Below are positions 1 through 56,376 of a stretch of DNA of 56,376 nucleotides, one piece after another (the stretch's first letter is position 1; every line of letters begins with the position of its first letter). The position numbers and the translations under genes are program-made. The DNA comes from a bacterium. Lineage in GTDB: Archaea > Thermoproteota > Nitrososphaeria > Nitrososphaerales > Gagatemarchaeaceae. The stretch lies in assembly GCA_027310575.1 (NCBI GenBank), contig DAIDAO010000013.1, positions 1-56,376 on the forward strand, read 5' to 3'. Below the pieces are notes generated by a model that saw only the letters and a program-made list of their open reading frames with translations, was not told where the DNA came from and made no database searches.

Positions 1-80
1 TAGTATATGATTTCTCAAAGGTCAACCACAGAGCAAAAGAGGGTGGTCGTGTTCACCTCAATACGAGGGTGATGAAGGCC

Positions 81-140
81 TGATCCCCAACAATCATGTC
101 CACTGTCGGGGGTAGGCGTGTTCAAATCCCACCCCCGCAT
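81..140 (+). repeat. tRNA 3'-end-like repeat, copy R1
   Basis: About 60 bp. The left part reads GATCCCCAACAATCATG then TCCACTGTCGGGGGT. The right part is a T-loop (TTCAAAT) followed by CCCAC and an acceptor-like CCCCGCA, as at the 3' end of an archaeal tRNA-Leu. CGGGGGT can pair with ACCCCCG, giving a 7-bp hairpin. The expected 5' strand of the T-stem (GTGGG) is missing, so this is not a working tRNA. It lies 13 bases beyond the stop codon of the minus-strand gene ending at 154. Confidence 0.8.
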
Positions 141-153
141 CCATGCCTAGGGG

Positions 154-822
154 TCACAGGAGTTGGAGTTCACCGGCTCGCGCCTGCAGGTTTCCAATGA
201 TGTCGTAGTCATGGCCTGCCAGGAGAGATGTTGCCCCAGTCTTCTCAACTGTCTCTTTGAATTGCCTCCTAAGCGAATTCCTCCACTCCTTTGGGAAAGC
301 TGCTGCGGCCGGGTATGGCGACCCAGGGGTGTACAAATCGAACCATTCCGGAAACATGACCAAGTTTCCTCTGGCATCTCCCCGTGCATTATCCCCAACT
401 AGGAGCTCGTTGCCGTCAGACAAGAGTGCATAGTCGTCTCCGAATTTGTACGCTTGGAATCCTAATACCTCGCCGGCCTTGTAGACTACGAACTTGCCTA
501 TTTGGTTCACTCTGGCTGCCTCCCATGGTTCTACGGCTTCCGGGACTGTCTCAGGGAGGTACACTGGTACGCCCGCTCTCTTTGCGATGAATCTAGCCCC
601 CCTCGTGTGATTCTGCTCCGTGATCAGGACTGCCTCAGGTTTGCCCAGTCTGCCTGTAGCTTCCAAGAGTCCTGGGACCATTGGAGGGTCGACGAAGACG
701 ACCCCAGTCTCCCTGACGAACAGATGACCCACCATCATCCAGTCATCGGCCGGGTCGGGAGTGGACCACCGGAAGACGCCCTTTCGTATTGGCATGAGCA
801 CGGCCTTCACTATCCTGACCAA
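154..822 (-). CDS. degenerate metallo-beta-lactamase-fold protein
   Basis: A 222-residue protein with the overall plan of a small MBL-fold hydrolase: a beta-rich N-terminus containing VFVDPP, a segment VLITEQNHTRGA (about 65-76) where the family carries HxHxDH, and a C-terminal GHDYD (His204). Most metal-binding histidines of the first motif are absent; only His72 remains. It therefore probably does not bind two zincs in the usual way and may be non-catalytic. A second possible start (Met10, position 795) sits better relative to a TATA-like CTTAAACA read at 842-835. The gene is bracketed by repeats R1 and R2. Fold assignment is moderate; function unknown. Confidence 0.6.
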   Translation of the reverse strand: MVRIVKAVLMPIRKGVFRWSTPDPADDWMMVGHLFVRETGVVFVDPPMVPGLLEATGRLGKPEAVLITEQNHTRGARFIAKRAGVPVYLPETVPEAVEPWEAARVNQIGKFVVYKAGEVLGFQAYKFGDDYALLSDGNELLVGDNARGDARGNLVMFPEWFDLYTPGSPYPAAAAFPKEWRNSLRRQFKETVEKTGATSLLAGHDYDIIGNLQARAGELQLL

Positions 823-855
823 GTAGGACCTGGATGTTTAAGCCTGGCGGCGATT

Positions 856-915
856 TGATCCCCATCAAGCATGTCCACTGTCGGGGGTCCGCTTGTTCAA
901 ATCCCACCCCCCGCA
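856..915 (+). repeat. tRNA 3'-end-like repeat, copy R2
   Basis: Same layout as R1: GATCCCCATCAAGCATG, TCCACTGTCGGGGGT, then TTCAAAT and CCCACCCCCCGCA. It matches R1 at most positions. It starts 34 bases upstream of the minus-strand start at 822, so R1 and R2 enclose exactly one gene as direct repeats. Confidence 0.82.
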
Positions 916-961
916 CATTACTTTCACTCTGCCCTTCCCTACCCATACGAAACATGGGATT

Positions 962-989
962 GACCCGGGCTGAAATCCCGGCGACCGTA
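962..989 (+). repeat. second type of tRNA 3'-end-like fragment, copy B1
   Basis: CCGGG (965-969), a 7-base loop CTGAAAT (970-976), CCCGG (977-981), then CGACCGT and a terminal A. This forms a perfect 5-bp T-arm plus an acceptor 3' strand, but no matching 5' half (ACGGTCG) lies upstream. It appears to be a different tRNA 3' end from the R family. A diverged copy occurs at 2192-2211. Confidence 0.6.
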
Positions 990-1083
990 TCCTGATTTCT
1001 CTCTTCTAGGCCCCTCCATCCTTTCGTATCTGTTCATGATTGCCTGTACCTGTGTCTGTGTCCCCGTGACAACGAAGGATGCG

Positions 1084-1091
1084 TTTTTAAG
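1084..1091 (+). promoter_or_regulatory. TATA box of the alpha/beta hydrolase gene
   Basis: TTTTTAAG lies about 25-32 bases before the TTG start at 1116, the spacing expected for a leaderless archaeal transcript. There is no ribosome-binding site in front of the TTG. Confidence 0.6.
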
Positions 1092-1115
1092 CCGAAAGTC
1101 AAACTAGTTCCCGGC

Positions 1116-1880
1116 TTGAATCAGGGTCGTGTCACGATTCTAGGGGTGGAGACGTATTACGAAGAAGAGGGAGTTGGACCGCCACTGCTGTTTCTTCATG
1201 GAGGGTTCGGAGGCGTCGACAACTTCGCCTACCAATTCCACGAATTCGCTGAGAAGTATCATGTGTTCGCCTTCGAACGAAGCGGCCACGGACGGACTGC
1301 CGACACTGAAAGACCATTCACATTCCAAAACATGAGTGAGCAAGCAATCAGTTTCATCGAGACCATGGGACTTGGACGCAGCCACCTCGTTGGGTGGAGC
1401 GATGGCGCAACCGTGGCCCTCATTGTCGCCCTGTCGAGGCCTGACTTGGCCAAGAGCCTCGTTTACATCAGCCAGAACTACAATCAGGGCGGAATCCCGC
1501 CCCAAGGGGCAGAATGGATCAAAGCGATGACTCCAGAGTCCTTCAGAAGGGACCAACCCCATGAGGTAGAAGCCTACGAGAGGCTGAGCCCGGACGGCCC
1601 GTCTCACTTCCCTCGCGTTGTGGAGAAGACAAAGAAGCTTTGGCTTACTGAGCCGAACTTCACGGTCCAAGACTTGGCCAAGGTCTCGGTCCCCACTCTC
1701 GTCATGGTCGCAGATAGAGACATGATTCCGATTAGACACATGTCTGAGGTTGCCGCGTCAGTAAAAGGAGCCCAATTCTGCGTGATTCCAGGAGCGACCC
1801 ACTTTCTTTTGTCAGAGAAGCCTGCTCTCGTCAACAACATCATCCTCGGGTTCCTTGAGGCGACCAACCCTCACAGCTGA
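1116..1880 (+). CDS. alpha/beta hydrolase
   Basis: A 254-residue alpha/beta-hydrolase-fold enzyme. Visible features: oxyanion motif HGG (28-30), nucleophile elbow G-W-S-D-G with Ser95, acid Asp202 in VADRDMIP, and catalytic His229 in GATHFLL. The triad is complete, so it is probably active; the substrate (ester, lactone, amide or C-C bond) cannot be told. The TTG start is supported by the TATA box at the leaderless distance. It resembles the hydrolase on the opposite strand at 2279-3040, sharing AFER(S/Q)G(H/Y)G and RPFT(F/M), so the two are probably paralogues. It is the only plus-strand gene between repeats R2 and R3. Confidence 0.9.
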   Translation: MNQGRVTILGVETYYEEEGVGPPLLFLHGGFGGVDNFAYQFHEFAEKYHVFAFERSGHGRTADTERPFTFQNMSEQAISFIETMGLGRSHLVGWSDGATVALIVALSRPDLAKSLVYISQNYNQGGIPPQGAEWIKAMTPESFRRDQPHEVEAYERLSPDGPSHFPRVVEKTKKLWLTEPNFTVQDLAKVSVPTLVMVADRDMIPIRHMSEVAASVKGAQFCVIPGATHFLLSEKPALVNNIILGFLEATNPHS

Positions 1881-2191
1881 CTCTGTCGGCATCGACCTGC
1901 CACTCCCTAGACCTTTTCCCCGTTCTCAATTGGAGAACTAAATCACACTTCGTGTTTGGCTCTACGCGTTGACCGCGAAGGGTGAGCAACTGAGGCCAAT
2001 GATCGAATCCCTCAGGGCGTGGGGGAATCGGCGGATTCTCCTCACAATCTCTGCGGCACGAAGACCGTAGTCTTACCTCGAAAGGAATGGGACGCCGGGG
2101 ATGATGCCATGCTCTCATAAGTCAGTGGTACTAACATGCCATGGTGACTGTTGAGGTTGGCTCCTAGTGAATATCAGACTACATATGTTCT
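1881..2191. other. intergenic stretch without a recognised gene
   Basis: I see no gene with convincing codon use, no tRNA and no promoter that leads to a gene. This stretch and the fragments B2 and R3 to its right separate two related, convergent hydrolase genes. Confidence 0.5.
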
Positions 2192-2211
2192 CTGAAGCCC
2201 CGGCGACCGCA
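2192..2211 (+). repeat. second type of tRNA 3'-end-like fragment, copy B2
   Basis: CTGAAGCCCCGGCGACCGCA matches B1 (970-989) at 17 of 20 positions and ends at the same base. The 5' T-stem strand seen in B1 is absent here, so only the terminal 20 bases are shared. It lies 22 bases before the palindrome next to R3. Confidence 0.5.
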
Positions 2212-2233
2212 CTTCGCACTGCTTCATGTTACT

Positions 2234-2257
2234 TTGAACACTACATGTAGTGTTCAA
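2234..2257. repeat. perfect 24-bp palindrome overlapping repeat R3
   Basis: TTGAACACTACA followed by its exact reverse complement. The right arm (TGTTCAA) is also the beginning of the tRNA-like T-loop of R3. The other R copies have a G-rich stretch at this place, so R3 looks like a rearranged or recombined copy. Confidence 0.75.
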
Positions 2258-2272
2258 GTCCCACCCCCCGCA
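2250..2272 (+). repeat. tRNA 3'-end-like repeat, partial copy R3
   Basis: Only the right part of the repeat remains: TGTTCAAGTCCCACCCCCCG and CA. The left half is replaced by the palindrome. It ends 6 bases from the stop codon of the minus-strand hydrolase at 2279, the same relation R1 has to its neighbour. Confidence 0.75.
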
Positions 2273-2278
2273 CTCGTC

Positions 2279-3040
2279 CTACCCTTCGTCAAGAAACTGC
2301 TCGACCATCGGAACGAGCCACTCGGTCCTCGCGGTCACGTTCATGTGGTCTGTGCCGGGGAGGACTGCCAGCCGGGCATTTCGTAGAAGTCGGAACTCCT
2401 CGACTGCGTGCTCGGGACGCATGACATCAGAATCTCCGCACATGATTAGCGTCGGAGCTGTAATCTTGCGAACCGATCCGGGAGGGATATCCGTGAAGTT
2501 CCTCATGAGTTGGACTGCTTTGTCGAACATGCCTTGGAGGTTCTCCGGCTGAGGAGCGACCTGAAGGTATGAGTCGCGCAGTTCCTTTGGCATATCCTCG
2601 AGCTTCGCTGTGTCGAACCCCTTCCAGAACGCAGGGTCTGCGCCCCCGCGACTGAAGAAGCCTGAAGCGATTACGAGCTTGCGTACGACGCGTGGATGGC
2701 GAATTGCAATTTGAAGGGCGATTGTCCCGCCATTGCTGAAACCGAAGATGTCGGCCTGTCCGAAGTGCAGGTACTCCAGGAGAGCAGTGGTGTCGTCTGC
2801 TGATTGCTCCATCGTGAATGGCCGATCAGGGAGGTCGGCTGTGTGGCCGTAGCCCTGTCGCTCGAACGCGACCACTTGCCGACTACGCGCCAATTCAGGT
2901 AGGATTCTGCCGAATGAAGTCTTGATTGTGTCACCACCCCCGTGCAGGAGGACCAAAGGGACTTGACGAGGCGGTTCTGCGTCGCCGTGAATCTCGTAGT
3001 AGAGATTGAGTCCGTTGACGGGGGCGTATCCTGACTTCAC
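2279..3040 (-). CDS. alpha/beta hydrolase, paralogue of the 1116-1880 gene
   Basis: A 253-residue alpha/beta hydrolase. Features: HGGG oxyanion region (33-36), nucleophile elbow G-F-S-N-G with Ser102, Asp205 in CGDSDVMRP, and His232 in LPGTDHMN. All triad residues are present. It starts with GTG (3040-3038), with a TATA-like AAGTATATCC about 30-40 bases upstream on the minus strand. It lies between R3 and R4, close to both. Similarity to the plus-strand hydrolase suggests duplication within the island or repeated capture of the same family. Substrate unknown. Confidence 0.9.
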   Translation of the reverse strand: MKSGYAPVNGLNLYYEIHGDAEPPRQVPLVLLHGGGDTIKTSFGRILPELARSRQVVAFERQGYGHTADLPDRPFTMEQSADDTTALLEYLHFGQADIFGFSNGGTIALQIAIRHPRVVRKLVIASGFFSRGGADPAFWKGFDTAKLEDMPKELRDSYLQVAPQPENLQGMFDKAVQLMRNFTDIPPGSVRKITAPTLIMCGDSDVMRPEHAVEEFRLLRNARLAVLPGTDHMNVTARTEWLVPMVEQFLDEG

Positions 3041-3090
3041 GGTGTCCTTTCCGTATTGTGCATGTGCCGGGGGATATACTTACCTCAGGG

Positions 3091-3152
3091 TGCCATCCCC
3101 ACCAATTATGGCCACCGTCGGGAGCAGGCTTGTTCGAATCCCACCCCCCGCA
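3091..3152 (+). repeat. tRNA 3'-end-like repeat, copy R4
   Basis: CCATCCCCACCAATTATGG, CCACCGTCGGGAGCAGGCTTG, then TTCGAAT and CCCACCCCCCGCA. The T-loop differs by one base (TTCGAAT against TTCAAAT), as between real tRNA variants. It starts 50 bases upstream of the GTG start of the minus-strand hydrolase. About 220 bases to the next stop codon (3371) carry no recognisable gene. Confidence 0.8.
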
Positions 3153-3370
3153 TCCTACAGTATTGCATGCGCGCAACGGCGGAAATGCTGACTCGTCATG
3201 GTTGCGATTTCCACTATCACTGTGAGCAGGTTGGCGAATGGTTTCGATTCCATTCTTGCACTGCAACCCTTCCCCCATCATTAACGAACCTGTTCTGCCT
3301 CTGCGTGTCGAGCCGACGTGCCCCCGTCACCTGTGGAATGGTCGTGGTGCCGCCCCGCGTGGCTATCCAT

Positions 3371-4057
3371 TCATTGGCGTGGCTTGCAGGCTGCCGCAGT
3401 GTACCCCATACCTAACCAGAATTCACGATACCTGAGGGATCCCAGATGCCGGTTCAGCGATTCCCACGGATGCCGATCCGCCATCTCAAGGTTCCCGCCG
3501 TACAACTTCAGGAGAAAAGCCACGTGCGGTGCGACGTCCGCCAATCGGCCCGAGGGCATCTTGAAGTCCATCACGACAAAGCATCCCCCCAGAGAAAGGG
3601 CTTCTGCCCCCTGACGCACAACTTCGTCGTATTCCGGAATCATTGTCAGCGCGAACGTCGAGAGAATCCCGTCAGTTGGTCGAGGGAAAGTGAACGACGC
3701 ACCGTCACGATTCTCCAGTGTGACGTTCGACCACCCTTGGCGCCTGACCCGTTCACTTGCCTTGCCAAGCATATCCGTGGACAAGTCGACTCCGATGATT
3801 CGTCCCTCTTTCCCGACAAATTTCTCAAGGAACGGGAAGTTCGCGCCCGTCCCGCAGCCTATTTCGACGACAGTATCACCCTGACGAAGGCCCAGCTGTT
3901 CCGCCGCAATCCTCCTATGGTGGTTCACTCTGAAGCCTAGAGCGTTGTAGATAAGGGAGGTACTCAGATTGTACCGTTTCGCTCGTTTGCGATAGACTGC
4001 CACAACTTCTTGTTTCGCCTGCGTCAGCCTTTCGTCGCTAGCAGGTTCCACGGACAT
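3371..4057 (-). CDS. class I SAM-dependent methyltransferase
   Basis: A 228-residue methyltransferase with motif I VEIGCGTG (64-71), an acidic residue after strand beta2 in IIGVDLS (about 88-94), and a FALTMIPE post-motif. The pattern is UbiE/COQ5-like with an N-terminal helical lid (RKRAKRYN). A small-molecule methyl acceptor is likely but cannot be named. It is followed by a second, different methyltransferase gene on the opposite strand, divergently oriented. Confidence 0.85.
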   Translation of the reverse strand: MSVEPASDERLTQAKQEVVAVYRKRAKRYNLSTSLIYNALGFRVNHHRRIAAEQLGLRQGDTVVEIGCGTGANFPFLEKFVGKEGRIIGVDLSTDMLGKASERVRRQGWSNVTLENRDGASFTFPRPTDGILSTFALTMIPEYDEVVRQGAEALSLGGCFVVMDFKMPSGRLADVAPHVAFLLKLYGGNLEMADRHPWESLNRHLGSLRYREFWLGMGYTAAACKPRQ

Positions 4058-4380
4058 TCATCGCTGCGCGGAGGGGACGCCTGGCTATATCACTCTCCCT
4101 GTTTGCGAGTCGAATTGTGACGGGGTATCAGCTTTCTAGATGGCAACGAGACGCAATTCCGAACCGCACCGGGTCACGGACATCAACTTTGATCAGAGCT
4201 CAGCAACGACGCAGGTTTCAATTCGTTCGATGTGGTACACAAATTGGACAGCCATGCGGTCGAAGCGACTCGACGGGGATGATTAGTGAGGCGCTTCCTA
4301 GCGGAGTCATGTGGCATTCGCCATGGAGAGTGCACTAGGGAAAGGAGATAGGATGCCCGAGGGAAGGATTCCGCTCCGAC
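4058..4380. other. intergenic region between divergent methyltransferase genes
   Basis: No gene is supported. A purine-rich GGAAAGGAG at 4337-4345 precedes an ATG at 4352 that runs only 12 codons and is out of frame with the downstream methyltransferase. That gene may have lost an N-terminal piece by frameshift, or may simply start at 4381. Confidence 0.4.
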
Positions 4381-4935
4381 ATGGTGGATGAAGAAGCAAA
4401 GGTCAGAAAGCTGTCCAACACGGCCTTCCGGGTTATGAGCTTGGTCATGGCAGCCGAAGACCTTCTCTTCCCGAGACGAATAGAGAGGCGGGTCGCCTCA
4501 TTTGGCGTCAACGAGGGCATGACCGTCGTTGATTATGGCTGCGGCACCGGTCGATACACAACCGTCTATTCAAAGATTGTGAAAGAGAAGGGCATCGTCT
4601 ACGCCGTAGACATTCACGAGTTGTCCATCAGGAAGGTAGGGGAAAGGATAGGGAAGGAGGGCATTCGGAATGTAAAGGCCGTTCTCGCAGATGGGTACAA
4701 CTCGGGCGTTCCAGAACACGTCGCAGACGCTGTCACCGCAATCGACATGTTCTTCCTCGTTCCAAGCCCAACCGCGTTCCTGGAAGAGGTTCATAGAATC
4801 ACAAAGAAGGACGGGTTCTTGATTGTCGATGATGGGCACGAATCAAGAACGAAGACGAAGGAGAGAATCGGGCTCTCAAGCCTATGGCAGATTTCCGAAG
4901 AAACATCAGACCATCTGAAGTGCCTGCCGGTCTAA
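4381..4935 (+). CDS. class I SAM-dependent methyltransferase, short
   Basis: A 184-residue protein with motif I VDYGCGTG (50-57), motif II around YAVDIHE (74-80) and a DMFFLVPSP segment where post-motif II lies. It is shorter than typical UbiE-like enzymes, which run about 230-250 residues, and its C-terminus (SDHLKCLPV) lacks the last strands, so it may be truncated. The start at 4381 follows an unusual upstream ribosome-binding-like stretch in another frame. Substrate unknown; it is not closely similar to the neighbour at 3371-4057. Confidence 0.75.
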   Translation: MVDEEAKVRKLSNTAFRVMSLVMAAEDLLFPRRIERRVASFGVNEGMTVVDYGCGTGRYTTVYSKIVKEKGIVYAVDIHELSIRKVGERIGKEGIRNVKAVLADGYNSGVPEHVADAVTAIDMFFLVPSPTAFLEEVHRITKKDGFLIVDDGHESRTKTKERIGLSSLWQISEETSDHLKCLPV

Positions 4936-5117
4936 ACGCGAACCAAGAGAGCGGACCGTGAGGCCCTGGAGTGGGTCAAGGCGCACCGCATTCGTGTAGC
5001 CGTGTACGGCCGGACGCTAAACCCATCAAAAACGCCTCGAATGCAAACCTGCCGAAATTCCTTGTCCGACTACTTAACACGGTATGTACAGTGATGAATT
5101 GGTCGTTGGGAGGATCC

Positions 5118-5154
5118 TAATCCCTAACAATCATGCCTACTGTCGGGGGTAGGT
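5118..5154 (+). repeat. tRNA 3'-end-like repeat, truncated copy R5
   Basis: TAATCCCTAACAATCATGCC then TACTGTCGGGGGTAGGT matches the left half of R1. The T-loop and acceptor portion has decayed to TCTGGAATCCAG. It lies 25 bases from the stop codon of vapC, so the same gene-to-repeat relation is kept. Confidence 0.7.
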
Positions 5155-5179
5155 CTGGAATCCAGGCTTGGCTGTCCCT

Positions 5180-5593
5180 TCAGCTAGGACTGATCCACAT
5201 GGTTTCAGTGAGGCCCTCGAAGTGCTCATCGCCAGTAAGAATTTTCCCGTCGTTCTTTCTCGCAATGGCTAGCACCAGTGCATCGAACAGGCTGGGCTTC
5301 CCCAGTCCGGTGTCCTTGGCTCGCCTCGCCAATTGGAGGTAGGCCTTGGCAGACTCAAGAGCAATCCAGTCGTCGACATAGGCAGGTTCAGAAGCTTCCA
5401 GAATGGTCGAGAGCCTCTGGCGAGTCGTCTCCTCTTTGACGCCCTCTCGAATGTATTTGCGAGCCACTTCGGCGAGGACGGTGTCCGGCGTGATTACCGA
5501 CTCGGCCTCTTCCATCTTGCTTTTCACAAACTCTCCTTTCCGAGTGCCGGCGAAGAGCTCTATCCAGGCGTAGGCGTCAGCTATGATCTTCAC
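5180..5593 (-). CDS. vapC: PIN-domain ribonuclease toxin (VapC-like)
   Basis: About 137 residues starting at a GTG (5593) that overlaps the end of the antitoxin gene. An in-frame extension to 5641 exists, but it lies inside the antitoxin coding sequence. The acidic PIN residues are visible: Asp6 in IADAYAW, Glu42 in AEVARKY, Asp104 in LFDALVLAIA and Asp122 in LTGDEHF. PIN toxins are Mg-dependent RNases that commonly cut tRNA or rRNA. The translational overlap with the upstream gene is typical of vapBC. The pair sits between R5 and R6, like other units of this island. Confidence 0.9.
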   Translation of the reverse strand: MKIIADAYAWIELFAGTRKGEFVKSKMEEAESVITPDTVLAEVARKYIREGVKEETTRQRLSTILEASEPAYVDDWIALESAKAYLQLARRAKDTGLGKPSLFDALVLAIARKNDGKILTGDEHFEGLTETMWISPS

Positions 5594-5783
5594 CGCGGTC
5601 TCCCTCGCCGAAGCTGCGCAGTTTGCCTCTGTCGGCGCCAAAGGCTTCCTCTATCAGTTCCTTCCTATGCCGAGCTACAAGAGTCTGGATCGTCTCGTCC
5701 AAGGTCGCCTTGCGCAACCTGTGCTGCAGGACAGCGAGTTTCCTCGCCGTGTCCTTCGAGACCTTCACCGTGGTCGACTCCAT
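5577..5783 (-). CDS. vapB: VapB-like antitoxin
   Basis: A 68-residue protein beginning MESTTVKVSKDTARKLAVLQ, a ribbon-helix-helix or AbrB-like N-terminus (strand TTVKVS then helices), with a charged C-terminal tail that would bind the toxin. The start at 5783 is fixed by a minus-strand TATA box (CTTAAATATA, 5814-5805) about 22-31 bases upstream. The longer frame to 5918 would read through the promoter and is rejected. Its stop overlaps the GTG of vapC, giving co-translation. Autoregulation by the complex is usual for the family. Confidence 0.85.
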   Translation of the reverse strand: MESTTVKVSKDTARKLAVLQHRLRKATLDETIQTLVARHRKELIEEAFGADRGKLRSFGEGDRGEDHS

Positions 5784-5804
5784 GTTAGGTATAGAGTATT
5801 CTGG

Positions 5805-5814
5805 TATATTTAAG
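5805..5814 (-). promoter_or_regulatory. TATA box of the vapBC operon
   Basis: On the minus strand CTTAAATATA, ending 22 bases before the ATG at 5783. This spacing indicates a leaderless transcript and decides the start of vapB. Confidence 0.65.
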
Positions 5815-5873
5815 ATCCTCGCTAGGAGGACTTGACCAATCGGGCCATTTCCGTGGAAGTGATATGAGGAGCC

Positions 5874-5933
5874 CGATCCCCAACAAACATATCCGCTGTC
5901 GGGGGTCCGCTCGTTCAAATCCCACCATCCGCA
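5874..5933 (+). repeat. tRNA 3'-end-like repeat, copy R6
   Basis: CGATCCCCAACAAACATATCC, GCTGTCGGGGGTCCGCTCG, then TTCAAAT and CCCACCATCCGCA. It is full length. It lies about 90 bases upstream of vapB and about 190 bases from the stop of the aminopeptidase at 6121. The stretch 5934-6120 holds no recognisable gene. Confidence 0.82.
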
Positions 5934-6120
5934 TCACTCTGAGCTGATTGGAATGCCTACTTCCGGAGGACAACAGCTCGGATTCGTATTTCTTGGTCCG
6001 GCTCGCAGCCGCACAGAAGGAAACTGGGCATCGTAGGACACCCGCACTGGAGATGATGGTTCCATTGAGCCCGCAAGACAGGCCGAGCTCGAGGCCTGAT
6101 GACCAAAGCCATCCCCTCCG

Positions 6121-7197
6121 TCAGAAGACGTACCTTCCACGCCGCATTATCTCCGTGCCGTCCACTGACACGTCGCAGCGCTCGAACAACAAGTCGACGT
6201 GGGTCTTCGAAGCCCATGGGGCCCCTGTTTCGTGCTGGTAAGGATCTCCGAAGGCGACGTGTGGTCTCGCCTTCTCGTCCTGCAGGAGGTTGCCGACGGT
6301 GGGCAGAGAGATCAGCAGGGGGTTCGTCGGCAGGGCAAACTCGCTCGCTCTGTCGCTGTTCTCGTCACTCTTGAGGTACCTCGAGAGCTCGTCCCTCAAT
6401 AAAGTGTTTCGGCAGTCAATTGTGTCGAAGTCGATTCGAGAGTCCCGCACGTCGAAGCTCAGAGGGTCCTTGAAGTTCCCGTACTTCTCTGAGAACCAGT
6501 CGCCAAGAAGGTTTGTCACAAAGTGTCCGTTCAAAAGTTTCGGAGCGGTGAACGTTTCACCTTCGGGCAGGTTCCCCCACCTCCCTTTTTCGTGGTATCT
6601 ACCGTCGCTTGCAACCCATCGCCACCTCTTGTCGAACGCGCCTACGATGCTCAAGCCCAGGTCATTGTTGATTTCAATCTTGGATGCCTTCCGCGTGATG
6701 TCGTGGATCTTGTGGGTCAGGCCGTACACCTGGTCGTAGTCAGCACACATGCCTTGTTCCATTAGCTCCGCGGTGATGCCAGGCATGTGGCCGTGCCTTG
6801 CATACCGGATGGCCTTTCTGATGAAGGGCCCCCGAGCGGAAAGCTCTCCTGGCAGGCTGGAGGTAGCCCAGAAAGTGACCGTGGCCCACGGAATTGTTTC
6901 TTCAATCTGCCGAGGGAGCCCTGTGAGAGGCCGTGAGGCCAGGTCCTCAAGCGTGAACATCCTCACGTTCGAGTCCCCCGCGATTTCTGCGGCGGCCCTC
7001 CGCAGAGCAGCGCCGACTTCGCCCTGGGCTACGTCGGTGACTATCAGAATCTTGTCCCCGCTTCTGATACCCATGCAGGTCTTGGCCGCGCTGACTGCCC
7101 CCTGTTCGAGGGTGCCCATGGATTGGCTCGGCTGTGCAGGCGCTATAAGAGCTGAACCCGAGTGTGAATCAACGCCCACTGCTACGTGGTCCGACAT
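6121..7197 (-). CDS. M29-family metallo-aminopeptidase (aminopeptidase T-like)
   Basis: A 358-residue member of the thermophilic metallopeptidase family M29. The N-terminal Rossmann-like part contains SGDKILIVTD and the C-terminal part carries the metal-site pattern: Glu in LPEGETFTAP, then His313 and Tyr320 in HVAFGDPY and His333-x-Asp335 in THVDLLF. It is probably an active exo-aminopeptidase with broad N-terminal specificity. Length is a little below the ~400 residues usual for the family. It lies between R6 and R7, whose 60-bp copy starts 28 bases before the ATG. Confidence 0.8.
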   Translation of the reverse strand: MSDHVAVGVDSHSGSALIAPAQPSQSMGTLEQGAVSAAKTCMGIRSGDKILIVTDVAQGEVGAALRRAAAEIAGDSNVRMFTLEDLASRPLTGLPRQIEETIPWATVTFWATSSLPGELSARGPFIRKAIRYARHGHMPGITAELMEQGMCADYDQVYGLTHKIHDITRKASKIEINNDLGLSIVGAFDKRWRWVASDGRYHEKGRWGNLPEGETFTAPKLLNGHFVTNLLGDWFSEKYGNFKDPLSFDVRDSRIDFDTIDCRNTLLRDELSRYLKSDENSDRASEFALPTNPLLISLPTVGNLLQDEKARPHVAFGDPYQHETGAPWASKTHVDLLFERCDVSVDGTEIMRRGRYVF

Positions 7198-7224
7198 CGT
7201 GTCGAAGAGGGTCCGACCTGAGAC

Positions 7225-7284
7225 TCATACCCATCAGCATATCCACTGTCTGAAGCCCGCTTGTTCGAACCCCACCCGCCGCCA
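7225..7284 (+). repeat. tRNA 3'-end-like repeat, diverged copy R7
   Basis: ATACCCATCAGCATATCC, ACTGTCTGAAGCCCGCTTG, then TTCGAAC and CCCACCCGCCGCCA. The central G-run is lost (CTGAAG), so the hairpin of the other copies is not kept. This is the last close copy; right of here gene density and GC rise. Confidence 0.7.
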
Positions 7285-7376
7285 GCTGTCTTGGGCGATC
7301 CTACATGGCGCGGTGAATCTTAAATCTGTGCAGTCACCGCTTCTCACGTATCAGAGGGGAGGGAGGATAGCGAACC

Positions 7377-7715
7377 TTGCCTGACGTGAAGGCGATACAT
7401 GTGGTGCATGCGCAATGGTGTCCGCATTGCCACCCTACTACTGTGGAACCGATGAGGGAGATGGCCACAAGGCTTGGCATTGAGTTCCATGAGTACGACA
7501 TTGACAACCCGGACCAGGAGAAGAAGGCCGATGAGCTCGTGAGGGAATTCGGCGACTGGTCGGACGACTACCTGATACCGCAGGTGTTCGTCGAGATGCA
7601 GGACGGGACCATACGCCATGTGCTCACCGGGTATTCGGAAGGGGTGGAGCTGACAAGGCGGGCTGTCGCCAACCTCCTGAGAAGCCCGTACTTCGGTGGT
7701 GCCTCTGCAAGATAG
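7377..7715 (+). CDS. thioredoxin/glutaredoxin-like protein with CPHC motif
   Basis: A 112-residue thioredoxin-fold protein with the redox motif C-P-H-C at 15-18 after the first strand (AIHVVHAQW) and a cis-proline site in YLIPQVFVE. The CPHC active site is that of DsbA-like and some glutaredoxin-like proteins. There is no signal peptide, so it is cytoplasmic. It begins with TTG at 7377 after a strong purine-rich ribosome-binding site (GGGGAGGGAGGAT, 7356-7368), unusual in a window where most starts are leaderless. It overlaps the next gene by about 20 bases, suggesting translational coupling. Confidence 0.8.
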   Translation: MPDVKAIHVVHAQWCPHCHPTTVEPMREMATRLGIEFHEYDIDNPDQEKKADELVREFGDWSDDYLIPQVFVEMQDGTIRHVLTGYSEGVELTRRAVANLLRSPYFGGASAR

Positions 7716-8154
7716 CGTGGCGAACATCGCGCGCTCCCTCCTGGCGACCACCGCGAAGTGTTCGCACTGCGGGGGTCAGGCTACACTGGACTACGTCGGA
7801 GACGGCTCCGTCGGAGTGCACGTGTGCCCTGACAGGTACGTCTCGAGGATCATAGCCTACGGGAGCAGACTCGACCCAGAAGGGGTCAGGAAGTTCGTCG
7901 AAGGGGCCGCAAAGGGGATGCAGGAAGTCGAGGGGAGCGACATCAGGGTGGCGAGGCGTTATTCCTGGGACCTGGGATTCGAAAGCGAGAACGACGACCT
8001 GGTCCTCACGGAGGCTTATTGGACCCAGAACTACCGCAGGACCAAGAGCGAGGACCCAGACCGGCCGGCCCTCTTCCTATGTGCCAACAGGGATTCGTTC
8101 TTCGTTCAGCCCCTGCGTGCCAAGGAAACGCTCTGTGAAAGGTGCAGGTCTTGA
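7696..8154 (+). CDS. uncharacterised zinc-ribbon-like protein
   Basis: A 152-residue protein with a CxxC at Cys22-Cys25 (KCSHCGG), Cys44 (VHVCPD), Cys near 129 (LFLCAN) and a terminal CxxC at 147/150 (LCERC), suggesting one or two structural zinc sites. I recognise no catalytic motif. The start is uncertain: GTG at 7696 overlaps the thioredoxin-like gene, and a further GTG lies near 7720. The overlap suggests the two are expressed together, so a redox or metal-related role is possible but only inferred. Confidence 0.65.
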   Translation: MVPLQDSVANIARSLLATTAKCSHCGGQATLDYVGDGSVGVHVCPDRYVSRIIAYGSRLDPEGVRKFVEGAAKGMQEVEGSDIRVARRYSWDLGFESENDDLVLTEAYWTQNYRRTKSEDPDRPALFLCANRDSFFVQPLRAKETLCERCRS

Positions 8155-8200
8155 GAGGAAGCGGATCGCTTCGCCTTACGTCGACCCCATCGGTTGCGCC

Positions 8201-8722
8201 ATGCTCGACATAAGGGAACTCTACCGCTATTCCTCGTCCGTAAGAAGGAGATTCCTAGAGAAGATGGCGACGCTGCCATGGGAGGACGTGACCAAGAACA
8301 GGGAAGCCAGCTTTTACAGCATGAGGAACATAATGATACACATCATAGACAACGAAGACTGGATAGTCAACTGGGTGATCCGCGGCAGGTCGACAGAATA
8401 CAAGAGGACGCGCAGGTCTGAGGAATACGCTGACGTCCAGATGATTAGGGACCACCTCGACGAAGTGGAGGGAAGGACAAGGGGCTATCTGGAGGAGGCT
8501 GATGCCGATGAATTGAAACGGCGCGTCAACCTCGTCCTCCTTTCTTCGGGCGAATCCTTCGACCTCTCGGTCGAAGAGTCGCTCTTCCAGTCGTTCACAG
8601 AGCAACTATACCACATGGGAGAGCTCATAGCCCTGCTCTGGCAGGAAGACTTCGAGCCACCGAGGATGCAGTACTTCTACAACCGTCAGTCTGAAAACGG
8701 CGCCCGGATATCGTCGTCCTAG
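8201..8722 (+). CDS. DinB-like four-helix-bundle protein
   Basis: A 173-residue protein from ATG at 8201, beginning MLDIRELYRYSSSVRRRFLE. The helical pattern, with MIHIIDNEDWIVNWVIRG in the middle and FTEQLYHMGELIALLWQ near the end, fits the DinB/YfiT fold. Both conserved histidines of the possible metal triad (MIHI and YHMGE) are present. Such proteins are often thiol-dependent transferases. A longer frame upstream overlaps the previous gene and has no similar character, so the internal ATG is preferred. The neighbouring CPHC protein is compatible with thiol chemistry, but this is inference. Confidence 0.7.
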   Translation: MLDIRELYRYSSSVRRRFLEKMATLPWEDVTKNREASFYSMRNIMIHIIDNEDWIVNWVIRGRSTEYKRTRRSEEYADVQMIRDHLDEVEGRTRGYLEEADADELKRRVNLVLLSSGESFDLSVEESLFQSFTEQLYHMGELIALLWQEDFEPPRMQYFYNRQSENGARISSS

Positions 8723-8870
8723 AGCGCAGCCCGGGAGACCGAGTCGATCCCTTTGGCGGCCTGGATTTCACTGCTTGTCGCTGCTCGACTGGGCGATAGA
8801 GAAGACGTATGGCTTCGGCGGTCGAAGTCCACCTGCGAAACCCTGACGGGACATATGCCGGGTCGTTCGC

Positions 8871-9947
8871 TCAGTGCTTACCGTCGGGCCAGACCGACAG
8901 CCGGCCGTCTGTCACCACGGCAGTCCCTGCGACCTTCAGGGTGCCCCTCTTCACCTGGCCTCTGAGCCCGAACCCTGCGAGGGTGATTGACCCCGCCACG
9001 AACCTGTCCTGCCCCCACCCGTAACCCAGCTCTGGGTTCAGGCCAATGGCGACCAGCTTCAGCCTCCTCTGTTCGGGCGGGAGAAAGTCGAGAAGCTTCT
9101 TCATTGCGGCCCTCGCCGGCGAATCCCAGGACACGGCCTTGCCGTCCTCGAACTCCACCCTGGCCTTGGGGATGACCCCGTACTCCGTGAGCGTGTCGGT
9201 CAGAGTGACGGTCCCGTTGGCGCTCGCAGGGTCCACCTCCGTGGTCACGAATCCCGGAGGCACGTATGTCATGTTGTTCTTGGCCTCCATGTCTTGCTCG
9301 TCGACCACTCCGTCCTCGACCTCGGGCCCTCCCTTCAGGGAGAACGTCAGGCTAGACCTTTCTGTCTCCAGATCTGCCGCGGCGCCCTCGCCAAGAGCCC
9401 GGGATACCGCCCCCGCGGCCCGGGAAATCCGGCTCTGGTCGACCAGGGCAGCGCCGAGTTGGACCTTGACCACATCTCTGACCTTCTTCCCCAGAATCCT
9501 AGCCAGATCTTCGCCGACGTATCCGAAGGAGAGCCTGGCCCCTTTGAGCCCCGCCTTCTCGGCAGCGTCATACCAAGAAGAGTTGTATCTGGTGGAGCGC
9601 TCCCTCTCTACGGGCTTGAGCGTCTTCGAGTAGGCGCCGAGGGCCTGTCCGGGGACGAAGACGTAGGCGTCTGTCCCTGACAGGAGAGCGTACTCGTTCC
9701 GACCCATCGTGCCAACAGCGTCCGCGGGGGCCCTCCTCACCCCCTCGACGTAGGCCTTCTCGTCTTCGTAGATCATGATCGCGGTACACCCCATTGCTCT
9801 GGCCTCTGCGACAACGTGCCTCGCAAAAGGCAACCCATTGTCCCAGGCTTCGACCGTGACAGCATGCCCCTTCTTGACTTGGAGCGTCTCTGTCAGGACC
9901 TTCCTCGCAACCTTGACGTAGAGCACGTCGAGTGAATCCCCAGGCAT
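8871..9947 (-). CDS. M29 aminopeptidase-like protein, probably non-catalytic
   Basis: A 358-residue protein with the M29 layout: N-terminal VKKGHAVTVEAWDNGLPFARHV, central VPPGFVTTEVDP and C-terminal LVAIGLNPELGYGWGQDRFVAGSITLAGFG. Compared with the 6121-7197 protein, the His of H-x-A-x-G and the His-x-Asp pair are not evident, and the Glu of GExFTAP is shifted. The metal site is therefore probably lost. It could be a degenerate peptidase with a binding role. It is convergent with the DinB-like gene. Confidence 0.6.
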   Translation of the reverse strand: MPGDSLDVLYVKVARKVLTETLQVKKGHAVTVEAWDNGLPFARHVVAEARAMGCTAIMIYEDEKAYVEGVRRAPADAVGTMGRNEYALLSGTDAYVFVPGQALGAYSKTLKPVERERSTRYNSSWYDAAEKAGLKGARLSFGYVGEDLARILGKKVRDVVKVQLGAALVDQSRISRAAGAVSRALGEGAAADLETERSSLTFSLKGGPEVEDGVVDEQDMEAKNNMTYVPPGFVTTEVDPASANGTVTLTDTLTEYGVIPKARVEFEDGKAVSWDSPARAAMKKLLDFLPPEQRRLKLVAIGLNPELGYGWGQDRFVAGSITLAGFGLRGQVKRGTLKVAGTAVVTDGRLSVWPDGKH

Positions 9948-10038
9948 GGCCGGCCTAGCGCATGGCTGCTATTTTAGGAGCGAGTTTGTGCGCCGTCCCG
10001 CCTGCAAGGGGTTCACTCACCCGCGGATCTTCCGCGAC

Positions 10039-10350
10039 TCAGTAGATCCAGGCATGGATGCGGCCCGCAATGAGCCCCTTCAGGACAGCCTCTAATGACT
10101 CGGCGGAGCCGAACTCAAGGGCCCGCAGCCTCTTCCCTGGGGTCCCCTCCTTCTTCACGGTGTACTCCATCATGGTGTACTTCTGACCAGACCTGGTCGT
10201 AAACACAAGGGTCCTCTTCCTCCCTGAGCCCCTGACAAGCCGGACCCCCGAGTCTTCGTCGAGGGTGCGGAGCCCTTCCATCAGGTCTGCGAACGAAGTC
10301 ACCTTGCGCTCGTAGAACATCCTGGAGGCACCGCGCCGGTTCCGGTTCAA
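10039..10350 (-). CDS. small conserved-looking hypothetical protein
   Basis: A 103-residue basic protein. Two starts are possible: TTG at 10350 and ATG at 10320, the latter giving MFYERKVTSFADLMEGLRTL. The alternating pattern RTLVFTTRSGQKYTMMEYTV looks like a small beta-sheet domain. I recognise no family. It is divergent from the cysteinyl-tRNA-synthetase-like gene with only 13-43 bases between the starts, so the two may share a promoter region. Confidence 0.55.
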   Translation of the reverse strand: MNRNRRGASRMFYERKVTSFADLMEGLRTLDEDSGVRLVRGSGRKRTLVFTTRSGQKYTMMEYTVKKEGTPGKRLRALEFGSAESLEAVLKGLIAGRIHAWIY

Positions 10351-10363
10351 AAGCTAATACCCG

Positions 10364-11575
10364 ATGTCGTTTGGACGGTCGAACCACAAATTGGCAGGCA
10401 GACTTGCCCTGTACAACACGCTGAGCGGGAGGAAGGAGCCGTTCCGTCCCCGCGACCCTCCTCACGTCTCCATGTTCGTCTGCGGCCCCACGGTCCAATC
10501 TCAGATGCATCTGGGGCACGCAAGGACATACATCATCTATGACGCCCTGGCCAGGTATCTCTCCTATCTCGGCTACGACGTCTTCTTCTTGATGAACATC
10601 ACAGACATAGACGAGACGATCACTAGGGCCGCAGGCAAGGCCGGCGAGGAGCCGCTGGAATACGCCTCGCGCGTGACCGCGTCGTTCCTTGCCGACTTGA
10701 AGCTGCTGAAGGTCACGACGATATCCCGCTTCGAGCCCGTCTCCCCTCACATCGACCAGATGATTGCGCAGGTCAAATCGTTGGTGAGCAAAGGGTTCGC
10801 ATACGGAGACGGGGGCTGGATCTACTTCGACACTGCGAAATTCAGGCGATGGGGGCGCCTCTCGCACCAGTCGAAGGAGGACCTCGCTTTGAGGCCGCTT
10901 GAGCTTTCCCCCAATAAGAGGCACCTCAACGACTTCGCTCTCTGGCGCCCCGAGACGCTCGTAAGCGGTCACTGGAAGAGCCCCTGGGGTCTCGGGTCTC
11001 CGGGCTGGCACATCCAGGACACGGCGGTCACCATTCCGATTCTCGGACCGCAGTACGACATTCATGGCGGGGGGTATGAGCTAGTCTATCCTCACCACGA
11101 AGCCGAAATAGCCCAAGCAGAGTCTCTCACCGGGGTCGAGCCTGTCGTCAGGCACTGGGTGCATACAGGCCTGCTCAATACGGAGGGGCAGAAGATGTCA
11201 AAGTCTCTCGGCAACATCGTCACAGTCAGGGATGCTCTGAAGTCCTGCTCGGCGGACGAGTTGCGGTTCTGCTTCCTCTCCGCCCACTACAGAGAGGACA
11301 TGGCCCTTTCAGGCGTCGGAATGGCCCGTCGCAGGCTGAAGGTGATGCGCAAGGTCGCGAGGCAGTTCTCAGGGCCAGGTCCAGGCGACAGACCTTCGTT
11401 GGTCAGATTCGAGCAATTTCTGAACAACGACTTCAACACCCCGAGGGCATTGCGATGGGCAGAAGACATGCTGAGGGCCGCCGGCAGAGAGAAGGACTCG
11501 AAAAAGGCGCGGGACCTTGCATGGTCTGCGATGACTGGCATGAGAGTCCTGGGTGTGGATTTGCTTGACTCCTAA
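10364..11575 (+). CDS. cysS: cysteinyl-tRNA synthetase-like protein, short C-terminus
   Basis: A 403-residue class I synthetase of the CysRS family. The HIGH motif is HLGH (49-52) after the zinc-type Cys40 (FVCGPT), and KMSKS is at 277-281. A helical DALR-like segment is at about 335-400. Two oddities: the motif usually written GWHIECS reads GWHIQDT (214-220), so a canonical zinc cysteine is replaced by Asp219; and the protein ends where the C-terminal anticodon-recognition domain would begin, against about 460 residues in bacterial enzymes. It may be a compact archaeal CysRS or a paralogue acting like the ligase MshC. It is followed by an overlapping GNAT gene. Confidence 0.8.
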   Translation: MSFGRSNHKLAGRLALYNTLSGRKEPFRPRDPPHVSMFVCGPTVQSQMHLGHARTYIIYDALARYLSYLGYDVFFLMNITDIDETITRAAGKAGEEPLEYASRVTASFLADLKLLKVTTISRFEPVSPHIDQMIAQVKSLVSKGFAYGDGGWIYFDTAKFRRWGRLSHQSKEDLALRPLELSPNKRHLNDFALWRPETLVSGHWKSPWGLGSPGWHIQDTAVTIPILGPQYDIHGGGYELVYPHHEAEIAQAESLTGVEPVVRHWVHTGLLNTEGQKMSKSLGNIVTVRDALKSCSADELRFCFLSAHYREDMALSGVGMARRRLKVMRKVARQFSGPGPGDRPSLVRFEQFLNNDFNTPRALRWAEDMLRAAGREKDSKKARDLAWSAMTGMRVLGVDLLDS

Positions 11576-12350
11576 GAGAAAGGACATAGAACTCAACGAA
11601 GTGCTCTGGTGGTCGAGGTGGGCCTCGCTCAGATGGCACGGCGAAGGTTATCTCCTGACCTCTGAGGCGCTCACAGAGCCTTTCTTCAACCGGGCAGGGG
11701 CCCTCAGCTGCGGTGCAGTCGCCAGAACCGTCGCCTGGGCCGAAAGCGCTTTCTCTTCCACGAAGATGAACTCGACGGTGCTGGTCTTCGATTCGTGCCG
11801 GGCTGTGAAGGCCCTCCTTGCAGCGGGCTACAGGGAGGTCGATGTGATGAAGGTGCTCTTCTCGAAGGGGTGGAAAGGAAGAGAAGGAGGAGGCAGACAA
11901 AACGTCATGACCTCCACAGACCCTGACAGGTGGACGGCGGCGTATCTTCGTTCGTTCTACGGGAGCGAAGAGCTGGTCGGGGTCGTGACCCCCATCGTTG
12001 CTTCACTCATGAAGGCCGGGACCGTAACGCTGTTGGAGGCCAGGGTCAGGGGAGACACGGCAGGCGTTCTGGCCGTCTCCAGGAGCGCCAGAACATCAGG
12101 AGTCTATTGTGTGGGCACGGTCCCTGAGTACAGGAACCAAGGGGTCGCGACCGGATTGCTCGCGAAGGCGTGGGAAATCGCTACGGCCGAAGGAAGGAGC
12201 CTAGTCCTCCAGACACTCGTGTCAGAAGGAGCCCTACGGTTCTACCTGAGAAGGGGGTTCGAAGTGATGTATTCCAAACACGTTCTAGAAAAGAAGACTC
12301 AAATGAAGAATGGAACAAGCAGCTCAAGATGGATCTGGGCGTCAAGCTAG
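11565..12350 (+). CDS. GNAT-family N-acetyltransferase
   Basis: About 261 residues from a TTG at 11565 that overlaps the end of the CysRS-like gene. The C-terminal half is a GNAT domain: strand VYCVGTVPEYRNQGVATGLL with the acetyl-CoA loop R-N-Q-G-V-A, helix AKAWEIATAEGR, and the closing ALRFYLRRGFE. The N-terminal ~120 residues look like a degenerate second GNAT domain (LVFDSCRAVKALLAAGYREV). The substrate is unknown. Overlap with both neighbours indicates a three-gene operon with the synthetase and the HExxH protein. Confidence 0.8.
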   Translation: MTPKRKDIELNEVLWWSRWASLRWHGEGYLLTSEALTEPFFNRAGALSCGAVARTVAWAESAFSSTKMNSTVLVFDSCRAVKALLAAGYREVDVMKVLFSKGWKGREGGGRQNVMTSTDPDRWTAAYLRSFYGSEELVGVVTPIVASLMKAGTVTLLEARVRGDTAGVLAVSRSARTSGVYCVGTVPEYRNQGVATGLLAKAWEIATAEGRSLVLQTLVSEGALRFYLRRGFEVMYSKHVLEKKTQMKNGTSSSRWIWASS

Positions 12351-12820
12351 GAAGGAAGGTGGCCGCAGGGACCCACCCGTTCACGAATGTCTTCGCCGGG
12401 TTCGAACGAATCCAGGCCGTAAGGGAGATCTTCGGGAGCAAGACAGACGAGGTGCTCGGGAGCCTCATGGTAGAGGTCACTGAAGGACGCGGCTACATGA
12501 GGATAAGCGACAAAGAAGACGCCATCATGGTGAACGCCAAGTACCTCAGAGAGGGAGCTGAGGCCGACATCTATCTTGACGTGATACACGAGCTGGTGCA
12601 CGTCAGGCAGCACGGCGAAGGGAAGGAGCTGTGGGACAGGAGATACGAGTACGTCGACAGGCCCACCGAAATCGAGGCCTACATGGTCGCAGTCAGGGAA
12701 GCGCGGAGAATCGGAATGACCGAGGACGAGGTGGTTCAATACCTGAAAGTAGAATGGATTCCGGACGAGGACTTCCAGCGGTTCCTTGCGAACGTCGGCG
12801 TGAAGAGGCCGAGGAACTAG
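12329..12820 (+). CDS. small HExxH metallopeptidase-like protein
   Basis: A 163-residue protein from ATG at 12329. The zinc-peptidase signature H-E-L-V-H lies at 87-91 inside IYLDVIHELVHVRQHG, and Glu114 or Glu116 (RPTEIEAY) could be the third ligand, as in minigluzincins and similar small M-clan proteins. There is no signal or membrane segment, so it is cytosolic. It overlaps the GNAT gene by 22 bases. An upstream in-frame extension reads through the GNAT gene and is rejected. Substrate unknown. Confidence 0.75.
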   Translation: MDLGVKLGRKVAAGTHPFTNVFAGFERIQAVREIFGSKTDEVLGSLMVEVTEGRGYMRISDKEDAIMVNAKYLREGAEADIYLDVIHELVHVRQHGEGKELWDRRYEYVDRPTEIEAYMVAVREARRIGMTEDEVVQYLKVEWIPDEDFQRFLANVGVKRPRN

Positions 12821-12985
12821 AATCCTAGTGGACTGCCGAAGGGCCCTGAGGCGCGCGTCGGTCGGAGACTCGGAGCTCTCTGTCCGGACATCCGGCGTGC
12901 CGGACCGCTCCCGGTCTGCTTCCGGCGAAGAAAGCGGACCACCTAAGATTGATATTCCGGCGGAGGTAGAAGCAACGGTCGCGTC

Positions 12986-13501
12986 GTGACAACCAACAGA
13001 AGATTCGCAGACTTCTATGAGGGAGCGCTTCCATTCCAGATGGACAGGATTCCCGAGGGAGGAATGTGCCTGTCCGTGTTCCTTGTGCTCTGGAACGGAG
13101 ATCGGCGCAACGTGCTCGTGGGAAAGGTGAACCCGGAATACGACTGGGTGGACATAGGCGCGCTGAGCAAGGAGCGAGCCAAGAAGGCGAGCGACAGATG
13201 GATGCTACCGTCGAGCCACCTGCTGCTCTATGAGTCAGCGAGAGATGCGGCGGAGAGGGTATTGAAAGAGCAGCTCTCCCTTGAATGGTCAAGCCTGAGA
13301 TCTGTCGAGCCAAGCGTCTTCTCCGAAGCGTATGGCACGCCCACGCACTGGGACACGGAGTTTGTCTTCAGGGGGGAGCTTCCAAGCTTGCCGTCAAACC
13401 GAGCCTGGAACGAGCTCGAATTCGTGGATGTTTCAAGACTGCCGGACTCGCAGTTCGCCAGGAACCACCAGGACATATTGGCCGAACTGTCGATAAGATA
13501 G
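12986..13501 (+). CDS. Nudix-like protein with degenerate Nudix box
   Basis: A 171-residue protein starting with GTG at 12986, about 30 bases after a TATA-like TTGATATTCC. The fold pattern is Nudix-like: LSVFLVLWNGDRRNVLVGKV, then LPSSHLLLYESARDAAERVLKEQLSLEW at the place of the Nudix box, then FVFRGELPSL and a terminal helix. The consensus GX5EX7REUXEEXGU is only partly kept, with RVLKEQL in place of REUXEE, so hydrolase activity is uncertain. It may bind rather than cleave a nucleotide. Confidence 0.6.
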   Translation: MTTNRRFADFYEGALPFQMDRIPEGGMCLSVFLVLWNGDRRNVLVGKVNPEYDWVDIGALSKERAKKASDRWMLPSSHLLLYESARDAAERVLKEQLSLEWSSLRSVEPSVFSEAYGTPTHWDTEFVFRGELPSLPSNRAWNELEFVDVSRLPDSQFARNHQDILAELSIR

Positions 13502-13873
13502 GCAGGCACGGCTGCAAAGGCAGTCGTTTCATGACGTCGTCGACTCTGATGTCAGAATCGGGCCTCCAAACCAAGGCCGCATTCCCGTTGTTGGCGTCGC
13601 ATCGGACGACATGCTTTAGCTCCCACGGCCCAGGGGGCTCCCGTTGGAGCCGCGGTCGTTTCCGTTCGAATTCCCAGGGTCTCGCACTTGGGTCAGGGCG
13701 AGAATCAGGGAGAGGAATACGTTCGGTATCCTCGATACGGGTGCGGAAAGTGCTCGAGAGGCTGAGCCCGGTCAGGATCGACTGCAAGAACAGAACCGTA
13801 AGCCTGGCGCAACCCATCCAGGCAACCTGAACCCTTGGAGGAACCTGGGGGTGGCCTGGCTCGTCCCTGCCGA
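13502..13873. other. intergenic region without a supported gene
   Basis: About 370 bases between convergent genes. On the minus strand a frame opening near 13817 has a hydrophobic start (RLTVLFLQSILTGL). A second frame contains a short hydrophobic run and Gly/Asn-rich tail ending near 13621. This could be remains of a small exported protein broken by a frameshift, but neither frame is convincing. Confidence 0.35.
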
Positions 13874-14503
13874 CTAGAGGTCCATCGCGTTCTGCATTAT
13901 CCTTCGTTCCGCACTGCGGATAATCTCGCTGGTGGTCGCCGGCTTGACGCCGACCAGCCGGCTGAGCTCGGACAGGCTGATCTTCCGCGGGAAGTCGAAA
14001 TAGCCCCTGGCCACCGCCATCTCCATGACCTCCTTCTGCCGGCCGGTGAGGGCGGCCCTCTGGTTCAGCAGCGAGACGTCCTCGATCTTCGCGTGGATTC
14101 CCTCTCGGTCAAGGTTGGTCATAATCCGCTGCAAGTCGCGCGTCCGCCTGACTATGAACTTCCAAAGGGCTGGACCTTCTGAAGAATTGAAAGGGCATTC
14201 CAGGCAGATGATCGCGGCGTCGCTCGTGGCCCTGCAGATGCTCGGCTTCCTTATCACTGCGAAGAGGAGGATCCTTTCGTCGTGGTTCTCTCCTTCGTAG
14301 GCATGCCGCACCCCGGGTATCTTCCGGATGCTGGAAATCGCGGCGTGGAGGGACTTGGACTTCCCCACGAGCTCCAGCAGCATTATCATGTCATTCCTGT
14401 TCAACGGCCTGCAATCGATGACCGAGATCGTCACTCCGTGAGCCCCGGCCACTGACTGGAAGTCGCTACCCGGCTCTATCGCGAGCGACACCTGGCGCAG
14501 CAT
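13874..14503 (-). CDS. Bat-type (HTH_10) transcription regulator
   Basis: A 209-residue protein with a C-terminal HTH_10 domain (about 153-205): LTGRQKEVMEMAVARGYFDFPRKISLSELSRLVGV and ATTSEIIRSAERRI. This is the signature of bacterio-opsin-activator-like regulators, common in Halobacteria and Thaumarchaeota. The N-terminal ~150 residues are a sensor-like region with Cys125-type residues in AAIICLECPFNSSEG; the paired cysteines could sense redox or metal. It is divergent from the gene at 14591, a plausible target. The ligand is unknown. Confidence 0.85.
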   Translation of the reverse strand: MLRQVSLAIEPGSDFQSVAGAHGVTISVIDCRPLNRNDMIMLLELVGKSKSLHAAISSIRKIPGVRHAYEGENHDERILLFAVIRKPSICRATSDAAIICLECPFNSSEGPALWKFIVRRTRDLQRIMTNLDREGIHAKIEDVSLLNQRAALTGRQKEVMEMAVARGYFDFPRKISLSELSRLVGVKPATTSEIIRSAERRIMQNAMDL

Positions 14504-14590
14504 GTTCCCCCATCGGCATGGGGTACGCCCGAATATTGAGGGTCTTCCCTAACAGCTTAGGAAACGCCTCGACAGCGCTGCCTAACGTAT

Positions 14591-15286
14591 ATGAACGGAG
14601 GCGCCGCCGCCAGGGGTGTCAAAGCAGGTTTGAGGTCCGAAAGAGGTCCGAGCCTTGCGAAAGCTACCGAAGCGATAGTCGCTCAACTGGGACGGGACTG
14701 CGACTTGCTTGAACGCTTCGCAGAGTCCGAAGCTCGACGCCCGGCCGGGCACCGCGACAAGAGCCCAAGGAACCCTTTCGAGATGATGCTCGAGAGCCTC
14801 CTGATCAGGGCCGTCCTGCCGAGCAGGTCGCCGCCCCGCTTCAGCACGAGAGAATTCCGGGAGAGAGCGTTCGACCGCCTCGCCCGCGCCGGGTTCGACA
14901 CACCTGCGAAGCGAAAGAAGCTCTCCGAAGCGCTGGTATCCGCGGGGCTGATCAGGCGCATGACGATGTCCTGGCTCGGCGCCACGAGAAGGGGGGTTCC
15001 AGTCAGGGAGCTCGGGTCGATGTTCGGGAAGAGCGGCGACGGCGATCGGCCCCTGGGGCTCCCGGCATACGGGGCCGGGCTGGCAGGGCAGATCCTCGAC
15101 TCCCCCGGACTTCTCGAGCGATACCTCAGGTCCGACGAACGAGCGTTCGAACTGATGATGGAAAGGGGTGAAGCGCGCCCGGTCCTGTTGAATATGCCCA
15201 GTTTCGCGGTCCTGCTGGTGTCGATCTATGCATCGAGGGCCGGTCGGGGATCAGGGCCCCAGGGTCCGGCGCCCGCGGGTGCATGA
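14591..15286 (+). CDS. uncharacterised protein
   Basis: A 231-residue, Arg/Ala-rich, mostly helical protein that I do not recognise. A segment RFAESEARRP precedes a variable basic linker. NPFEMMLESLLIRAVLPSRS and LSEALVSAGLIRRMTMSWLGATRRGVPVRELGSMFG look like two helical bundles, and the C-terminus is Gly/Pro-rich. No transmembrane segment is clear apart from a mildly hydrophobic FAVLLVSIYASRAG near the end. It is divergent from the Bat-type regulator, which may control it. Confidence 0.6.
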   Translation: MNGGAAARGVKAGLRSERGPSLAKATEAIVAQLGRDCDLLERFAESEARRPAGHRDKSPRNPFEMMLESLLIRAVLPSRSPPRFSTREFRERAFDRLARAGFDTPAKRKKLSEALVSAGLIRRMTMSWLGATRRGVPVRELGSMFGKSGDGDRPLGLPAYGAGLAGQILDSPGLLERYLRSDERAFELMMERGEARPVLLNMPSFAVLLVSIYASRAGRGSGPQGPAPAGA

Positions 15287-15326
15287 TCTTCGACAGACAG
15301 GCGGGTTCGTTGCGCGGTGGGCCCAA

Positions 15327-15704
15327 TCAGGTCGTCTGAGCCGTAGGGGTCGTCAGGGAGCTTGAGGCCTTGCTCCTGCGGAAGACGCGCCGTCCGCCGA
15401 AACCGGCCGCAGCGCCGAGCACGCCGATGATGAGCGATGGGATGAGGGTGAAGATAACGAGCGACATGAGGACGTTCGGGTCTGAAGAGTTCGTTGTCGC
15501 CACGCCGAAGGCCAAGGTGAAGACGAAGGCGGCCAGGAAGCTGACGCCGAAGCCCCACTTGACCGAAGCGGCGACGAAGCCTATGACGATGCCCGATATG
15601 AAGAACGGGATGATTGCGGAATCGGAGTTGATCGTTCGGATGTAGGTGATCCCTATGTACAGAACAACAGCCACGCCGGAGGCGTAGACAGTCATCCTGT
15701 CCAT
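15327..15704 (-). CDS. small four-helix membrane protein
   Basis: A 125-residue protein with four predicted membrane helices: VYASGVAVVLYIGITYI, AIIPFFISGIVIGFVAASV, GFGVSFLAAFVFTLAFGV and VLMSLVIFTLIPSLIIGVLGAAAG. A basic stretch (GGRRVFRRSK) and a short Ser/Thr-rich tail follow. Function unknown; no conserved functional motif is seen. It is divergent from the GtrA-like gene across the tRNA-like fragment R8. Confidence 0.7.
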   Translation of the reverse strand: MDRMTVYASGVAVVLYIGITYIRTINSDSAIIPFFISGIVIGFVAASVKWGFGVSFLAAFVFTLAFGVATTNSSDPNVLMSLVIFTLIPSLIIGVLGAAAGFGGRRVFRRSKASSSLTTPTAQTT

Positions 15705-15756
15705 GTGGCCAGAAAGAAGGGCCTCCGGCTATTTGGGCGTGCGCCCTAACCGGCGA

Positions 15757-15786
15757 GCAGAGCGTTCAAGTCCCCCATCCGCCGCC
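15757..15786 (+). repeat. tRNA 3'-end-like fragment R8, outside the island
   Basis: GCAGAGCG, T-loop TTCAAGT, CCCCC, then ATCCGCC and G. It resembles the right half of the R family (same T-loop position, C-run and CCGC end), but there is no left half and no complementary 5' half upstream. It sits 16 bases before the start of the GtrA-like gene. Confidence 0.45.
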
Positions 15787-15801
15787 GGGCAGAACGGGAA
15801 G

Positions 15802-16266
15802 TTGGGCAGGGTCAGGGAGCTGGCGGCGAAGTGCGGCGTCCTCAGGGCCGCGCAGTTCGGGGTGGCAGGGATAGTCGGGTTCCTCGCAGCGGAAGGCATC
15901 ATAGTGGCAGGGCTGTTCCTGCTGAACGGGGACATCGAAGCGCCCAGCAGTTTCGCGGGCTCTCCAACCCTGCTCGCGCTCGACGTCGTCGCCTTCGTGG
16001 TCGGCGTGACGGTCGGGTTCGTCGTCAACGAGAGGACGACGGTCAGGGACCACGTCAGGCCAGGCGAGGGTGGTGGAAGGGAAACGCTGGTCAGGCTCGC
16101 AAAGTACCAAGCGGTCTATGTCGTCGGGAACGCGATAACGATCGGGACGCAGCTGGCTCTGCTCGCCGCCTTCGCGCTCTCCCCGGCTGCCGGGATCGTG
16201 GTGGGAGCGGTGGTCGCGTACCCGGTGAGCTACGTAATCTCGATGCGCTTCGTCTGGCGCGCGTGA
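15802..16266 (+). CDS. GtrA-family membrane protein
   Basis: About 154 residues from TTG at 15802. Four membrane helices: AQFGVAGIVGFLAAEGIIVAG, LLALDVVAFVVGVTVGFVVNE, YQAVYVVGNAITIGTQLALLA and AAGIVVGAVVAYPVSYVISM, ending with the RFVWR typical of GtrA/DPMS-associated proteins. Such proteins help move or present polyprenyl-linked sugars for surface glycan decoration. The upstream frame to 15703 runs through the tRNA-like fragment and is unlikely to be translated. No glycosyltransferase gene is adjacent. Confidence 0.75.
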   Translation: MGRVRELAAKCGVLRAAQFGVAGIVGFLAAEGIIVAGLFLLNGDIEAPSSFAGSPTLLALDVVAFVVGVTVGFVVNERTTVRDHVRPGEGGGRETLVRLAKYQAVYVVGNAITIGTQLALLAAFALSPAAGIVVGAVVAYPVSYVISMRFVWRA

Positions 16267-16271
16267 GCGCC

Positions 16272-17327
16272 CTACTGGCCTGACTCTGGGAGGATCTTGA
16301 TGGGGAGGTCCACGCCGTACCCCTCCTGGATCTTCCTTAGCATGCTCGAGACGCGCCCCTCCTTCGTCATGCTGTCTATCTCGTGCATGAGCCGGAGGGA
16401 TGCGAGGACACGCCTGTTCGTCCTGGAGGCATAGGGGATCGATTTCACCGAGCCGTAGAGCACGGCCCTCTCCTCTCTTGTGGGGCTCTTGCCGTAGTCC
16501 CGCTCGAGCACGTCCTCGATCTGCCTGAGCGTGTCGTCGAGGCAGGCGTCGGGGTCCGAGTAGCCGAAGAAGCAGTTCCTGCAGTCGGCGGACAGCATCT
16601 CCCTCATGGGCCCCCTTTCGTTGACCCTGTAGTGCCTCAGCGGGTAGACGTACCCCTGGGTCTTCAGGCGCTCCGCCAGCTTGTAGACCGCGCCTATGCT
16701 GAGCCCCTGCGCGAGCACCGCTTCGTACAGCTCCGCGACCGAACCACCGGGTCCGGTGCAGAGGACGGACATGAGCATCTCCTCCGTCCAGATCGGGAGC
16801 TCGGCCACCTTCTTCTCGAGGGTCTGCTGGACGAGCCTCCTGTCAGAGGCGAACTCCGTCAGGCCCTGGGCGAGGCCGCTCTCGCCCTTCGAGTGGAAGA
16901 GCTTCTGCAGGGCTTCGCTGCACTCCTTGCTGGTGAGCCCCGCCACGTCTGCCACGTCATGCAGCTTGAGGCTCGACTGCGACCATTCTCCCTGCTCCCC
17001 GAGATACGCGAGGGCCCACAGCGCGCGGAGCTCCCTGTTCCTCCAGCCCCTGCGCACGAACCAGTCGAACTCCCTCAGCGCCTTGACGGCGTGCCCGCGG
17101 TGGACGAGGTAGCTCGTGTGCCCCTGGTGCACCTTCTTCAGGCCGAGCGAAGCCGAGACCTTGTCGACGGTCGACTCGGCGGAGTGGTCCCTGGGGACGA
17201 CGAAGATGCGCCCAGAGATTGCCTCGACCACGAACGGCGGGTGCCGGGTGTACGCTTCTTCGCTCCAGTCAGTCGGCTTGAAGGAGCCGAACAGACTCAT
17301 CGGGACTTTCATCACGCTTCCTCGCAT
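16272..17327 (-). CDS. winged-helix-like protein with cysteine cluster
   Basis: A 351-residue protein I do not recognise by name. The middle has repeated HTH-like stretches: SSLKLHDVADVAGLTSKECSEALQKLF and SVAELYEAVLAQGLSIGAVYKLAERLKTQGYVYPLRHYRV, the latter a good winged helix. It is followed by C-R-N-C-F-F-G-Y-S-D-P-D-A-C, which with one more ligand could hold an iron-sulfur cluster or zinc. The N-terminus (GRIFVVPRD, TSYLVHRGHAVKALREF) looks like a separate small domain. It starts divergently 121 bases from the korD start, so it is a candidate redox-responsive regulator of that operon. Confidence 0.6.
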   Translation of the reverse strand: MRGSVMKVPMSLFGSFKPTDWSEEAYTRHPPFVVEAISGRIFVVPRDHSAESTVDKVSASLGLKKVHQGHTSYLVHRGHAVKALREFDWFVRRGWRNRELRALWALAYLGEQGEWSQSSLKLHDVADVAGLTSKECSEALQKLFHSKGESGLAQGLTEFASDRRLVQQTLEKKVAELPIWTEEMLMSVLCTGPGGSVAELYEAVLAQGLSIGAVYKLAERLKTQGYVYPLRHYRVNERGPMREMLSADCRNCFFGYSDPDACLDDTLRQIEDVLERDYGKSPTREERAVLYGSVKSIPYASRTNRRVLASLRLMHEIDSMTKEGRVSSMLRKIQEGYGVDLPIKILPESGQ

Positions 17328-17418
17328 TCCCGTGCCCGCGCCTCATTTACCGCTGTTCCCTAATAAGTTAGCCTGGTTCGAATATACGACCCGGATACTG
17401 TTTCGACTACAAAATGGA

Positions 17419-17426
17419 GTTATACT
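17419..17426 (+). promoter_or_regulatory. TATA box of the kor-hdr-etf operon
   Basis: GTTATACT lies 23-30 bases before the TTG start at 17449, indicating a leaderless transcript for the first gene. The intergenic region to the divergent winged-helix gene also contains an A/T-rich CCCTAATAAGTTAG (17356-17369) that may serve the opposite direction. Confidence 0.6.
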
Positions 17427-17448
17427 CTTGTCGAAGCGCGGAAAATAG

Positions 17449-17763
17449 TTGAGGGCGCAGCAGGTCGCGGTCCAGAAGAAGGAAATCGGACCAGGTGCGA
17501 TCACGCGTGAGCCTATCAACGCCGCAAAGTTCCACAAGCCTGTCTCCCGGGTGTACATAATCCCCGAGAGGTGCAAGGAGTGCGACTACTGCTGGACGTT
17601 CTGCCCGAACGAAGTGCTGGAGCTGTCGGACGAGATCAACGCCGCGGGCTACCATCATCCGAAGGTGAAGGCGGGAAAGGAGAACGACTGCGTGAACTGC
17701 GGGATGTGCCAGGCCGTCTGCCCTGAGTTCGCGATCTACGCCAAGGAGGAGCCGCGCCAGTGA
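17449..17763 (+). CDS. korD: 2-oxoacid:ferredoxin oxidoreductase, delta (ferredoxin) subunit
   Basis: A 104-residue 2x[4Fe-4S] ferredoxin-type subunit. Cluster I is Cys42/45/48/52 (CKECDYCWTFCP) and cluster II Cys81/84/87/91 (CVNCGMCQAVCP). It passes electrons from the TPP/FeS core of the KorABC complex to ferredoxin or to the neighbouring Hdr-like proteins. The TTG start follows the TATA box at leaderless spacing. Its stop overlaps the GTG start of korA by 4 bases. The two cluster motifs are complete, and the extra N-terminal ~35 residues are normal for delta subunits. Confidence 0.92.
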   Translation: MRAQQVAVQKKEIGPGAITREPINAAKFHKPVSRVYIIPERCKECDYCWTFCPNEVLELSDEINAAGYHHPKVKAGKENDCVNCGMCQAVCPEFAIYAKEEPRQ

Positions 17764-18923
17764 GCAGCGCCGACGCAGGAGGGCTGAAGCCAGGGGACCA
17801 CTTCATGATGGGGAACTTCGCATGCGTCGAGGGAGCGATACTGGCCGGGTGCAGGTTCTACGCAGGATATCCCATCACCCCGTCCTCCGAGATCTTCGAG
17901 AGGGCGAGCGTGAGGTTCCCCCAGGTGGGGGGGAACGCCATCGAGATGGAAGACGAGGTGGGGAGCATGGCCGCCCTGGTCGGGGCCTCGTTCGGAGGCG
18001 CCAAGGTGATGACTGCCACCTCCGGCCCTGGGTTCAGCCTGATGATGGAGAACATCGGGCTCGCCTACATTACGGAGGCGCCCGTAGTCCTCGTGAACGT
18101 CCAGAGGGCCGGTCCGAGCACCGGCATCCCGACCCTTGTGGGCCAGGGGGACATGATGCAGGCCAAGTGGGGGAGCCATGGAGACCTGGAGACCATCGCC
18201 TACTCGCCCAGCAGCGTCCAGGAGTTCTTCGAGTTCACGATCCAGGCGTTCAACGCCGCCGAGAGGTTCCGCACGCCTGTGTTCGTCATGGCCGACCAGA
18301 TCGTGGCCATGATGTGGGAGCGGCTGCGCGTCCCGCCCGCTGAGGAGATCGAGGTCACGCAGAGGCTGGTCATGGAGCCCGCGGCCGACCAGGACAGGGA
18401 GCGCGTGGTCTTCGACTACGCCAAGGACTTCATCCCAATGCCGATCGCGGGGAGGGGGAGCAGGGTCAACGTCGACAGCCTGACTCATGATTCGAGGGGG
18501 TATCCTACGACCGACCACGGATGGTCCGAGAAGATGACCAGGCACCTCGCAGGGAAGGTCAGGGGCCACGCCCGCGAGATATGGCGATGGGAGGAGAAGT
18601 TCCTCGAGGACGCCGAAGTGGCCGTGGTGTCGTACGGAAGCGCCGCGCGCTCAGCCCTGGCTGCGGTGAAGTATGCGAGGGCCAAGGGGGTCAAGGCGGG
18701 CCTCCTGAGGCTTCAGACCCCGTGGCCGTTCCCGGACGAGGTGGTCGAGAAGGTCAGCAGGAAGGTCTCGGGGTTGGTGGTCGCAGAGATCAACGCGGGC
18801 CAGATGATTCATCCCGTGAGGGAGAACTCCCGCTGCCCGGTCGTCGGGGTGCCCTGGGCGCCCGGGACGCTCATCGAGCCGAGGGCCATCGTGGACGCAA
18901 TGCAGGCGGTGGTGGCGTCATGA
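17760..18923 (+). CDS. korA: 2-oxoacid:ferredoxin oxidoreductase, alpha subunit
   Basis: A 387-residue alpha subunit. The N-terminal pyrimidine-type domain contains GCRFYAGYPITPSSE (about 31-45), the hallmark of 2-oxoglutarate-type enzymes, plus a conserved Glu region EMEDEVGSMAAL and the TSGPGFSLM loop. The C-terminal domain III ends with WPFPDEVV and MIHPVRENS. Known role: CoA-dependent oxidative decarboxylation of 2-oxoacids with ferredoxin as acceptor. Whether 2-oxoglutarate or another oxoacid is used is not decided by sequence alone. It begins with GTG in overlap with korD and its stop overlaps the ATG of korB. Confidence 0.93.
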   Translation: MSSADAGGLKPGDHFMMGNFACVEGAILAGCRFYAGYPITPSSEIFERASVRFPQVGGNAIEMEDEVGSMAALVGASFGGAKVMTATSGPGFSLMMENIGLAYITEAPVVLVNVQRAGPSTGIPTLVGQGDMMQAKWGSHGDLETIAYSPSSVQEFFEFTIQAFNAAERFRTPVFVMADQIVAMMWERLRVPPAEEIEVTQRLVMEPAADQDRERVVFDYAKDFIPMPIAGRGSRVNVDSLTHDSRGYPTTDHGWSEKMTRHLAGKVRGHAREIWRWEEKFLEDAEVAVVSYGSAARSALAAVKYARAKGVKAGLLRLQTPWPFPDEVVEKVSRKVSGLVVAEINAGQMIHPVRENSRCPVVGVPWAPGTLIEPRAIVDAMQAVVAS

Positions 18924-19804
18924 TATCCCCGCAGGTCCCGCACGGCGGACCCGAGGTCAGGGTACCTCATCACATCAACGACCCGGTGATCAGGTCGGAG
19001 AGGCTCCCGAACATCTGGTGTCCGGGGTGCGGCATCGGGATTGTGGTCGGCGCGTACGTCAGGGCGCTCCAGAAGTCTGCGATACCGCGCGAGAGGCAGA
19101 TCTCGATCTCTGGGATCGGATGCACCGGACGCGTCTCAGGGTATCTGAACCTCGACTCCTACCACACCACCCACGGGAGGGCGATAGCCTTCGCCACAGG
19201 CATGGCCGTGGCGCGCCCCGAGCTGGAGATCACGGTGATCGCAGGGGACGGGGACCTCGGGGTGATCGGCGGGAACCACCTCATTCACGCGGCCCGCAGG
19301 AACGTCGACATCAACGTGATCATGGTGAACAACTTCAACTACGGGATGACGGGCGGGCAGCACGGCGGCACCACGCCGCTGGGTGCGAGGACCCACACGT
19401 CGCCATACGGCAACGTAGAGACGCCGTTCAACATCCCATACCTCGTCGCGGCCGCAGGCGCGTCGTTCGTGTCGCGCTGGACTGCGATGCACGTCCGCCA
19501 GCTCACAGCGGCGTTCAGCAGGATGATGGAGGTGAAGGGCTTCGCGTTCATGGAGGTCCTTTCCCCCTGTCCCCCCACCTTCGGCGAGTTCAACGGGTTC
19601 CCCGAGGCCCTGGACATGATGAAGTACTTCAGGGACAAGGCCGTGGTCGACCACAACGCCGACCTGAGCAAGATCGCGGTGACGGCCCGCCCCGACGACA
19701 GCGTGGTGGTCGGAAACTTCGTCGACAGGAAGAGGCCCTCTTACCAGGAGCTCCTCGGCGACCTCAGGGCCAGGGTGCAAGCCCAGGGGGTGGCCAAGAA
19801 GTGA
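18920..19804 (+). CDS. korB: 2-oxoacid:ferredoxin oxidoreductase, beta subunit
   Basis: A 294-residue TPP-binding beta subunit from ATG at 18920, in the ATGA overlap with korA. The conserved N-terminal NIWCPGCGIG (Cys cluster), GIGCTGR, and the TPP-Mg motif GDGDLGVIGGNH with NNFNYGMTGGQ are all present. A fourth conserved cysteine lies in EVLSPCPPTFGE. The reading frame extends upstream into korA, but the overlapping ATG is the only start that fits family length. It ends in overlap with korC. Confidence 0.93.
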   Translation: MISPQVPHGGPEVRVPHHINDPVIRSERLPNIWCPGCGIGIVVGAYVRALQKSAIPRERQISISGIGCTGRVSGYLNLDSYHTTHGRAIAFATGMAVARPELEITVIAGDGDLGVIGGNHLIHAARRNVDINVIMVNNFNYGMTGGQHGGTTPLGARTHTSPYGNVETPFNIPYLVAAAGASFVSRWTAMHVRQLTAAFSRMMEVKGFAFMEVLSPCPPTFGEFNGFPEALDMMKYFRDKAVVDHNADLSKIAVTARPDDSVVVGNFVDRKRPSYQELLGDLRARVQAQGVAKK

Positions 19805-20361
19805 AGTTCGAGATCAGGATCACCGGCCTCGGCGGCCAGGGAGCGATCACGGCCGGCCATGTCTTCGGCTCGGCGGCGGCGTTGCTCGAAGGGAAGGAGG
19901 TCGTCGTGACCGAAGGGTACAGCCCCTACGTGACTGGTGGCTGGTCAAGGGCCGACGTCGTCGTATCCGACGAACCCATAGACTATCCGCTCGTTTCGAG
20001 GCTCGACGCCCTGGTGACGATGTACCAGGAGGGGCTCGACCTCAACATGAAGATGGTGAAGCCCACGGGTGTCGTCGTTGCCGAGCAGAGGCTGGTCGAC
20101 CTTTCGAAGGTGGTCGGGGACAAGCGCGTCTTCCCCATCCCAGCGGCAGACGCGGCGGACAAGCTCGGCAAGAAGGTGCTCATGAACATCGTGATGCTCG
20201 GTTCGGCCGTGGCCCTCGCTGCCCCACGTTCCCTCGAGCCTCTCAAGAAGGCGGTCATGGAGAGGTTCCCAAAGGCGGCCGAGCTGAACGTCAGGGCGCT
20301 CGACACGGGCGCCGACCTCGCCAGGGCGGCGAAGGGGAGGAGCATCGAGAGCCTTGTCTGA
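19801..20361 (+). CDS. korC: 2-oxoacid:ferredoxin oxidoreductase, gamma subunit
   Basis: A 186-residue gamma subunit starting GTG at 19801 in overlap with the korB stop. The N-terminus IRITGLGGQGAITAGHVFG is the CoA-interacting Rossmann-like motif of the family, followed by GYSPYVTGGWSRADVVVSDEPIDYP. It completes a four-subunit enzyme in the order D-A-B-C. Its end overlaps the TTG start of the HdrA-like gene, so the oxidoreductase and the Hdr module are translated from the same message. Confidence 0.92.
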   Translation: MKFEIRITGLGGQGAITAGHVFGSAAALLEGKEVVVTEGYSPYVTGGWSRADVVVSDEPIDYPLVSRLDALVTMYQEGLDLNMKMVKPTGVVVAEQRLVDLSKVVGDKRVFPIPAADAADKLGKKVLMNIVMLGSAVALAAPRSLEPLKKAVMERFPKAAELNVRALDTGADLARAAKGRSIESLV

Positions 20362-22882
20362 AGACAGGATACTGATCATAGGCGGGGGCATCGCGGGAAT
20401 ACAGGGGGCGCTCGACGCAGCCAACGCAGGCGCCAAGGTGACCCTGGTGGAGAGGAGCCCGACCGTGGGGGGGAAGATGTCCACCCTCGACAAGAACTTC
20501 CCCACCCTCGACTGCTCCATATGCATCGAATCCCCCAAGATGAGCGAAGTGGCGCTCAACCCGAACGTCGAGCTCCTGACCATGGCCGAGGTGCAGGGTA
20601 TCGAGGGCGAGGCCGGGAGCTTCAAGGTCCTCATCAAGCAGGACGCCAGATACGTGACGGACGCCTGCACGAGATGCGCCGAGTGCGTGAACGTCTGCCC
20701 GATCATAGTGAAGAACGAGTTCGACTACGGCATGGCGGCCAGGAAGGCGATCTACACCCCGATCGAGCAGTCGGTCCCAGGGCCGTACGTCATCGACACG
20801 CAGAACTGCCTGAACGACCCCCCGAACCTGCTCCCGTGCAGCAGGTGCACCGACGTCTGCGGGCCGAACGCCATCGACTTCAACATGAAAGCGAGGCTCC
20901 TGGAAAGGGACGTCGCGTCCGTCATAGTGGCCACTGGCTTCGACCTCCTGGACCCGACCCTGCTCACGGAGTTCGGCTACGGGAAGCACCCTGACGTGCT
21001 GACGTCGATGGAGCTCGAGCGCCTCCTGCAGGCTTCGGGCCCGAGCATGGGGGAGATCGTCAGGCCGTCGGACGGGAAGCACCCCGAGAAGGTGCTGTTC
21101 GTGCTCTGCGCAGGCTCGAGGGACGAGAGGCTGGTGAAGTACTGCTCGCGGATCTGCTGCATGTACAGCATCAAGGAGGCGTACCAGCTCAAGGACCACG
21201 GCATAAAGGAGGTCGACGTCGCTTACATGGACATCAGGGCCTTCGGGAAGGGCTTCGACGAGTTCTACGACAGGACGAGGGCGTCCGGGGTGCGCTTCAT
21301 GAGGGGGAGGCCCGCAAAGGTGTCCCCGAACGGCAGCGCCATCAGGGTGTCGTTCGAGAACACGGAAGATGGAGCCGCGAGGATCGACGAAGACTATGGC
21401 ATGGTGGTGCTGGCCACAGCGGCGATCCCGTCGAAGGGGACCGAAGCGCTCGCGCGCCTGCTCGGCATAGGCCTCGGCCCCGACGGGTTCTTCGCTTCCG
21501 CGGACAGGGACGGGGGGTTCAACACGAGCACGAAGGAGGGCATCTTCCTGGCCGGGTGCAGCACGGGCCCCAAGGACATCCCTGACAGCGTGATCGAGGC
21601 GGGGGCGGCTGTCGCGAAGGCGCTCACCTACGTGAAGACGAGGTCCTGGCCGGTGCCTGCGGAAGTCGTCCAGATCAGCACGGAAGGCGAGCCGAGGATC
21701 GGCGTCTTCGTCTGCCACTGCGGCTCCAACATCGCGGGCGTCATCGACGTCAAGGCGGTCATGGACTTCGCCAGGACCCTCCCCAACGTGGTGCACGTCC
21801 AGGACCAGATGTACTCCTGCGGCGCCAGCACCCTCAACGACATCAGCGGGGTGATAAGGGACAAGAAGATCAACCGTGTCGTCGTCTCGGCCTGCTCCCC
21901 CAAGACTCACTACCCGACCTTCCAGGGCTCACTGAACCGCGCAGGGCTCAACCCGTACCTCCTCGACATGGCGAACATCAGGAACATGGACTCCTGGGTC
22001 CACAAGGAGGACCGCGAAGGCGCGCTCCAGAAGGCGAAGGACATGGTGAAGATGTCGGTGCTGAGGGCGATGAACATGAAGGCGCTCCAGACGATGAAGT
22101 TCCCGGTCACCCAGACGGCGCTCGTGGTGGGAGGCGGGGTGGCGGGGATCGTGGCAGCGACCAACCTTGCCAAGCAGGGGTTCGAGACCCATCTGGTCGA
22201 GAGGGAAGAAGCGCTCGGCGGGGTGCTCAATTCGATGTCCGAGATCGCACCCCTCGGGATCGAATCCAAGGCGCTCCTGGGCGCCCTCATCGAAGAGCTG
22301 CACGAGAGCGGGGCCAAGATTCACTGGTCGACGCAGGTCGAGACGATAACGGGATTCGTCGGGAGCTACGACGTCCATCTCACTGACGGGACCAACTTCA
22401 TGGCCGGGGCCGTGGTCGTAGCCACAGGGGCGGAGCCCTACGTCCCGACCGAGTTCGACTACGGCAGGAACCCGAACGTGGTGACGAGCCTCGAGCTCGA
22501 AGGGATGATCGACAAGGTGACGGGGAAGAACGTCTCGATAATCTCCTGTGTCGGTTCGAGGAACGGGGCCAGCGGCTGCTCGAGATTCTGCTGTCAGACT
22601 ATGATCAACCAGGCGCTCAGGCTGAAGGAGAAGGGGAACGAGGTGAACGTGCTCTACAAGGACATCAGGACGTTCTCGCGTTTCGGCGAGGAAGAGTACG
22701 AGAAGGCCGGAGAGGCGGGGGTCAGGTTCTACCAGTATCCGCAGGGCTCGGTCCCGCAGGACGCGATCAGGATGGCCGACGGCAAGCTCACCGTGAAAGA
22801 CGAGCTGAGCGGTAAGGAGTTGGAGCTGCAGTCCGACCTCACGGTCCTGAACGTCGGGCTGACGAGGAGGAAGAAGCAGTGA
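20354..22882 (+). CDS. hdrA: HdrA-like flavoprotein with two FAD modules
   Basis: An 842-residue protein. A first FAD-binding Rossmann motif G-G-G-I-A-G-I at 10-16 is followed by two inserted Fe-S groups: Cys105/108/111/115 (CTRCAECVNVCP), and Cys162/165/169, possibly with Cys152. Near 450 comes IGVFVCHCGSNI, normally the beginning of HdrA, and near 591 a second GGGVAGIV flavin motif with CVGSRNGASGCSRFCC. It thus looks like two HdrA units fused, the first without its N-terminal domain. HdrA proteins bifurcate or confurcate electrons at FAD. Start is TTG in overlap with korC; the stop overlaps the next gene. Confidence 0.88.
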   Translation: MSEDRILIIGGGIAGIQGALDAANAGAKVTLVERSPTVGGKMSTLDKNFPTLDCSICIESPKMSEVALNPNVELLTMAEVQGIEGEAGSFKVLIKQDARYVTDACTRCAECVNVCPIIVKNEFDYGMAARKAIYTPIEQSVPGPYVIDTQNCLNDPPNLLPCSRCTDVCGPNAIDFNMKARLLERDVASVIVATGFDLLDPTLLTEFGYGKHPDVLTSMELERLLQASGPSMGEIVRPSDGKHPEKVLFVLCAGSRDERLVKYCSRICCMYSIKEAYQLKDHGIKEVDVAYMDIRAFGKGFDEFYDRTRASGVRFMRGRPAKVSPNGSAIRVSFENTEDGAARIDEDYGMVVLATAAIPSKGTEALARLLGIGLGPDGFFASADRDGGFNTSTKEGIFLAGCSTGPKDIPDSVIEAGAAVAKALTYVKTRSWPVPAEVVQISTEGEPRIGVFVCHCGSNIAGVIDVKAVMDFARTLPNVVHVQDQMYSCGASTLNDISGVIRDKKINRVVVSACSPKTHYPTFQGSLNRAGLNPYLLDMANIRNMDSWVHKEDREGALQKAKDMVKMSVLRAMNMKALQTMKFPVTQTALVVGGGVAGIVAATNLAKQGFETHLVEREEALGGVLNSMSEIAPLGIESKALLGALIEELHESGAKIHWSTQVETITGFVGSYDVHLTDGTNFMAGAVVVATGAEPYVPTEFDYGRNPNVVTSLELEGMIDKVTGKNVSIISCVGSRNGASGCSRFCCQTMINQALRLKEKGNEVNVLYKDIRTFSRFGEEEYEKAGEAGVRFYQYPQGSVPQDAIRMADGKLTVKDELSGKELELQSDLTVLNVGLTRRKKQ

Positions 22883-23775
22883 GCGAAGAGAAGGGGGACG
22901 TCCTCCGGCAGCTGAAGGTGTCCATAGACCAGGAAGGGTTCGCCCTCGAGAGCCACCCGAAGCTGGGCCCAGCCGAGGCAGCGGTGCAGGGGGTTCTGCT
23001 CGCAGGCACGGTCCAGTATCCCAAGAGCGTGAAGGAGTCGGCCCTTCAGGCGTTGGCCGCAGCCGCCAAGGCGTCTGTGATAATCTCGAAGAACGAGATC
23101 GAAAGGGAGCCATTCGTCGCAGTGGTCGATCTGGAGAAGTGCACGAAGTGCGGAAGGTGCATCCCGGTCTGCCCCTATGGAGCCATCCTCGGCGAGGTCA
23201 GGAAGAACATCGAGTTCGTCACCGCCGCCTGCCAGGGGTGCGGAACGTGCGTCGCCGAGTGCACTGTGGAGGGGGCGCTGACGCAGGAAGGGTTCACGGA
23301 CAGGCAGATCATGGCCCAGGTGGACGCCGCCCTGGCCGAGAACGCGTCAGGTAAGGTGCTGATCTACGCGTGCAACTGGTGCTCCTATGCCGGCGCGGAC
23401 CTGGCAGGGGTGATGAAGATCCAGTACCCCTCCAACACGCGGGTCATCAGGACGATGTGCTCGGGGAGGGTGTCCCAGAAGCTCATCATGTACGCGTTCT
23501 CGAAGGGGGCCGGCGCCGTCCTCGTAACAGGGTGCCACATCGGGGACTGCCACTACATCAACGCGAACCATCAGACAGAGAAGAGGGTGGAGAGGTGGCG
23601 GACCCAGCTGAAGGCCAAGGGGGTCAACTCCGACAGGCTGCAGCTCTGGTGGGTGAGCGCGGCCGAGCCGAAGCGTTTCGCAGACAAGGCCGGGGAGATG
23701 TCCGCGCTGATCTCGAAGCTCCCGCCTGAAGAGCTGCAGTCGACCACGGCAAAGGTCGTGGTGAGAGGAGCATAG
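22879..23775 (+). CDS. ferredoxin domain fused to MvhD-like subunit
   Basis: A 298-residue protein. Residues 1-80 resemble the C-terminal linker of HdrA; two [4Fe-4S] sites follow at Cys88/91/94/98 and Cys118/121/124/128. From about 158 to the end it is an MvhD/FlpD-type domain: VLIYACNWCSYAGADLAG, MCSGRVSQKLI, TGCHIGDCHYINAN. In methanogens MvhD transfers electrons from hydrogenase to HdrA. Here there is no hydrogenase, so the input probably comes from KorABCD, EtfAB or NADH. It begins in overlap with the hdrA-like gene, and the next gene follows directly. Confidence 0.87.
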   Translation: MSEEKGDVLRQLKVSIDQEGFALESHPKLGPAEAAVQGVLLAGTVQYPKSVKESALQALAAAAKASVIISKNEIEREPFVAVVDLEKCTKCGRCIPVCPYGAILGEVRKNIEFVTAACQGCGTCVAECTVEGALTQEGFTDRQIMAQVDAALAENASGKVLIYACNWCSYAGADLAGVMKIQYPSNTRVIRTMCSGRVSQKLIMYAFSKGAGAVLVTGCHIGDCHYINANHQTEKRVERWRTQLKAKGVNSDRLQLWWVSAAEPKRFADKAGEMSALISKLPPEELQSTTAKVVVRGA

Positions 23776-23776
23776 A

Positions 23777-24922
23777 ATGACAGCCCAAGTCGTCGACCTG
23801 GAGTTCAGCCGGGCGGTCGCCGGGGGCGCCAACGGGAACATCTTTTCCTGCTATCAGTGCGGGACCTGCACGGCCGTCTGCCCGCTGAACGTCCCGGTCA
23901 GGAGCATAATGAGGGGCGCACAGGTGGGGATCAGGGAGCTGGCGGTCAGCGAAGCCCTGTGGCAGTGCGCGACCTGCAGGCAGTGCGAGGTGGCCTGCCC
24001 GCGCGGGATAGGCATCACTGACGTGATTCATTCCCTGAGGGGGATCAGCTACGGCGAAAGGAAGGTCCCAGCCAAGCTCGAGTCCGCCCTCTGGAGGGTG
24101 TACGAGGAAGGGACGGCCTGGGAGGGGAAGAAGAGCGAGAGGGGCCGGTGGGCAGAAGGGCTGAACGTGAAGGTCGGGAAGCCAGCCAAGCACCTGCTCT
24201 ACCTGGATGACGCCGCGTCCTTCGACCCGAGGCTGCAGCGCATCGCGCAGTCCCTCGTCAGGATATTCAACGCGACCGGGGTCGACTTCGCCGTCCTCGG
24301 GGACAAGGAGAAGAGCTCTGGGGACGAAGTGTACCAGATAGGGGAGGAGGGGTTCCTGGAGGAGCTGGCCACATCCAACATCGAGTCGTTCAAGGGAATA
24401 GGCGCAGAGGACATCATCACGGTCTCGCCGCACAGCAACGGGGTCTTCAGGGACGTCTATCCCAGGTACGGCAGCCTCCCACCCGTGTTCCACTACACAG
24501 AGTTCCTTTCGGGCATGCTCGACCACGGCCTCCTGAAGCCGAAGAAGGCGAACGGCGGCGACGGCCTGGCCGTGACCTACCACGACCCGTGCTACCTTGG
24601 GAGGTACGGAGGGGTGTACGAGGAACCGAGGAAGCTCCTCGAAAGCATCCCAGGGGTGAAGCTCAGCGAGATGGACGACAACAGGAGCAACGCCCTCTGC
24701 TGCGGCGGAGGAGGGGGCGGGATGTACGTCGAGTCGGAGGGCGCGAGGCCCAGCCACATGAGGGTCTCGCAGGCCGTGGAGTCGGGGGCTGCGGTCATGG
24801 CGACGGCGTGCCCCTTCTGCGTGCTGAACTTCGAGGACGGGGCCAAGACCGTCGGCTCAAGCATCAAGGTGAGAGACATAGCGGAAATCGTCGCCGGCCT
24901 GGTCGGGAACGGAGGGGGCTGA
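23777..24922 (+). CDS. HdrC-HdrB/D-like fusion protein
   Basis: A 381-residue protein. The N-terminal HdrC part has two [4Fe-4S] motifs at Cys25/28/31/35 and Cys64/67/70/74. The C-terminal part has one good cysteine-rich CCG domain: HDPCYLGRY near 272, ALCCGGGGGG near 306 and TACPFC near 344. The first CCG domain expected before it appears degenerate (LLYLDDAASFDPR has no cysteine). A full HdrB carries two CCG domains that bind noncubane clusters and reduce CoM-S-S-CoB, so this protein probably reduces something else or passes electrons on. Confidence 0.85.
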   Translation: MTAQVVDLEFSRAVAGGANGNIFSCYQCGTCTAVCPLNVPVRSIMRGAQVGIRELAVSEALWQCATCRQCEVACPRGIGITDVIHSLRGISYGERKVPAKLESALWRVYEEGTAWEGKKSERGRWAEGLNVKVGKPAKHLLYLDDAASFDPRLQRIAQSLVRIFNATGVDFAVLGDKEKSSGDEVYQIGEEGFLEELATSNIESFKGIGAEDIITVSPHSNGVFRDVYPRYGSLPPVFHYTEFLSGMLDHGLLKPKKANGGDGLAVTYHDPCYLGRYGGVYEEPRKLLESIPGVKLSEMDDNRSNALCCGGGGGGMYVESEGARPSHMRVSQAVESGAAVMATACPFCVLNFEDGAKTVGSSIKVRDIAEIVAGLVGNGGG

Positions 24923-24926
24923 TCCG

Positions 24927-25910
24927 ATGGCCGGAGCGGGCGGGGTCTTCGTCTTCATCGAGCAGACCGACGGAGCCCTTGAAGACTCGTCGCTGGAGGT
25001 GCTGGGCAAGGCGAGGGAGATCGCCGACAGGCTGGGCTCGAAGGTCACCGGGGCGGTCCTGGGGGAGGGGGTCAGACCCCTTGCGGAGGAGTGCGCCAGG
25101 AGGGGCGCCCACACAGTGCTGGTCGCAGATTCGCCGCTGCTGAAGAACTTCACCGCGGAGGCGTACACGGACGTCGTGGCTGGCATGGTCAAGGCGCGCG
25201 ACCCTGACATGCTGCTGATAGGGGCGACGCACAACGGCACCGCCCTGGCCGGCATGCTGGCCATCAGGCTCGGCGCAGGACTCATGGCGCACGTCGTGGA
25301 CCTCGAGATTGAGCAGGGGACTGGCATGCTGTTGGGTTCGGTCCCCGGGTTCGGCGGGAGCATTGTCGCGGTCTGCAAGTGCAAGAAGGGGAGGCCCCAG
25401 ATGGCGACCGTCAGGCCGGGGGTCTTCCAGACCCCCAAGCCTACAGACCAGGCAGGGGCGGTGGAGGCGTTCGCGGTCGCGCTGAAGCCTGAAGACGTCA
25501 GGTGCCAGGTCGTGGAGAGGACGGTCCAGCACAGCGCAAGCGTGAGCAAGGCCCAGAGGATAGTCGTCGCAGGGCTCGGCTGCAAGGACGACCTGTCGCT
25601 GCCGAAGAAGCTGGCCGAGGCCAGCGGCTCGGCATTCGGCGTCTCGCGTCCCCTCGCCGACAAGGGCGTCGCGCCCAAGAACCTGGTGATAGGCTCGACC
25701 GGCTCGAGCCTCAACGCGAAGCTCGCCGTGGTCGTGGGGGTGAGCGGGGCCGCGCACTTCACGTCCGGGCTCAGGAACGTGGAGACAGTGGTCGCTGTGA
25801 ACTCTGACCCCGACGCCGAGATCTTCAAGCACGCCGACTACTGCGTGGTCGGGGACGCTGCCAAGGTCGTCCCGAAGCTGATCTCGGAGCTCGGAGGCAG
25901 CAGCCCATGA
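24927..25910 (+). CDS. etfA: electron transfer flavoprotein, alpha subunit
   Basis: A 327-residue EtfA. The N-terminal nucleotide-binding domain starts VFVFIEQTDGALEDSSLEVLGKA. The C-terminal FAD-binding domain has the conserved pattern GVSGAAHFTSGLRN (typically SGA-x-QH-x-x-G) and VVAVNSDPDAEIFKHADYCVVGD. FAD bound here takes electrons from, or gives them to, partner dehydrogenases. Start is ATG four bases after the stop of the Hdr-like gene. Its stop overlaps etfB. Alpha before beta is the less common gene order. Confidence 0.92.
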   Translation: MAGAGGVFVFIEQTDGALEDSSLEVLGKAREIADRLGSKVTGAVLGEGVRPLAEECARRGAHTVLVADSPLLKNFTAEAYTDVVAGMVKARDPDMLLIGATHNGTALAGMLAIRLGAGLMAHVVDLEIEQGTGMLLGSVPGFGGSIVAVCKCKKGRPQMATVRPGVFQTPKPTDQAGAVEAFAVALKPEDVRCQVVERTVQHSASVSKAQRIVVAGLGCKDDLSLPKKLAEASGSAFGVSRPLADKGVAPKNLVIGSTGSSLNAKLAVVVGVSGAAHFTSGLRNVETVVAVNSDPDAEIFKHADYCVVGDAAKVVPKLISELGGSSP

Positions 25911-26683
25911 ACCTGATAGTCTGCCTGAAGGTGACGCCGAAGATTGAACAGATCAAGTTCGACGAGCAGAAGAAGACGATCGTAAGAGAAGGGGTGGAGA
26001 ACGAGATCAATGAGGCAGACAAGAACGCGCTCGAGGCTGCGCTGAAGCTCAAGGATGCGGCCGGAGGGAAGGTCGTCGTCCTCTCCATGGGGCCGCCATC
26101 GTTCGAGCCCTTCCTCAAGCTGGCAATCGCCATGGGGGCCGACGACGCGGTCCTGCTGAGCGACAGGGTCTTCGGGGGAGCGGACACCTATGCCACTTCG
26201 CGGGTCCTGGCAGCGGGGGTCGAGAAGCTGAAGCCCTACGACATGGTCCTTTGCGGCGAGGCGTCCTCGGACGGGAGCACGGAGCAGGTCCCCCCGAGCA
26301 TCGCTGGATGGCTGGGCATCCCCCATGTCAGCTACGTGAGTGAGATCAGTGTGGTGGGTGACAGGGTGCGGGCGAGGCGGGAAGTCACAGACGGCCACGA
26401 GGTGGTCGAGGTCAGGCCGCCCGTTCTCGCGAGCGTGCAGCTCGGCTGCAACTCGCCAAGGTTCCCCGACTTCCGGAGGAAGAGATGGGCGGAGAAGGAA
26501 TTCAAGCTCAGGGTCATGAGCAACCAGGACCTCGGGTTCGCCCCGGCCGACGTGGGGCTGGAGGGATCCCGCACGGAAGTGACAGGGCTGAGCAGGATGC
26601 GGAGCCCGGAGAGGAAGAGGGAGTTCATCAAGGGGACGGAGGAGGAAGTCGCGAAGCGGCTCGCTCAGATCGTCAGAGCATAA
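25907..26683 (+). CDS. etfB: electron transfer flavoprotein, beta subunit
   Basis: A 258-residue EtfB starting ATG in overlap with etfA. Features: MNLIVCLKVTPKIEQIKFDE, the EtfB signature region NEINEADKNALEAALKLKD, and the nucleotide-binding VFGGADTYATSRVLAAGV, which in bifurcating ETFs binds FAD instead of AMP. LCGEASSDGSTEQVPPSIA and VQLGCNSPRFPD follow the family pattern. No acyl-CoA dehydrogenase or EtfCX-type quinone branch gene is adjacent, so the partner is probably the upstream Hdr-like complex. It is the last gene of the operon. Confidence 0.92.
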   Translation: MNLIVCLKVTPKIEQIKFDEQKKTIVREGVENEINEADKNALEAALKLKDAAGGKVVVLSMGPPSFEPFLKLAIAMGADDAVLLSDRVFGGADTYATSRVLAAGVEKLKPYDMVLCGEASSDGSTEQVPPSIAGWLGIPHVSYVSEISVVGDRVRARREVTDGHEVVEVRPPVLASVQLGCNSPRFPDFRRKRWAEKEFKLRVMSNQDLGFAPADVGLEGSRTEVTGLSRMRSPERKREFIKGTEEEVAKRLAQIVRA

Positions 26684-26761
26684 GCAACTTCGTCGAATAT
26701 TTTACCCGGCGCAACATAGCAAACGTTCAATACTTTCTTCGGCACCTTTTGCTCGGTGCCT

Positions 26762-27256
26762 ATGGCCAAGAGCCGGACTTGGCTGTGCAGCTCCTGCGCC
26801 TACTGGGTGCCCTATCCAGGTTGGAACGGGGTCGGTACCTGCGACCAGACGATGAGCCAGCGGTACGGGCGCATGACCACAGGATCATCGGACCCCTGCG
26901 ACTGCTTCGCCCAGTCGGAAGCCCAGCCTAACCAGGCGGGCCCGCGAGGAGCGCCCCCAGGAAGGACGACCTGTGTTGACTGCCACTACTGGTTCCCCTA
27001 CGCGCCGATGCCCCGCGTGGGCGAATGCGACAACCCCTCGAGCAGGCACTTCAGGAGCCCCGAGTTCTCGGACAAGCCGACCGAGGGGTGCTTCGTCGCG
27101 AGGTCCTTTGAAGGGCTGGAGTTCATGTGGTGCGAGAGCCACCGTGAGACAATCTACTTCTCGGAGCTCCCCGACCACAAGGGCTGCAGCGTCTACGTGA
27201 GCTCCGTGAGCCTCCCGGTCGAGGACGAGATGGAACTGACCCTGGCTGGCGACTAA
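26762..27256 (+). CDS. cysteine-rich protein with internal repeat
   Basis: A 164-residue protein composed of two similar halves. Half one is CSSCAYWVPYPGWNGVGTCD, later CDCF; half two is CVDCHYWFPYAPMPRVGECD, later GCFV. Each has C-x2-C-x-Y-W-x-P-Y and G-x-C-D, and could bind one metal or a small Fe-S centre. A TATA-like CAATACTTT (26728-26736) lies about 30 bases upstream. GTG at 26756 is an alternative start. Located directly after the kor-hdr-etf operon; a redox role is possible, but no family is recognised. Confidence 0.65.
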   Translation: MAKSRTWLCSSCAYWVPYPGWNGVGTCDQTMSQRYGRMTTGSSDPCDCFAQSEAQPNQAGPRGAPPGRTTCVDCHYWFPYAPMPRVGECDNPSSRHFRSPEFSDKPTEGCFVARSFEGLEFMWCESHRETIYFSELPDHKGCSVYVSSVSLPVEDEMELTLAGD

Positions 27257-27295
27257 TCTTCAGGTAGCTGAATTCCAGAAGATTCTCCCAAGACG

Positions 27296-27303
27296 GCTAA
27301 ATA
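27296..27303 (+). promoter_or_regulatory. TATA box of a zinc-finger microprotein gene
   Basis: GCTAAATA ends 22 bases before the ATG at 27326, consistent with leaderless expression of a 39-residue protein. Confidence 0.6.
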
Positions 27304-27325
27304 GCCCGCCGAGATTTTCTAGTTT

Positions 27326-27445
27326 ATGAGACTGTTCGGGAAGAAGCAGTACACGTGCGCGACGTGCGGAGCCAAGTTCGACACACAAGACAAGCTCAAC
27401 GAGCATGGGAAGGCCCATGCCACCCCGATGACCGTCACACCATAG
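27326..27445 (+). CDS. C2H2 zinc-finger microprotein, 39 residues
   Basis: A short gene encoding MRLFGKKQYTCATCGAKFDT and a further 19 residues: Cys11-x2-Cys14, hydrophobic positions Phe18 and Leu24, His27-x3-His31. This is one classical C2H2 finger with a basic N-terminal tail. A TATA box at leaderless distance supports it, and the reading frame is closed by TAG. Such one-finger proteins are known in archaea as possible DNA-binding or protein-binding regulators. Next to it begins the DUF885 gene with its own TATA box. Confidence 0.75.
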   Translation: MRLFGKKQYTCATCGAKFDTQDKLNEHGKAHATPMTVTP

Positions 27446-27468
27446 CCCAGACGTACAGTTCAGCAACA

Positions 27469-27475
27469 GTTTATG
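27469..27475 (+). promoter_or_regulatory. TATA box of the DUF885 gene
   Basis: GTTTATG ends 25 bases before the ATG at 27501. The upstream ATG in the same region is out of frame. Confidence 0.5.
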
Positions 27476-27500
27476 GCGCGTCACGCGACGCTCTGACGGG

Positions 27501-29195
27501 ATGGAACCTGCACCCAGCGCCAGCGGACGCATGGCAGAGCTGGCAAAGGAATACTGGGAGGAGAGGCTGTCCAACGACCCCCTCATGGCGACGGCGCTGG
27601 GGGACCGCAGGTTCGACGCGAGGCTCCCTGACATATCGAGAGAAGGAAGGGCGCGCATAAAGAAGCAGTACGAAGCAGTGCTCAGGGAATGCGAAGCAAT
27701 CCCCGAGGGAGGGCTGAAGGGGAAGGAAGGGCTGACCCGCACCGCGCTCCTCGTCGACTCCGGCTCGATGCTCTCATACTATTCGTGCGACCTGGAAGAG
27801 TGGGTCGTCGACCCGCTCCAGGGGTTCCAGGTCGAGCTCATGAACCTGGAGTCATATCAGCCAGTGCGCTCGGTCGAAGAAGGGAAGGCGATGGTGGAGC
27901 GCTGGCGGGCGATCAGGCCCTACATCGACCAGCAGATCGCGAACCTCAGGGCAGGCGCCTCGGCGGGGAGGGTCGCGGTGCGAGCCGCGGTCGAGAAGGT
28001 GATCGACGAGCTCGAAGACCTCCTCAAGAAGCCCGATTCCGAATGGCCGCTGCTCAGGCCGCTGGCAGCCGAGCGCCGCGACTGGGCCAGAAGCGAGGTC
28101 GAAGCGTTCCATGAAGGGCTGAAGGCGGCCGTCAGAGAGGCCGCGCGCCCCGGGTTCGGACTCTACCTCGAGCTCCTAAGGAAGGAGATACTCCCGGCTG
28201 CGAGGCCGCAGGAAAAGCCTGGGATAATGCACATCCCCGGCGGAGCCGAGGCGTACGCGAAGCTCATACGGGTGCACACGTCGCTCGACATCTCTCCGGA
28301 GGAGCTCCACGGGACAGGTCTGAAGGAGGTGGCGAGGATCAACAGGGAGACGGAAGAGCTCGGCGAGAAGGTCTTCGGCGTCCGCGACAGGAAGGAGGTC
28401 CTGAACCGGCTGAGGACGGACACCTCGCTCTACTTCGCCGACAGGGACGAGGTCGCAGCCAAAGCCGAGGCCGCGCTCGCGAAGGCCAACGCAGCCGTGT
28501 CGGAGTGGTTCGGGCGCCTTCCGAAGACGCCGTGCGAGGTCGTCCGCATGGAGGAGCACGAGGAGAAGCATTCGACGATAGCGTACTACAGGCCCCCGGC
28601 CGCGGACGGATCGAGGGCAGGGAGGTACTACATCAACACGTCAGCGCCAGAGACCAGGCCGAGGTACGAGGCCGAGGCCCTGGCCTACCACGAATCGGTG
28701 CCGGGCCACCACCTGCAGATTGCGATAGCTCAGGAGCTCGAGGGGATCCCCGAATTCAGGAAGAACAGCGGGGTCACGGCGTTCGTCGAGGGGTGGGGGC
28801 TCTACGCAGAGCGCCTCGCGGACGAGATGAAGCTCTACACTTCAGACCTGGACAGGATCGGCATCCTCTCGTACGACTCCTGGAGGGCCTGCCGGCTCGT
28901 GGTCGACACAGGGATGCACGCGATGGGGTGGACGAGGGACCAGGCCATCGAATACATGGTCCAGAACTCCGCGCTGGCGAAGAACAACATCGTGAACGAG
29001 GTGGACAGGTACATCACGTGGCCGGGCCAAGCTCTGGCGTACAAGACCGGGCAGCTGGAGATGATCAGGCTCAGGCACGAAGCGGAGGCCCGCCTGGGCG
29101 AAGGGTTCGACGCGCGGAAGTTCCACGACGCCCTGTTGGGGGACGGGGCGGTCCCCCTCGTTGCGCTCAGGCAGGCGCTGACGAGCTACTCGTAG
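27501..29195 (+). CDS. DUF885-family metallopeptidase-like protein
   Basis: A 564-residue DUF885 protein, a mostly helical gluzincin-like family. The conserved site is H-E-S-V-P-G-H-H in ALAYHESVPGHHLQIA (about 396-411), plus the downstream EGWGLYAERL with a probable third zinc ligand Glu. A Tyr/Asp-rich C-terminal bundle (ITWPGQALAYKTGQLEMIRLR) is also conserved. There is no signal peptide, so it is predicted cytosolic; bacterial members are often exported. It probably hydrolyses peptides, substrate unknown. Leaderless start at ATG. Confidence 0.9.
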   Translation: MEPAPSASGRMAELAKEYWEERLSNDPLMATALGDRRFDARLPDISREGRARIKKQYEAVLRECEAIPEGGLKGKEGLTRTALLVDSGSMLSYYSCDLEEWVVDPLQGFQVELMNLESYQPVRSVEEGKAMVERWRAIRPYIDQQIANLRAGASAGRVAVRAAVEKVIDELEDLLKKPDSEWPLLRPLAAERRDWARSEVEAFHEGLKAAVREAARPGFGLYLELLRKEILPAARPQEKPGIMHIPGGAEAYAKLIRVHTSLDISPEELHGTGLKEVARINRETEELGEKVFGVRDRKEVLNRLRTDTSLYFADRDEVAAKAEAALAKANAAVSEWFGRLPKTPCEVVRMEEHEEKHSTIAYYRPPAADGSRAGRYYINTSAPETRPRYEAEALAYHESVPGHHLQIAIAQELEGIPEFRKNSGVTAFVEGWGLYAERLADEMKLYTSDLDRIGILSYDSWRACRLVVDTGMHAMGWTRDQAIEYMVQNSALAKNNIVNEVDRYITWPGQALAYKTGQLEMIRLRHEAEARLGEGFDARKFHDALLGDGAVPLVALRQALTSYS

Positions 29196-29247
29196 AAGCC
29201 CAGGCCCGCCGAAGGCTTATCACCAGGCAAGCGCCTTTCGGACCAGC

Positions 29248-30102
29248 ATGCATCGGCAGTCGGAGCTGGCAGAGGAGTTCCGCGGGCTGCACGACAGGAG
29301 GGACGTGCTGGTCCTTCCGAACGCCTGGGACGTGCCGAGCGCCAGGGTGTTCGAAGACGAAGGATTCCCCGCAGTGGCGACCTCGAGCGCGGGGATGCTC
29401 GTCTCGCTCGGGTACTCCGACGGCGAAGGGATCCCGGCAGGGGATTTCGTCGCAGCCATAGGCCGCATCGCGCGGGCACTTTCGGTGCCGCTGAGCGCCG
29501 ACATAGTCGGAGGGTTCGGACGGAGCCCGGAAGGGGTCGCCAGGACAGTACGGGCCGTCGTCGGCGCGGGGGCCGTGGGGATAAACATCGAGGACTTCGT
29601 CCACGCAGAGAAGAAGCTCCTCCCGCTCGAGCGGCAGACCGCGAGGCTGCGGGCGCTGGTCAGGCTGCAGAAGTCGGTCGGGGTCCCGTTCGTGATCAAC
29701 GCGCGCACAGACGCGCTGAGGTTCGCACCCGGGGACGACGGCGCGAGACTGCGGGAAGCCATCCGCAGGGCGACCGCCTACAGGGATGTGGGCGCCGACT
29801 GCGTGTATCCCATGGGCATGACGGACGCAGGCACGATCTCGAAGTTCGTGAAGGCGCTCGACTGTCCCGTGAACGTCATGGTCAGAAAGGGGCTGCCCCC
29901 AGTCCCGGAGCTGAAGAGGCTGGGGGTCGCAAGGGTGAGTTTCGGGCCGACCGCTTCATACGCCGCCATGGGGGTCCTGAAGCGCGCCTCGAGGGAGGTG
30001 CTCCAGAAGGGGACCTACGACGCCCTCACCGAAGGCGTGATAACCTTCGAGGAGCTGAACGCGCTGGCGGCCCCGAGGAAGGGCCGGGCGAAGGCTGCCT
30101 AG
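29248..30102 (+). CDS. isocitrate lyase / PEP mutase superfamily protein
   Basis: A 284-residue (beta/alpha)8 protein. LVLPNAWDVPSARVFEDEGFPAVATSSAGM, then LSADIVGGFG and INIEDFVHAEKKLLP are the family's metal and phospho-substrate regions, and INARTDAL is also typical. It lacks the Lys-Lys-Cys-Gly-His loop of true isocitrate lyases, so methylisocitrate lyase, oxaloacetate decarboxylase or carboxyPEP mutase-like chemistry is possible. A GGCTTATCA TATA-like element lies about 30 bases before the ATG. A link to the MmgE/PrpD gene at 53558 (methylcitrate-like) is conceivable but distant. Confidence 0.85.
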   Translation: MHRQSELAEEFRGLHDRRDVLVLPNAWDVPSARVFEDEGFPAVATSSAGMLVSLGYSDGEGIPAGDFVAAIGRIARALSVPLSADIVGGFGRSPEGVARTVRAVVGAGAVGINIEDFVHAEKKLLPLERQTARLRALVRLQKSVGVPFVINARTDALRFAPGDDGARLREAIRRATAYRDVGADCVYPMGMTDAGTISKFVKALDCPVNVMVRKGLPPVPELKRLGVARVSFGPTASYAAMGVLKRASREVLQKGTYDALTEGVITFEELNALAAPRKGRAKAA

Positions 30103-31073
30103 ACCTTCACGCCGAGCAGTCGCTCCAGGATGTCCGAGAGCGTTATCATTCCGACCATCCTGTCGCCGTCGAAGACGAAAGCGATGGTCGTCCCCGCGTC
30201 CTGCATCTTGTCTATGACTGTCGCCAGACCGTCGTCCCTCGAGACCTGGGCGGGCTGAATCATGTACTCGTGAATCCCCTGGTCCGTGTGGTCCCTCGAG
30301 ACCGCCTTCGAGATGGTCCTGGCTGTCACGGCGCCGATGTACGCCTTCCTTCCTGCGTCGTAGACCGGCATCCTGGGGTGGTTCGCCTGGCCCATGGCCT
30401 TCAGGGCTTCTAGGACGGTCGCGCCGCTGTCGATCGAGACTATCTCTTTCATCGGGGTGACCACGTCGAAGGCGGTCGTCTTGGACGAGGCGAGGGCAGT
30501 CCTGAGCAGCCTCCCCGCGTCAGGCTCGATGTGGCCGGCCCTCTCGAGCATTGTGACCACGTCTTCAAACTCGGCGGCCAGGTCGACCTCCTTGTAGCCC
30601 GGCTTGCCGACGAGCCTCTCGGAGAGGCTCCGGGCGAAGTTGGTGAGCGGGAGAGCCATCGGAGAAAGGACGGTCATGACGGCCTTCGTCGAAGGCGCGA
30701 GGACGACCGACATCCTGAGCGCGTTCTCGATCCCGATAGCCTTCGGGAGGAGGTAGAGCAGCGTCATGATGACGAACGAACCGACTACCGTGTTGTACAG
30801 CCAGCCTATGGGACCGAAGAAGTCGGAGAGGATCAGCCCGATGGTGGTAGCCAGGACCACGTTGGAAACAGTGTCGACGAAGGTGGTCACGCTGACCAGC
30901 CTTGTCTTCTCGTTGACGATTGCGAGGGCCGCAGCCGCACTCGCGGAGCCGTTCCCAATCGACGAGCTCAGGGAGAACGGGCGAAGGGTGAGGTACGTCG
31001 CCTCGACCAGCGACGACCAGAAAGCGAAGAAGACCGAGGCTGTCAGACCGATGTAGACTACCGCCGGGACCAA
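30099..31073 (-). CDS. CNNM-type membrane protein with CBS pair
   Basis: A 324-residue protein. The N-terminal ~170 residues form a DUF21/CNNM membrane domain with helices VVYIGLTASVFFAFWSSLVEATYLTL, ...VSVTTFVDTVSNVVLATTIGLIL and VVGSFVIMTLLYLLPKAIGI. Two CBS domains follow from about 205 to the end (TPMKEIVSIDSGATVLEALKAMG and MIQPAQVSRDDGLATVIDKM). The CorC/HlyC C-terminal domain of bacterial homologues is absent. Proposed role: divalent cation (Mg or Co) transport or sensing with adenine-nucleotide control through CBS. It starts with TTG and converges on the PEP mutase-like gene with a 4-base overlap. Confidence 0.85.
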   Translation of the reverse strand: MVPAVVYIGLTASVFFAFWSSLVEATYLTLRPFSLSSSIGNGSASAAAALAIVNEKTRLVSVTTFVDTVSNVVLATTIGLILSDFFGPIGWLYNTVVGSFVIMTLLYLLPKAIGIENALRMSVVLAPSTKAVMTVLSPMALPLTNFARSLSERLVGKPGYKEVDLAAEFEDVVTMLERAGHIEPDAGRLLRTALASSKTTAFDVVTPMKEIVSIDSGATVLEALKAMGQANHPRMPVYDAGRKAYIGAVTARTISKAVSRDHTDQGIHEYMIQPAQVSRDDGLATVIDKMQDAGTTIAFVFDGDRMVGMITLSDILERLLGVKV

Positions 31074-31104
31074 TTCCGGTCGCTATTCACTCCCAGGGGC
31101 TCAC

Positions 31105-31770
31105 TCAGCTGACTACCGTTCCTATCTTCTCGCCGTGGATGGCTTTGATCACGCCTTTCGCGTCGGAACCGTTCAGCACAACGAGCCTGACCCTCGACTC
31201 GATGAGGTGGTCGACGGCCACGGGGTCCACGATGCTGTGGATGCCCGGTCGGTGCGTCCCCCCGAGTATCTGCTTCATCTTCTCGTAGGTGATCTTGTCG
31301 AGCTTCCTGGCCTTCTTGTTGGTCCGGGGGTCGTCGGTGTAAATCCCGTTCTGGTCGGAGGCCTTGACCAGGATGTCCGCCCTCCACCTCTGCGCCACCA
31401 TTGCGGCTACGGTGTCGGTCGTTATCCCAGGCTTCAGCCCTCCCATGACCGCGACCCTGTTCCGCGCCAGCCGCTGCAGCATGCCGTCGATCGAGGTGGG
31501 GACGCTGCTCACGCCCCCGAGCTTCATCGCGACGAGGCGCGCGTTGAGCCTCGACGCGTGGATCGCCACTGTGTCCTGCTGGTAGGGGGACAGGCCCATC
31601 TCGGAGGCCGACTTGATGTACTCACGGGAGACCTGGCCGCCCCCGACCACGACCCCGACCGAGTGCCCTTCGGAGTTGAGGTCAGAGACCACGTCGGCGT
31701 AGGCGCTGACGACCTTGGCCGACGGCGGCGAGCCGAGGACCGAACCGCCTATCCTGAGCACGGCCTTCAT
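31105..31770 (-). CDS. pyrH: uridylate kinase (UMP kinase)
   Basis: A 221-residue amino-acid-kinase-fold UMP kinase of the archaeal type. VLRIGGSVLGSP is the phosphate-binding start; VVVGGGQVSREYI and MGGLKPGITTDTVAAMVAQRW follow; KASDQNGIYTDDPR is the nucleotide-binding part. It converts UMP to UDP in pyrimidine synthesis. It lies 31 bases from the CNNM gene in the same direction, so the two may be co-transcribed. The promoter is shared with the divergent aRF1 gene. Confidence 0.93.
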   Translation of the reverse strand: MKAVLRIGGSVLGSPPSAKVVSAYADVVSDLNSEGHSVGVVVGGGQVSREYIKSASEMGLSPYQQDTVAIHASRLNARLVAMKLGGVSSVPTSIDGMLQRLARNRVAVMGGLKPGITTDTVAAMVAQRWRADILVKASDQNGIYTDDPRTNKKARKLDKITYEKMKQILGGTHRPGIHSIVDPVAVDHLIESRVRLVVLNGSDAKGVIKAIHGEKIGTVVS

Positions 31771-31811
31771 TCTTGCAAAACCTCGCTTGAGCCGGTTCGT
31801 AGGGTGATAGG

Positions 31812-31821
31812 TTTTATAAAT
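31812..31821. promoter_or_regulatory. TATA element between pyrH and prf1
   Basis: TTTTATAAAT is nearly symmetric and can serve in both directions: about 42 bases from the pyrH ATG on the minus strand and about 90 bases from the prf1 TTG on the plus strand. The plus-strand distance implies a leader of roughly 60 bases for prf1, unusual here. Confidence 0.5.
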
Positions 31822-31907
31822 GGGTGAGGAAGATTTTCAGTATTCCAATGTCCGCTGCCTCAGGTGACGCGTCCGTTTCTCTGTCCTGACGTAGAGGTAG
31901 CTCTGCA

Positions 31908-33152
31908 TTGTCAAAGTCGGACTCAGTGAGGCTATACAAGGTCAGGAAGCTGATCTCGGAGCTCAGCAACAAGGAAGGGAGGGGGACGGAGCTCGTGTCG
32001 CTCTACATCCCGCCGAGGAAGCCGATCCACGAGGCGATAGCGAACCTGCGTGAAGAGTGGGGGACGGCCGGGAACATAAAGTCGGACACCACACGGAACC
32101 ACGTCCAGGACGCCCTCACGAGGGCCATGCAGCGGCTCAAGCTGTACAAGACCCCCCCGGACACGGGGCTGGTCGTCTTCTCCGGGGCGCTCCCCACCAA
32201 CGGCCCCGGCAGCGAGGTCGTCAACGTCTGGGAGATCATCCCGCCCAAGCCTGTCACCCAGTACCTGTACCAGTGCGACGACCACTTTCACGTCGAGTGG
32301 CTCAAGGACATGCTCAGGGAGGAGAAGGTGTTCGGCCTCCTCGCGATCGACTCGAACGACGTCGGGATGGGGATACTCAGCGGGGACAGGCTGGAGGTGG
32401 CAGACATCCTGACTTCGGGGATATCCGGGAAGACCCGCAAAGGGGGCCAGAGCGCCCGGAGGTACGAGAGAGGCAGGGAGATGGAGCTGACATACTTCTT
32501 CAACAGGGTCGGCGAGCACGCGACCCGCGTTTTCGTGGACAGCAACAAGGTGACCGGGATGATAGTGGGAGGCCCCGGGCCCACGAAGGACGAGTTCCTG
32601 AAGGGCGGATACCTCCACTACGAGCTGCAGAAGAAGGTGGTCGCGGTCCTCGACCTCGGCTACTCCGGGAGAGAGGGGATCAGGGAGCTGGTCGAGAAGG
32701 CCGGGGACGTGCTGAAGGACGTCAGGCTGGTCGAGGAGAAGAAGCTCGTCCAGAAGTTCCTGTTCGAGGTCAACAGGCAGGGGGGGCTGGCGGTATACGG
32801 GCTGCCCCGCGTGATAGAGGCGCTGCAGAAGGCGAGCGCGGACATCGTGCTCGTGTCGGACGACCTCGACATGGCCAGGCTCGACGCCACATGCAAGAAG
32901 TGCGGGACTGCGAAGACAGAGACGGTCCCGGCGTCGAAGAAGATCCAGGAGCGCCAGGCCATGGCGTCGACACCGTGCGCGAGCTGCGGCGCGACCGACT
33001 ACGACGTGGTGGAGAAGGACCTGGTCGACGTCCTCGAGGAGCTGGCGTTTCAGGTCGGCGCGAAGGTGGAAGTGATCTCCGCTGGGACCGAAGAGGGGAG
33101 CATGTTCAAGAGCTTCGGCGGCGTCGGCGCGACCCTGCGGTACAGAAGCTAG
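31908..33152 (+). CDS. prf1: peptide chain release factor 1, archaeal type (aRF1)
   Basis: A 414-residue class I release factor. Stop-codon reading motif NIKS at 56-59; the catalytic GGQ at 179-181 inside GKTRKGGQSARRYERGRE; a C-terminal domain with a zinc-like CKKC (about 329) and CASC (about 352) insertion typical of archaeal proteins. It recognises all three stop codons and triggers peptidyl-tRNA hydrolysis, delivered by aEF1A. Starts with TTG; divergent from pyrH. The protein is of normal family length. Confidence 0.96.
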   Translation: MSKSDSVRLYKVRKLISELSNKEGRGTELVSLYIPPRKPIHEAIANLREEWGTAGNIKSDTTRNHVQDALTRAMQRLKLYKTPPDTGLVVFSGALPTNGPGSEVVNVWEIIPPKPVTQYLYQCDDHFHVEWLKDMLREEKVFGLLAIDSNDVGMGILSGDRLEVADILTSGISGKTRKGGQSARRYERGREMELTYFFNRVGEHATRVFVDSNKVTGMIVGGPGPTKDEFLKGGYLHYELQKKVVAVLDLGYSGREGIRELVEKAGDVLKDVRLVEEKKLVQKFLFEVNRQGGLAVYGLPRVIEALQKASADIVLVSDDLDMARLDATCKKCGTAKTETVPASKKIQERQAMASTPCASCGATDYDVVEKDLVDVLEELAFQVGAKVEVISAGTEEGSMFKSFGGVGATLRYRS

Positions 33153-34240
33153 GACGCCACGACCGTCTGGTTGCTCGGCTGCTCCGTGCCTACCACAGCC
33201 ACGATGTAGGTTTCGCCGCTCACCACGCTGTGGTTCCCGAGCAGGCTGGTGATCTCACCAGAGAAGGTGAACCCGTGCGACGCTCCCCCTGCCAGCGAGT
33301 ACCCAGACCCGTCGAGCATTGCCGCGACCTGTCCAGGGGTCCCGTTCAGCAGCTTCAGCGAACCGTCGGACTCCACCGTGAAGATGAATGAGTTCGCAGC
33401 GCCCGTCCCCTCTCCTGACTTGCCAGAGGCCGTCGGTGTGACGACTACCATCCTGACGGTGGCCGGGTCAGAGCCTGTGTTGGTCGCTGAGAAGGAGAAC
33501 GAGCTGGCGGTCAGCGTAAGGCCTGAGATCGTCACCACTTCGGAGTGGCTCTCCCTGAACGACTGGTACCAGTTGCGCCCCTGCAGCGGGAAGCTGCTGC
33601 CTACGTTCTTCATCGACTCGTTCACCTCGTCGGTAGGAACCTGGAGGGCCCTCGCGCCCGCTGCCATTGTGAAGCTCGGGCTGGACTCGTTGCCCAGGTT
33701 GATGATCGTAGGCTGGATGTCGACCAGCGTGGCCGCGAGGCTCGAAGAGTTGATCTTCAGGCCTCCCACTATGGGGACGGTGAGCCTCCCGTCGCCCGTG
33801 GTCGCGGTGTAGTTCTTGCCCATGAACTCGACCTTCACGTTAGAGATGTTGAAAGCAACCAGGTTGTAGGTCAGGCTCGGCACCGTTCCGATGGAGATCG
33901 TCTGGCTGAAGTTGACCAGCTTCATGGTGTCGATCGTCCCCTGCCCCGAGATGGTCACCCATCCGGAGTCTCCGAACCCCGCTGCGTGGACGGCTATGTC
34001 AGAGTACGTGATGTAGACAGCGGTTACGCCGTCGGGGACCGAAGGGGGGTCAGTGAGCATGACCGAAAGGGCCCCTGAGGAGCGGGTGTTGAGCAGACCC
34101 AGCGCCGACCCTGAGAAGATCACGATGCCAGCCAGGACCAGGCCCGAGATGCCGTACGCGGTGGCCTTCGTCCTGAGCCTCAAGCGCGGGTCGCCCGTCT
34201 GTGCATGTGAGATATGCCCCGGCCAGCCATTATCAACCAA
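33149..34240 (-). CDS. exported DUF4382-like protein
   Basis: A 363-residue secreted or membrane-anchored protein. After a basic N-terminus comes one hydrophobic segment (AYGISGLVLAGIVIFSGSALGLL), then a DUF4382-type beta domain: GALSVMLTDPPSVPDGVTAVYITYSDIAVHA and WVTISGQGTIDTMKLVNFS. A second, immunoglobulin-like region (VTISGLTLTASSFSFSATNTGSDPATVRMVVV) is followed by a tail. Function unknown; surface attachment is likely. TTG at 34240 is an uncertain start, with an alternative TTG at 34183 nearer the hydrophobic segment. It converges on prf1, overlapping by a few bases. Confidence 0.75.
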   Translation of the reverse strand: MVDNGWPGHISHAQTGDPRLRLRTKATAYGISGLVLAGIVIFSGSALGLLNTRSSGALSVMLTDPPSVPDGVTAVYITYSDIAVHAAGFGDSGWVTISGQGTIDTMKLVNFSQTISIGTVPSLTYNLVAFNISNVKVEFMGKNYTATTGDGRLTVPIVGGLKINSSSLAATLVDIQPTIINLGNESSPSFTMAAGARALQVPTDEVNESMKNVGSSFPLQGRNWYQSFRESHSEVVTISGLTLTASSFSFSATNTGSDPATVRMVVVTPTASGKSGEGTGAANSFIFTVESDGSLKLLNGTPGQVAAMLDGSGYSLAGGASHGFTFSGEITSLLGNHSVVSGETYIVAVVGTEQPSNQTVVAS

Positions 34241-34285
34241 TGTTTTTGAACGTGGGGTTGGAACGAGCCGCGAGCAGGAGCATCC

Positions 34286-34774
34286 GTGAGCGAACCACCT
34301 AGCCGGGAGCCTGCGGGGCCGGCTCCGGTCGAGAAGCGCACCCAGGGGATGGTCGACGCAGAGCTGAAGGGGAACACCCTGCGGGTCTACATATACGCGC
34401 TCAAGAAGCGCAAGGTGGGTGTCAGGGAGGTGCAGAGGGCCCTTCTCATGTCAAACCCCTCCCTCGCCCAGTATCACCTCAACAAGCTGAGGGAGCTGGG
34501 GCTCGTTTCAGAGAACAATGGCGAATATGAGGTGGCGGGGCAGGTCAAGGTGGACGTCATGAGAGACTTCCTCAGGCTGGGGACGCTGATAGTCCCCAGG
34601 TTCGTCTTCTATGCGGCCATATTCACGGTCTTCGCGGGATACCTGACCTTCGTCGGCTACCCATACTTCGGCCTCGTCCCGGTCCTGCAGTGGTTCGCCG
34701 CTGCGTTGGCAGTGGCAGCCGCGGCATTCTGGTATGAAGCGATAAGGGCCTGGCGGTCGGCCCCCTCCCCCTGA
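34286..34774 (+). CDS. membrane-bound winged-helix protein
   Basis: A 162-residue protein starting with GTG. A winged-helix domain of ArsR-like type lies at about 25-95 (LRVYIYALKKRKVGVREVQRALLMSNPSLAQYHLNKLRELGLV). Two membrane helices follow at about 100-155 (PRFVFYAAIFTVFAGYLTFVG and VPVLQWFAAALAVAAAAFWYEA). DNA-binding domains tethered by two C-terminal helices are frequent in archaea. It is divergent from the DUF4382-like gene across 45 bases that contain A/T-rich promoter elements. The target is unknown; autoregulation or control of the exported protein is plausible. Confidence 0.75.
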   Translation: MSEPPSREPAGPAPVEKRTQGMVDAELKGNTLRVYIYALKKRKVGVREVQRALLMSNPSLAQYHLNKLRELGLVSENNGEYEVAGQVKVDVMRDFLRLGTLIVPRFVFYAAIFTVFAGYLTFVGYPYFGLVPVLQWFAAALAVAAAAFWYEAIRAWRSAPSP

Positions 34775-34833
34775 CCTTCACCCGGCCACGCAACCGTTTT
34801 ATCGGGTAAGCGTGCCCGATACTACGGCGGTTT

Positions 34834-36054
34834 GTGTTGACCATCAGGATAGGGCTGATCGGGAAGACGAACGCTGGAAAGACCACGCTCTTCAACTCCA
34901 TGACCCTGCTGTCAGGGGAGGTCTCCAACTACCCGTTCACCACGAAGTCCCCCGAGACAGGGGTGGCGAACGTCGTCACCCTCTGCGTCCACAAGGAGTT
35001 CGGGGTCAAGGACGCCCCGGCCAATTCGAAGTGCGAAGACGGCTGGAGGTTCATCCCGGTGGAGGTCACCGACCTCCCTGGCCTCATCAAGGGGGCCTGG
35101 ATGGGGAAGGGGCTGGGGAACCAGTTCCTGAGCGTCGCCGCGCAGTCGGACGCCCTCCTGCACGTGGTCGACGCCTCTGGGAGCGTCGACAAGGACGGGA
35201 AGATCTCAGAGCCCGGGACCGGGGACCCCATGGCCGACTTCGCTGACGTCGAGCTCGAGCTCGTGCTCTGGTACACGAAGCTCTTCACCCAGAACCTTCC
35301 GAAGATCTCGAAGCTCTCGAAGACGCCGGGGTACGGCGTCCCGACTGCGGTCGAGGAGGTGATGCAGGGCATCGGCGTGAGGAAGGAGCACGTGATACTC
35401 GCAATGAAGGACGCCCTCCTCGACGGCAAGCCATTCGACTCCTGGAACGAGAAGGAGATCCAGAGCTTCTGCTGGTCGCTGCGCGAATATTCGAAGCCGA
35501 CGCTGCTGATAGCCAACAAGATGGACCTGCCGTCCGCTGCCGAGAACTTCAAGAAGATTCGGGAGAAGTACAAGGGCTTCATCGTCGTCCCCACGAGCGG
35601 AGAGGCGGAGCTCACGCTGCGGAGGGCGGAGGCCAAGGGGCTCATCAGGTACATACCAGGAGAAGAGAGGTTCGAGATCCTGAAGCCTCAGGACCTCAAC
35701 GACGCGCAGAGGAGCGCGCTCGCGTACATACGCAGGAAGGTGTTCGGCGAGTACCTGAGGACAGGGGTGCAGTTCGCCCTCAACTCCGTGATCTTCAAGC
35801 TGCTGAGGGAGAACGCGGTGTATCCCGTGCACGACCCCCAGAAGCTCTCGGACAAGAACGGACGGATCCTTCCGGACGTCTACCTGCTTCCCAGCGGGTC
35901 GACGGTAGAGGACCTGGCGCGTGACATACACACCGACCTCGTGAAGGGCCTGCTCTACGCCATCGACGTGAGGACCGGGCTCCACCTCCCCACGAACTAC
36001 GTCCTCAGGGACAGGGACGTGCTCTCCATAGTGTCGACCGCCAAGGAAAGCTAA
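34834..36054 (+). CDS. YchF/Obg-like GTPase, archaeal type
   Basis: A 406-residue TRAFAC-class GTPase of the OBG family. P-loop GKTNAGKTT (10-18), switch-like PFTTKSPETGVANV, DLPGLIKGAWMGKGLGNQFL (G3), NKMD (G4) near 230, and a C-terminal TGS-type end (LPSGSTVEDLARDIHTDLVKGLLYAIDV). Family members act in ribosome assembly or translation and some hydrolyse ATP. An A/T-rich GTTTTATCG is about 31-39 bases upstream of the GTG start, with the adjacent TTG as an alternative. Length is normal for the archaeal form (about 400). Confidence 0.9.
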   Translation: MLTIRIGLIGKTNAGKTTLFNSMTLLSGEVSNYPFTTKSPETGVANVVTLCVHKEFGVKDAPANSKCEDGWRFIPVEVTDLPGLIKGAWMGKGLGNQFLSVAAQSDALLHVVDASGSVDKDGKISEPGTGDPMADFADVELELVLWYTKLFTQNLPKISKLSKTPGYGVPTAVEEVMQGIGVRKEHVILAMKDALLDGKPFDSWNEKEIQSFCWSLREYSKPTLLIANKMDLPSAAENFKKIREKYKGFIVVPTSGEAELTLRRAEAKGLIRYIPGEERFEILKPQDLNDAQRSALAYIRRKVFGEYLRTGVQFALNSVIFKLLRENAVYPVHDPQKLSDKNGRILPDVYLLPSGSTVEDLARDIHTDLVKGLLYAIDVRTGLHLPTNYVLRDRDVLSIVSTAKES

Positions 36055-36093
36055 CAAGGGGCCTGAACGGCCCACGGCACCTAGTCGAGCAGT

Positions 36094-37071
36094 TTGGCCT
36101 TCAAGCCGTCTCTGTCTGACCTGGAACTCAGGTACCCGTTCACCCCGCGCTCAAGGCGGTTCTTCGAGGCGGTGCCCCTTGACGAAGCCCTGGCCAGCAG
36201 AGACGTCGTCGCCCAGACCAAGAGCAGGCTGCTGAACTCGCTGGCAAGAGAGAAGTACGAACCCACCTTCACAGACGCCGATGTGTCGAGCTTCTTCGCG
36301 GGAGCGTTCGTGGCGAGCCAGGACCCGGTCCTGACGTCCAAGTTCTCAAAGAAGGAGGCCGAGAGGGCGAAGGAGCTCTTCAAAGAGGAAAAGCCGAAGG
36401 ATAAGATCACGGTCATGGCCGAGTGCTTTGGCGTCGGGTTCCAGGGGACCGACGTGGACGACAGGCGGCCCAGCTACTCAGTCCCATTCGAAGACTACCT
36501 TTCCCTCGCGTCGAAGTGCGAGCTAGGAAAGAACCCAAAGTGGAAGCTGGCCAGGCAGGAATTGGACAGGGGGGTCATACGCATGAACGACAACATGCTC
36601 AACGACCTGTTCGGCGACTGCGCCTTCGCAGTGGTGGCGGACGGCGTCAGGCGACTGCGGAAGGCGCCGCTCCCGAAGCAGCTCTTGGAGGTGAAGAATG
36701 ACGTCATACAGTACGTGCCTTCGCCGAGGCCCAGGACGAGCAAGGGGTACCTGTACGTGGAGGCCCTCCTAGAGCACCCGGTCTCTGACGGGAGGCACAG
36801 GATCACCTGGCTCATCCTTGCCCCGTACCTCGTGAACGTGAAGAAGCTCGACGACCAGGAAGCGATCGAGAGAATCAGGCGGTTCGTGGCCGTTGCGGGA
36901 GAGACGAGCGCGATGAGGCGCTTCATAGAGTACAATGTGAGAAGGGCCAAGAGGAACGGCCTCCTCCCACCTACGTTCTCGACGCTGAAGACCGAGCACC
37001 CTGACATCTACTGGCTCCTCCCGAAGGAGGTCATCGCCGAGGAATCTACCAGACGCAAAGTCGCGTCGTAG
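36094..37071 (+). CDS. DNA primase large-subunit-like protein (PriL/PriX-type)
   Basis: A 325-residue protein starting with TTG. The N-terminal ~200 residues fit archaeal PriL: ELRYPFTPRSRRFFEAV, LNSLAREKYEPTF and PFEDYLSLASKCELGKNPKWKLARQELDRGVI. The last ~115 residues (GYLYVEALLEHPVSDGRHRITWLILAPYLVNVKKLDDQEAIERIRRFV) look like PriX, a diverged PriL C-terminal domain without iron-sulfur cluster. I see only three scattered cysteines and no four-cysteine pattern. Proposed role: primer synthesis together with a PriS catalytic subunit encoded elsewhere. Recognised from memory of the family pattern, so moderate confidence. Confidence 0.6.
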   Translation: MAFKPSLSDLELRYPFTPRSRRFFEAVPLDEALASRDVVAQTKSRLLNSLAREKYEPTFTDADVSSFFAGAFVASQDPVLTSKFSKKEAERAKELFKEEKPKDKITVMAECFGVGFQGTDVDDRRPSYSVPFEDYLSLASKCELGKNPKWKLARQELDRGVIRMNDNMLNDLFGDCAFAVVADGVRRLRKAPLPKQLLEVKNDVIQYVPSPRPRTSKGYLYVEALLEHPVSDGRHRITWLILAPYLVNVKKLDDQEAIERIRRFVAVAGETSAMRRFIEYNVRRAKRNGLLPPTFSTLKTEHPDIYWLLPKEVIAEESTRRKVAS

Positions 37072-37140
37072 CAATCCGTTGTACGTCGATTCAAGACCGA
37101 TGGTTTATCGCGGCTACGGCCGGACTTCCTTCGAAGAACA

Positions 37141-37419
37141 ATGGTGTCAACCATAGTCCTGGCCGCCCTCGGGGGCGTGGCAGCTACTGCCACCACCGCA
37201 GTGGCGACAGGGGACGCCTCGGGCCTGGCCCAGGCTGCCCACACAGTTCCGCCGGGCCTCCAAGTGGCCCTGTCTCACGTGCCGAGCACATCGCACGCCT
37301 TCGAGGTGCTCAAGCAGCACCTCTCGCTCTACGCGGGGACCGGGTCAGCGGGGACTGCGGCGACTGGTGGAGTAGCTGCGGCCATCAGGCACGGCCTGCA
37401 CCTCGGGCTTGGGAAGTAA
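37141..37419 (+). CDS. small secreted or membrane-anchored protein
   Basis: A 92-residue protein. The first ~25 residues are hydrophobic and rich in Ala/Thr (MVSTIVLAALGGVAATATTAVA). The rest is Ala/Gly/His-rich (HVPSTSHAFEVLKQHLSLYAGTG). An A/T element TGGTTTATC (37101-37109) lies about 32-40 bases upstream. I recognise no family; the histidines could bind metal, but this is speculative. Confidence 0.5.
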   Translation: MVSTIVLAALGGVAATATTAVATGDASGLAQAAHTVPPGLQVALSHVPSTSHAFEVLKQHLSLYAGTGSAGTAATGGVAAAIRHGLHLGLGK

Positions 37420-37473
37420 CCAAGCCCCGCTCTTTTCTTTAACAGGCTGATCCGGGCCCGGTTCTGAACGCAG

Positions 37474-38298
37474 GTGCGGTACAAGGAGTTCGCAAAGACA
37501 GGGAGAAAGGTCTCTGCAGTGGGGATGGGGACCTACTACGACCCGCTCTGGGTCGCGGCAGCTTTCATGGCGTGGCGACGGGGTTCTGAGAGGAAGGTCG
37601 ACGCCATCAAAGCAGGGCTGGAGACAGGAGTGAGCCTGGTCGACACCGCCGAGATATACAAGTCCGAGCCGCTGGTGGCGGAATCGATCAGAGGGAGGAA
37701 GAGGGACGAGCTCTTTCTGGCGACGAAGGTCTGGCCGAACCACCTCCACAGGGACGACCTCCTGAGGTCTTTCGAACGGAGCCTGCGGAGGCTGGGAACG
37801 TCCTACATCGACCTCTACCAGGTGCACTGGCCCAACCCGAGGGTGCCCATGCGCGAGACTATGGCAGCCATGGAGGAATTGGTCGGCGCTGGGAAGCTCA
37901 TGCACGTCGGGGTGAGCAACTTCAACCTCGAGCAGGTGCGAGAGGCGCAGGAGTCGCTCCCGAAGTCGGAGCTGAGCTCGGTCCAGGTGGACTACAGCCT
38001 GATTCACAGGAGAGCGGAGAAGGACCTTCTTCCGTACTGCGACAGGGAGAAGATCGCGCTGCTCGCCTACTACCCGCTGGGACACGGCAAGCTCCCGAAC
38101 GACCACAGGCTCGACCCGGTCAGCTCGAGGACCGGGAGGACCAGGGCGCAGGTCGCGTTGCAGTGGCTCGCAGGTAAGCCCGCCGTCTTCCCCATACCCC
38201 GCGCCTCCAGGCCCGAGCATGTGGTCGAGAACGCGGGGGCCGGCGATGGAGAGCTTTCCGAGGCGGACGGAGCCGAACTGGATGCGAAGTACAGGTAA
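37474..38298 (+). CDS. aldo/keto reductase
   Basis: A 274-residue AKR-fold NADPH-dependent oxidoreductase. The catalytic tetrad is visible: Asp in SLVDTAEIY with Tyr, Lys in LATKVWPN and His in LYQVHWPNP. The C-terminal phosphate-binding region is PIPRASRPEHVVENAG. Starts with GTG at 37474. The substrate is a carbonyl compound that cannot be named. A related AKR lies at 42240-43046. The gene is followed by queT with 44 bases between. Confidence 0.9.
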   Translation: MRYKEFAKTGRKVSAVGMGTYYDPLWVAAAFMAWRRGSERKVDAIKAGLETGVSLVDTAEIYKSEPLVAESIRGRKRDELFLATKVWPNHLHRDDLLRSFERSLRRLGTSYIDLYQVHWPNPRVPMRETMAAMEELVGAGKLMHVGVSNFNLEQVREAQESLPKSELSSVQVDYSLIHRRAEKDLLPYCDREKIALLAYYPLGHGKLPNDHRLDPVSSRTGRTRAQVALQWLAGKPAVFPIPRASRPEHVVENAGAGDGELSEADGAELDAKYR

Positions 38299-38342
38299 TC
38301 GCTTATAACGCCGCCGACGCCGGTGGCCAAATCGGCGGGTGA

Positions 38343-38882
38343 GTGACCTCGACCCGATCCGCCATACAAATCCCGGTGTTGGGGGAGCAGATAGTGAGAA
38401 GGACAAACGAAGTAGCGTTGGCGGCAGTGTACGCCGCGTTGTACGTGGCCTTGGTCGCGGTCTTCCCCTACCTTTCCTTCCTCTTGGTGAACGTCAGGGT
38501 CGCGAACGTGCTCAAGGGATTGGTGAAGTTCTGGCCTGTCGGCACCCTTGCGGGCAACTTCGCGGCTGTGATAGTCGGAAACTACCTCTTCTCGCCGCTG
38601 GGACCTCTCGACGTCGTCCTCTCCCCTGTCGTCTCCACCCTCTTCCTTGCGGTCGCCTACGTCATCGGGAAGAAGACCTTCTTCACAGGGCTCGCTGTCA
38701 ACGCCCTCATGCTCGGCGTCTACCTCGCCTGGCTGATATCAACCCTGGTGCCCGGCCTGACCTTCGTCGGGATACTGCCGTTCCTCCTGGCCGGTGTCGT
38801 CATGAGCGACCTCGCCCTGCCTTACGTCATGTACCGCTCCTTGGCCAAGCTTAAGATTCCACAGCGGAGGGCCGGCGCGTAG
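38343..38882 (+). CDS. queT: QueT-like queuosine-precursor transporter (ECF S component-like)
   Basis: A 179-residue membrane protein with about five helices: NEVALAAVYAALYVALVAVFPYLSFLLVNVRVANVL, ...LAGNFAAVIVGNYLFSPLGPLDVVLSPVVSTLFLAVAYVIG and the last GLTFVGILPFLLAGVVMSDLALPYVMYRSL. The start (EVALAAVYAALYVAL) and the VRVANVLKGLVKF region resemble QueT-type S components. One base separates it from the queC gene, which makes a role in uptake of preQ0 or a related deazaguanine likely. In archaea the product feeds archaeosine formation in tRNA. Confidence 0.8.
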   Translation: MTSTRSAIQIPVLGEQIVRRTNEVALAAVYAALYVALVAVFPYLSFLLVNVRVANVLKGLVKFWPVGTLAGNFAAVIVGNYLFSPLGPLDVVLSPVVSTLFLAVAYVIGKKTFFTGLAVNALMLGVYLAWLISTLVPGLTFVGILPFLLAGVVMSDLALPYVMYRSLAKLKIPQRRAGA

Positions 38883-38883
38883 C

Positions 38884-39630
38884 TTGAGCCAACAGCGAAG
38901 CGCGGTCAACATGATCTCCGGCGGAGTCGACTCGGTCACCGCGGCCTACTACGTCAACAAGGAGCTGAAACCGAAGAACCAGCTGCTGATCTTCGCCAAC
39001 TACAAGCAGAGGACCTACGACTACGAGGAGTTCTGCATCAAGCAGGTCTCGAAGCACCTCGCGGTCCCGCTGAAGATCATAGACCTGAGGTGGCTCGGCG
39101 ACATCAGCACCTCGGTGCTGACCCATCCGGAGAAGGAGATCTCAGAGACGAAGGAGGCCGACCTGTGGGACCCGGAGAAGGCGAAGCAGCGGATCCTCAG
39201 GTGGTGGGACCCCTGCAGGAACGCGATCCTGCTGCTCGTGGGCCTCTCCCACGCCGAGTCATTCTACATCTCGAAAGGGGAGCGCTACGACGTCTACATC
39301 GGCATACGCAGGGAGACCCCTGTGGCCATGAAGGACAACACCCCGGAGTTCCTGGAGGAGATGAACCGGGCTGCCGAGCAGGCGACGCACCACGGCGGGT
39401 ACAGGCTCCTCGCCCCCCTGATCACCTACGACAAGGACAGGGTGGTGGAGCTGGGGGAGAGGCTGGGCGTCCCATGGGAGTACACGTACAGCTGCTATTC
39501 GGGGTACGGTTTCAAGAGTGTAAAGGGTCGAAAACTGCCTGTCCACTGCGGACGCTGCTCGAATTGCAGGCGCCGGAAGCTCGCTTTCAGGGACGCTGGG
39601 GTGAAGGACCCCTCGATCTACGCCCAGTGA
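38884..39630 (+). CDS. queC: 7-cyano-7-deazaguanine synthase-like protein (QueC)
   Basis: A 248-residue PP-loop ATPase: SGGVDSVT at 12-19, an acidic motif WWDPCRNAILLLVGLSHAESFYI, and the zinc site C-G-R-C-S-N-C followed by RRRKLAF near the C-terminus. These are the hallmarks of QueC, which converts 7-carboxy-7-deazaguanine to preQ0 with ATP and ammonia. Start is TTG one base after queT, so the two are coupled. The usual neighbours QueD and QueE are not in this window. Confidence 0.9.
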   Translation: MSQQRSAVNMISGGVDSVTAAYYVNKELKPKNQLLIFANYKQRTYDYEEFCIKQVSKHLAVPLKIIDLRWLGDISTSVLTHPEKEISETKEADLWDPEKAKQRILRWWDPCRNAILLLVGLSHAESFYISKGERYDVYIGIRRETPVAMKDNTPEFLEEMNRAAEQATHHGGYRLLAPLITYDKDRVVELGERLGVPWEYTYSCYSGYGFKSVKGRKLPVHCGRCSNCRRRKLAFRDAGVKDPSIYAQ

Positions 39631-39672
39631 GACGCTCGTCTCACGTCAAGATCTTCTGAAACCTTCTTAACC

Positions 39673-39680
39673 TAATATAC
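39673..39680 (+). promoter_or_regulatory. TATA box of the valS gene
   Basis: TAATATAC lies 27-34 bases upstream of the TTG start at 39707; leaderless spacing. Confidence 0.6.
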
Positions 39681-39706
39681 TCTCATGTGGGACAGCCTGC
39701 ATTCGT

Positions 39707-42046
39707 TTGCAGCCACAGTTCTCGGCCAAGCTCGAGGCCACTTCATGGGACCCCAAGCTCGAGGCCGAAATGCGACAGACGTGGGAATTTGAGAGAATCT
39801 TCGACTTCAAGCCATCGAACAACAAGAATCGCAACTTCGTGATGGACACGCCGCCCCCCTACCCATCCGGGAAGCCCTGGCACCCGGGCGCTCTCACCCA
39901 GTACACCCAGATCGACATGACTGCGAGGGCTGCGAGGATGCGCGGGCTGAACGTCCTGTATCCGATAGGGATAGACAGGAACGGCCTCCCGGTCGAGATA
40001 TTCGCAGAGAGGAAGTACAGGGTCCAGATGAGAAAGACCCCTCGGGAGGAGTTCATCAACCTCTGCAAGCACGCCCTGGACGACCTCGAGGCCTACATGA
40101 TCGGCCTCCTGAAGACGCTCGGAATCTCGGGGGACTACTACAACAAGTACAGGACGGATTCGGAGGAGTACAGGAAGCTAACCCAGTGGTCCTTCATCGA
40201 GCTCTGGAAGAAGGGGCTGGTGTATCTCGCCAACAGGCCGAACAACTACTGCGTGGACTGCAACACCACGATAGCTGACGCAGAGATCGAGTACGAGGAG
40301 CTCCCCACGTTCCTGGTCACGAACACGTTCAAGGTGAAGGACAGCAAAGCCGAGCTGTCGGTCGCGACGACCAGGCCCGAGCTGCTCGTCGCCTGCCAGA
40401 TGCTGGTGGTGAATCCTGCCGACGGCAGATACAGGAAGCACGTGGGGAAGACCGCGATCGTCCCGATCTACAACAGGGAGGTGCCCATCAGGGCGCACAA
40501 GAGCGTCGACCCGAAGTTCGGGAGCGGCGTGGTGATGGTCTGCAGCTATGGCGACTACAACGACGTGATGCTATTCAGGGAGTTCAAGCTCAAGGAAATC
40601 GTCGCAGTGGACCTCGACGGCAAGATGATGGCGGTGGCAGGCAAGTACGCAGGCGTGCCCGTCAAGGACGCGCGCTCGCAGGTAATCCAGGACCTCCAGG
40701 AGATGGGGGTCGCGACGAAGGTGGAGCAGATCCAGCACAGGACCCCGCTGTGCGAGCGGAGCCACACCCCCATCGAGATCGTGCCGATGGAGGAATACTA
40801 CCTCAAGCAGCTGGACTTCAAGCCCGCGCTGAGGAAGATGGCCAAGAGGATAGAGTTCCATCCGGCGATGCACCGGCAGATACTGCTCGACTGGATAGAC
40901 GTGCTCACCACTGACTATCCTATCTCGCGGCGCAGGTACTACTCCACGGAGATCCCCGTCTGGTTCTGCAGCAAGTGCAGCACCCCCCACCTCCCGAAGC
41001 CCGGGGTCTACTACAGGCCCTGGCGCGACGAGGCGCCGTTCAAGAAGTGCAAGAAGTGCGGGAACGCGAGGTTCGTCGGCGAGACGAGGACCTTCGACAC
41101 CTGGATGGACTCGAGCCTGTCCCCGCTCTACGTCACGAAGTACATGAAGAACACGAAGTTCCACGCCCTCACCTATCCTGCCACCCTCAGGATGCAGGGC
41201 AAGGACATCGTGAGGACGTGGCTGTACTATACGCTCCTGAAGTCGTACCAGCTCACAGGGCGCGAGCCGTTCAAGCACGCCTGGGTGGGCGGGCTGGGGC
41301 AGGACTCCCAAGGAAGGGCCATGAGGAAGAGCCTCGGCAACTTCGTCGACCCGGAGCCCATCTTCGTCAAGTATGGAGCGGACGCGTTCAGGTTCTGGGG
41401 CGCGTCGGAGGCGGGGCTGGGATACGACTTCCGCTTCAGCGAGGAGAGGATCGCAGGGGCGGGGAAGTTCCTGACGAAGCTCTGGAACACGTGCAGGTTC
41501 ATCAGCTCCTTCCCTGTGCCGGAGACTGCCGAGCTCACCTGGACGGACAAGTGGATGCTCAACGAACTCGGCAAACTGACCCAGGAGTGCGTCGCGGCGT
41601 ACGAGCGCTTCGACGTGTTCACTGTCGCGACGAAGGTGAGGGAGTTCCTCTGGAACGTGTTCGCGTCAAACTACCTCGAGATGGCCAAGGGGAGGGCCTA
41701 CGGAGACGGAGCCACCAAGGGCGAACAGGAGGCCGCATGGTACACTCTGCACACGGTCGTCAGGAGCATGCTGCTCCTGCTCGCGCCGGTCACCCCCTAC
41801 CTGACAGACTACGCCTGGAGGAAGCTCTACGGAACGCAGAGCGTCCACCTCGAGGCATTCCCGAAGCCTCAGCGGTTCGACATCAGCGAGAAGGTGAGCC
41901 AGAGCATAATGGAATTCAACGCGCAGGTATGGAAGACGAAGAGGGACAAAGGGCTCGCCCTCAAGGACCCCATAGCGGCAAGGATCCCAGCGAACCTCAA
42001 GCACTTCGAGAAGGACCTGGTGCGGATGCACCACATCACGAAGTAG
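39707..42046 (+). CDS. valS: valyl-tRNA synthetase
   Basis: A 779-residue class I synthetase. N-terminal signature TPPPYPSGKPWHPG (47-61) carries the HIGH motif as H-P-G; editing domain includes TTRPELLVACQMLVV and HKSVDPKFGSGVVMVC; zinc-like CSKC and CKKCG at the connective domain. The KMSKS equivalent reads A-M-R-K-S (about 538-542), so the first Lys is replaced. A C-terminal helical domain carries the anticodon contact. Charges tRNA-Val. The TTG start and TATA box fit leaderless transcription. The altered motif is reported as a finding. Confidence 0.9.
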   Translation: MQPQFSAKLEATSWDPKLEAEMRQTWEFERIFDFKPSNNKNRNFVMDTPPPYPSGKPWHPGALTQYTQIDMTARAARMRGLNVLYPIGIDRNGLPVEIFAERKYRVQMRKTPREEFINLCKHALDDLEAYMIGLLKTLGISGDYYNKYRTDSEEYRKLTQWSFIELWKKGLVYLANRPNNYCVDCNTTIADAEIEYEELPTFLVTNTFKVKDSKAELSVATTRPELLVACQMLVVNPADGRYRKHVGKTAIVPIYNREVPIRAHKSVDPKFGSGVVMVCSYGDYNDVMLFREFKLKEIVAVDLDGKMMAVAGKYAGVPVKDARSQVIQDLQEMGVATKVEQIQHRTPLCERSHTPIEIVPMEEYYLKQLDFKPALRKMAKRIEFHPAMHRQILLDWIDVLTTDYPISRRRYYSTEIPVWFCSKCSTPHLPKPGVYYRPWRDEAPFKKCKKCGNARFVGETRTFDTWMDSSLSPLYVTKYMKNTKFHALTYPATLRMQGKDIVRTWLYYTLLKSYQLTGREPFKHAWVGGLGQDSQGRAMRKSLGNFVDPEPIFVKYGADAFRFWGASEAGLGYDFRFSEERIAGAGKFLTKLWNTCRFISSFPVPETAELTWTDKWMLNELGKLTQECVAAYERFDVFTVATKVREFLWNVFASNYLEMAKGRAYGDGATKGEQEAAWYTLHTVVRSMLLLLAPVTPYLTDYAWRKLYGTQSVHLEAFPKPQRFDISEKVSQSIMEFNAQVWKTKRDKGLALKDPIAARIPANLKHFEKDLVRMHHITK

Positions 42047-42085
42047 TTCGTCGTTTGCAGTAAGCCTAACCGTCGTTTGCTGTAT

Positions 42086-42093
42086 CTTAAATA
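42086..42093 (+). promoter_or_regulatory. TATA box of the 42117 microprotein gene
   Basis: CTTAAATA ends 24 bases before the TTG at 42117, the standard leaderless spacing. Confidence 0.6.
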
Positions 42094-42116
42094 GCGAAAG
42101 GCCTCGCTCGGCCAAG

Positions 42117-42236
42117 TTGCAAGTAGCCGTCGGCTCTGCGCGCTGCATCTGGTGTTCGGCGCCACTTGACCCCGCGAACCAGATCGAACTCGCGTGGGCC
42201 ACCTGTTCCCGATGCCTGTACGCAACGACGAAGTAG
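42117..42236 (+). CDS. zinc-ribbon microprotein, 39 residues
   Basis: A tiny gene between valS and the aldo-keto reductase gene. From TTG it encodes 39 residues with Cys10-x2-Cys13 (CIWC) and Cys30-x2-Cys33 (CSRC), separated by 16 residues (SAPLDPANQIELAWAT), a four-cysteine zinc ribbon. A TATA box at 42086-42093 is at leaderless distance, and the coding frame has no earlier stop. It overlaps no other gene. Role unknown; similar one-ribbon proteins interact with RNA or protein partners. Confidence 0.65.
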   Translation: MQVAVGSARCIWCSAPLDPANQIELAWATCSRCLYATTK

Positions 42237-42239
42237 AAT

Positions 42240-43046
42240 TCAGCTGCCGCCGGAAATCCGATCGTACTCCGCAGATTCCAGTCTGACCGAAATCGAGGAG
42301 GCGTTCTCCTCTAGGTGGGAGACGTTTGCCGCCTTGGGGATTGCGACGACCTGCTCATGGCGGGTCACCCAGTTGAGCATGGCCTGAGCTGGAGTCATGT
42401 GGTACTTCTGCAGGACCGCCCCGGGAACGGAGCCGGAGATGCGGCCCCGCGCCAGAGGGCTGTAGGCGATCAGGGTGATCTTCTCCCTGGCGCAGTAGGG
42501 CAGAAGCTCGGATTCGACCTGCCTGTTCTCAAGCGAGTACTCCACCTGATTGGAGACCACCTCGTGGCGGGACAGAGCCGCTCTGGCGCCCTCTGTCTCC
42601 CTGACGCTGAAGTTGCTGACCCCTATGTATCTGGTGAGACCATCGCTGGCGAGCTTCTCCATCGCTGACATAGTCTCCTGGATTGGAACCTGAGGGTCGG
42701 GCCAGTGGATCTGGTACAGGTCGACGTAAGAGACCCCCAGCCGCTGGAGGCTCGCCCTGCACGCGGCGATGACGTCGTCATGGTGGAGGTGCCCAGGGGC
42801 CACCTTGGTGGCGATGAAGACCTTCTCCCTGACGCCTTTGATCGCGTCCCGCACGATTTCCTCCGACCTCCCCGAGGAGTAGGTCTCCGCAGTGTCGATC
42901 AGGTTCATTCCCAGCTCTATCCCCCTTCTGAGGGCCGCCACCTGGCTCTGGCGCTCTTCCGGGGTGTGATAGGCGCCGAACCTCCAGGTTCCCATGCCTA
43001 GGGTTGAGACCTTCTCCCCCGTCCTTCCGAGCGTGCGGTACTCCAT
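42240..43046 (-). CDS. aldo/keto reductase
   Basis: A 268-residue AKR. Catalytic residues: Asp and Tyr in LIDTAETYSSG, Lys in IATKVAPGH, His in LYQIHWPDP. The NADPH site is AIPKAANVSHLEENA. It is related to the AKR at 37474-38298: both share the LYQ(V/I)HWP and GVSNF segments. It converges on the 42117 microprotein with its stop 4 bases beyond. The start ATG at 43046 is followed by a long typical N-terminus (EYRTLGRTGEKVSTLGMGTW). Substrate unknown. Confidence 0.9.
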   Translation of the reverse strand: MEYRTLGRTGEKVSTLGMGTWRFGAYHTPEERQSQVAALRRGIELGMNLIDTAETYSSGRSEEIVRDAIKGVREKVFIATKVAPGHLHHDDVIAACRASLQRLGVSYVDLYQIHWPDPQVPIQETMSAMEKLASDGLTRYIGVSNFSVRETEGARAALSRHEVVSNQVEYSLENRQVESELLPYCAREKITLIAYSPLARGRISGSVPGAVLQKYHMTPAQAMLNWVTRHEQVVAIPKAANVSHLEENASSISVRLESAEYDRISGGS

Positions 43047-43094
43047 GGTGGGGAGGTCGATTGCCCAGCTTTAGACATTCACGGCGAGAAAGGT

Positions 43095-43101
43095 GATAAA
43101 C
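43095..43101 (+). promoter_or_regulatory. TATA box of the tRNA-Thr gene
   Basis: GATAAAC lies 25-31 bases upstream of the first base of the tRNA at 43126. Confidence 0.55.
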
Positions 43102-43125
43102 CGAGCTCGGACCGAGCAGTGGCGT

Positions 43126-43238
43126 GCCGCGGTAGCTCAGCCTGGCTAGAGCGTGTGCCTTGTAAGCGCAAGTCATGAAAGCACAAGGTCGAGGGACCGA
43201 AATGCCAGCGAAGAGGCACGGAAAGCCCTCCCGCGGCT
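43126..43238 (+). tRNA. tRNA-Thr (anticodon UGU) with two introns
   Basis: Acceptor GCCGCGG pairs with CCGCGGC and discriminator T. D-arm GCTC/GAGC. Anticodon stem TGTGC/GCACA with loop CTTGTAA, so the anticodon is TGT. A 15-base intron at 43165-43179 sits at the canonical 37/38 site. A second, 23-base insertion (43202-43224) lies in the T-loop at 59/60; its TGCC/GGCA stem and 3-base bulges fit a relaxed bulge-helix-bulge. Removing both gives 75 bases with a 7-base T-loop ACCGAAG. The T-stem GAGGG/CCCTC is perfect. The loop lacks the usual T54 and T55. Confidence 0.85.
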
Positions 43239-43249
43239 CTTTTCACATG

Positions 43250-43633
43250 CTAGCTGCCGCTCTTCCTGAGCACTTCGAAGACGTCGCGGATCGTGGCTGC
43301 GAGATACGGGCCGTACTCCTCGTCGCTGAACTCGACGACGTCCACCCTGCCTGTCGCTGACGCGACCTTGTAGCTCAGGAGGTGGTAGCAGGTCTCTTCC
43401 CTCCCCCCGAGGACTCGGAAGTAGAAGTTGCTGCAGGAGCAGTACGGCTTCTCGGGGTCGATGAACTCGTCCCCCAGCCGCCCCACGACCGTGATTACCC
43501 TCCTTCCGCTCGGCAGGAACCTGCACTCCTTGACTCCGCCAGCCAGCACTGCGTCCACCGCCCTGTCGAGCTTCGTCCCGTACTTCTCGAACCCGGGCAG
43601 CTTCCCCTTGATGGCCTCTCGCTCTTCAGACAT
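43250..43633 (-). CDS. SWIM zinc-finger protein
   Basis: A 127-residue protein with C-S-C-S-N-F-Y-F-R...C-Y-H, the SWIM pattern C-x-C-xn-C-x-H (about 64-85), in a small domain preceded by FLPSGRRVITVVGRLGDEF. SWIM domains bind nucleic acid or protein, and in eukaryotes and archaea SWIM proteins such as Sws1 assist recombinases. The gene overlaps the start of the Dpo4 gene by 8 bases and is transcribed with it, pointing to a DNA damage-related role, an inference from linkage. Confidence 0.75.
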   Translation of the reverse strand: MSEEREAIKGKLPGFEKYGTKLDRAVDAVLAGGVKECRFLPSGRRVITVVGRLGDEFIDPEKPYCSCSNFYFRVLGGREETCYHLLSYKVASATGRVDVVEFSDEEYGPYLAATIRDVFEVLRKSGS

Positions 43634-44735
43634 GCTCTCGCCTGGGGTCGACGAACTCTGAAAGCGAGCTCTGGTCTTCGATGCCGGTCAAGCCTGAAAC
43701 GCGGACGCCCGCCCTCCTGTAGTCTTTGCCGATCGATGCGCTCAGCTCCTGGAAGAGCTCGAGCGTGGCGTCCCGGAGCGCCGCGGCGTCGCCGACCGGG
43801 GCGTCGAACGTCTTGCTCTTCGTCTTGGTTGACAGGTCGGTGAGGATGCCTATGGCTGTCACCGTCCTGCAGGACTTCTTCGAGGCGACCAGCTTGCCGT
43901 GGATGTGCTCAATCCCATCCGCAAGCTGAGATAAGACATCCTGTGGGTCTCTGGTGTCGCGCTTCAGGGTCACGATGCGGCTGAACTGCGTCGGCTCCAG
44001 CCCCGCCACTACCGGGTCGTCGTCCGTGCCCGTGGCTGCCGCGAGCAGGTAGGCGCTCAGCTTCCTCCCGAAGCGGACTTCGAGGTCAGACGGGGAGGCC
44101 TTCGCAAGCTCCCCCACCGTCCTGACTCCCATCTGTTCCAGGGCGGATGAGGTCTTGGGGCCGACGCCGTAGAGCTTCGACGCCGGAAGAGGATCGAGGA
44201 CGCTCGCGGTCTTCTCCGGGACGATCACTGTCAGCCCGTCCGGTTTCGCCATGTCAGATCCGAGTTTGGCTACGACCTTGCTCCGCCCCAGCCCCACGGA
44301 GCATGTGAGACGTTCGCTCGCGAGTATCGACTCTTTGATGGACTCCGCGGCCTTCCTGGCCCTGCCGTAGTCTCCTTCCGTGGAAGTGGTGATATCGAAG
44401 AAGGCTTCGTCGATGCCCGTCGGCTCCAGGACGTCCACCTTGTGCTCCAGGAGCTCCATTATCCGCCCCGAGACTACTTCATACTTCTCGTGGTTCATTC
44501 TGATTATCGCTGGGTCACTTCCGTCGAGTCTGTTCTTGGCCTGGACGATGGGCATCCCGGAGTGCACCCCCAGCGCTCTTGCCTTGTAGTTGGCGGTGCC
44601 TACCACCCCGCTGTCTTCGGTCCTCCCGGAGAAGACGCAGACGACCACCGGCTTTCCCTTGAGCGAAGGGTCCTCGACCTCTTCGACCTGGGCGTAGAAG
44701 TAGTCGAGGTCGATGTGGCCGATGACTCGCGGCAA
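43626..44735 (-). CDS. dinB: DNA polymerase IV (Y-family, Dpo4-like)
   Basis: A 369-residue Y-family polymerase. N-terminal HIDLDYFYAQVEEVEDP carries the first catalytic acid; GIDEAFFDIT holds the paired acidic residues, preceded by VLEPTGIDEAF. LTCSVGLGRSKVVAKLGSDMAKPDG is the helix-hairpin-helix and palm region, followed by the little-finger domain. Translesion synthesis with low fidelity; cytosolic. The next gene (SWIM protein) overlaps by 8 bases, giving a two-gene unit. Confidence 0.93.
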   Translation of the reverse strand: MPRVIGHIDLDYFYAQVEEVEDPSLKGKPVVVCVFSGRTEDSGVVGTANYKARALGVHSGMPIVQAKNRLDGSDPAIIRMNHEKYEVVSGRIMELLEHKVDVLEPTGIDEAFFDITTSTEGDYGRARKAAESIKESILASERLTCSVGLGRSKVVAKLGSDMAKPDGLTVIVPEKTASVLDPLPASKLYGVGPKTSSALEQMGVRTVGELAKASPSDLEVRFGRKLSAYLLAAATGTDDDPVVAGLEPTQFSRIVTLKRDTRDPQDVLSQLADGIEHIHGKLVASKKSCRTVTAIGILTDLSTKTKSKTFDAPVGDAAALRDATLELFQELSASIGKDYRRAGVRVSGLTGIEDQSSLSEFVDPRREHV

Positions 44736-44833
44736 GGACGTGGCCGCTCCCAGCCCTTCGGTTTAAGGCGTTCTTGAGGAGGCGTCGGAAGTCTTGGCGA
44801 CGCCACGCTGGATGCGCGCCGAGCTCAGTGTCG

Positions 44834-45811
44834 CTACTTCGGCACCTGCGCGAAGATCCTGAGTCCGCTGAGGTCGTCTGTGTTCGGCTGCAGGGCAGAG
44901 GCCAGTTCCCTGAACCATCGCTCCGGCGCGTAGGCCCCCTCCTGCCAGTACCCGACGCTGAACCCGAACAGCCGGTTGTTCCGGTAGGCGGGGGAATTGA
45001 GGACCTCCGGATACAGGGACGAAATATGTTGAATCGACGGCCTCACCATTGTGAACACTATGACGTCTGCCTGCCCCATCTTGTCTCCAATCCACTCTCT
45101 CGAAGTCTCGACGCTCCCGGACGCCTCTGGTTCCGGGGTCATGACGGAAGACCCCAAGCTCGAGACGGCCTGCGCCACCCATGAGCCCCCGCCTGTCGCG
45201 AACTGGTATCCCTGGAAGTCGGCGAACCACAGCACCTTTCGCCCTTCGCTTCTCATCTCGGACGTGGTGCGACCGATGTCGTCGGCGATTCCACTGACGA
45301 CCCGCCGGGCTTCGGCCTCGACGCCGAAGAAGTAGCCGATGAACTCGATCCATTTGATCCTGTCAAGCAGGCTCGATTCATACCAGGCGTCGATGGTCGC
45401 AAACGGCAGGCCGTAGTGACGCAACGCCCCGGCCAGCGACGGATTGTCGTGGGGGAATGCGAAGGTGAATATGACGTCATACTGCATCTTCCTCAGGTCT
45501 TGCAGGCTCGCGGCGTTCTGAATCTGGCCGCTCCTGAACCTGTCTACGAGCTCGGGGAGGACGAGATGCGCCTCCTGGGCGCTGACGATTCCGACGAACC
45601 TGTCCAGTATCTTGGTCGTTTCGCTGAGCCGCAGGGCGAACGCGAGGGTGATCGGCGAGCTGGCGACCGCTCGGCGGGCTGGACGCTGCAGGATCAGGTC
45701 AGCCTTGGCGGCCGACGGCCTGGCCCCGTCGTAGAGGAGTATGCGCCTCCCCAGAGCGTCTGTAAGGCTCAGTTGCCCGCCACGGGCCGGGCCGACAAGG
45801 AAGTTCGCCAA
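44834..45811 (-). CDS. helical-backbone periplasmic-binding-like protein without signal peptide
   Basis: A 325-residue protein resembling the substrate-binding proteins of iron, vitamin B12 and metal ABC transporters. It has an N-terminal lobe with GGQLSLTDALGRRILLYDG, PSAAKADLILQRPARRAVASSPI and ILDRFVGIVSAQ. A long connecting helix and a C-terminal lobe (QFATGGGSWVAQAVSSLGSSV and ADVIVFTMVRPSIQHISSLYPEV) follow. No signal peptide or lipobox is visible and no permease or ATPase is adjacent. It might bind a cofactor inside the cell, or the start may lie elsewhere. Confidence 0.65.
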   Translation of the reverse strand: MANFLVGPARGGQLSLTDALGRRILLYDGARPSAAKADLILQRPARRAVASSPITLAFALRLSETTKILDRFVGIVSAQEAHLVLPELVDRFRSGQIQNAASLQDLRKMQYDVIFTFAFPHDNPSLAGALRHYGLPFATIDAWYESSLLDRIKWIEFIGYFFGVEAEARRVVSGIADDIGRTTSEMRSEGRKVLWFADFQGYQFATGGGSWVAQAVSSLGSSVMTPEPEASGSVETSREWIGDKMGQADVIVFTMVRPSIQHISSLYPEVLNSPAYRNNRLFGFSVGYWQEGAYAPERWFRELASALQPNTDDLSGLRIFAQVPK

Positions 45812-45845
45812 GACCGGTCACGAAAGTGGGTGGGACAGGATAAGC

Positions 45846-46052
45846 CTACCTCGCACCGTGCCGGGACTTCAGGTGCTGCGAGAATTCAGCCACGCCCTTG
45901 AATGACGTCCCGCAGCAGGTCAGTCTCTCTGGCCCGTGGGCGATTTCGACGTGCATGGCATACGCCTTCGTCTCCTGAAAGCCGATCCCACAGCAGCTGA
46001 GCTTCGCTCCTGGCAAACCCTCCACCGGACGCTCACTCAGGCCCATCAGCAT
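45846..46052 (-). CDS. two-finger zinc microprotein
   Basis: 68 residues from ATG at 46052, beginning MLMGLSERPVEGLPG. Two repeats follow: CCGIGFQETKAYAMHVEIAH and CCGTSFKGVAEFSQHLKSRH, each with adjacent cysteines and a His-x4-His or His-x4-His-like end. The adjacent Cys-Cys (rather than Cys-x2-Cys) and His spacing suggest an atypical C2H2-like zinc site. On the minus strand an A/T-rich TTACAAATTAC lies about 15-25 bases upstream. Longer frames to 46079 are possible. DNA or protein binding inferred only. Confidence 0.65.
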   Translation of the reverse strand: MLMGLSERPVEGLPGAKLSCCGIGFQETKAYAMHVEIAHGPERLTCCGTSFKGVAEFSQHLKSRHGAR

Positions 46053-46183
46053 TTGACCTCGCCGTGTAATTTGTAACAATCTGTGTTATCCAGCCGGACG
46101 GTCGCCCGGAAGCGTACCGACGTCGGCGTTGGAAGACCTCGCAACGCAGATATAACGACCTGAGGCCCGCAGCCGCGAAGGGT

Positions 46184-46705
46184 TTGGCCCAGGCGCGGAA
46201 GAGCGTCATCAGGTCTTTCAGGCTTGACGAGTCGGCGCTTCAGAAGCTCGAAGAGGAGGCGAAGAGGAGGAACGTGAGCACCAATACGCTGCTGAATCAA
46301 CTCGTCTCCAATTTCGTGAACTTCGACAGGTTCTTCGAGAAGCTCGGGATGATGAAAGTAGCTCACCCTTTCTTCAGCCACCTGCTGCAGTCGGCCTCCG
46401 AGGAGGAAGTCATCAACGCGGGGCGGGTCGCGGGGAGGGACGTGCCCAAGGCCATCATCTCGGCCAAGGATGGAGCAATCACGCTGCATGCTGCGATCGG
46501 CTTCCTCAGGATGATGGGAGACTACGCGAACCTCTACAAGTACAGCGAAGTGGGAGAAGAAGGGACGAGGACGCTGACCCTCATGCACGAACTGGGTCCC
46601 AAGGGCTCGCTCTTCCTCATACACTACGTCGGAGGGGTGCTCGAGCTGTCAGGGGTGAGACCCAAGTACTCTTCCACAGACCATTCTGTCACGATCGAGT
46701 TCTGA
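46184..46705 (+). CDS. ribbon-helix-helix protein with extra C-terminal domain
   Basis: A 173-residue protein. The N-terminus ARKSVIRSFRLDESALQKLEEEAKRRNVSTNTLLNQLVSNFV is a ribbon-helix-helix DNA-binding domain. The remaining ~120 residues (FEKLGMMKVAHPFFSHLLQSASEEEVINAGRVAGRDVPKAI...) form a conserved-looking helical-beta domain of unknown role. Start is TTG, with a TATA-like GATATAACG (46149-46157) at about 27-35 bases upstream. Probably a dimeric transcription regulator; the target is not known. Confidence 0.7.
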   Translation: MAQARKSVIRSFRLDESALQKLEEEAKRRNVSTNTLLNQLVSNFVNFDRFFEKLGMMKVAHPFFSHLLQSASEEEVINAGRVAGRDVPKAIISAKDGAITLHAAIGFLRMMGDYANLYKYSEVGEEGTRTLTLMHELGPKGSLFLIHYVGGVLELSGVRPKYSSTDHSVTIEF

Positions 46706-46805
46706 CGCCTATCCCGGCGGTCCGGTGTTACATCCTGTTATACGACACTACGATTTACACGTCCTCGTAATATACGAAACTCGCTGGCCTCGCGCTGAAT
46801 ACGAT

Positions 46806-47771
46806 TTGAGCAGGAGTAGATTCGCAATATCGAACACAGTCTTTGCGTCAGTGACCATCATCTTGCTGATCGTCGCCGCAAGCGGGTTCGGTCTCTACGC
46901 TACGAAGCCGAGCACGACCGCGACGACCACATCCACGTCGGTCGAGACGACCACGGTGACGAACCGGTCGGCCTGGTCCGAAACAGGCGGCCTCTACAAC
47001 GGACAGGTTGTCACCTTCATCTATCCGCGCCAGTACGCGTGCACCCCCGGCCTACTGACATTCTTCTCCAACCAGACCGCGGCCGCGTCCAAGACAGGAT
47101 GTGAGGTGGGCGCAGGCAACAAGACGGCCGAAGCCGGAGCTGTCCCATTGTGGGTGATCGTCCCTGCATATGCGGGCCTCTCGATCTTCGGCGTCGGAGC
47201 TCTCGGTGCTTCCCAGCAGGGGTACCCCACGTTCGACAACCAGACAGTACTGACGGACTGCGGCGCGAGCGGGACGCCCTCCGGCTGCCCCGACCACCCC
47301 TTGCTGCTGTATTCGCCTTTCTTCACTGCTGTGGAACAACATCTCGGAATCACCAACGGGTATGGCGGCCTGCCTGAAGGCGTGCTGCCCACCCCCGCCC
47401 ACGACCACCTGATAGACTGCTGCTTCCAGGTCATACCTTGGTACACCATCGTTGTCCTGAACTTCGACCCCAACATCCAGCCGAACCCGGTGACAGGCCA
47501 GTGCTCGCAGCTAGTGCCTTCCAATCTGACCGACGCTACAGCCAATTGCCTCAACAGCTTCTCGGCACTGTCCAGCGCGCTGACGACACATGATTCTGCG
47601 CTCGCCCAGACGAACGGGAAGAACCCGATCTGGCAGACTCTCGGAGGCCCGTCGACCCAGGTCGTCGTTCCTGGTGCGGCCACGACAGTGCAGCTATCCA
47701 ACGCCAACACGAACCTTTTCGAACACTTCACAGTGAACTCCACCAACTTCTACCTGCGGTACGAAGGATGA
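46806..47771 (+). CDS. membrane-anchored extracellular protein
   Basis: About 321 residues from TTG at 46806, after a TATA-like TAATATACG (46768-46776). One hydrophobic segment (NTVFASVTIILLIVAASGFGLYAT) is followed by a Thr/Ser-rich linker (TTTSTSVETTTVT) and a ~260-residue extracellular domain with several cysteines (YACTPGLL, TGCEVG, TDCGAS, SGCPDH, IDCCFQV, GQCSQL, ANCLNS) that may form disulfides. The C-terminus VVVPGAATTVQLSNANTNLFEHFTVNSTNFYLRY is beta-rich. I recognise no family. Not part of an obvious operon. Confidence 0.6.
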   Translation: MSRSRFAISNTVFASVTIILLIVAASGFGLYATKPSTTATTTSTSVETTTVTNRSAWSETGGLYNGQVVTFIYPRQYACTPGLLTFFSNQTAAASKTGCEVGAGNKTAEAGAVPLWVIVPAYAGLSIFGVGALGASQQGYPTFDNQTVLTDCGASGTPSGCPDHPLLLYSPFFTAVEQHLGITNGYGGLPEGVLPTPAHDHLIDCCFQVIPWYTIVVLNFDPNIQPNPVTGQCSQLVPSNLTDATANCLNSFSALSSALTTHDSALAQTNGKNPIWQTLGGPSTQVVVPGAATTVQLSNANTNLFEHFTVNSTNFYLRYEG

Positions 47772-47877
47772 GAGGTGCGAGGGCCCGTTTGGGACCGCGT
47801 ACTCTCACCACCCCCAATTTCAGACAGGACCGCCTCGGAGCACTTGGTCGAGGACTACGTCCGGTTGGTTGTAGCGC

Positions 47878-48867
47878 ATGAGACGTCTTGGAATATCTGC
47901 CATCCAGGTTTCCGACAGATGCCCCCAGTGCGCCAGGCGGAAGCTTGTGGAGGACGCTGATACCGGCGAGCTCTCGTGCAGCCGCTGCGGCTTCGTAGTC
48001 ACAGAGCGAGCCGTCGATCAGGGACCAGACTGGAGGTACTTCGGCGAGGACGAAGGGGACAAAGCGCGCGCGGGCGCCCCGACGTCAATCACGTTCAGGG
48101 ACATGGGTCTCTCGACCGTGATCGGCAATCCGAGCGCCGATGCTTCAGGGCGATCGTTCGACTCGGGAATGCGCAGCACCATCGACAGGCTGAGGAAGTG
48201 GGACAGCCGCTCCCCCGCATTCGGAACGAAGGAGAAGAACCTCGGCCTGGCCCTGCCTGAGCTCGAAAAGACGGCCGACAAGCTCGGCGTCTCCAGGGCG
48301 GTGAAGGAGAGGGCGGCGTATATTTACAGGAAAGCGCTCGACAGAGGGCTGTGCAGGGGGCGTTCCATAGTGGGAATCTCGGCCGCTGCCCTCTACGCAG
48401 CCATAAGAGACACGGAGACGCCAAGGACCCTGAAGGACATAGCGGCGGCGAACAATCTCGAGAAGAAGGACGTCGCGCGGAACTATCGCATCCTCCTCAG
48501 GGAGATGGATCTGACGATGCCCGTCGCAGATGCGGTAAGGAACGTCAACAGGATCGCGTCCCAAGTCGGGTTCTCTGAGAGGGTTTCCCGCAAGGCCATA
48601 GAGATAGTGAGAATCACGCAGGAGAGGGAGATCTCGGTCGGAAAGTCCCCGATGGGCTTGGCAGCGGCGTCCCTCTACCTTGCGGGGGTCATCGAGGGAG
48701 AGATCAGGACTCAGAAGGATCTTGCAGACGCTGCCGAAGTGACTGAGGTCACTGTGCGCAACAGGTACAAGGGGCTGCGCGCTGACCTCGGCGAGCTGTT
48801 CGGCCTCGCGGAGACCGACCCCCCTCGCGGCTACGTCTCAAGCGAAGCCTCTCCGCTGACCGGCTAG
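47878..48867 (+). CDS. tfb: transcription initiation factor TFB
   Basis: A 329-residue TFIIB homologue. Zinc ribbon with Cys15/Cys18/Cys34/Cys37 (DRCPQCARR and LSCSRCGF), B-reader/linker including MGLSTVIGN, and two cyclin-like core repeats: VSRAVKERAAYIYRKALDRGLCRGRSIVGISAAALYAAIR and VSRKAIEIVRITQEREISVGKSPMGLAAASLYLAGV. It recruits RNA polymerase to TBP-bound promoters. Archaea often have several TFBs; only one is in this window. Start ATG at 47878. Confidence 0.95.
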   Translation: MRRLGISAIQVSDRCPQCARRKLVEDADTGELSCSRCGFVVTERAVDQGPDWRYFGEDEGDKARAGAPTSITFRDMGLSTVIGNPSADASGRSFDSGMRSTIDRLRKWDSRSPAFGTKEKNLGLALPELEKTADKLGVSRAVKERAAYIYRKALDRGLCRGRSIVGISAAALYAAIRDTETPRTLKDIAAANNLEKKDVARNYRILLREMDLTMPVADAVRNVNRIASQVGFSERVSRKAIEIVRITQEREISVGKSPMGLAAASLYLAGVIEGEIRTQKDLADAAEVTEVTVRNRYKGLRADLGELFGLAETDPPRGYVSSEASPLTG

Positions 48868-49190
48868 GGCTTCCCTCTGTCCAGTACTTCCACGGTTGCG
48901 CCTTCGCGGACGATAAGACAGAGATCGTCGCTTTCGTTTATGGCGGAGTAACAGCCTCTTATGGAGAGGACGTTGCCTGTTTCGCCAGTCTCGCACCGCT
49001 CGTCCCCGACTAGGCGCACCTTGATCGAGCCTGTGTCGTCCCGGATGACGGCGTCCCTGAGCATGTAGGTGACGGGTTCGAACGTTCCGAAATCCAAGCC
49101 CATGAACCGTTCATAGGGCTCGGAGGATTCGACGACCTCGCCTACCACGTCTAGGCTGCGCTCGCCCTCCTTGATTTCGGCTATCTTCAC
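48864..49190 (-). CDS. OB-fold, RPA-like single-strand-binding protein
   Basis: A 108-residue protein with one OB-fold: MKIAEIKEGERSLDVVGEVVESSEPY, VIRDDTGSIKVRLVGDE and VLSIRGCYSAINESDDLCLIVREGATVEVLD. The VIRDDTGSI segment is typical of archaeal RPA/SSB-like nucleic-acid binding domains. It is short, without zinc finger or trimer core, so it may act as an auxiliary single-strand-binding protein. It converges with the tfb gene, overlapping by 4 bases. Confidence 0.75.
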   Translation of the reverse strand: MKIAEIKEGERSLDVVGEVVESSEPYERFMGLDFGTFEPVTYMLRDAVIRDDTGSIKVRLVGDERCETGETGNVLSIRGCYSAINESDDLCLIVREGATVEVLDRGKP

Positions 49191-49325
49191 TTCAGTGTTC
49201 GGCGTCGATGGAGCGTGATGCCATAAGAATGGTTCGTTGCAGAAGCCCGTGCGCCTGCGGAGGCACGGACAGAGCCCCAGACCCGGCTCCCCAGGTCTCC
49301 CCCAAAGAATTACGGGACTAGGTAT

Positions 49326-50006
49326 ATGGTTCTCCGCTTCCCGCTAGCACTCGACCAGAAGTTGAAGTCCTTGGAGACGTTGACGATGGAACACGCCCTG
49401 CTGGGCAGGGGCCTCGGCGCCCTGGAGATAGTGGCGCGGATGGAAAGAGACGGGGTGCCAGTCCCCGAAGAGACGACAAGGCGGTTGCTCGCTTTCTTCG
49501 AGACGTTCGGGGACAGGTATCATCACATCAAGGAGGAACACGTGCTGATACCCCGCCTTGAAGAAGGGTGCGGGTCCAGGGCGAGATGCCGTTCAGGCGC
49601 AATGATCGGCGAAGTGCTCTACGAGCACGAAGTGGGCAGGAGGCTGCTCGCCAAGCTCCAGCTGGCCGCGACAGGCCTGGGAAAGGGGGCTGGCGCCAGG
49701 GAAGCGTTCGCCGTCATGGCCGACGACTACATCGCGTTCCTTCGGAACCACATTGTCAAAGAGAAGAACCGGCTGCTCCGTTCGGCTTCTTGGAAGCTTC
49801 CGGAGGAGGACGAAGCGCTCCTGAAGTCGTTCGACGAGCACGCCCAGAGGGAGGAGATTGGAGCGACGGCGCGAGAATTCGCGGCCGAAATCGACGGCAT
49901 CCTGGCCGAGCTCTCGATCCGCGTCCCCGCCCCGACTAGGCGCGCATATTCGAGGGGTTCGATACCGTATCACAGAGGAAGGAACGTCGGACCCATCACC
50001 TTCTGA
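49326..50006 (+). CDS. hemerythrin-like (HHE) protein
   Basis: A 226-residue protein with two helical-hairpin parts. Histidine and acidic pattern: LTMEHALLGRGLGALE, GDRYHHIKEEHVLIPRLEE, IGEVLYEHEVGRRLLAKL and FLRNHIVKEKNRLLRSAS, fitting the diiron-binding hemerythrin domain. Likely roles are O2 or NO binding, or iron-sulfur repair (RIC-like, YtfE-related). The start is uncertain; ATG at 49386 is an alternative. In this region a cupin DUF2249 protein and an NnrS-like membrane protein are close by, so a role in NO or redox stress is likely. Confidence 0.8.
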   Translation: MVLRFPLALDQKLKSLETLTMEHALLGRGLGALEIVARMERDGVPVPEETTRRLLAFFETFGDRYHHIKEEHVLIPRLEEGCGSRARCRSGAMIGEVLYEHEVGRRLLAKLQLAATGLGKGAGAREAFAVMADDYIAFLRNHIVKEKNRLLRSASWKLPEEDEALLKSFDEHAQREEIGATAREFAAEIDGILAELSIRVPAPTRRAYSRGSIPYHRGRNVGPITF

Positions 50007-50061
50007 CAGGTTCTCGCAGTCTCGCAGCAGCACGCCGGCTACCTGTCTGGCTGGATCTGTT

Positions 50062-50325
50062 CTAGACGCCTGACCTGGGCTGCGGGAGCCTCCGCTGGTA
50101 GGCTCTCCACCCGAGGTAACCCTTCAAGAAGAAAGCGAACAGGGCGAGGCCGACTGCAAGGATTATCACCCCGCTCAGGAGCAAGAGCCCACTGCTCGCG
50201 AACAGGTCGGCGACCAGAATGATTGCGCCGATCAGAGTCGACGTCCTGGCGCTGAAATAGAGATCTGCGCGGTTTCCGTCGGACTCGATATAGCGGCCGA
50301 GTCCCCCCCTCGTCTGATCTGTCAT
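50062..50325 (-). CDS. small two-helix membrane protein
   Basis: An 87-residue protein with a soluble N-terminus and two membrane helices (STLIGAIILVADLFASSGLLL and SGVIILAVGLALFAFFLKGYLG) followed by a basic tail (WRAYQRRLPQPRS). No family recognised. It lies between the hemerythrin-like gene and the AhpD-like gene on the same strand as the latter. Confidence 0.6.
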   Translation of the reverse strand: MTDQTRGGLGRYIESDGNRADLYFSARTSTLIGAIILVADLFASSGLLLLSGVIILAVGLALFAFFLKGYLGWRAYQRRLPQPRSGV

Positions 50326-50376
50326 GCTTCTCCCCTCAGATGTCGGCTTGCAGGTCTTCGGGATTGGAGCCCCGCC

Positions 50377-50877
50377 CTATCTCCCCGGCTGATCTTCCTT
50401 CGTCTTCCGGCCTCTCGCAAGTAGCGAGGGGGGCGGCTGATAGTCCCCCGGCACTGACCTGAAGGCGACGTTGAACCTGTTCCATCCGTTGATGGCGACC
50501 ACGGCCATGGTGAGGTCGACCAGCTCCTTTTCGCTGAAATGCTCCCGCGCCTCTTCGAACACCTCGTCCGCTACGCCTTCGGCAACCAGCGTGACCGCCT
50601 CGGTCCAGCCGAGCGCCGCCCGCTCTCTGGGGGTGTAGAAGGGCGTCTCTCTCCAGGCCGAGAGAGAGTAGATTCGCTGCTCGGTCTCTCCTAGCGCCCG
50701 AGCGTCCTTCGCGTGCATGTCGAGGCACCACGCGCAGCCGTTTATCTGAGACGCGCGGATCTTGATCAGGTTCAGGAGGCCGGGCTCCAACCCTGTGGAG
50801 TCGACGTATTTCTCAAGGCCCAGCATGGCGTCGTGGACGCCTGGGGAGACCTTCCCGTAGCTCAATCTTGGCTTCAT
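50377..50877 (-). CDS. AhpD-like carboxymuconolactone decarboxylase family protein
   Basis: 166 residues from ATG at 50877 (MKPRLSYGKVSPGVHDAMLG), supported by a minus-strand TATA box GTTTTATAGAA about 25-35 bases upstream, giving a leaderless start. The redox-type motif C-A-W-C-L-D-M-H-A (about 49-57) is the AhpD C-x-x-C-x3-H, used in peroxidase reduction or as a proton relay. The extended frame to 51120 would read through the promoter and is rejected. Confidence 0.85.
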   Translation of the reverse strand: MKPRLSYGKVSPGVHDAMLGLEKYVDSTGLEPGLLNLIKIRASQINGCAWCLDMHAKDARALGETEQRIYSLSAWRETPFYTPRERAALGWTEAVTLVAEGVADEVFEEAREHFSEKELVDLTMAVVAINGWNRFNVAFRSVPGDYQPPPSLLARGRKTKEDQPGR

Positions 50878-50901
50878 GGGACTGGAATCGTGCCGTTCCG
50901 G

Positions 50902-50912
50902 TTCTATAAAAC
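50902..50912. promoter_or_regulatory. shared, symmetric TATA element
   Basis: TTCTATAAAAC reads GTTTTATAGAA on the opposite strand, so it can serve both the AhpD-like gene (start 50877) and rightward transcription of the DUF488 gene. Confidence 0.5.
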
Positions 50913-50917
50913 ATGCG

Positions 50918-50994
50918 CCGAAGAGTTTCGGGGTACGGAGTGGCCGCGGCTGGCGCAGGGAAGCCCGCACCCCGAAGGATTTTGGGGGAGAGCA
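50918..50994 (+). repeat. two hairpin repeats in the DUF488 upstream region
   Basis: A hairpin CCGAAGAGTTTCGG (50919-50932) and a second CCCCGAAGGATTTTGGGG (50973-50990) with about 7 bp of stem. A third similar unit, CCCGAAAATCTTCGGG, lies near 51675-51690 behind the DUF488 gene. They share the CCGAA...TT(C/T)GG core and flank one gene. Confidence 0.45.
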
Positions 50995-51035
50995 TAAGCG
51001 GGTTCCATGCCGACTGGTTCGGCGGATGGAGTTCT

Positions 51036-51659
51036 TTGGGAAGAGCGAACCCTCGTCAGGAACCTCGTAGCCGGAAGGCGCCGAACGAGAGGGTCGTCTA
51101 TGCCGTAGGGCACTCGACAAGGCCTGTCGCCGCGTTCATCGACATTCTGAGAGCCCACGACGTAGACACGCTGGTCGACATACGCACCATCCCAAAGTCG
51201 AGGCACAACCCGCAGTTCAACGGCAATGACCTTGCGCTTTCGCTCTGCTCGGCAGGAATCGGGTACATCCACCTCAAGGAGCTAGGAGGCCTTCGCCGCG
51301 CGGTCAAGGGTTCGAAGAATACCGGGTGGCGCAATGCGAGCTTCCGCGGCTTCGCTGACTACATGCAGACAGAGGAATTCGGAGCGGGACTTGAGAGGCT
51401 GGTCCGGCTTGCGGAGAGGAGGCGTGTCGCCATAATGTGTGCCGAAGGGAACCCCTTCAGGTGCCACAGGTCGTTGGTGGCCGACGCGCTCACGGTGCGC
51501 GGCGGAAAGGTGATCCACATAGCGAGCAGGGGGGAGGGCAGGCCTCACAGGCTGACCCCGTTCGCCCGCGTGAGCGGGACGAGCCTCTCATATCCTGCAG
51601 AAGCAGCCGAACCCAGAGCACGCACGACCGGCCGGTCGCACCCTGCTCGAGCCTCGTGA
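51036..51659 (+). CDS. DUF488-family protein
   Basis: About 207 residues from TTG at 51036. The family core begins VVYAVGHSTRPVAAFIDILRAHDVDTLVDIRTIPKSRHNPQFNG. MCAEGNPFRCHRSLVADAL carries the conserved Cys-x-E and CHR elements. DUF488 proteins are small, often linked with redox or nucleic-acid modifying systems, but their reaction is unknown. Other in-frame starts exist (50913 ATG, 50940 GTG); the first lies on the hairpin-containing leader. The C-terminal 30 residues are Arg/Ala-rich and probably disordered. Confidence 0.8.
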   Translation: MGRANPRQEPRSRKAPNERVVYAVGHSTRPVAAFIDILRAHDVDTLVDIRTIPKSRHNPQFNGNDLALSLCSAGIGYIHLKELGGLRRAVKGSKNTGWRNASFRGFADYMQTEEFGAGLERLVRLAERRRVAIMCAEGNPFRCHRSLVADALTVRGGKVIHIASRGEGRPHRLTPFARVSGTSLSYPAEAAEPRARTTGRSHPARAS

Positions 51660-51728
51660 ACGAGCGTCCCCGACCCCGAAAATCTTCGGGCCAATCCATA
51701 ACCGCAGAGACATGAGCGAGGGTGGCTG

Positions 51729-52364
51729 ATGTCTACCCAGAACGGGGACCAAACGGAGATTGACGTCAGAGGCCTGCCGCCGCACGAGAGGCACGGCAGG
51801 GTGGTTGAGCTCTTCGAAGCAATGAAGCCGGGAGAGAGCCTCTCTGTGGTGAACGACCACGAGCCTGTGCACCTGGTGGCGTTCATGAAGCACGAACGCA
51901 GGGATTTCGACGCCAGCGCGTACCGCGCCTTCGAGAGGGCTCCTGGCGAGTGGGTGGGCGTGTTCACGAAGCGTGCGGGATCTCCCGAAGGGAGGACGGG
52001 CCCGGTGATGACGAGCTTCGAGAAGGAAAGGCAGTACAGCGACTCGGCCTTCTCCCCTGTGCCTGTGTATTCGACCCCCTCATATCGGGTCCTCATCACT
52101 TACATCAAGGCCGGACAGTTCATCCCAGTGCACACCCCTGGGATCGACCTGATCTTTGTAGTCCAGTCCGGGCGAGGCGTTGCGGTCGCTGGGGACGAGA
52201 AGCGCGAGATATCCCCCGGGGACATAGTCATAGTGCCCAGAGGGGTCAGGCGGGGCATATTGGCGAAGACAGACATGGAAGCTCTGCACGTCGTCTCACC
52301 CCCTCCCGGGGACTTCGACCATGAAGAGGTCTCGCGGAAGATCGCTGCTGGCACCTTCGAATAG
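51729..52364 (+). CDS. DUF2249 domain fused to a cupin
   Basis: A 211-residue protein. Residues 1-75: a DUF2249 domain (EIDVRGLPPHERHGRVVELFEAMKPGESLSVVNDHEPVHLVAFM), commonly found with hemerythrins and in NO-response loci. Residues 115-200: a cupin, with AGQFIPVHTPGIDLIFVVQSGRGVAVAGDEKREISPGDIVIVPRGVRRGI carrying the His and Glu/Asp metal-ligand positions in relaxed form. A TATA-like TCCATAACC (51697-51705) lies 24-32 bases before the ATG. The NnrS-like gene follows 20 bases downstream, probably co-transcribed. Confidence 0.85.
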   Translation: MSTQNGDQTEIDVRGLPPHERHGRVVELFEAMKPGESLSVVNDHEPVHLVAFMKHERRDFDASAYRAFERAPGEWVGVFTKRAGSPEGRTGPVMTSFEKERQYSDSAFSPVPVYSTPSYRVLITYIKAGQFIPVHTPGIDLIFVVQSGRGVAVAGDEKREISPGDIVIVPRGVRRGILAKTDMEALHVVSPPPGDFDHEEVSRKIAAGTFE

Positions 52365-52384
52365 GCGCTGAGGCGAGACACAGG

Positions 52385-53545
52385 ATGCCCAGGAGCATGG
52401 CCCTCCCCTTCATGGGAGCGTCCATCGCCTTCATGCTCCTCGCGCTGACCGTGGGTATCTTCCGTCTCATGGCCCAGAGCGGGACAGGCCCGGTGGTGCT
52501 TGGGGACCTCTTCGCCCTCCATCCGCTGTTGATGGTCTTCGGCTTCATCGGAGGGATCATCGTCACGGAGAGGATAGCGGGGGTCGAGCTCCTCCCGCAC
52601 ACCAAGCAGACGCGGCTTTCACTCGCCATACCGCCCGTCATCTTCGGAGGGATCGCGATTGAGACCGCGGGCTATCTCCTCGGGCTCGCGGAGCTCCGCT
52701 ACGTCGGCGCGGCGCTCCTGGTGGTTTCCAGCCTTCTCTTCCTTGCGCTGCTGCGCTCCTTCCTCTCGATCGGGCGAGAAAGGGTGTCGGTCGTGTTCAT
52801 GATCGTGTCAGCCCTGGCCCTGCTGCTCTCTTCCCTGCTCTCCGCCTTCTCTCTCCCTGCGGGGAACGTGGGCTTCGTGATGATCCTTCTGCTCTTCCCC
52901 GTCGTCTTTGTGCTCGGCGAGCGGGTGGAGCTGACCAGCCTCGCGACGAAGCGGTCCTCGGCCAGGTTCACACCTGCGCTCCTGCTGGTCTCAGTCGCCG
53001 TCGCCCTCTTCGGACTGAACTCGTTCTTCTCAGTCGCCCGCGCAACGGAGTTGGCCCTCGCGGCCTTTGCGATGGTTGCGATCACCTTCGCGTACTTCCT
53101 GGCCGCAGAGGTTTCGGCGCGTTCCAAGAGCGTGGTCTCGCCCTTCCAGAAGTATGTCGCCAGCCACGTCGAGCTGGCCTACGTCTGGGGGCTCGCTGGC
53201 TCGGCCTTCGGCGTCGCGTACTCCCTGTCCCCGCAGTTCGTGCTGTACGACGCTTTCGTCCATTCGTTCGCGCTGGGCTTCATCGGCCTCATGTTCCTGG
53301 CGCACGGCCCGATCATACTGCCGATGGTGACCCGCAGACAGTTCGACAACGCTAGGCTCTCCTTCGTCCCCCTCGCGGTCCTGGTGCTCGCCCTCGTCGT
53401 GAGGATCGGCTCTGAACTCGCGTTGCTGTATGGCGGCCCTGGCATGCTCAACCTCGCGGTCGCGGCCTCGGGGTGGCTCGTCCTCGTTGCGGTCATCGCC
53501 TTCTTCGCGGAGATCGTCCGCGGGACGAGGGGCGGCCGACGTTGA
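52385..53545 (+). CDS. NnrS-like multi-pass membrane protein
   Basis: A 386-residue membrane protein with about 12 helices and scattered histidines at the membrane edge: ALHPLLMVFGFIGGIIV, ASHVELAYVWGLAG, DAFVHSFALGFIGLMFLAHGPIIL. These resemble NnrS, a heme/copper-containing membrane protein that protects against nitric oxide, though some heme-copper-oxidase-related families look similar. It is adjacent to the DUF2249-cupin gene and near the hemerythrin gene. Assignment from helix and His pattern, moderate confidence. Confidence 0.7.
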   Translation: MPRSMALPFMGASIAFMLLALTVGIFRLMAQSGTGPVVLGDLFALHPLLMVFGFIGGIIVTERIAGVELLPHTKQTRLSLAIPPVIFGGIAIETAGYLLGLAELRYVGAALLVVSSLLFLALLRSFLSIGRERVSVVFMIVSALALLLSSLLSAFSLPAGNVGFVMILLLFPVVFVLGERVELTSLATKRSSARFTPALLLVSVAVALFGLNSFFSVARATELALAAFAMVAITFAYFLAAEVSARSKSVVSPFQKYVASHVELAYVWGLAGSAFGVAYSLSPQFVLYDAFVHSFALGFIGLMFLAHGPIILPMVTRRQFDNARLSFVPLAVLVLALVVRIGSELALLYGGPGMLNLAVAASGWLVLVAVIAFFAEIVRGTRGGRR

Positions 53546-53557
53546 GGCAGCGCCGCG

Positions 53558-54931
53558 TCAGCTCGCCTTCTTCCCCGTCCTCCCGAGCAGGGCCGTCAGT
53601 TCCCTGATCTCTATCCGGTCGAGGTGCTTTACGGCCTCCTCGATCTTCTGCCTGAGCTTCTCGTCCGCAAAAGGGGACGCCAGCTTGCGGAACTTCTCGG
53701 CTGCCCGCTCCCACCCCATGGACCGGGTGAAGAAGCCCTCGTAGTCTTCCCCGGACCTTTCGTATGACCTGCCGTCTCGTAGGCGGACGGTTATCCTGCA
53801 CGGCATCGCGCCTGGGAACCTGGAGTTGAGCTGTTCGTCGGGGTGAACTTCGACCCTCCTGAGCAGGGACTGGACGTCCTCCCTGACGATCCTCCTGTGC
53901 GAATACTGGCGCGGCATGACCTCTCCGTCCAGGAGAGCGGCTGAGAGTATGTACGGCAGGCTGTGGTCGGCCTGCTCCTTGGTCTCTACCAGCTTCTTGT
54001 CGCCTTCCTCGCCACCGCCGATTATGTTGTAGGCCACGTCGAAGACCCTCAGGTCGATCGATTCCACGTCCTCGGCCCTGAACCCTGACTCGGCCTGCAG
54101 GGCCAGCAGGCATTCTATCGACGACTGTGAATGGACCTCGGCGTTGTATTCCTTCACTATCGTGCGCGTGACGGCTTCGAGGTCCTCCCGCTGCCAGTCG
54201 ATTTCGAACTTGCCGGCGATCGAGTCCATGAACCCCTTGTTCCCCTCGAAGACCTCGAGGGGGCCGGTGACCCCCTCCGCGGCCATGAACACAGCCATCA
54301 TTGCGCCGAATGACATGAAGGGGTAGGCGAGCCCTTTCCAGTTCGAGAGCCTCCCCGTCCTGGTCACGCGGAGGGCGTTGAGCGCCGTGCCGCTGACCGC
54401 TATGGCGCTCGCAGTGCTGGAGGCGTCGAGCGCGAGCGCCCTGGAGGCGCCCGCAGCCACGGCGTAAGCCCCCTGCGTCGTATGGTCGAACCCCTTCGCC
54501 CTGACGGGCGCGGCCTCGCTCATCCTGCACTGAACCTGGTAGGCGACGGCGAGCGCGGTGAGGAAGTCCCTCCCCGAAGCCCCGGCATACTCTGACGCGG
54601 CGAGGACCGGCGCCACGTTGTCGCTGGGGTGGCAGGTTTCGGCCTTCGCGAGGAAGCTGTCGTTGAAGTCGAGGTATCGTACCAGCCCCCCGTTGTAGAG
54701 CGCCGCCCTTTCCGGGCTGGTCTTCCCACCCCCTATCAGGGTGCAGAGGCGCGAGCCCCCGAAGCGCTCTTCAATCGCATGAATCTTGGCGACGGGCCCT
54801 GCGTCCAGCGCGCCGATCGCGCAGCCGAGTGCGTCCAAGACACGAATCTTCAGCTGAAGGACTGCGTCGTCGGAGAGGCGCCCGTACGAAGACGACGAGA
54901 CGAATCTCGCCATCTCTTCGACTATTGTCAT
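53558..54931 (-). CDS. MmgE/PrpD-family protein
   Basis: A 457-residue protein of the 2-methylcitrate dehydratase/aconitate-related PrpD superfamily. Typical parts: LKIRVLDALGCAIGALDAGPVAKI, LVRYLDFNDSFLAKAETCHPSDNVAPVLAASE (conserved HPSDN), LTALAVAYQVQCRM, WKGLAYPFMSFGAMMAVFMAAEGVTGPLEVFEGNKGF. Substrates of archaeal members are largely unknown; methylcitrate dehydration or cis-aconitate decarboxylation are family precedents. A propionate pathway set (PrpB, PrpC) is not adjacent, although a PEP mutase/isocitrate-lyase-family gene is at 29248. Confidence 0.9.
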   Translation of the reverse strand: MTIVEEMARFVSSSSYGRLSDDAVLQLKIRVLDALGCAIGALDAGPVAKIHAIEERFGGSRLCTLIGGGKTSPERAALYNGGLVRYLDFNDSFLAKAETCHPSDNVAPVLAASEYAGASGRDFLTALAVAYQVQCRMSEAAPVRAKGFDHTTQGAYAVAAGASRALALDASSTASAIAVSGTALNALRVTRTGRLSNWKGLAYPFMSFGAMMAVFMAAEGVTGPLEVFEGNKGFMDSIAGKFEIDWQREDLEAVTRTIVKEYNAEVHSQSSIECLLALQAESGFRAEDVESIDLRVFDVAYNIIGGGEEGDKKLVETKEQADHSLPYILSAALLDGEVMPRQYSHRRIVREDVQSLLRRVEVHPDEQLNSRFPGAMPCRITVRLRDGRSYERSGEDYEGFFTRSMGWERAAEKFRKLASPFADEKLRQKIEEAVKHLDRIEIRELTALLGRTGKKAS

Positions 54932-54986
54932 GCGCCTGCTCGGCCTGCCATCGGCTTGCAGCTCTCTGCCGCTTTCGGACGCAGCC

Positions 54987-55826
54987 TCAGTCGGCGTATC
55001 TGATCTTCTTCCCTTCCCAAATCCCCTTATCGCCCCAGAGCCGGGTGCGCCAGGCGGCGAACTCGACGACCTGAGAATGGTCGATGAACAGGTTGACGTC
55101 GCGGCCGAAGGTGGTCAGGTACCACTTGAACACAGGAGGGTCGGACGCCTCGAACATGAAGACCTTGTAGCCGAACCTGTCCACGAGCTTCTCTATCACA
55201 TCCTTCCTCCACTTCTCTGGCGGCAGGTCCTCGGTCAGCCCCTCAGACTCTATCATGATCGTCTTGGCGCCAGCCTTCAGGTGCGCCTTGACCTCGTCCG
55301 AGAACTCCTCGAAGTCCCTCATCTTCATGGCCTCGTCGTACCCAGCGATGTGGGTGCCGGCGCCGGCGCCGATCATCATCGATACCTCAGGCTTGGGCTT
55401 CATCCCGAGCGTCTGGACGCGCCTGACTATCTCCAGCTTGTCCTTCAGTGGGATGGGGGCCAGGCCGCTGGACACCTCGACCACGTCGAACCCCAGCCTC
55501 TTGCACTCTTCGAGGTAGCTGTCGACAGCCTTCTTCCCCTGCACTATCACCCGCTCGACGAACCCGCCCGTCGAGACATAGAGGTCGTGGTCATGGCAGG
55601 TCCTGATTATCTCTTTCACCCTGCTCCTGGCAAGGAGCCTCATCGACCCGCCCGCGAACTTGTAGCCGTCGACGTAGTCGCTCCAATCGTCGAGCAGGTC
55701 CTTGAGGTAGCCGTAGCTGACCGAGGTGTAGTACGGGCCCCTCATCTCGACCACCCCCACCTGCCTGGGCTTCTTCGGGGGGAGGTCTATCCTGACGAAG
55801 TCGAACGCTTTCTTCTCCGCGGGCAT
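54987..55826 (-). CDS. comA: phosphosulfolactate synthase family protein (ComA-like)
   Basis: A 279-residue (beta/alpha)8 protein of the ComA/HSA32 family: VDGYKFAGGSMRLLARSRVKEII, CHDHDLYVSTGGFVERVIVQGKK, DVVEVSSGLAPIPLKDKLEIVRRV and KTIMIESEGLTED. In methanogens ComA joins sulfite to PEP in coenzyme M synthesis. Here comB, comC, comD and comE are not in the window, so the product may be another sulfolactate-derived compound, or the gene may work in a truncated pathway. Start ATG at 55826, 55 bases from the PrpD gene on the same strand. Confidence 0.85.
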   Translation of the reverse strand: MPAEKKAFDFVRIDLPPKKPRQVGVVEMRGPYYTSVSYGYLKDLLDDWSDYVDGYKFAGGSMRLLARSRVKEIIRTCHDHDLYVSTGGFVERVIVQGKKAVDSYLEECKRLGFDVVEVSSGLAPIPLKDKLEIVRRVQTLGMKPKPEVSMMIGAGAGTHIAGYDEAMKMRDFEEFSDEVKAHLKAGAKTIMIESEGLTEDLPPEKWRKDVIEKLVDRFGYKVFMFEASDPPVFKWYLTTFGRDVNLFIDHSQVVEFAAWRTRLWGDKGIWEGKKIRYAD

Positions 55827-55936
55827 GTAACGAGCGGGGAGCGATTGTATTTACTGGTTTCCCCGGTCGTGGCGTCGAGGGCCTTCTTCTGGTTAGGATT
55901 CAACCTGAAATATCGGAGACTGCGCGCTCTCTTGAG

Positions 55937-56376
55937 ATGATGGAGGTCAGGCTGGCAATCCAGAACCCGGCGAACTGGGTCGGGAGCATGGCTGAATCCG
56001 CGCGCGTCAAGATTGTCGACGTAAAGGAGCGGAAGGGCGTAGTGGAAGACTTCGTGGAGCTCTCGTCGGAGAGCCTCTCGCCCGAAGAGCTCCTCTCCCA
56101 CTTGAGAAGGGAGGCAGGGGTCCTTTCTGCCGACATGACGAAGGTGGACAGGAACAGGGTGATCGGCATGGTCTCCACCCATGATTGCCCCATATGCTCT
56201 ACCTTCGCCGGTCTGAACTGCTTCTTCGTTTCTGCGAACTCCTGGGACGACGGGAAGATGGAGTGGAAGCTGTTCATCGGCGGCGACACCGACCTCAAGA
56301 CGCTCTGCAAGAGGCTTGACGCGAACCACGTCAAGTACGACATCCTGGAGGTCTCGCACCGCGCACAGAAGAAGGA
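55937..56376 (+). CDS. Bat-type regulator-like protein, cut by the window end
   Basis: An open frame from ATG at 55937 (or 55940) to the last base with no stop, so the gene is 3'-truncated by the window. It encodes about 146 residues: MEVRLAIQNPANWVGSMAES, VLSADMTKVDRNRVIGMVS, then THDCPICSTFAGLNCFFV with a Cys pair, and a C-terminal part before the expected HTH_10 domain. The pattern is that of the N-terminal sensor half of Bat-type regulators, like the one at 13874-14503. A TATA-like CTGAAATATC (55904-55913) fits a leaderless start. Confidence 0.6.
   Translation, partial: MMEVRLAIQNPANWVGSMAESARVKIVDVKERKGVVEDFVELSSESLSPEELLSHLRREAGVLSADMTKVDRNRVIGMVSTHDCPICSTFAGLNCFFVSANSWDDGKMEWKLFIGGDTDLKTLCKRLDANHVKYDILEVSHRAQKK

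What the first reader, a model, noticed from the sequence alone, without database searches (positions are those of the whole stretch)
43126..43238. tRNA-Thr(UGU) with two introns and an abnormal T-loop
Seen: after removal of a 15-base intron at 37/38 and a 23-base intron at 59/60 a perfect cloverleaf of 75 bases remains, with T-loop ACCGAAG. T54 and T55 are replaced by A and C. The 5' part of the loop (ACCG) pairs only partly with the intron's CGGA, whereas the normal TTCG would pair fully. Known: T-loop introns occur in some Thermoproteota; loss of U54 and U55 is rare because they form the elbow with the D-loop.
Basis: partly seen in the sequence, partly recalled or inferred. Interest (0 to 1): 0.68.

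Follow-up and report, generated by a model that had tools for sequence, protein, structure and literature searches.

The report
Archaeal threonine tRNA lacking conserved elbow uridines
This is a real, probably essential threonine tRNA gene with two small introns, and its final form lacks two uridines that almost all tRNAs use to hold their elbow together; relatives show this is inherited and conserved in one archaeal lineage rather than a sequencing error.

Summary
Window 43126-43238 is the only tRNA-Thr(UGU) found in a 97%-complete genome, with a 15-nt intron at 37/38 and a 23-nt intron at 59/60. The spliced 75-nt form has T-loop ACCGAAG (A54, C55). Assembly error and hidden normal splicing are rejected. 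A relative whose neighbouring protein is only 67% identical has exactly the same 75 exon bases, while its introns differ in sequence and length. A 3' relic in a third genome repeats ACCGAA...G. C55 has a matching G inside the T-loop intron. In 20 T-loop introns from this family, exon bases 55-57 pair with the intron almost without exception, whatever the exon sequence. The intron does not cause the abnormality: intronless tRNA-Thr genes of the same genus, and of other Nitrososphaeria and MAGs titled Bathyarchaeota, have A54. C55 with T54 is common too. Best reading: a functional tRNA with an initiator-like A54/A58 elbow in a lineage without detectable TrmY. Held literature describes A54/A58 in eukaryotic tRNAs and says it is not seen in archaeal tRNAs.

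The parts
43126..43238 (+). tRNA-Thr(UGU) gene with two introns
   Evidence: (114 bits, model includes this sequence)
43126..43164 (+). exon 1 (positions 1-37)
   Evidence: identical in G029
43144..43145 (+). G18 G19 of the D-loop, retained
43161..43163 (+). anticodon TGT (UGU)
43165..43179 (+). intron 1 at 37/38, 15 nt, relaxed bulge-helix-bulge
   Evidence: 14-15 nt introns at the same site in orthologues
43180..43201 (+). exon 2 (positions 38-59)
   Evidence: identical in G029
43191..43195 (+). T-stem 5' strand GAGGG, pairs with 43226-43230 CCCTC
   Evidence: GAGGG/CCCTC changes with GCGAG/CTCGC in relatives
43196..43197 (+). A54 and C55 in place of U54 and U55
43202..43224 (+). intron 2 at 59/60, 23 nt; hairpin 43203-43206/43215-43218; 43219-43221 CGG pairs with exon 43197-43199 CCG
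43225..43238 (+). exon 3 (positions 60-73), G60, discriminator T73, no encoded CCA
43087..43103 (+). conserved promoter-like stretch AGAAAGGTGATAAACC upstream of the tRNA
   Evidence: similar stretch upstream of orthologues (by eye)
43250..43633 (-). neighbour gene, 127 aa, SWIM-like CxC...CxH by eye; marks the orthologous locus
   Evidence: found beside tRNA-Thr in most relatives; no Pfam match
42240..43046 (-). aldo/keto reductase gene on the other side

Best explanation
It is a functional tRNA-Thr(UGU), probably the only reader of ACA and ACG codons in this archaeon. The splicing endonuclease (EndA) removes both introns through bulge-helix-bulge structures; at 59/60 the exon bases 55-57 pair with the 3' end of the intron. 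The mature T-loop really is ACCGAAG. It most likely still folds as a T-loop: an A54/A58 purine pair replaces U54/A58, as in eukaryotic initiator tRNA, with a purine at 60, while G19-C56 is kept and G18 faces C55. Shown by sequence: gene structure, conservation, exon-intron pairing, and A54 in intronless relatives. Inferred: splicing, the elbow geometry, and lack of the usual modifications at 54/55.
For: Only full tRNA-Thr(UGU) in the genome, and no tRNA-Thr(CGU) among its listed hits; ACA+ACG make 61 of 125 Thr codons in seven window genes. All 75 exon bases are identical in G029, against introns of 11/15 and 16/23 and flanks of about 45/63 and 40/62, and a neighbour protein 67% identical. The G023 relic repeats ACCGAA...G. 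tRNA-Thr(UGU) with A54 and no T-loop intron: G032 ATCGAAG, G002 ATCGAGT, G009, G013, G016 and the replacement gene of G023 ATCGAAT, G011 ATCAAAT. tRNA-Thr(CGU) with A54 and no intron: ATCGATG in six genus members. Exon-intron pairing in 20 T-loop introns: 55 20/20, 56 20/20, 57 19/20, with C55-G, G55-C and U55-A/G; intron shuffles p about 1.5e-4 on 12 distinct combinations. T-arm fold z -3.25. EndA catalytic subunit, 184 aa, present. TrmY (m1-pseudouridine 54) not detected in any of 61 genomes. A54/A58 with a purine at 60 is known from eukaryotic tRNAiMet and tRNA-Ala (PMC7566577; PMC7912444); here 15 of 18 named A54 loops have G60 against 3 of 84 T54 loops.
Against: No RNA data, so splicing and the mature sequence are not observed. 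A54 faces A in the intron helix, so the bulge-helix-bulge is imperfect, and the 37/38 intron has only a relaxed motif. The A54-G60 association is counted over related sequences. A Pus10-like gene is present, so the uridine-modifying pathway is not simply lost. The neighbour-gene tree does not join G000 and G029 as sisters (many forks unresolved), so the shared ACC state may be inherited, transferred or repeated.
Confidence: 0.85

Rival explanations
1. Assembly or sequencing error changed TTCG to ACCG.
For: The window comes from a fragmented assembly of 61 contigs.
Against: The same 75 exon bases occur in G029 and the same T-loop in the G023 relic; C55 has a G partner in the intron; A54 is found in many other genomes.
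Confidence: 0.01
2. A different splice choice gives a normal T-loop.
For: Splice sites in A runs can slide by a base.
Against: Every prefix-plus-suffix choice of 7 bases from the 30-base loop lacks TTCRANY (worked out); orthologues without the T-loop intron have A54 directly.
Confidence: 0.02
3. The gene is a decaying pseudogene or a dispensable copy.
For: RF00005 scores it only 17.6 bits unspliced.
Against: Perfect stems, the only UGU gene found, 75/75 exon identity with G029, heavy ACG use. A true relic exists in G023 and looks different: its 5' half is missing.
Confidence: 0.05
4. The encoded A54/C55 are corrected after transcription, for example by C-to-U deamination at 55.
For: Archaeal C-to-U editing exists at position 8 in Methanopyrus (own knowledge).
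Against: No test was run for an editing enzyme; C55 pairs with the intron G; A54 could not become U by known deamination.
Confidence: 0.04
5. Relaxed constraint: the gene works, but the elbow is genuinely weakened and tolerated, with no compensating fold. This competes only with the elbow part of the best explanation.
For: Position 58 also varies in tRNA-Thr of Nitrososphaeria (G58 and T58 in many TTC loops; G54 with G58, C54 with T58); AGCAGAG in G025 tRNA-Thr(CGU).
Against: Exact exon conservation between G000 and G029; G18, G19, C56 and A58 all kept in this gene.
Confidence: 0.25

Closest known systems
Eukaryotic initiator tRNA-Met and A34-tRNA-Ala with A54/A58 pair (PMC7566577, PMC7912444)
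   Same: A54 in place of U54, A58 kept, purine at 60
   Different: U55 is replaced by C here, while U55 is described as conserved; G15-C48 is normal here, unlike tRNA-Ala; and this is an archaeal elongator tRNA-Thr. PMC7566577 says such pairs are not seen in archaeal tRNAs.
Archaeal tRNA introns at 59/60 removed by EndA (reviewed in PMC4090602)
   Same: Position, size, bulge-helix-bulge shape, more than one intron per gene
   Different: Exon part of the central helix is ACCG rather than TTCG, and the intron changed to match at 55
tRNA-Pyl and type II mitochondrial tRNAs without the U54-U55-C56 motif (PMC7609411)
   Same: Loss of conserved T-loop uridines
   Different: Those also lose G18/G19 and C56; this gene keeps all three
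Caldiarchaeum tRNA-Thr(GGU) locus disrupted by an integrated element (PMC3293823)
   Same: Compare G023 here, where an insertion leaves a tRNA-Thr fragment
   Different: G023 carries a LAGLIDADG-like ORF, no integrase was seen, and a 3' fragment is left. This concerns the relative, not the window gene.

Membership tests
Archaeal intron-containing tRNA-Thr(UGU) | Complete cloverleaf with UGU anticodon after splicing | tested here: met
Archaeal intron-containing tRNA-Thr(UGU) | Orthologous to tRNA-Thr(UGU) of relatives by position | tested here: met
   Same neighbour gene in most relatives; model hits
BHB intron at 59/60 | Central helix between exon 54-57 and intron, two bulges | tested here: met
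   3 of 4 pairs plus hairpin, z -3.25; imperfect at 54
BHB intron at 59/60 | Cleavage by EndA and ligation | not testable with these tools
   EndA catalytic subunit present; no RNA data
Canonical T-loop TTCRANY | U54 and U55 | tested here: not met
   A54, C55
A54/A58 elbow of the eukaryotic initiator type | A54, A58, purine 60 in the sequence | tested here: met
   A54, A58, G60
A54/A58 elbow of the eukaryotic initiator type | U55 kept | tested here: not met
   C55
A54/A58 elbow of the eukaryotic initiator type | A54 and A58 paired in three dimensions | not testable with these tools
   no structure of this tRNA

The most novel reading that the evidence does not exclude
Elongator tRNA-Thr of Nitrososphaeria works with an elbow built without U54, and in this subclade without U55 either, so neither usual uridine modification is possible there; an A54/A58 pair and a G18-C55 contact replace the standard ones, and the T-loop intron changes in step with the exon.
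Probability: 0.55. Interest if true: 0.6.

Novelty: new variant of a known kind. Interest (0 to 1): 0.45.

Why it matters
U54 and U55 are treated as near-universal and as targets of conserved modifications. A lineage that replaces them in an essential tRNA while keeping G18, G19 and C56 offers a natural test of which elbow contacts and modifications are needed, and of how a T-loop intron and its exon change together. Standard tRNA finders missed the gene in the raw window, so such genes may be reported as missing.

Tried and rejected
ARAGORN and Rfam at gathering score on the raw window found no tRNA. An anticodon arm without intron (TGTGC CTTGTAA GCGCA) is possible in the window but not in G020 and others, so rejected. 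The G023 locus looked like a split tRNA at first (only a 3' half); reading it showed a complete replacement tRNA plus a LAGLIDADG-like ORF and a relic, so split tRNA was rejected. Loss of Pus10 as the cause was tested and not found. Paper searches for archaeal tRNA-Thr with A54 gave no report; only open-licence papers are searched, so a report elsewhere is possible. The neighbour-gene tree was too unresolved to count gains and losses.

Full report
What is there. The sequence at 43126-43238 reads GCCGCGG TA GCTC AGCCTGGCTA GAGC G TGTGC CTTGTA [AGCGCAAGTCATGAA] A GCACA AGGTC GAGGG ACCGAA [ATGCCAGCGAAGAGGCACGGAAA] G CCCTC CCGCGGC T, introns in brackets. ARAGORN and Rfam at gathering score find no tRNA in the raw window, but ARAGORN calls the spliced 75-mer tRNA-Thr(tgt). 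In the genome, 35 RF00005 matches at E up to 10 include this place at only 17.6 bits, because of the introns. A pattern for the 5' half and a covariance model made from orthologues find no second tRNA-Thr(UGU) in G000. No tRNA-Thr(CGU) appears among its listed model matches, although such genes score 58-75 bits in several relatives; the assembly is 97% complete, so absence is likely but not proven. In seven window genes ACG is 49 and ACA 12 of 125 threonine codons, so this gene should be needed.

Not an error, not a pseudogene. In G029, a different species of the same genus, all 75 exon bases are identical, while intron 1 matches at 11 of 15, intron 2 at 16 of 23 with gaps, and the 60-base flanks at about 45/63 and 40/62. 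The neighbouring protein is 67% identical. The exons are therefore held under selection, ACCGAAG included. A third genome, G023, keeps a 3' relic with the same ACCGAA...G. Acceptor and T-stem pairs change together between relatives (GCCGCGG/CCGCGGC to GCCACGG/CCGTGGC; GAGGG/CCCTC to GCGAG/CTCGC).

The intron does not cause the odd T-loop. tRNA-Thr(UGU) genes without a T-loop intron have A54 in plain sight: G032 ATCGAAG, G002 ATCGAGT, G009, G013, G016 and the replacement gene of G023 ATCGAAT, G011 ATCAAAT. tRNA-Thr(CGU) without a T-loop intron reads ATCGATG in six genus members, and tRNA-Thr(GGU) reads ATCGAAT in G020 and G003. In 115 parsed tRNA-Thr(UGU/CGU) genes from named public genomes, mostly Nitrosopumilus and other Nitrososphaeria with some MAGs titled Bathyarchaeota and others, position 54 is A in 18, G in 10 (two of these look misparsed, GATCGAT) and C in 3, and T54-C55 occurs in 12. 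In this genome tRNA-Thr(GGU) has TCCGAAT and tRNA-Phe CTCAAAT. Loss of both U54 and U55 is seen in G000, G029, the G023 relic, and as AGCAGAG in a G025 tRNA-Thr(CGU).

How it is spliced. Twenty T-loop introns at 59/60 were collected from this family, in Thr, Met, Tyr and Gly genes. Exon base 55 pairs with the intron in 20/20, base 56 in 20/20, base 57 in 19/20 and base 54 in 9/20. The partner changes with the exon: C55-G, U55-A or U55-G, G55-C. Exchanging introns between genes gives as many pairs in about 1.5e-4 of shuffles over 12 distinct combinations. The window's T-arm folds into T-stem, 3-bp central helix, bulges and a 4-bp intron hairpin at -14.1 kcal/mol, z = -3.25. The genome encodes an EndA catalytic subunit of 184 aa; Thaumarchaeota are reported to have the two-subunit type (PMC4090602). 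A second subunit was not found with PF01974, which may be too strict for it. Cleavage itself is inferred.

How the mature tRNA may hold its elbow. G18, G19, C56, A58, G15 and C48 are all present in the sequence. A54 can pair with A58 as in eukaryotic initiator tRNA and some tRNA-Ala, where a purine at 60 goes with A54 (PMC7566577; PMC7912444). Here G60 is present, and in the public set 15 of 18 A54 loops have G60 against 3 of 84 T54 loops; relatedness inflates this. C55 opposite G18 is an inference. C55 cannot be pseudouridylated and A54 cannot carry m1-pseudouridine. TrmY is not detected in any of 61 genomes of the order, while it is found in three of the four archaeal controls. Pus10-like proteins are present in most of them, so loss of that enzyme does not explain the change. 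Absence of TrmY may have loosened the demand for U54; this is a suggestion only.

Where it comes from. The genus therefore lies in Nitrososphaeria (Thaumarchaeota), among uncultured lineages. The neighbour gene is also held in the tRNA-Thr(UGU) locus of a MAG titled Ca. Gagatemarchaeum (L115).

What is known. Introns at 59/60 and several introns per gene are known in archaea (PMC4090602), and noncanonical introns are reported from Thaumarchaeota (PMC3218864). [quoted passage not shown] I found no report of archaeal tRNA-Thr with A54 in the open-licence library, which misses most subscription papers. I therefore rate it a new variant of a known kind.

Noticed in passing
L073 666-1935 (G023:C88:62165 to about 63435): An insertion at the tRNA-Thr(UGU) locus: a complete new tRNA-Thr with a D-arm intron and an A54 T-loop without intron, a 306-aa minus-strand ORF with a weak LAGLIDADG_3 match (E 4e-4, below cut-off), and the 3' relic of the old tRNA. 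Looks like a homing-type element that replaced the tRNA gene; similar replacement-type tRNAs sit in G009, G011, G013 and G016 without a relic.
   Followed up: partly
L045 (G000:C3:1189-1286 -): tRNA-Gly(GCC) with an intron at 53/54 in the T-loop.
   Followed up: no
L261 (G000:C14:85881-86038 +): tRNA-Tyr with several introns, one at 59/60 with T-loop CTCAAA...T (C54) whose intron pairs fully.
   Followed up: partly
L048 (G000:C55:29227-29318 +): tRNA-Phe with a D-loop intron and T-loop CTCAAAT (C54); the same C54 in relatives.
   Followed up: no
L264 (G025:C17:18823-18911 -): tRNA-Thr(CGU) with T-loop AGCAGAG: A54, G55 and G58.
   Followed up: no
L268 and L269 (G003, G004): Met-type tRNAs with T-loops TGCGAA...T (G55) and CTCGAA...T (C54) and matching introns.
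   Followed up: partly
L091-L209: tRNA-Thr(CGU) of Nitrosopumilus and relatives often change 54 and 58 together: GTCGGAG, GTCAGAG, GTCACAG, CTCGTAT.
   Followed up: partly
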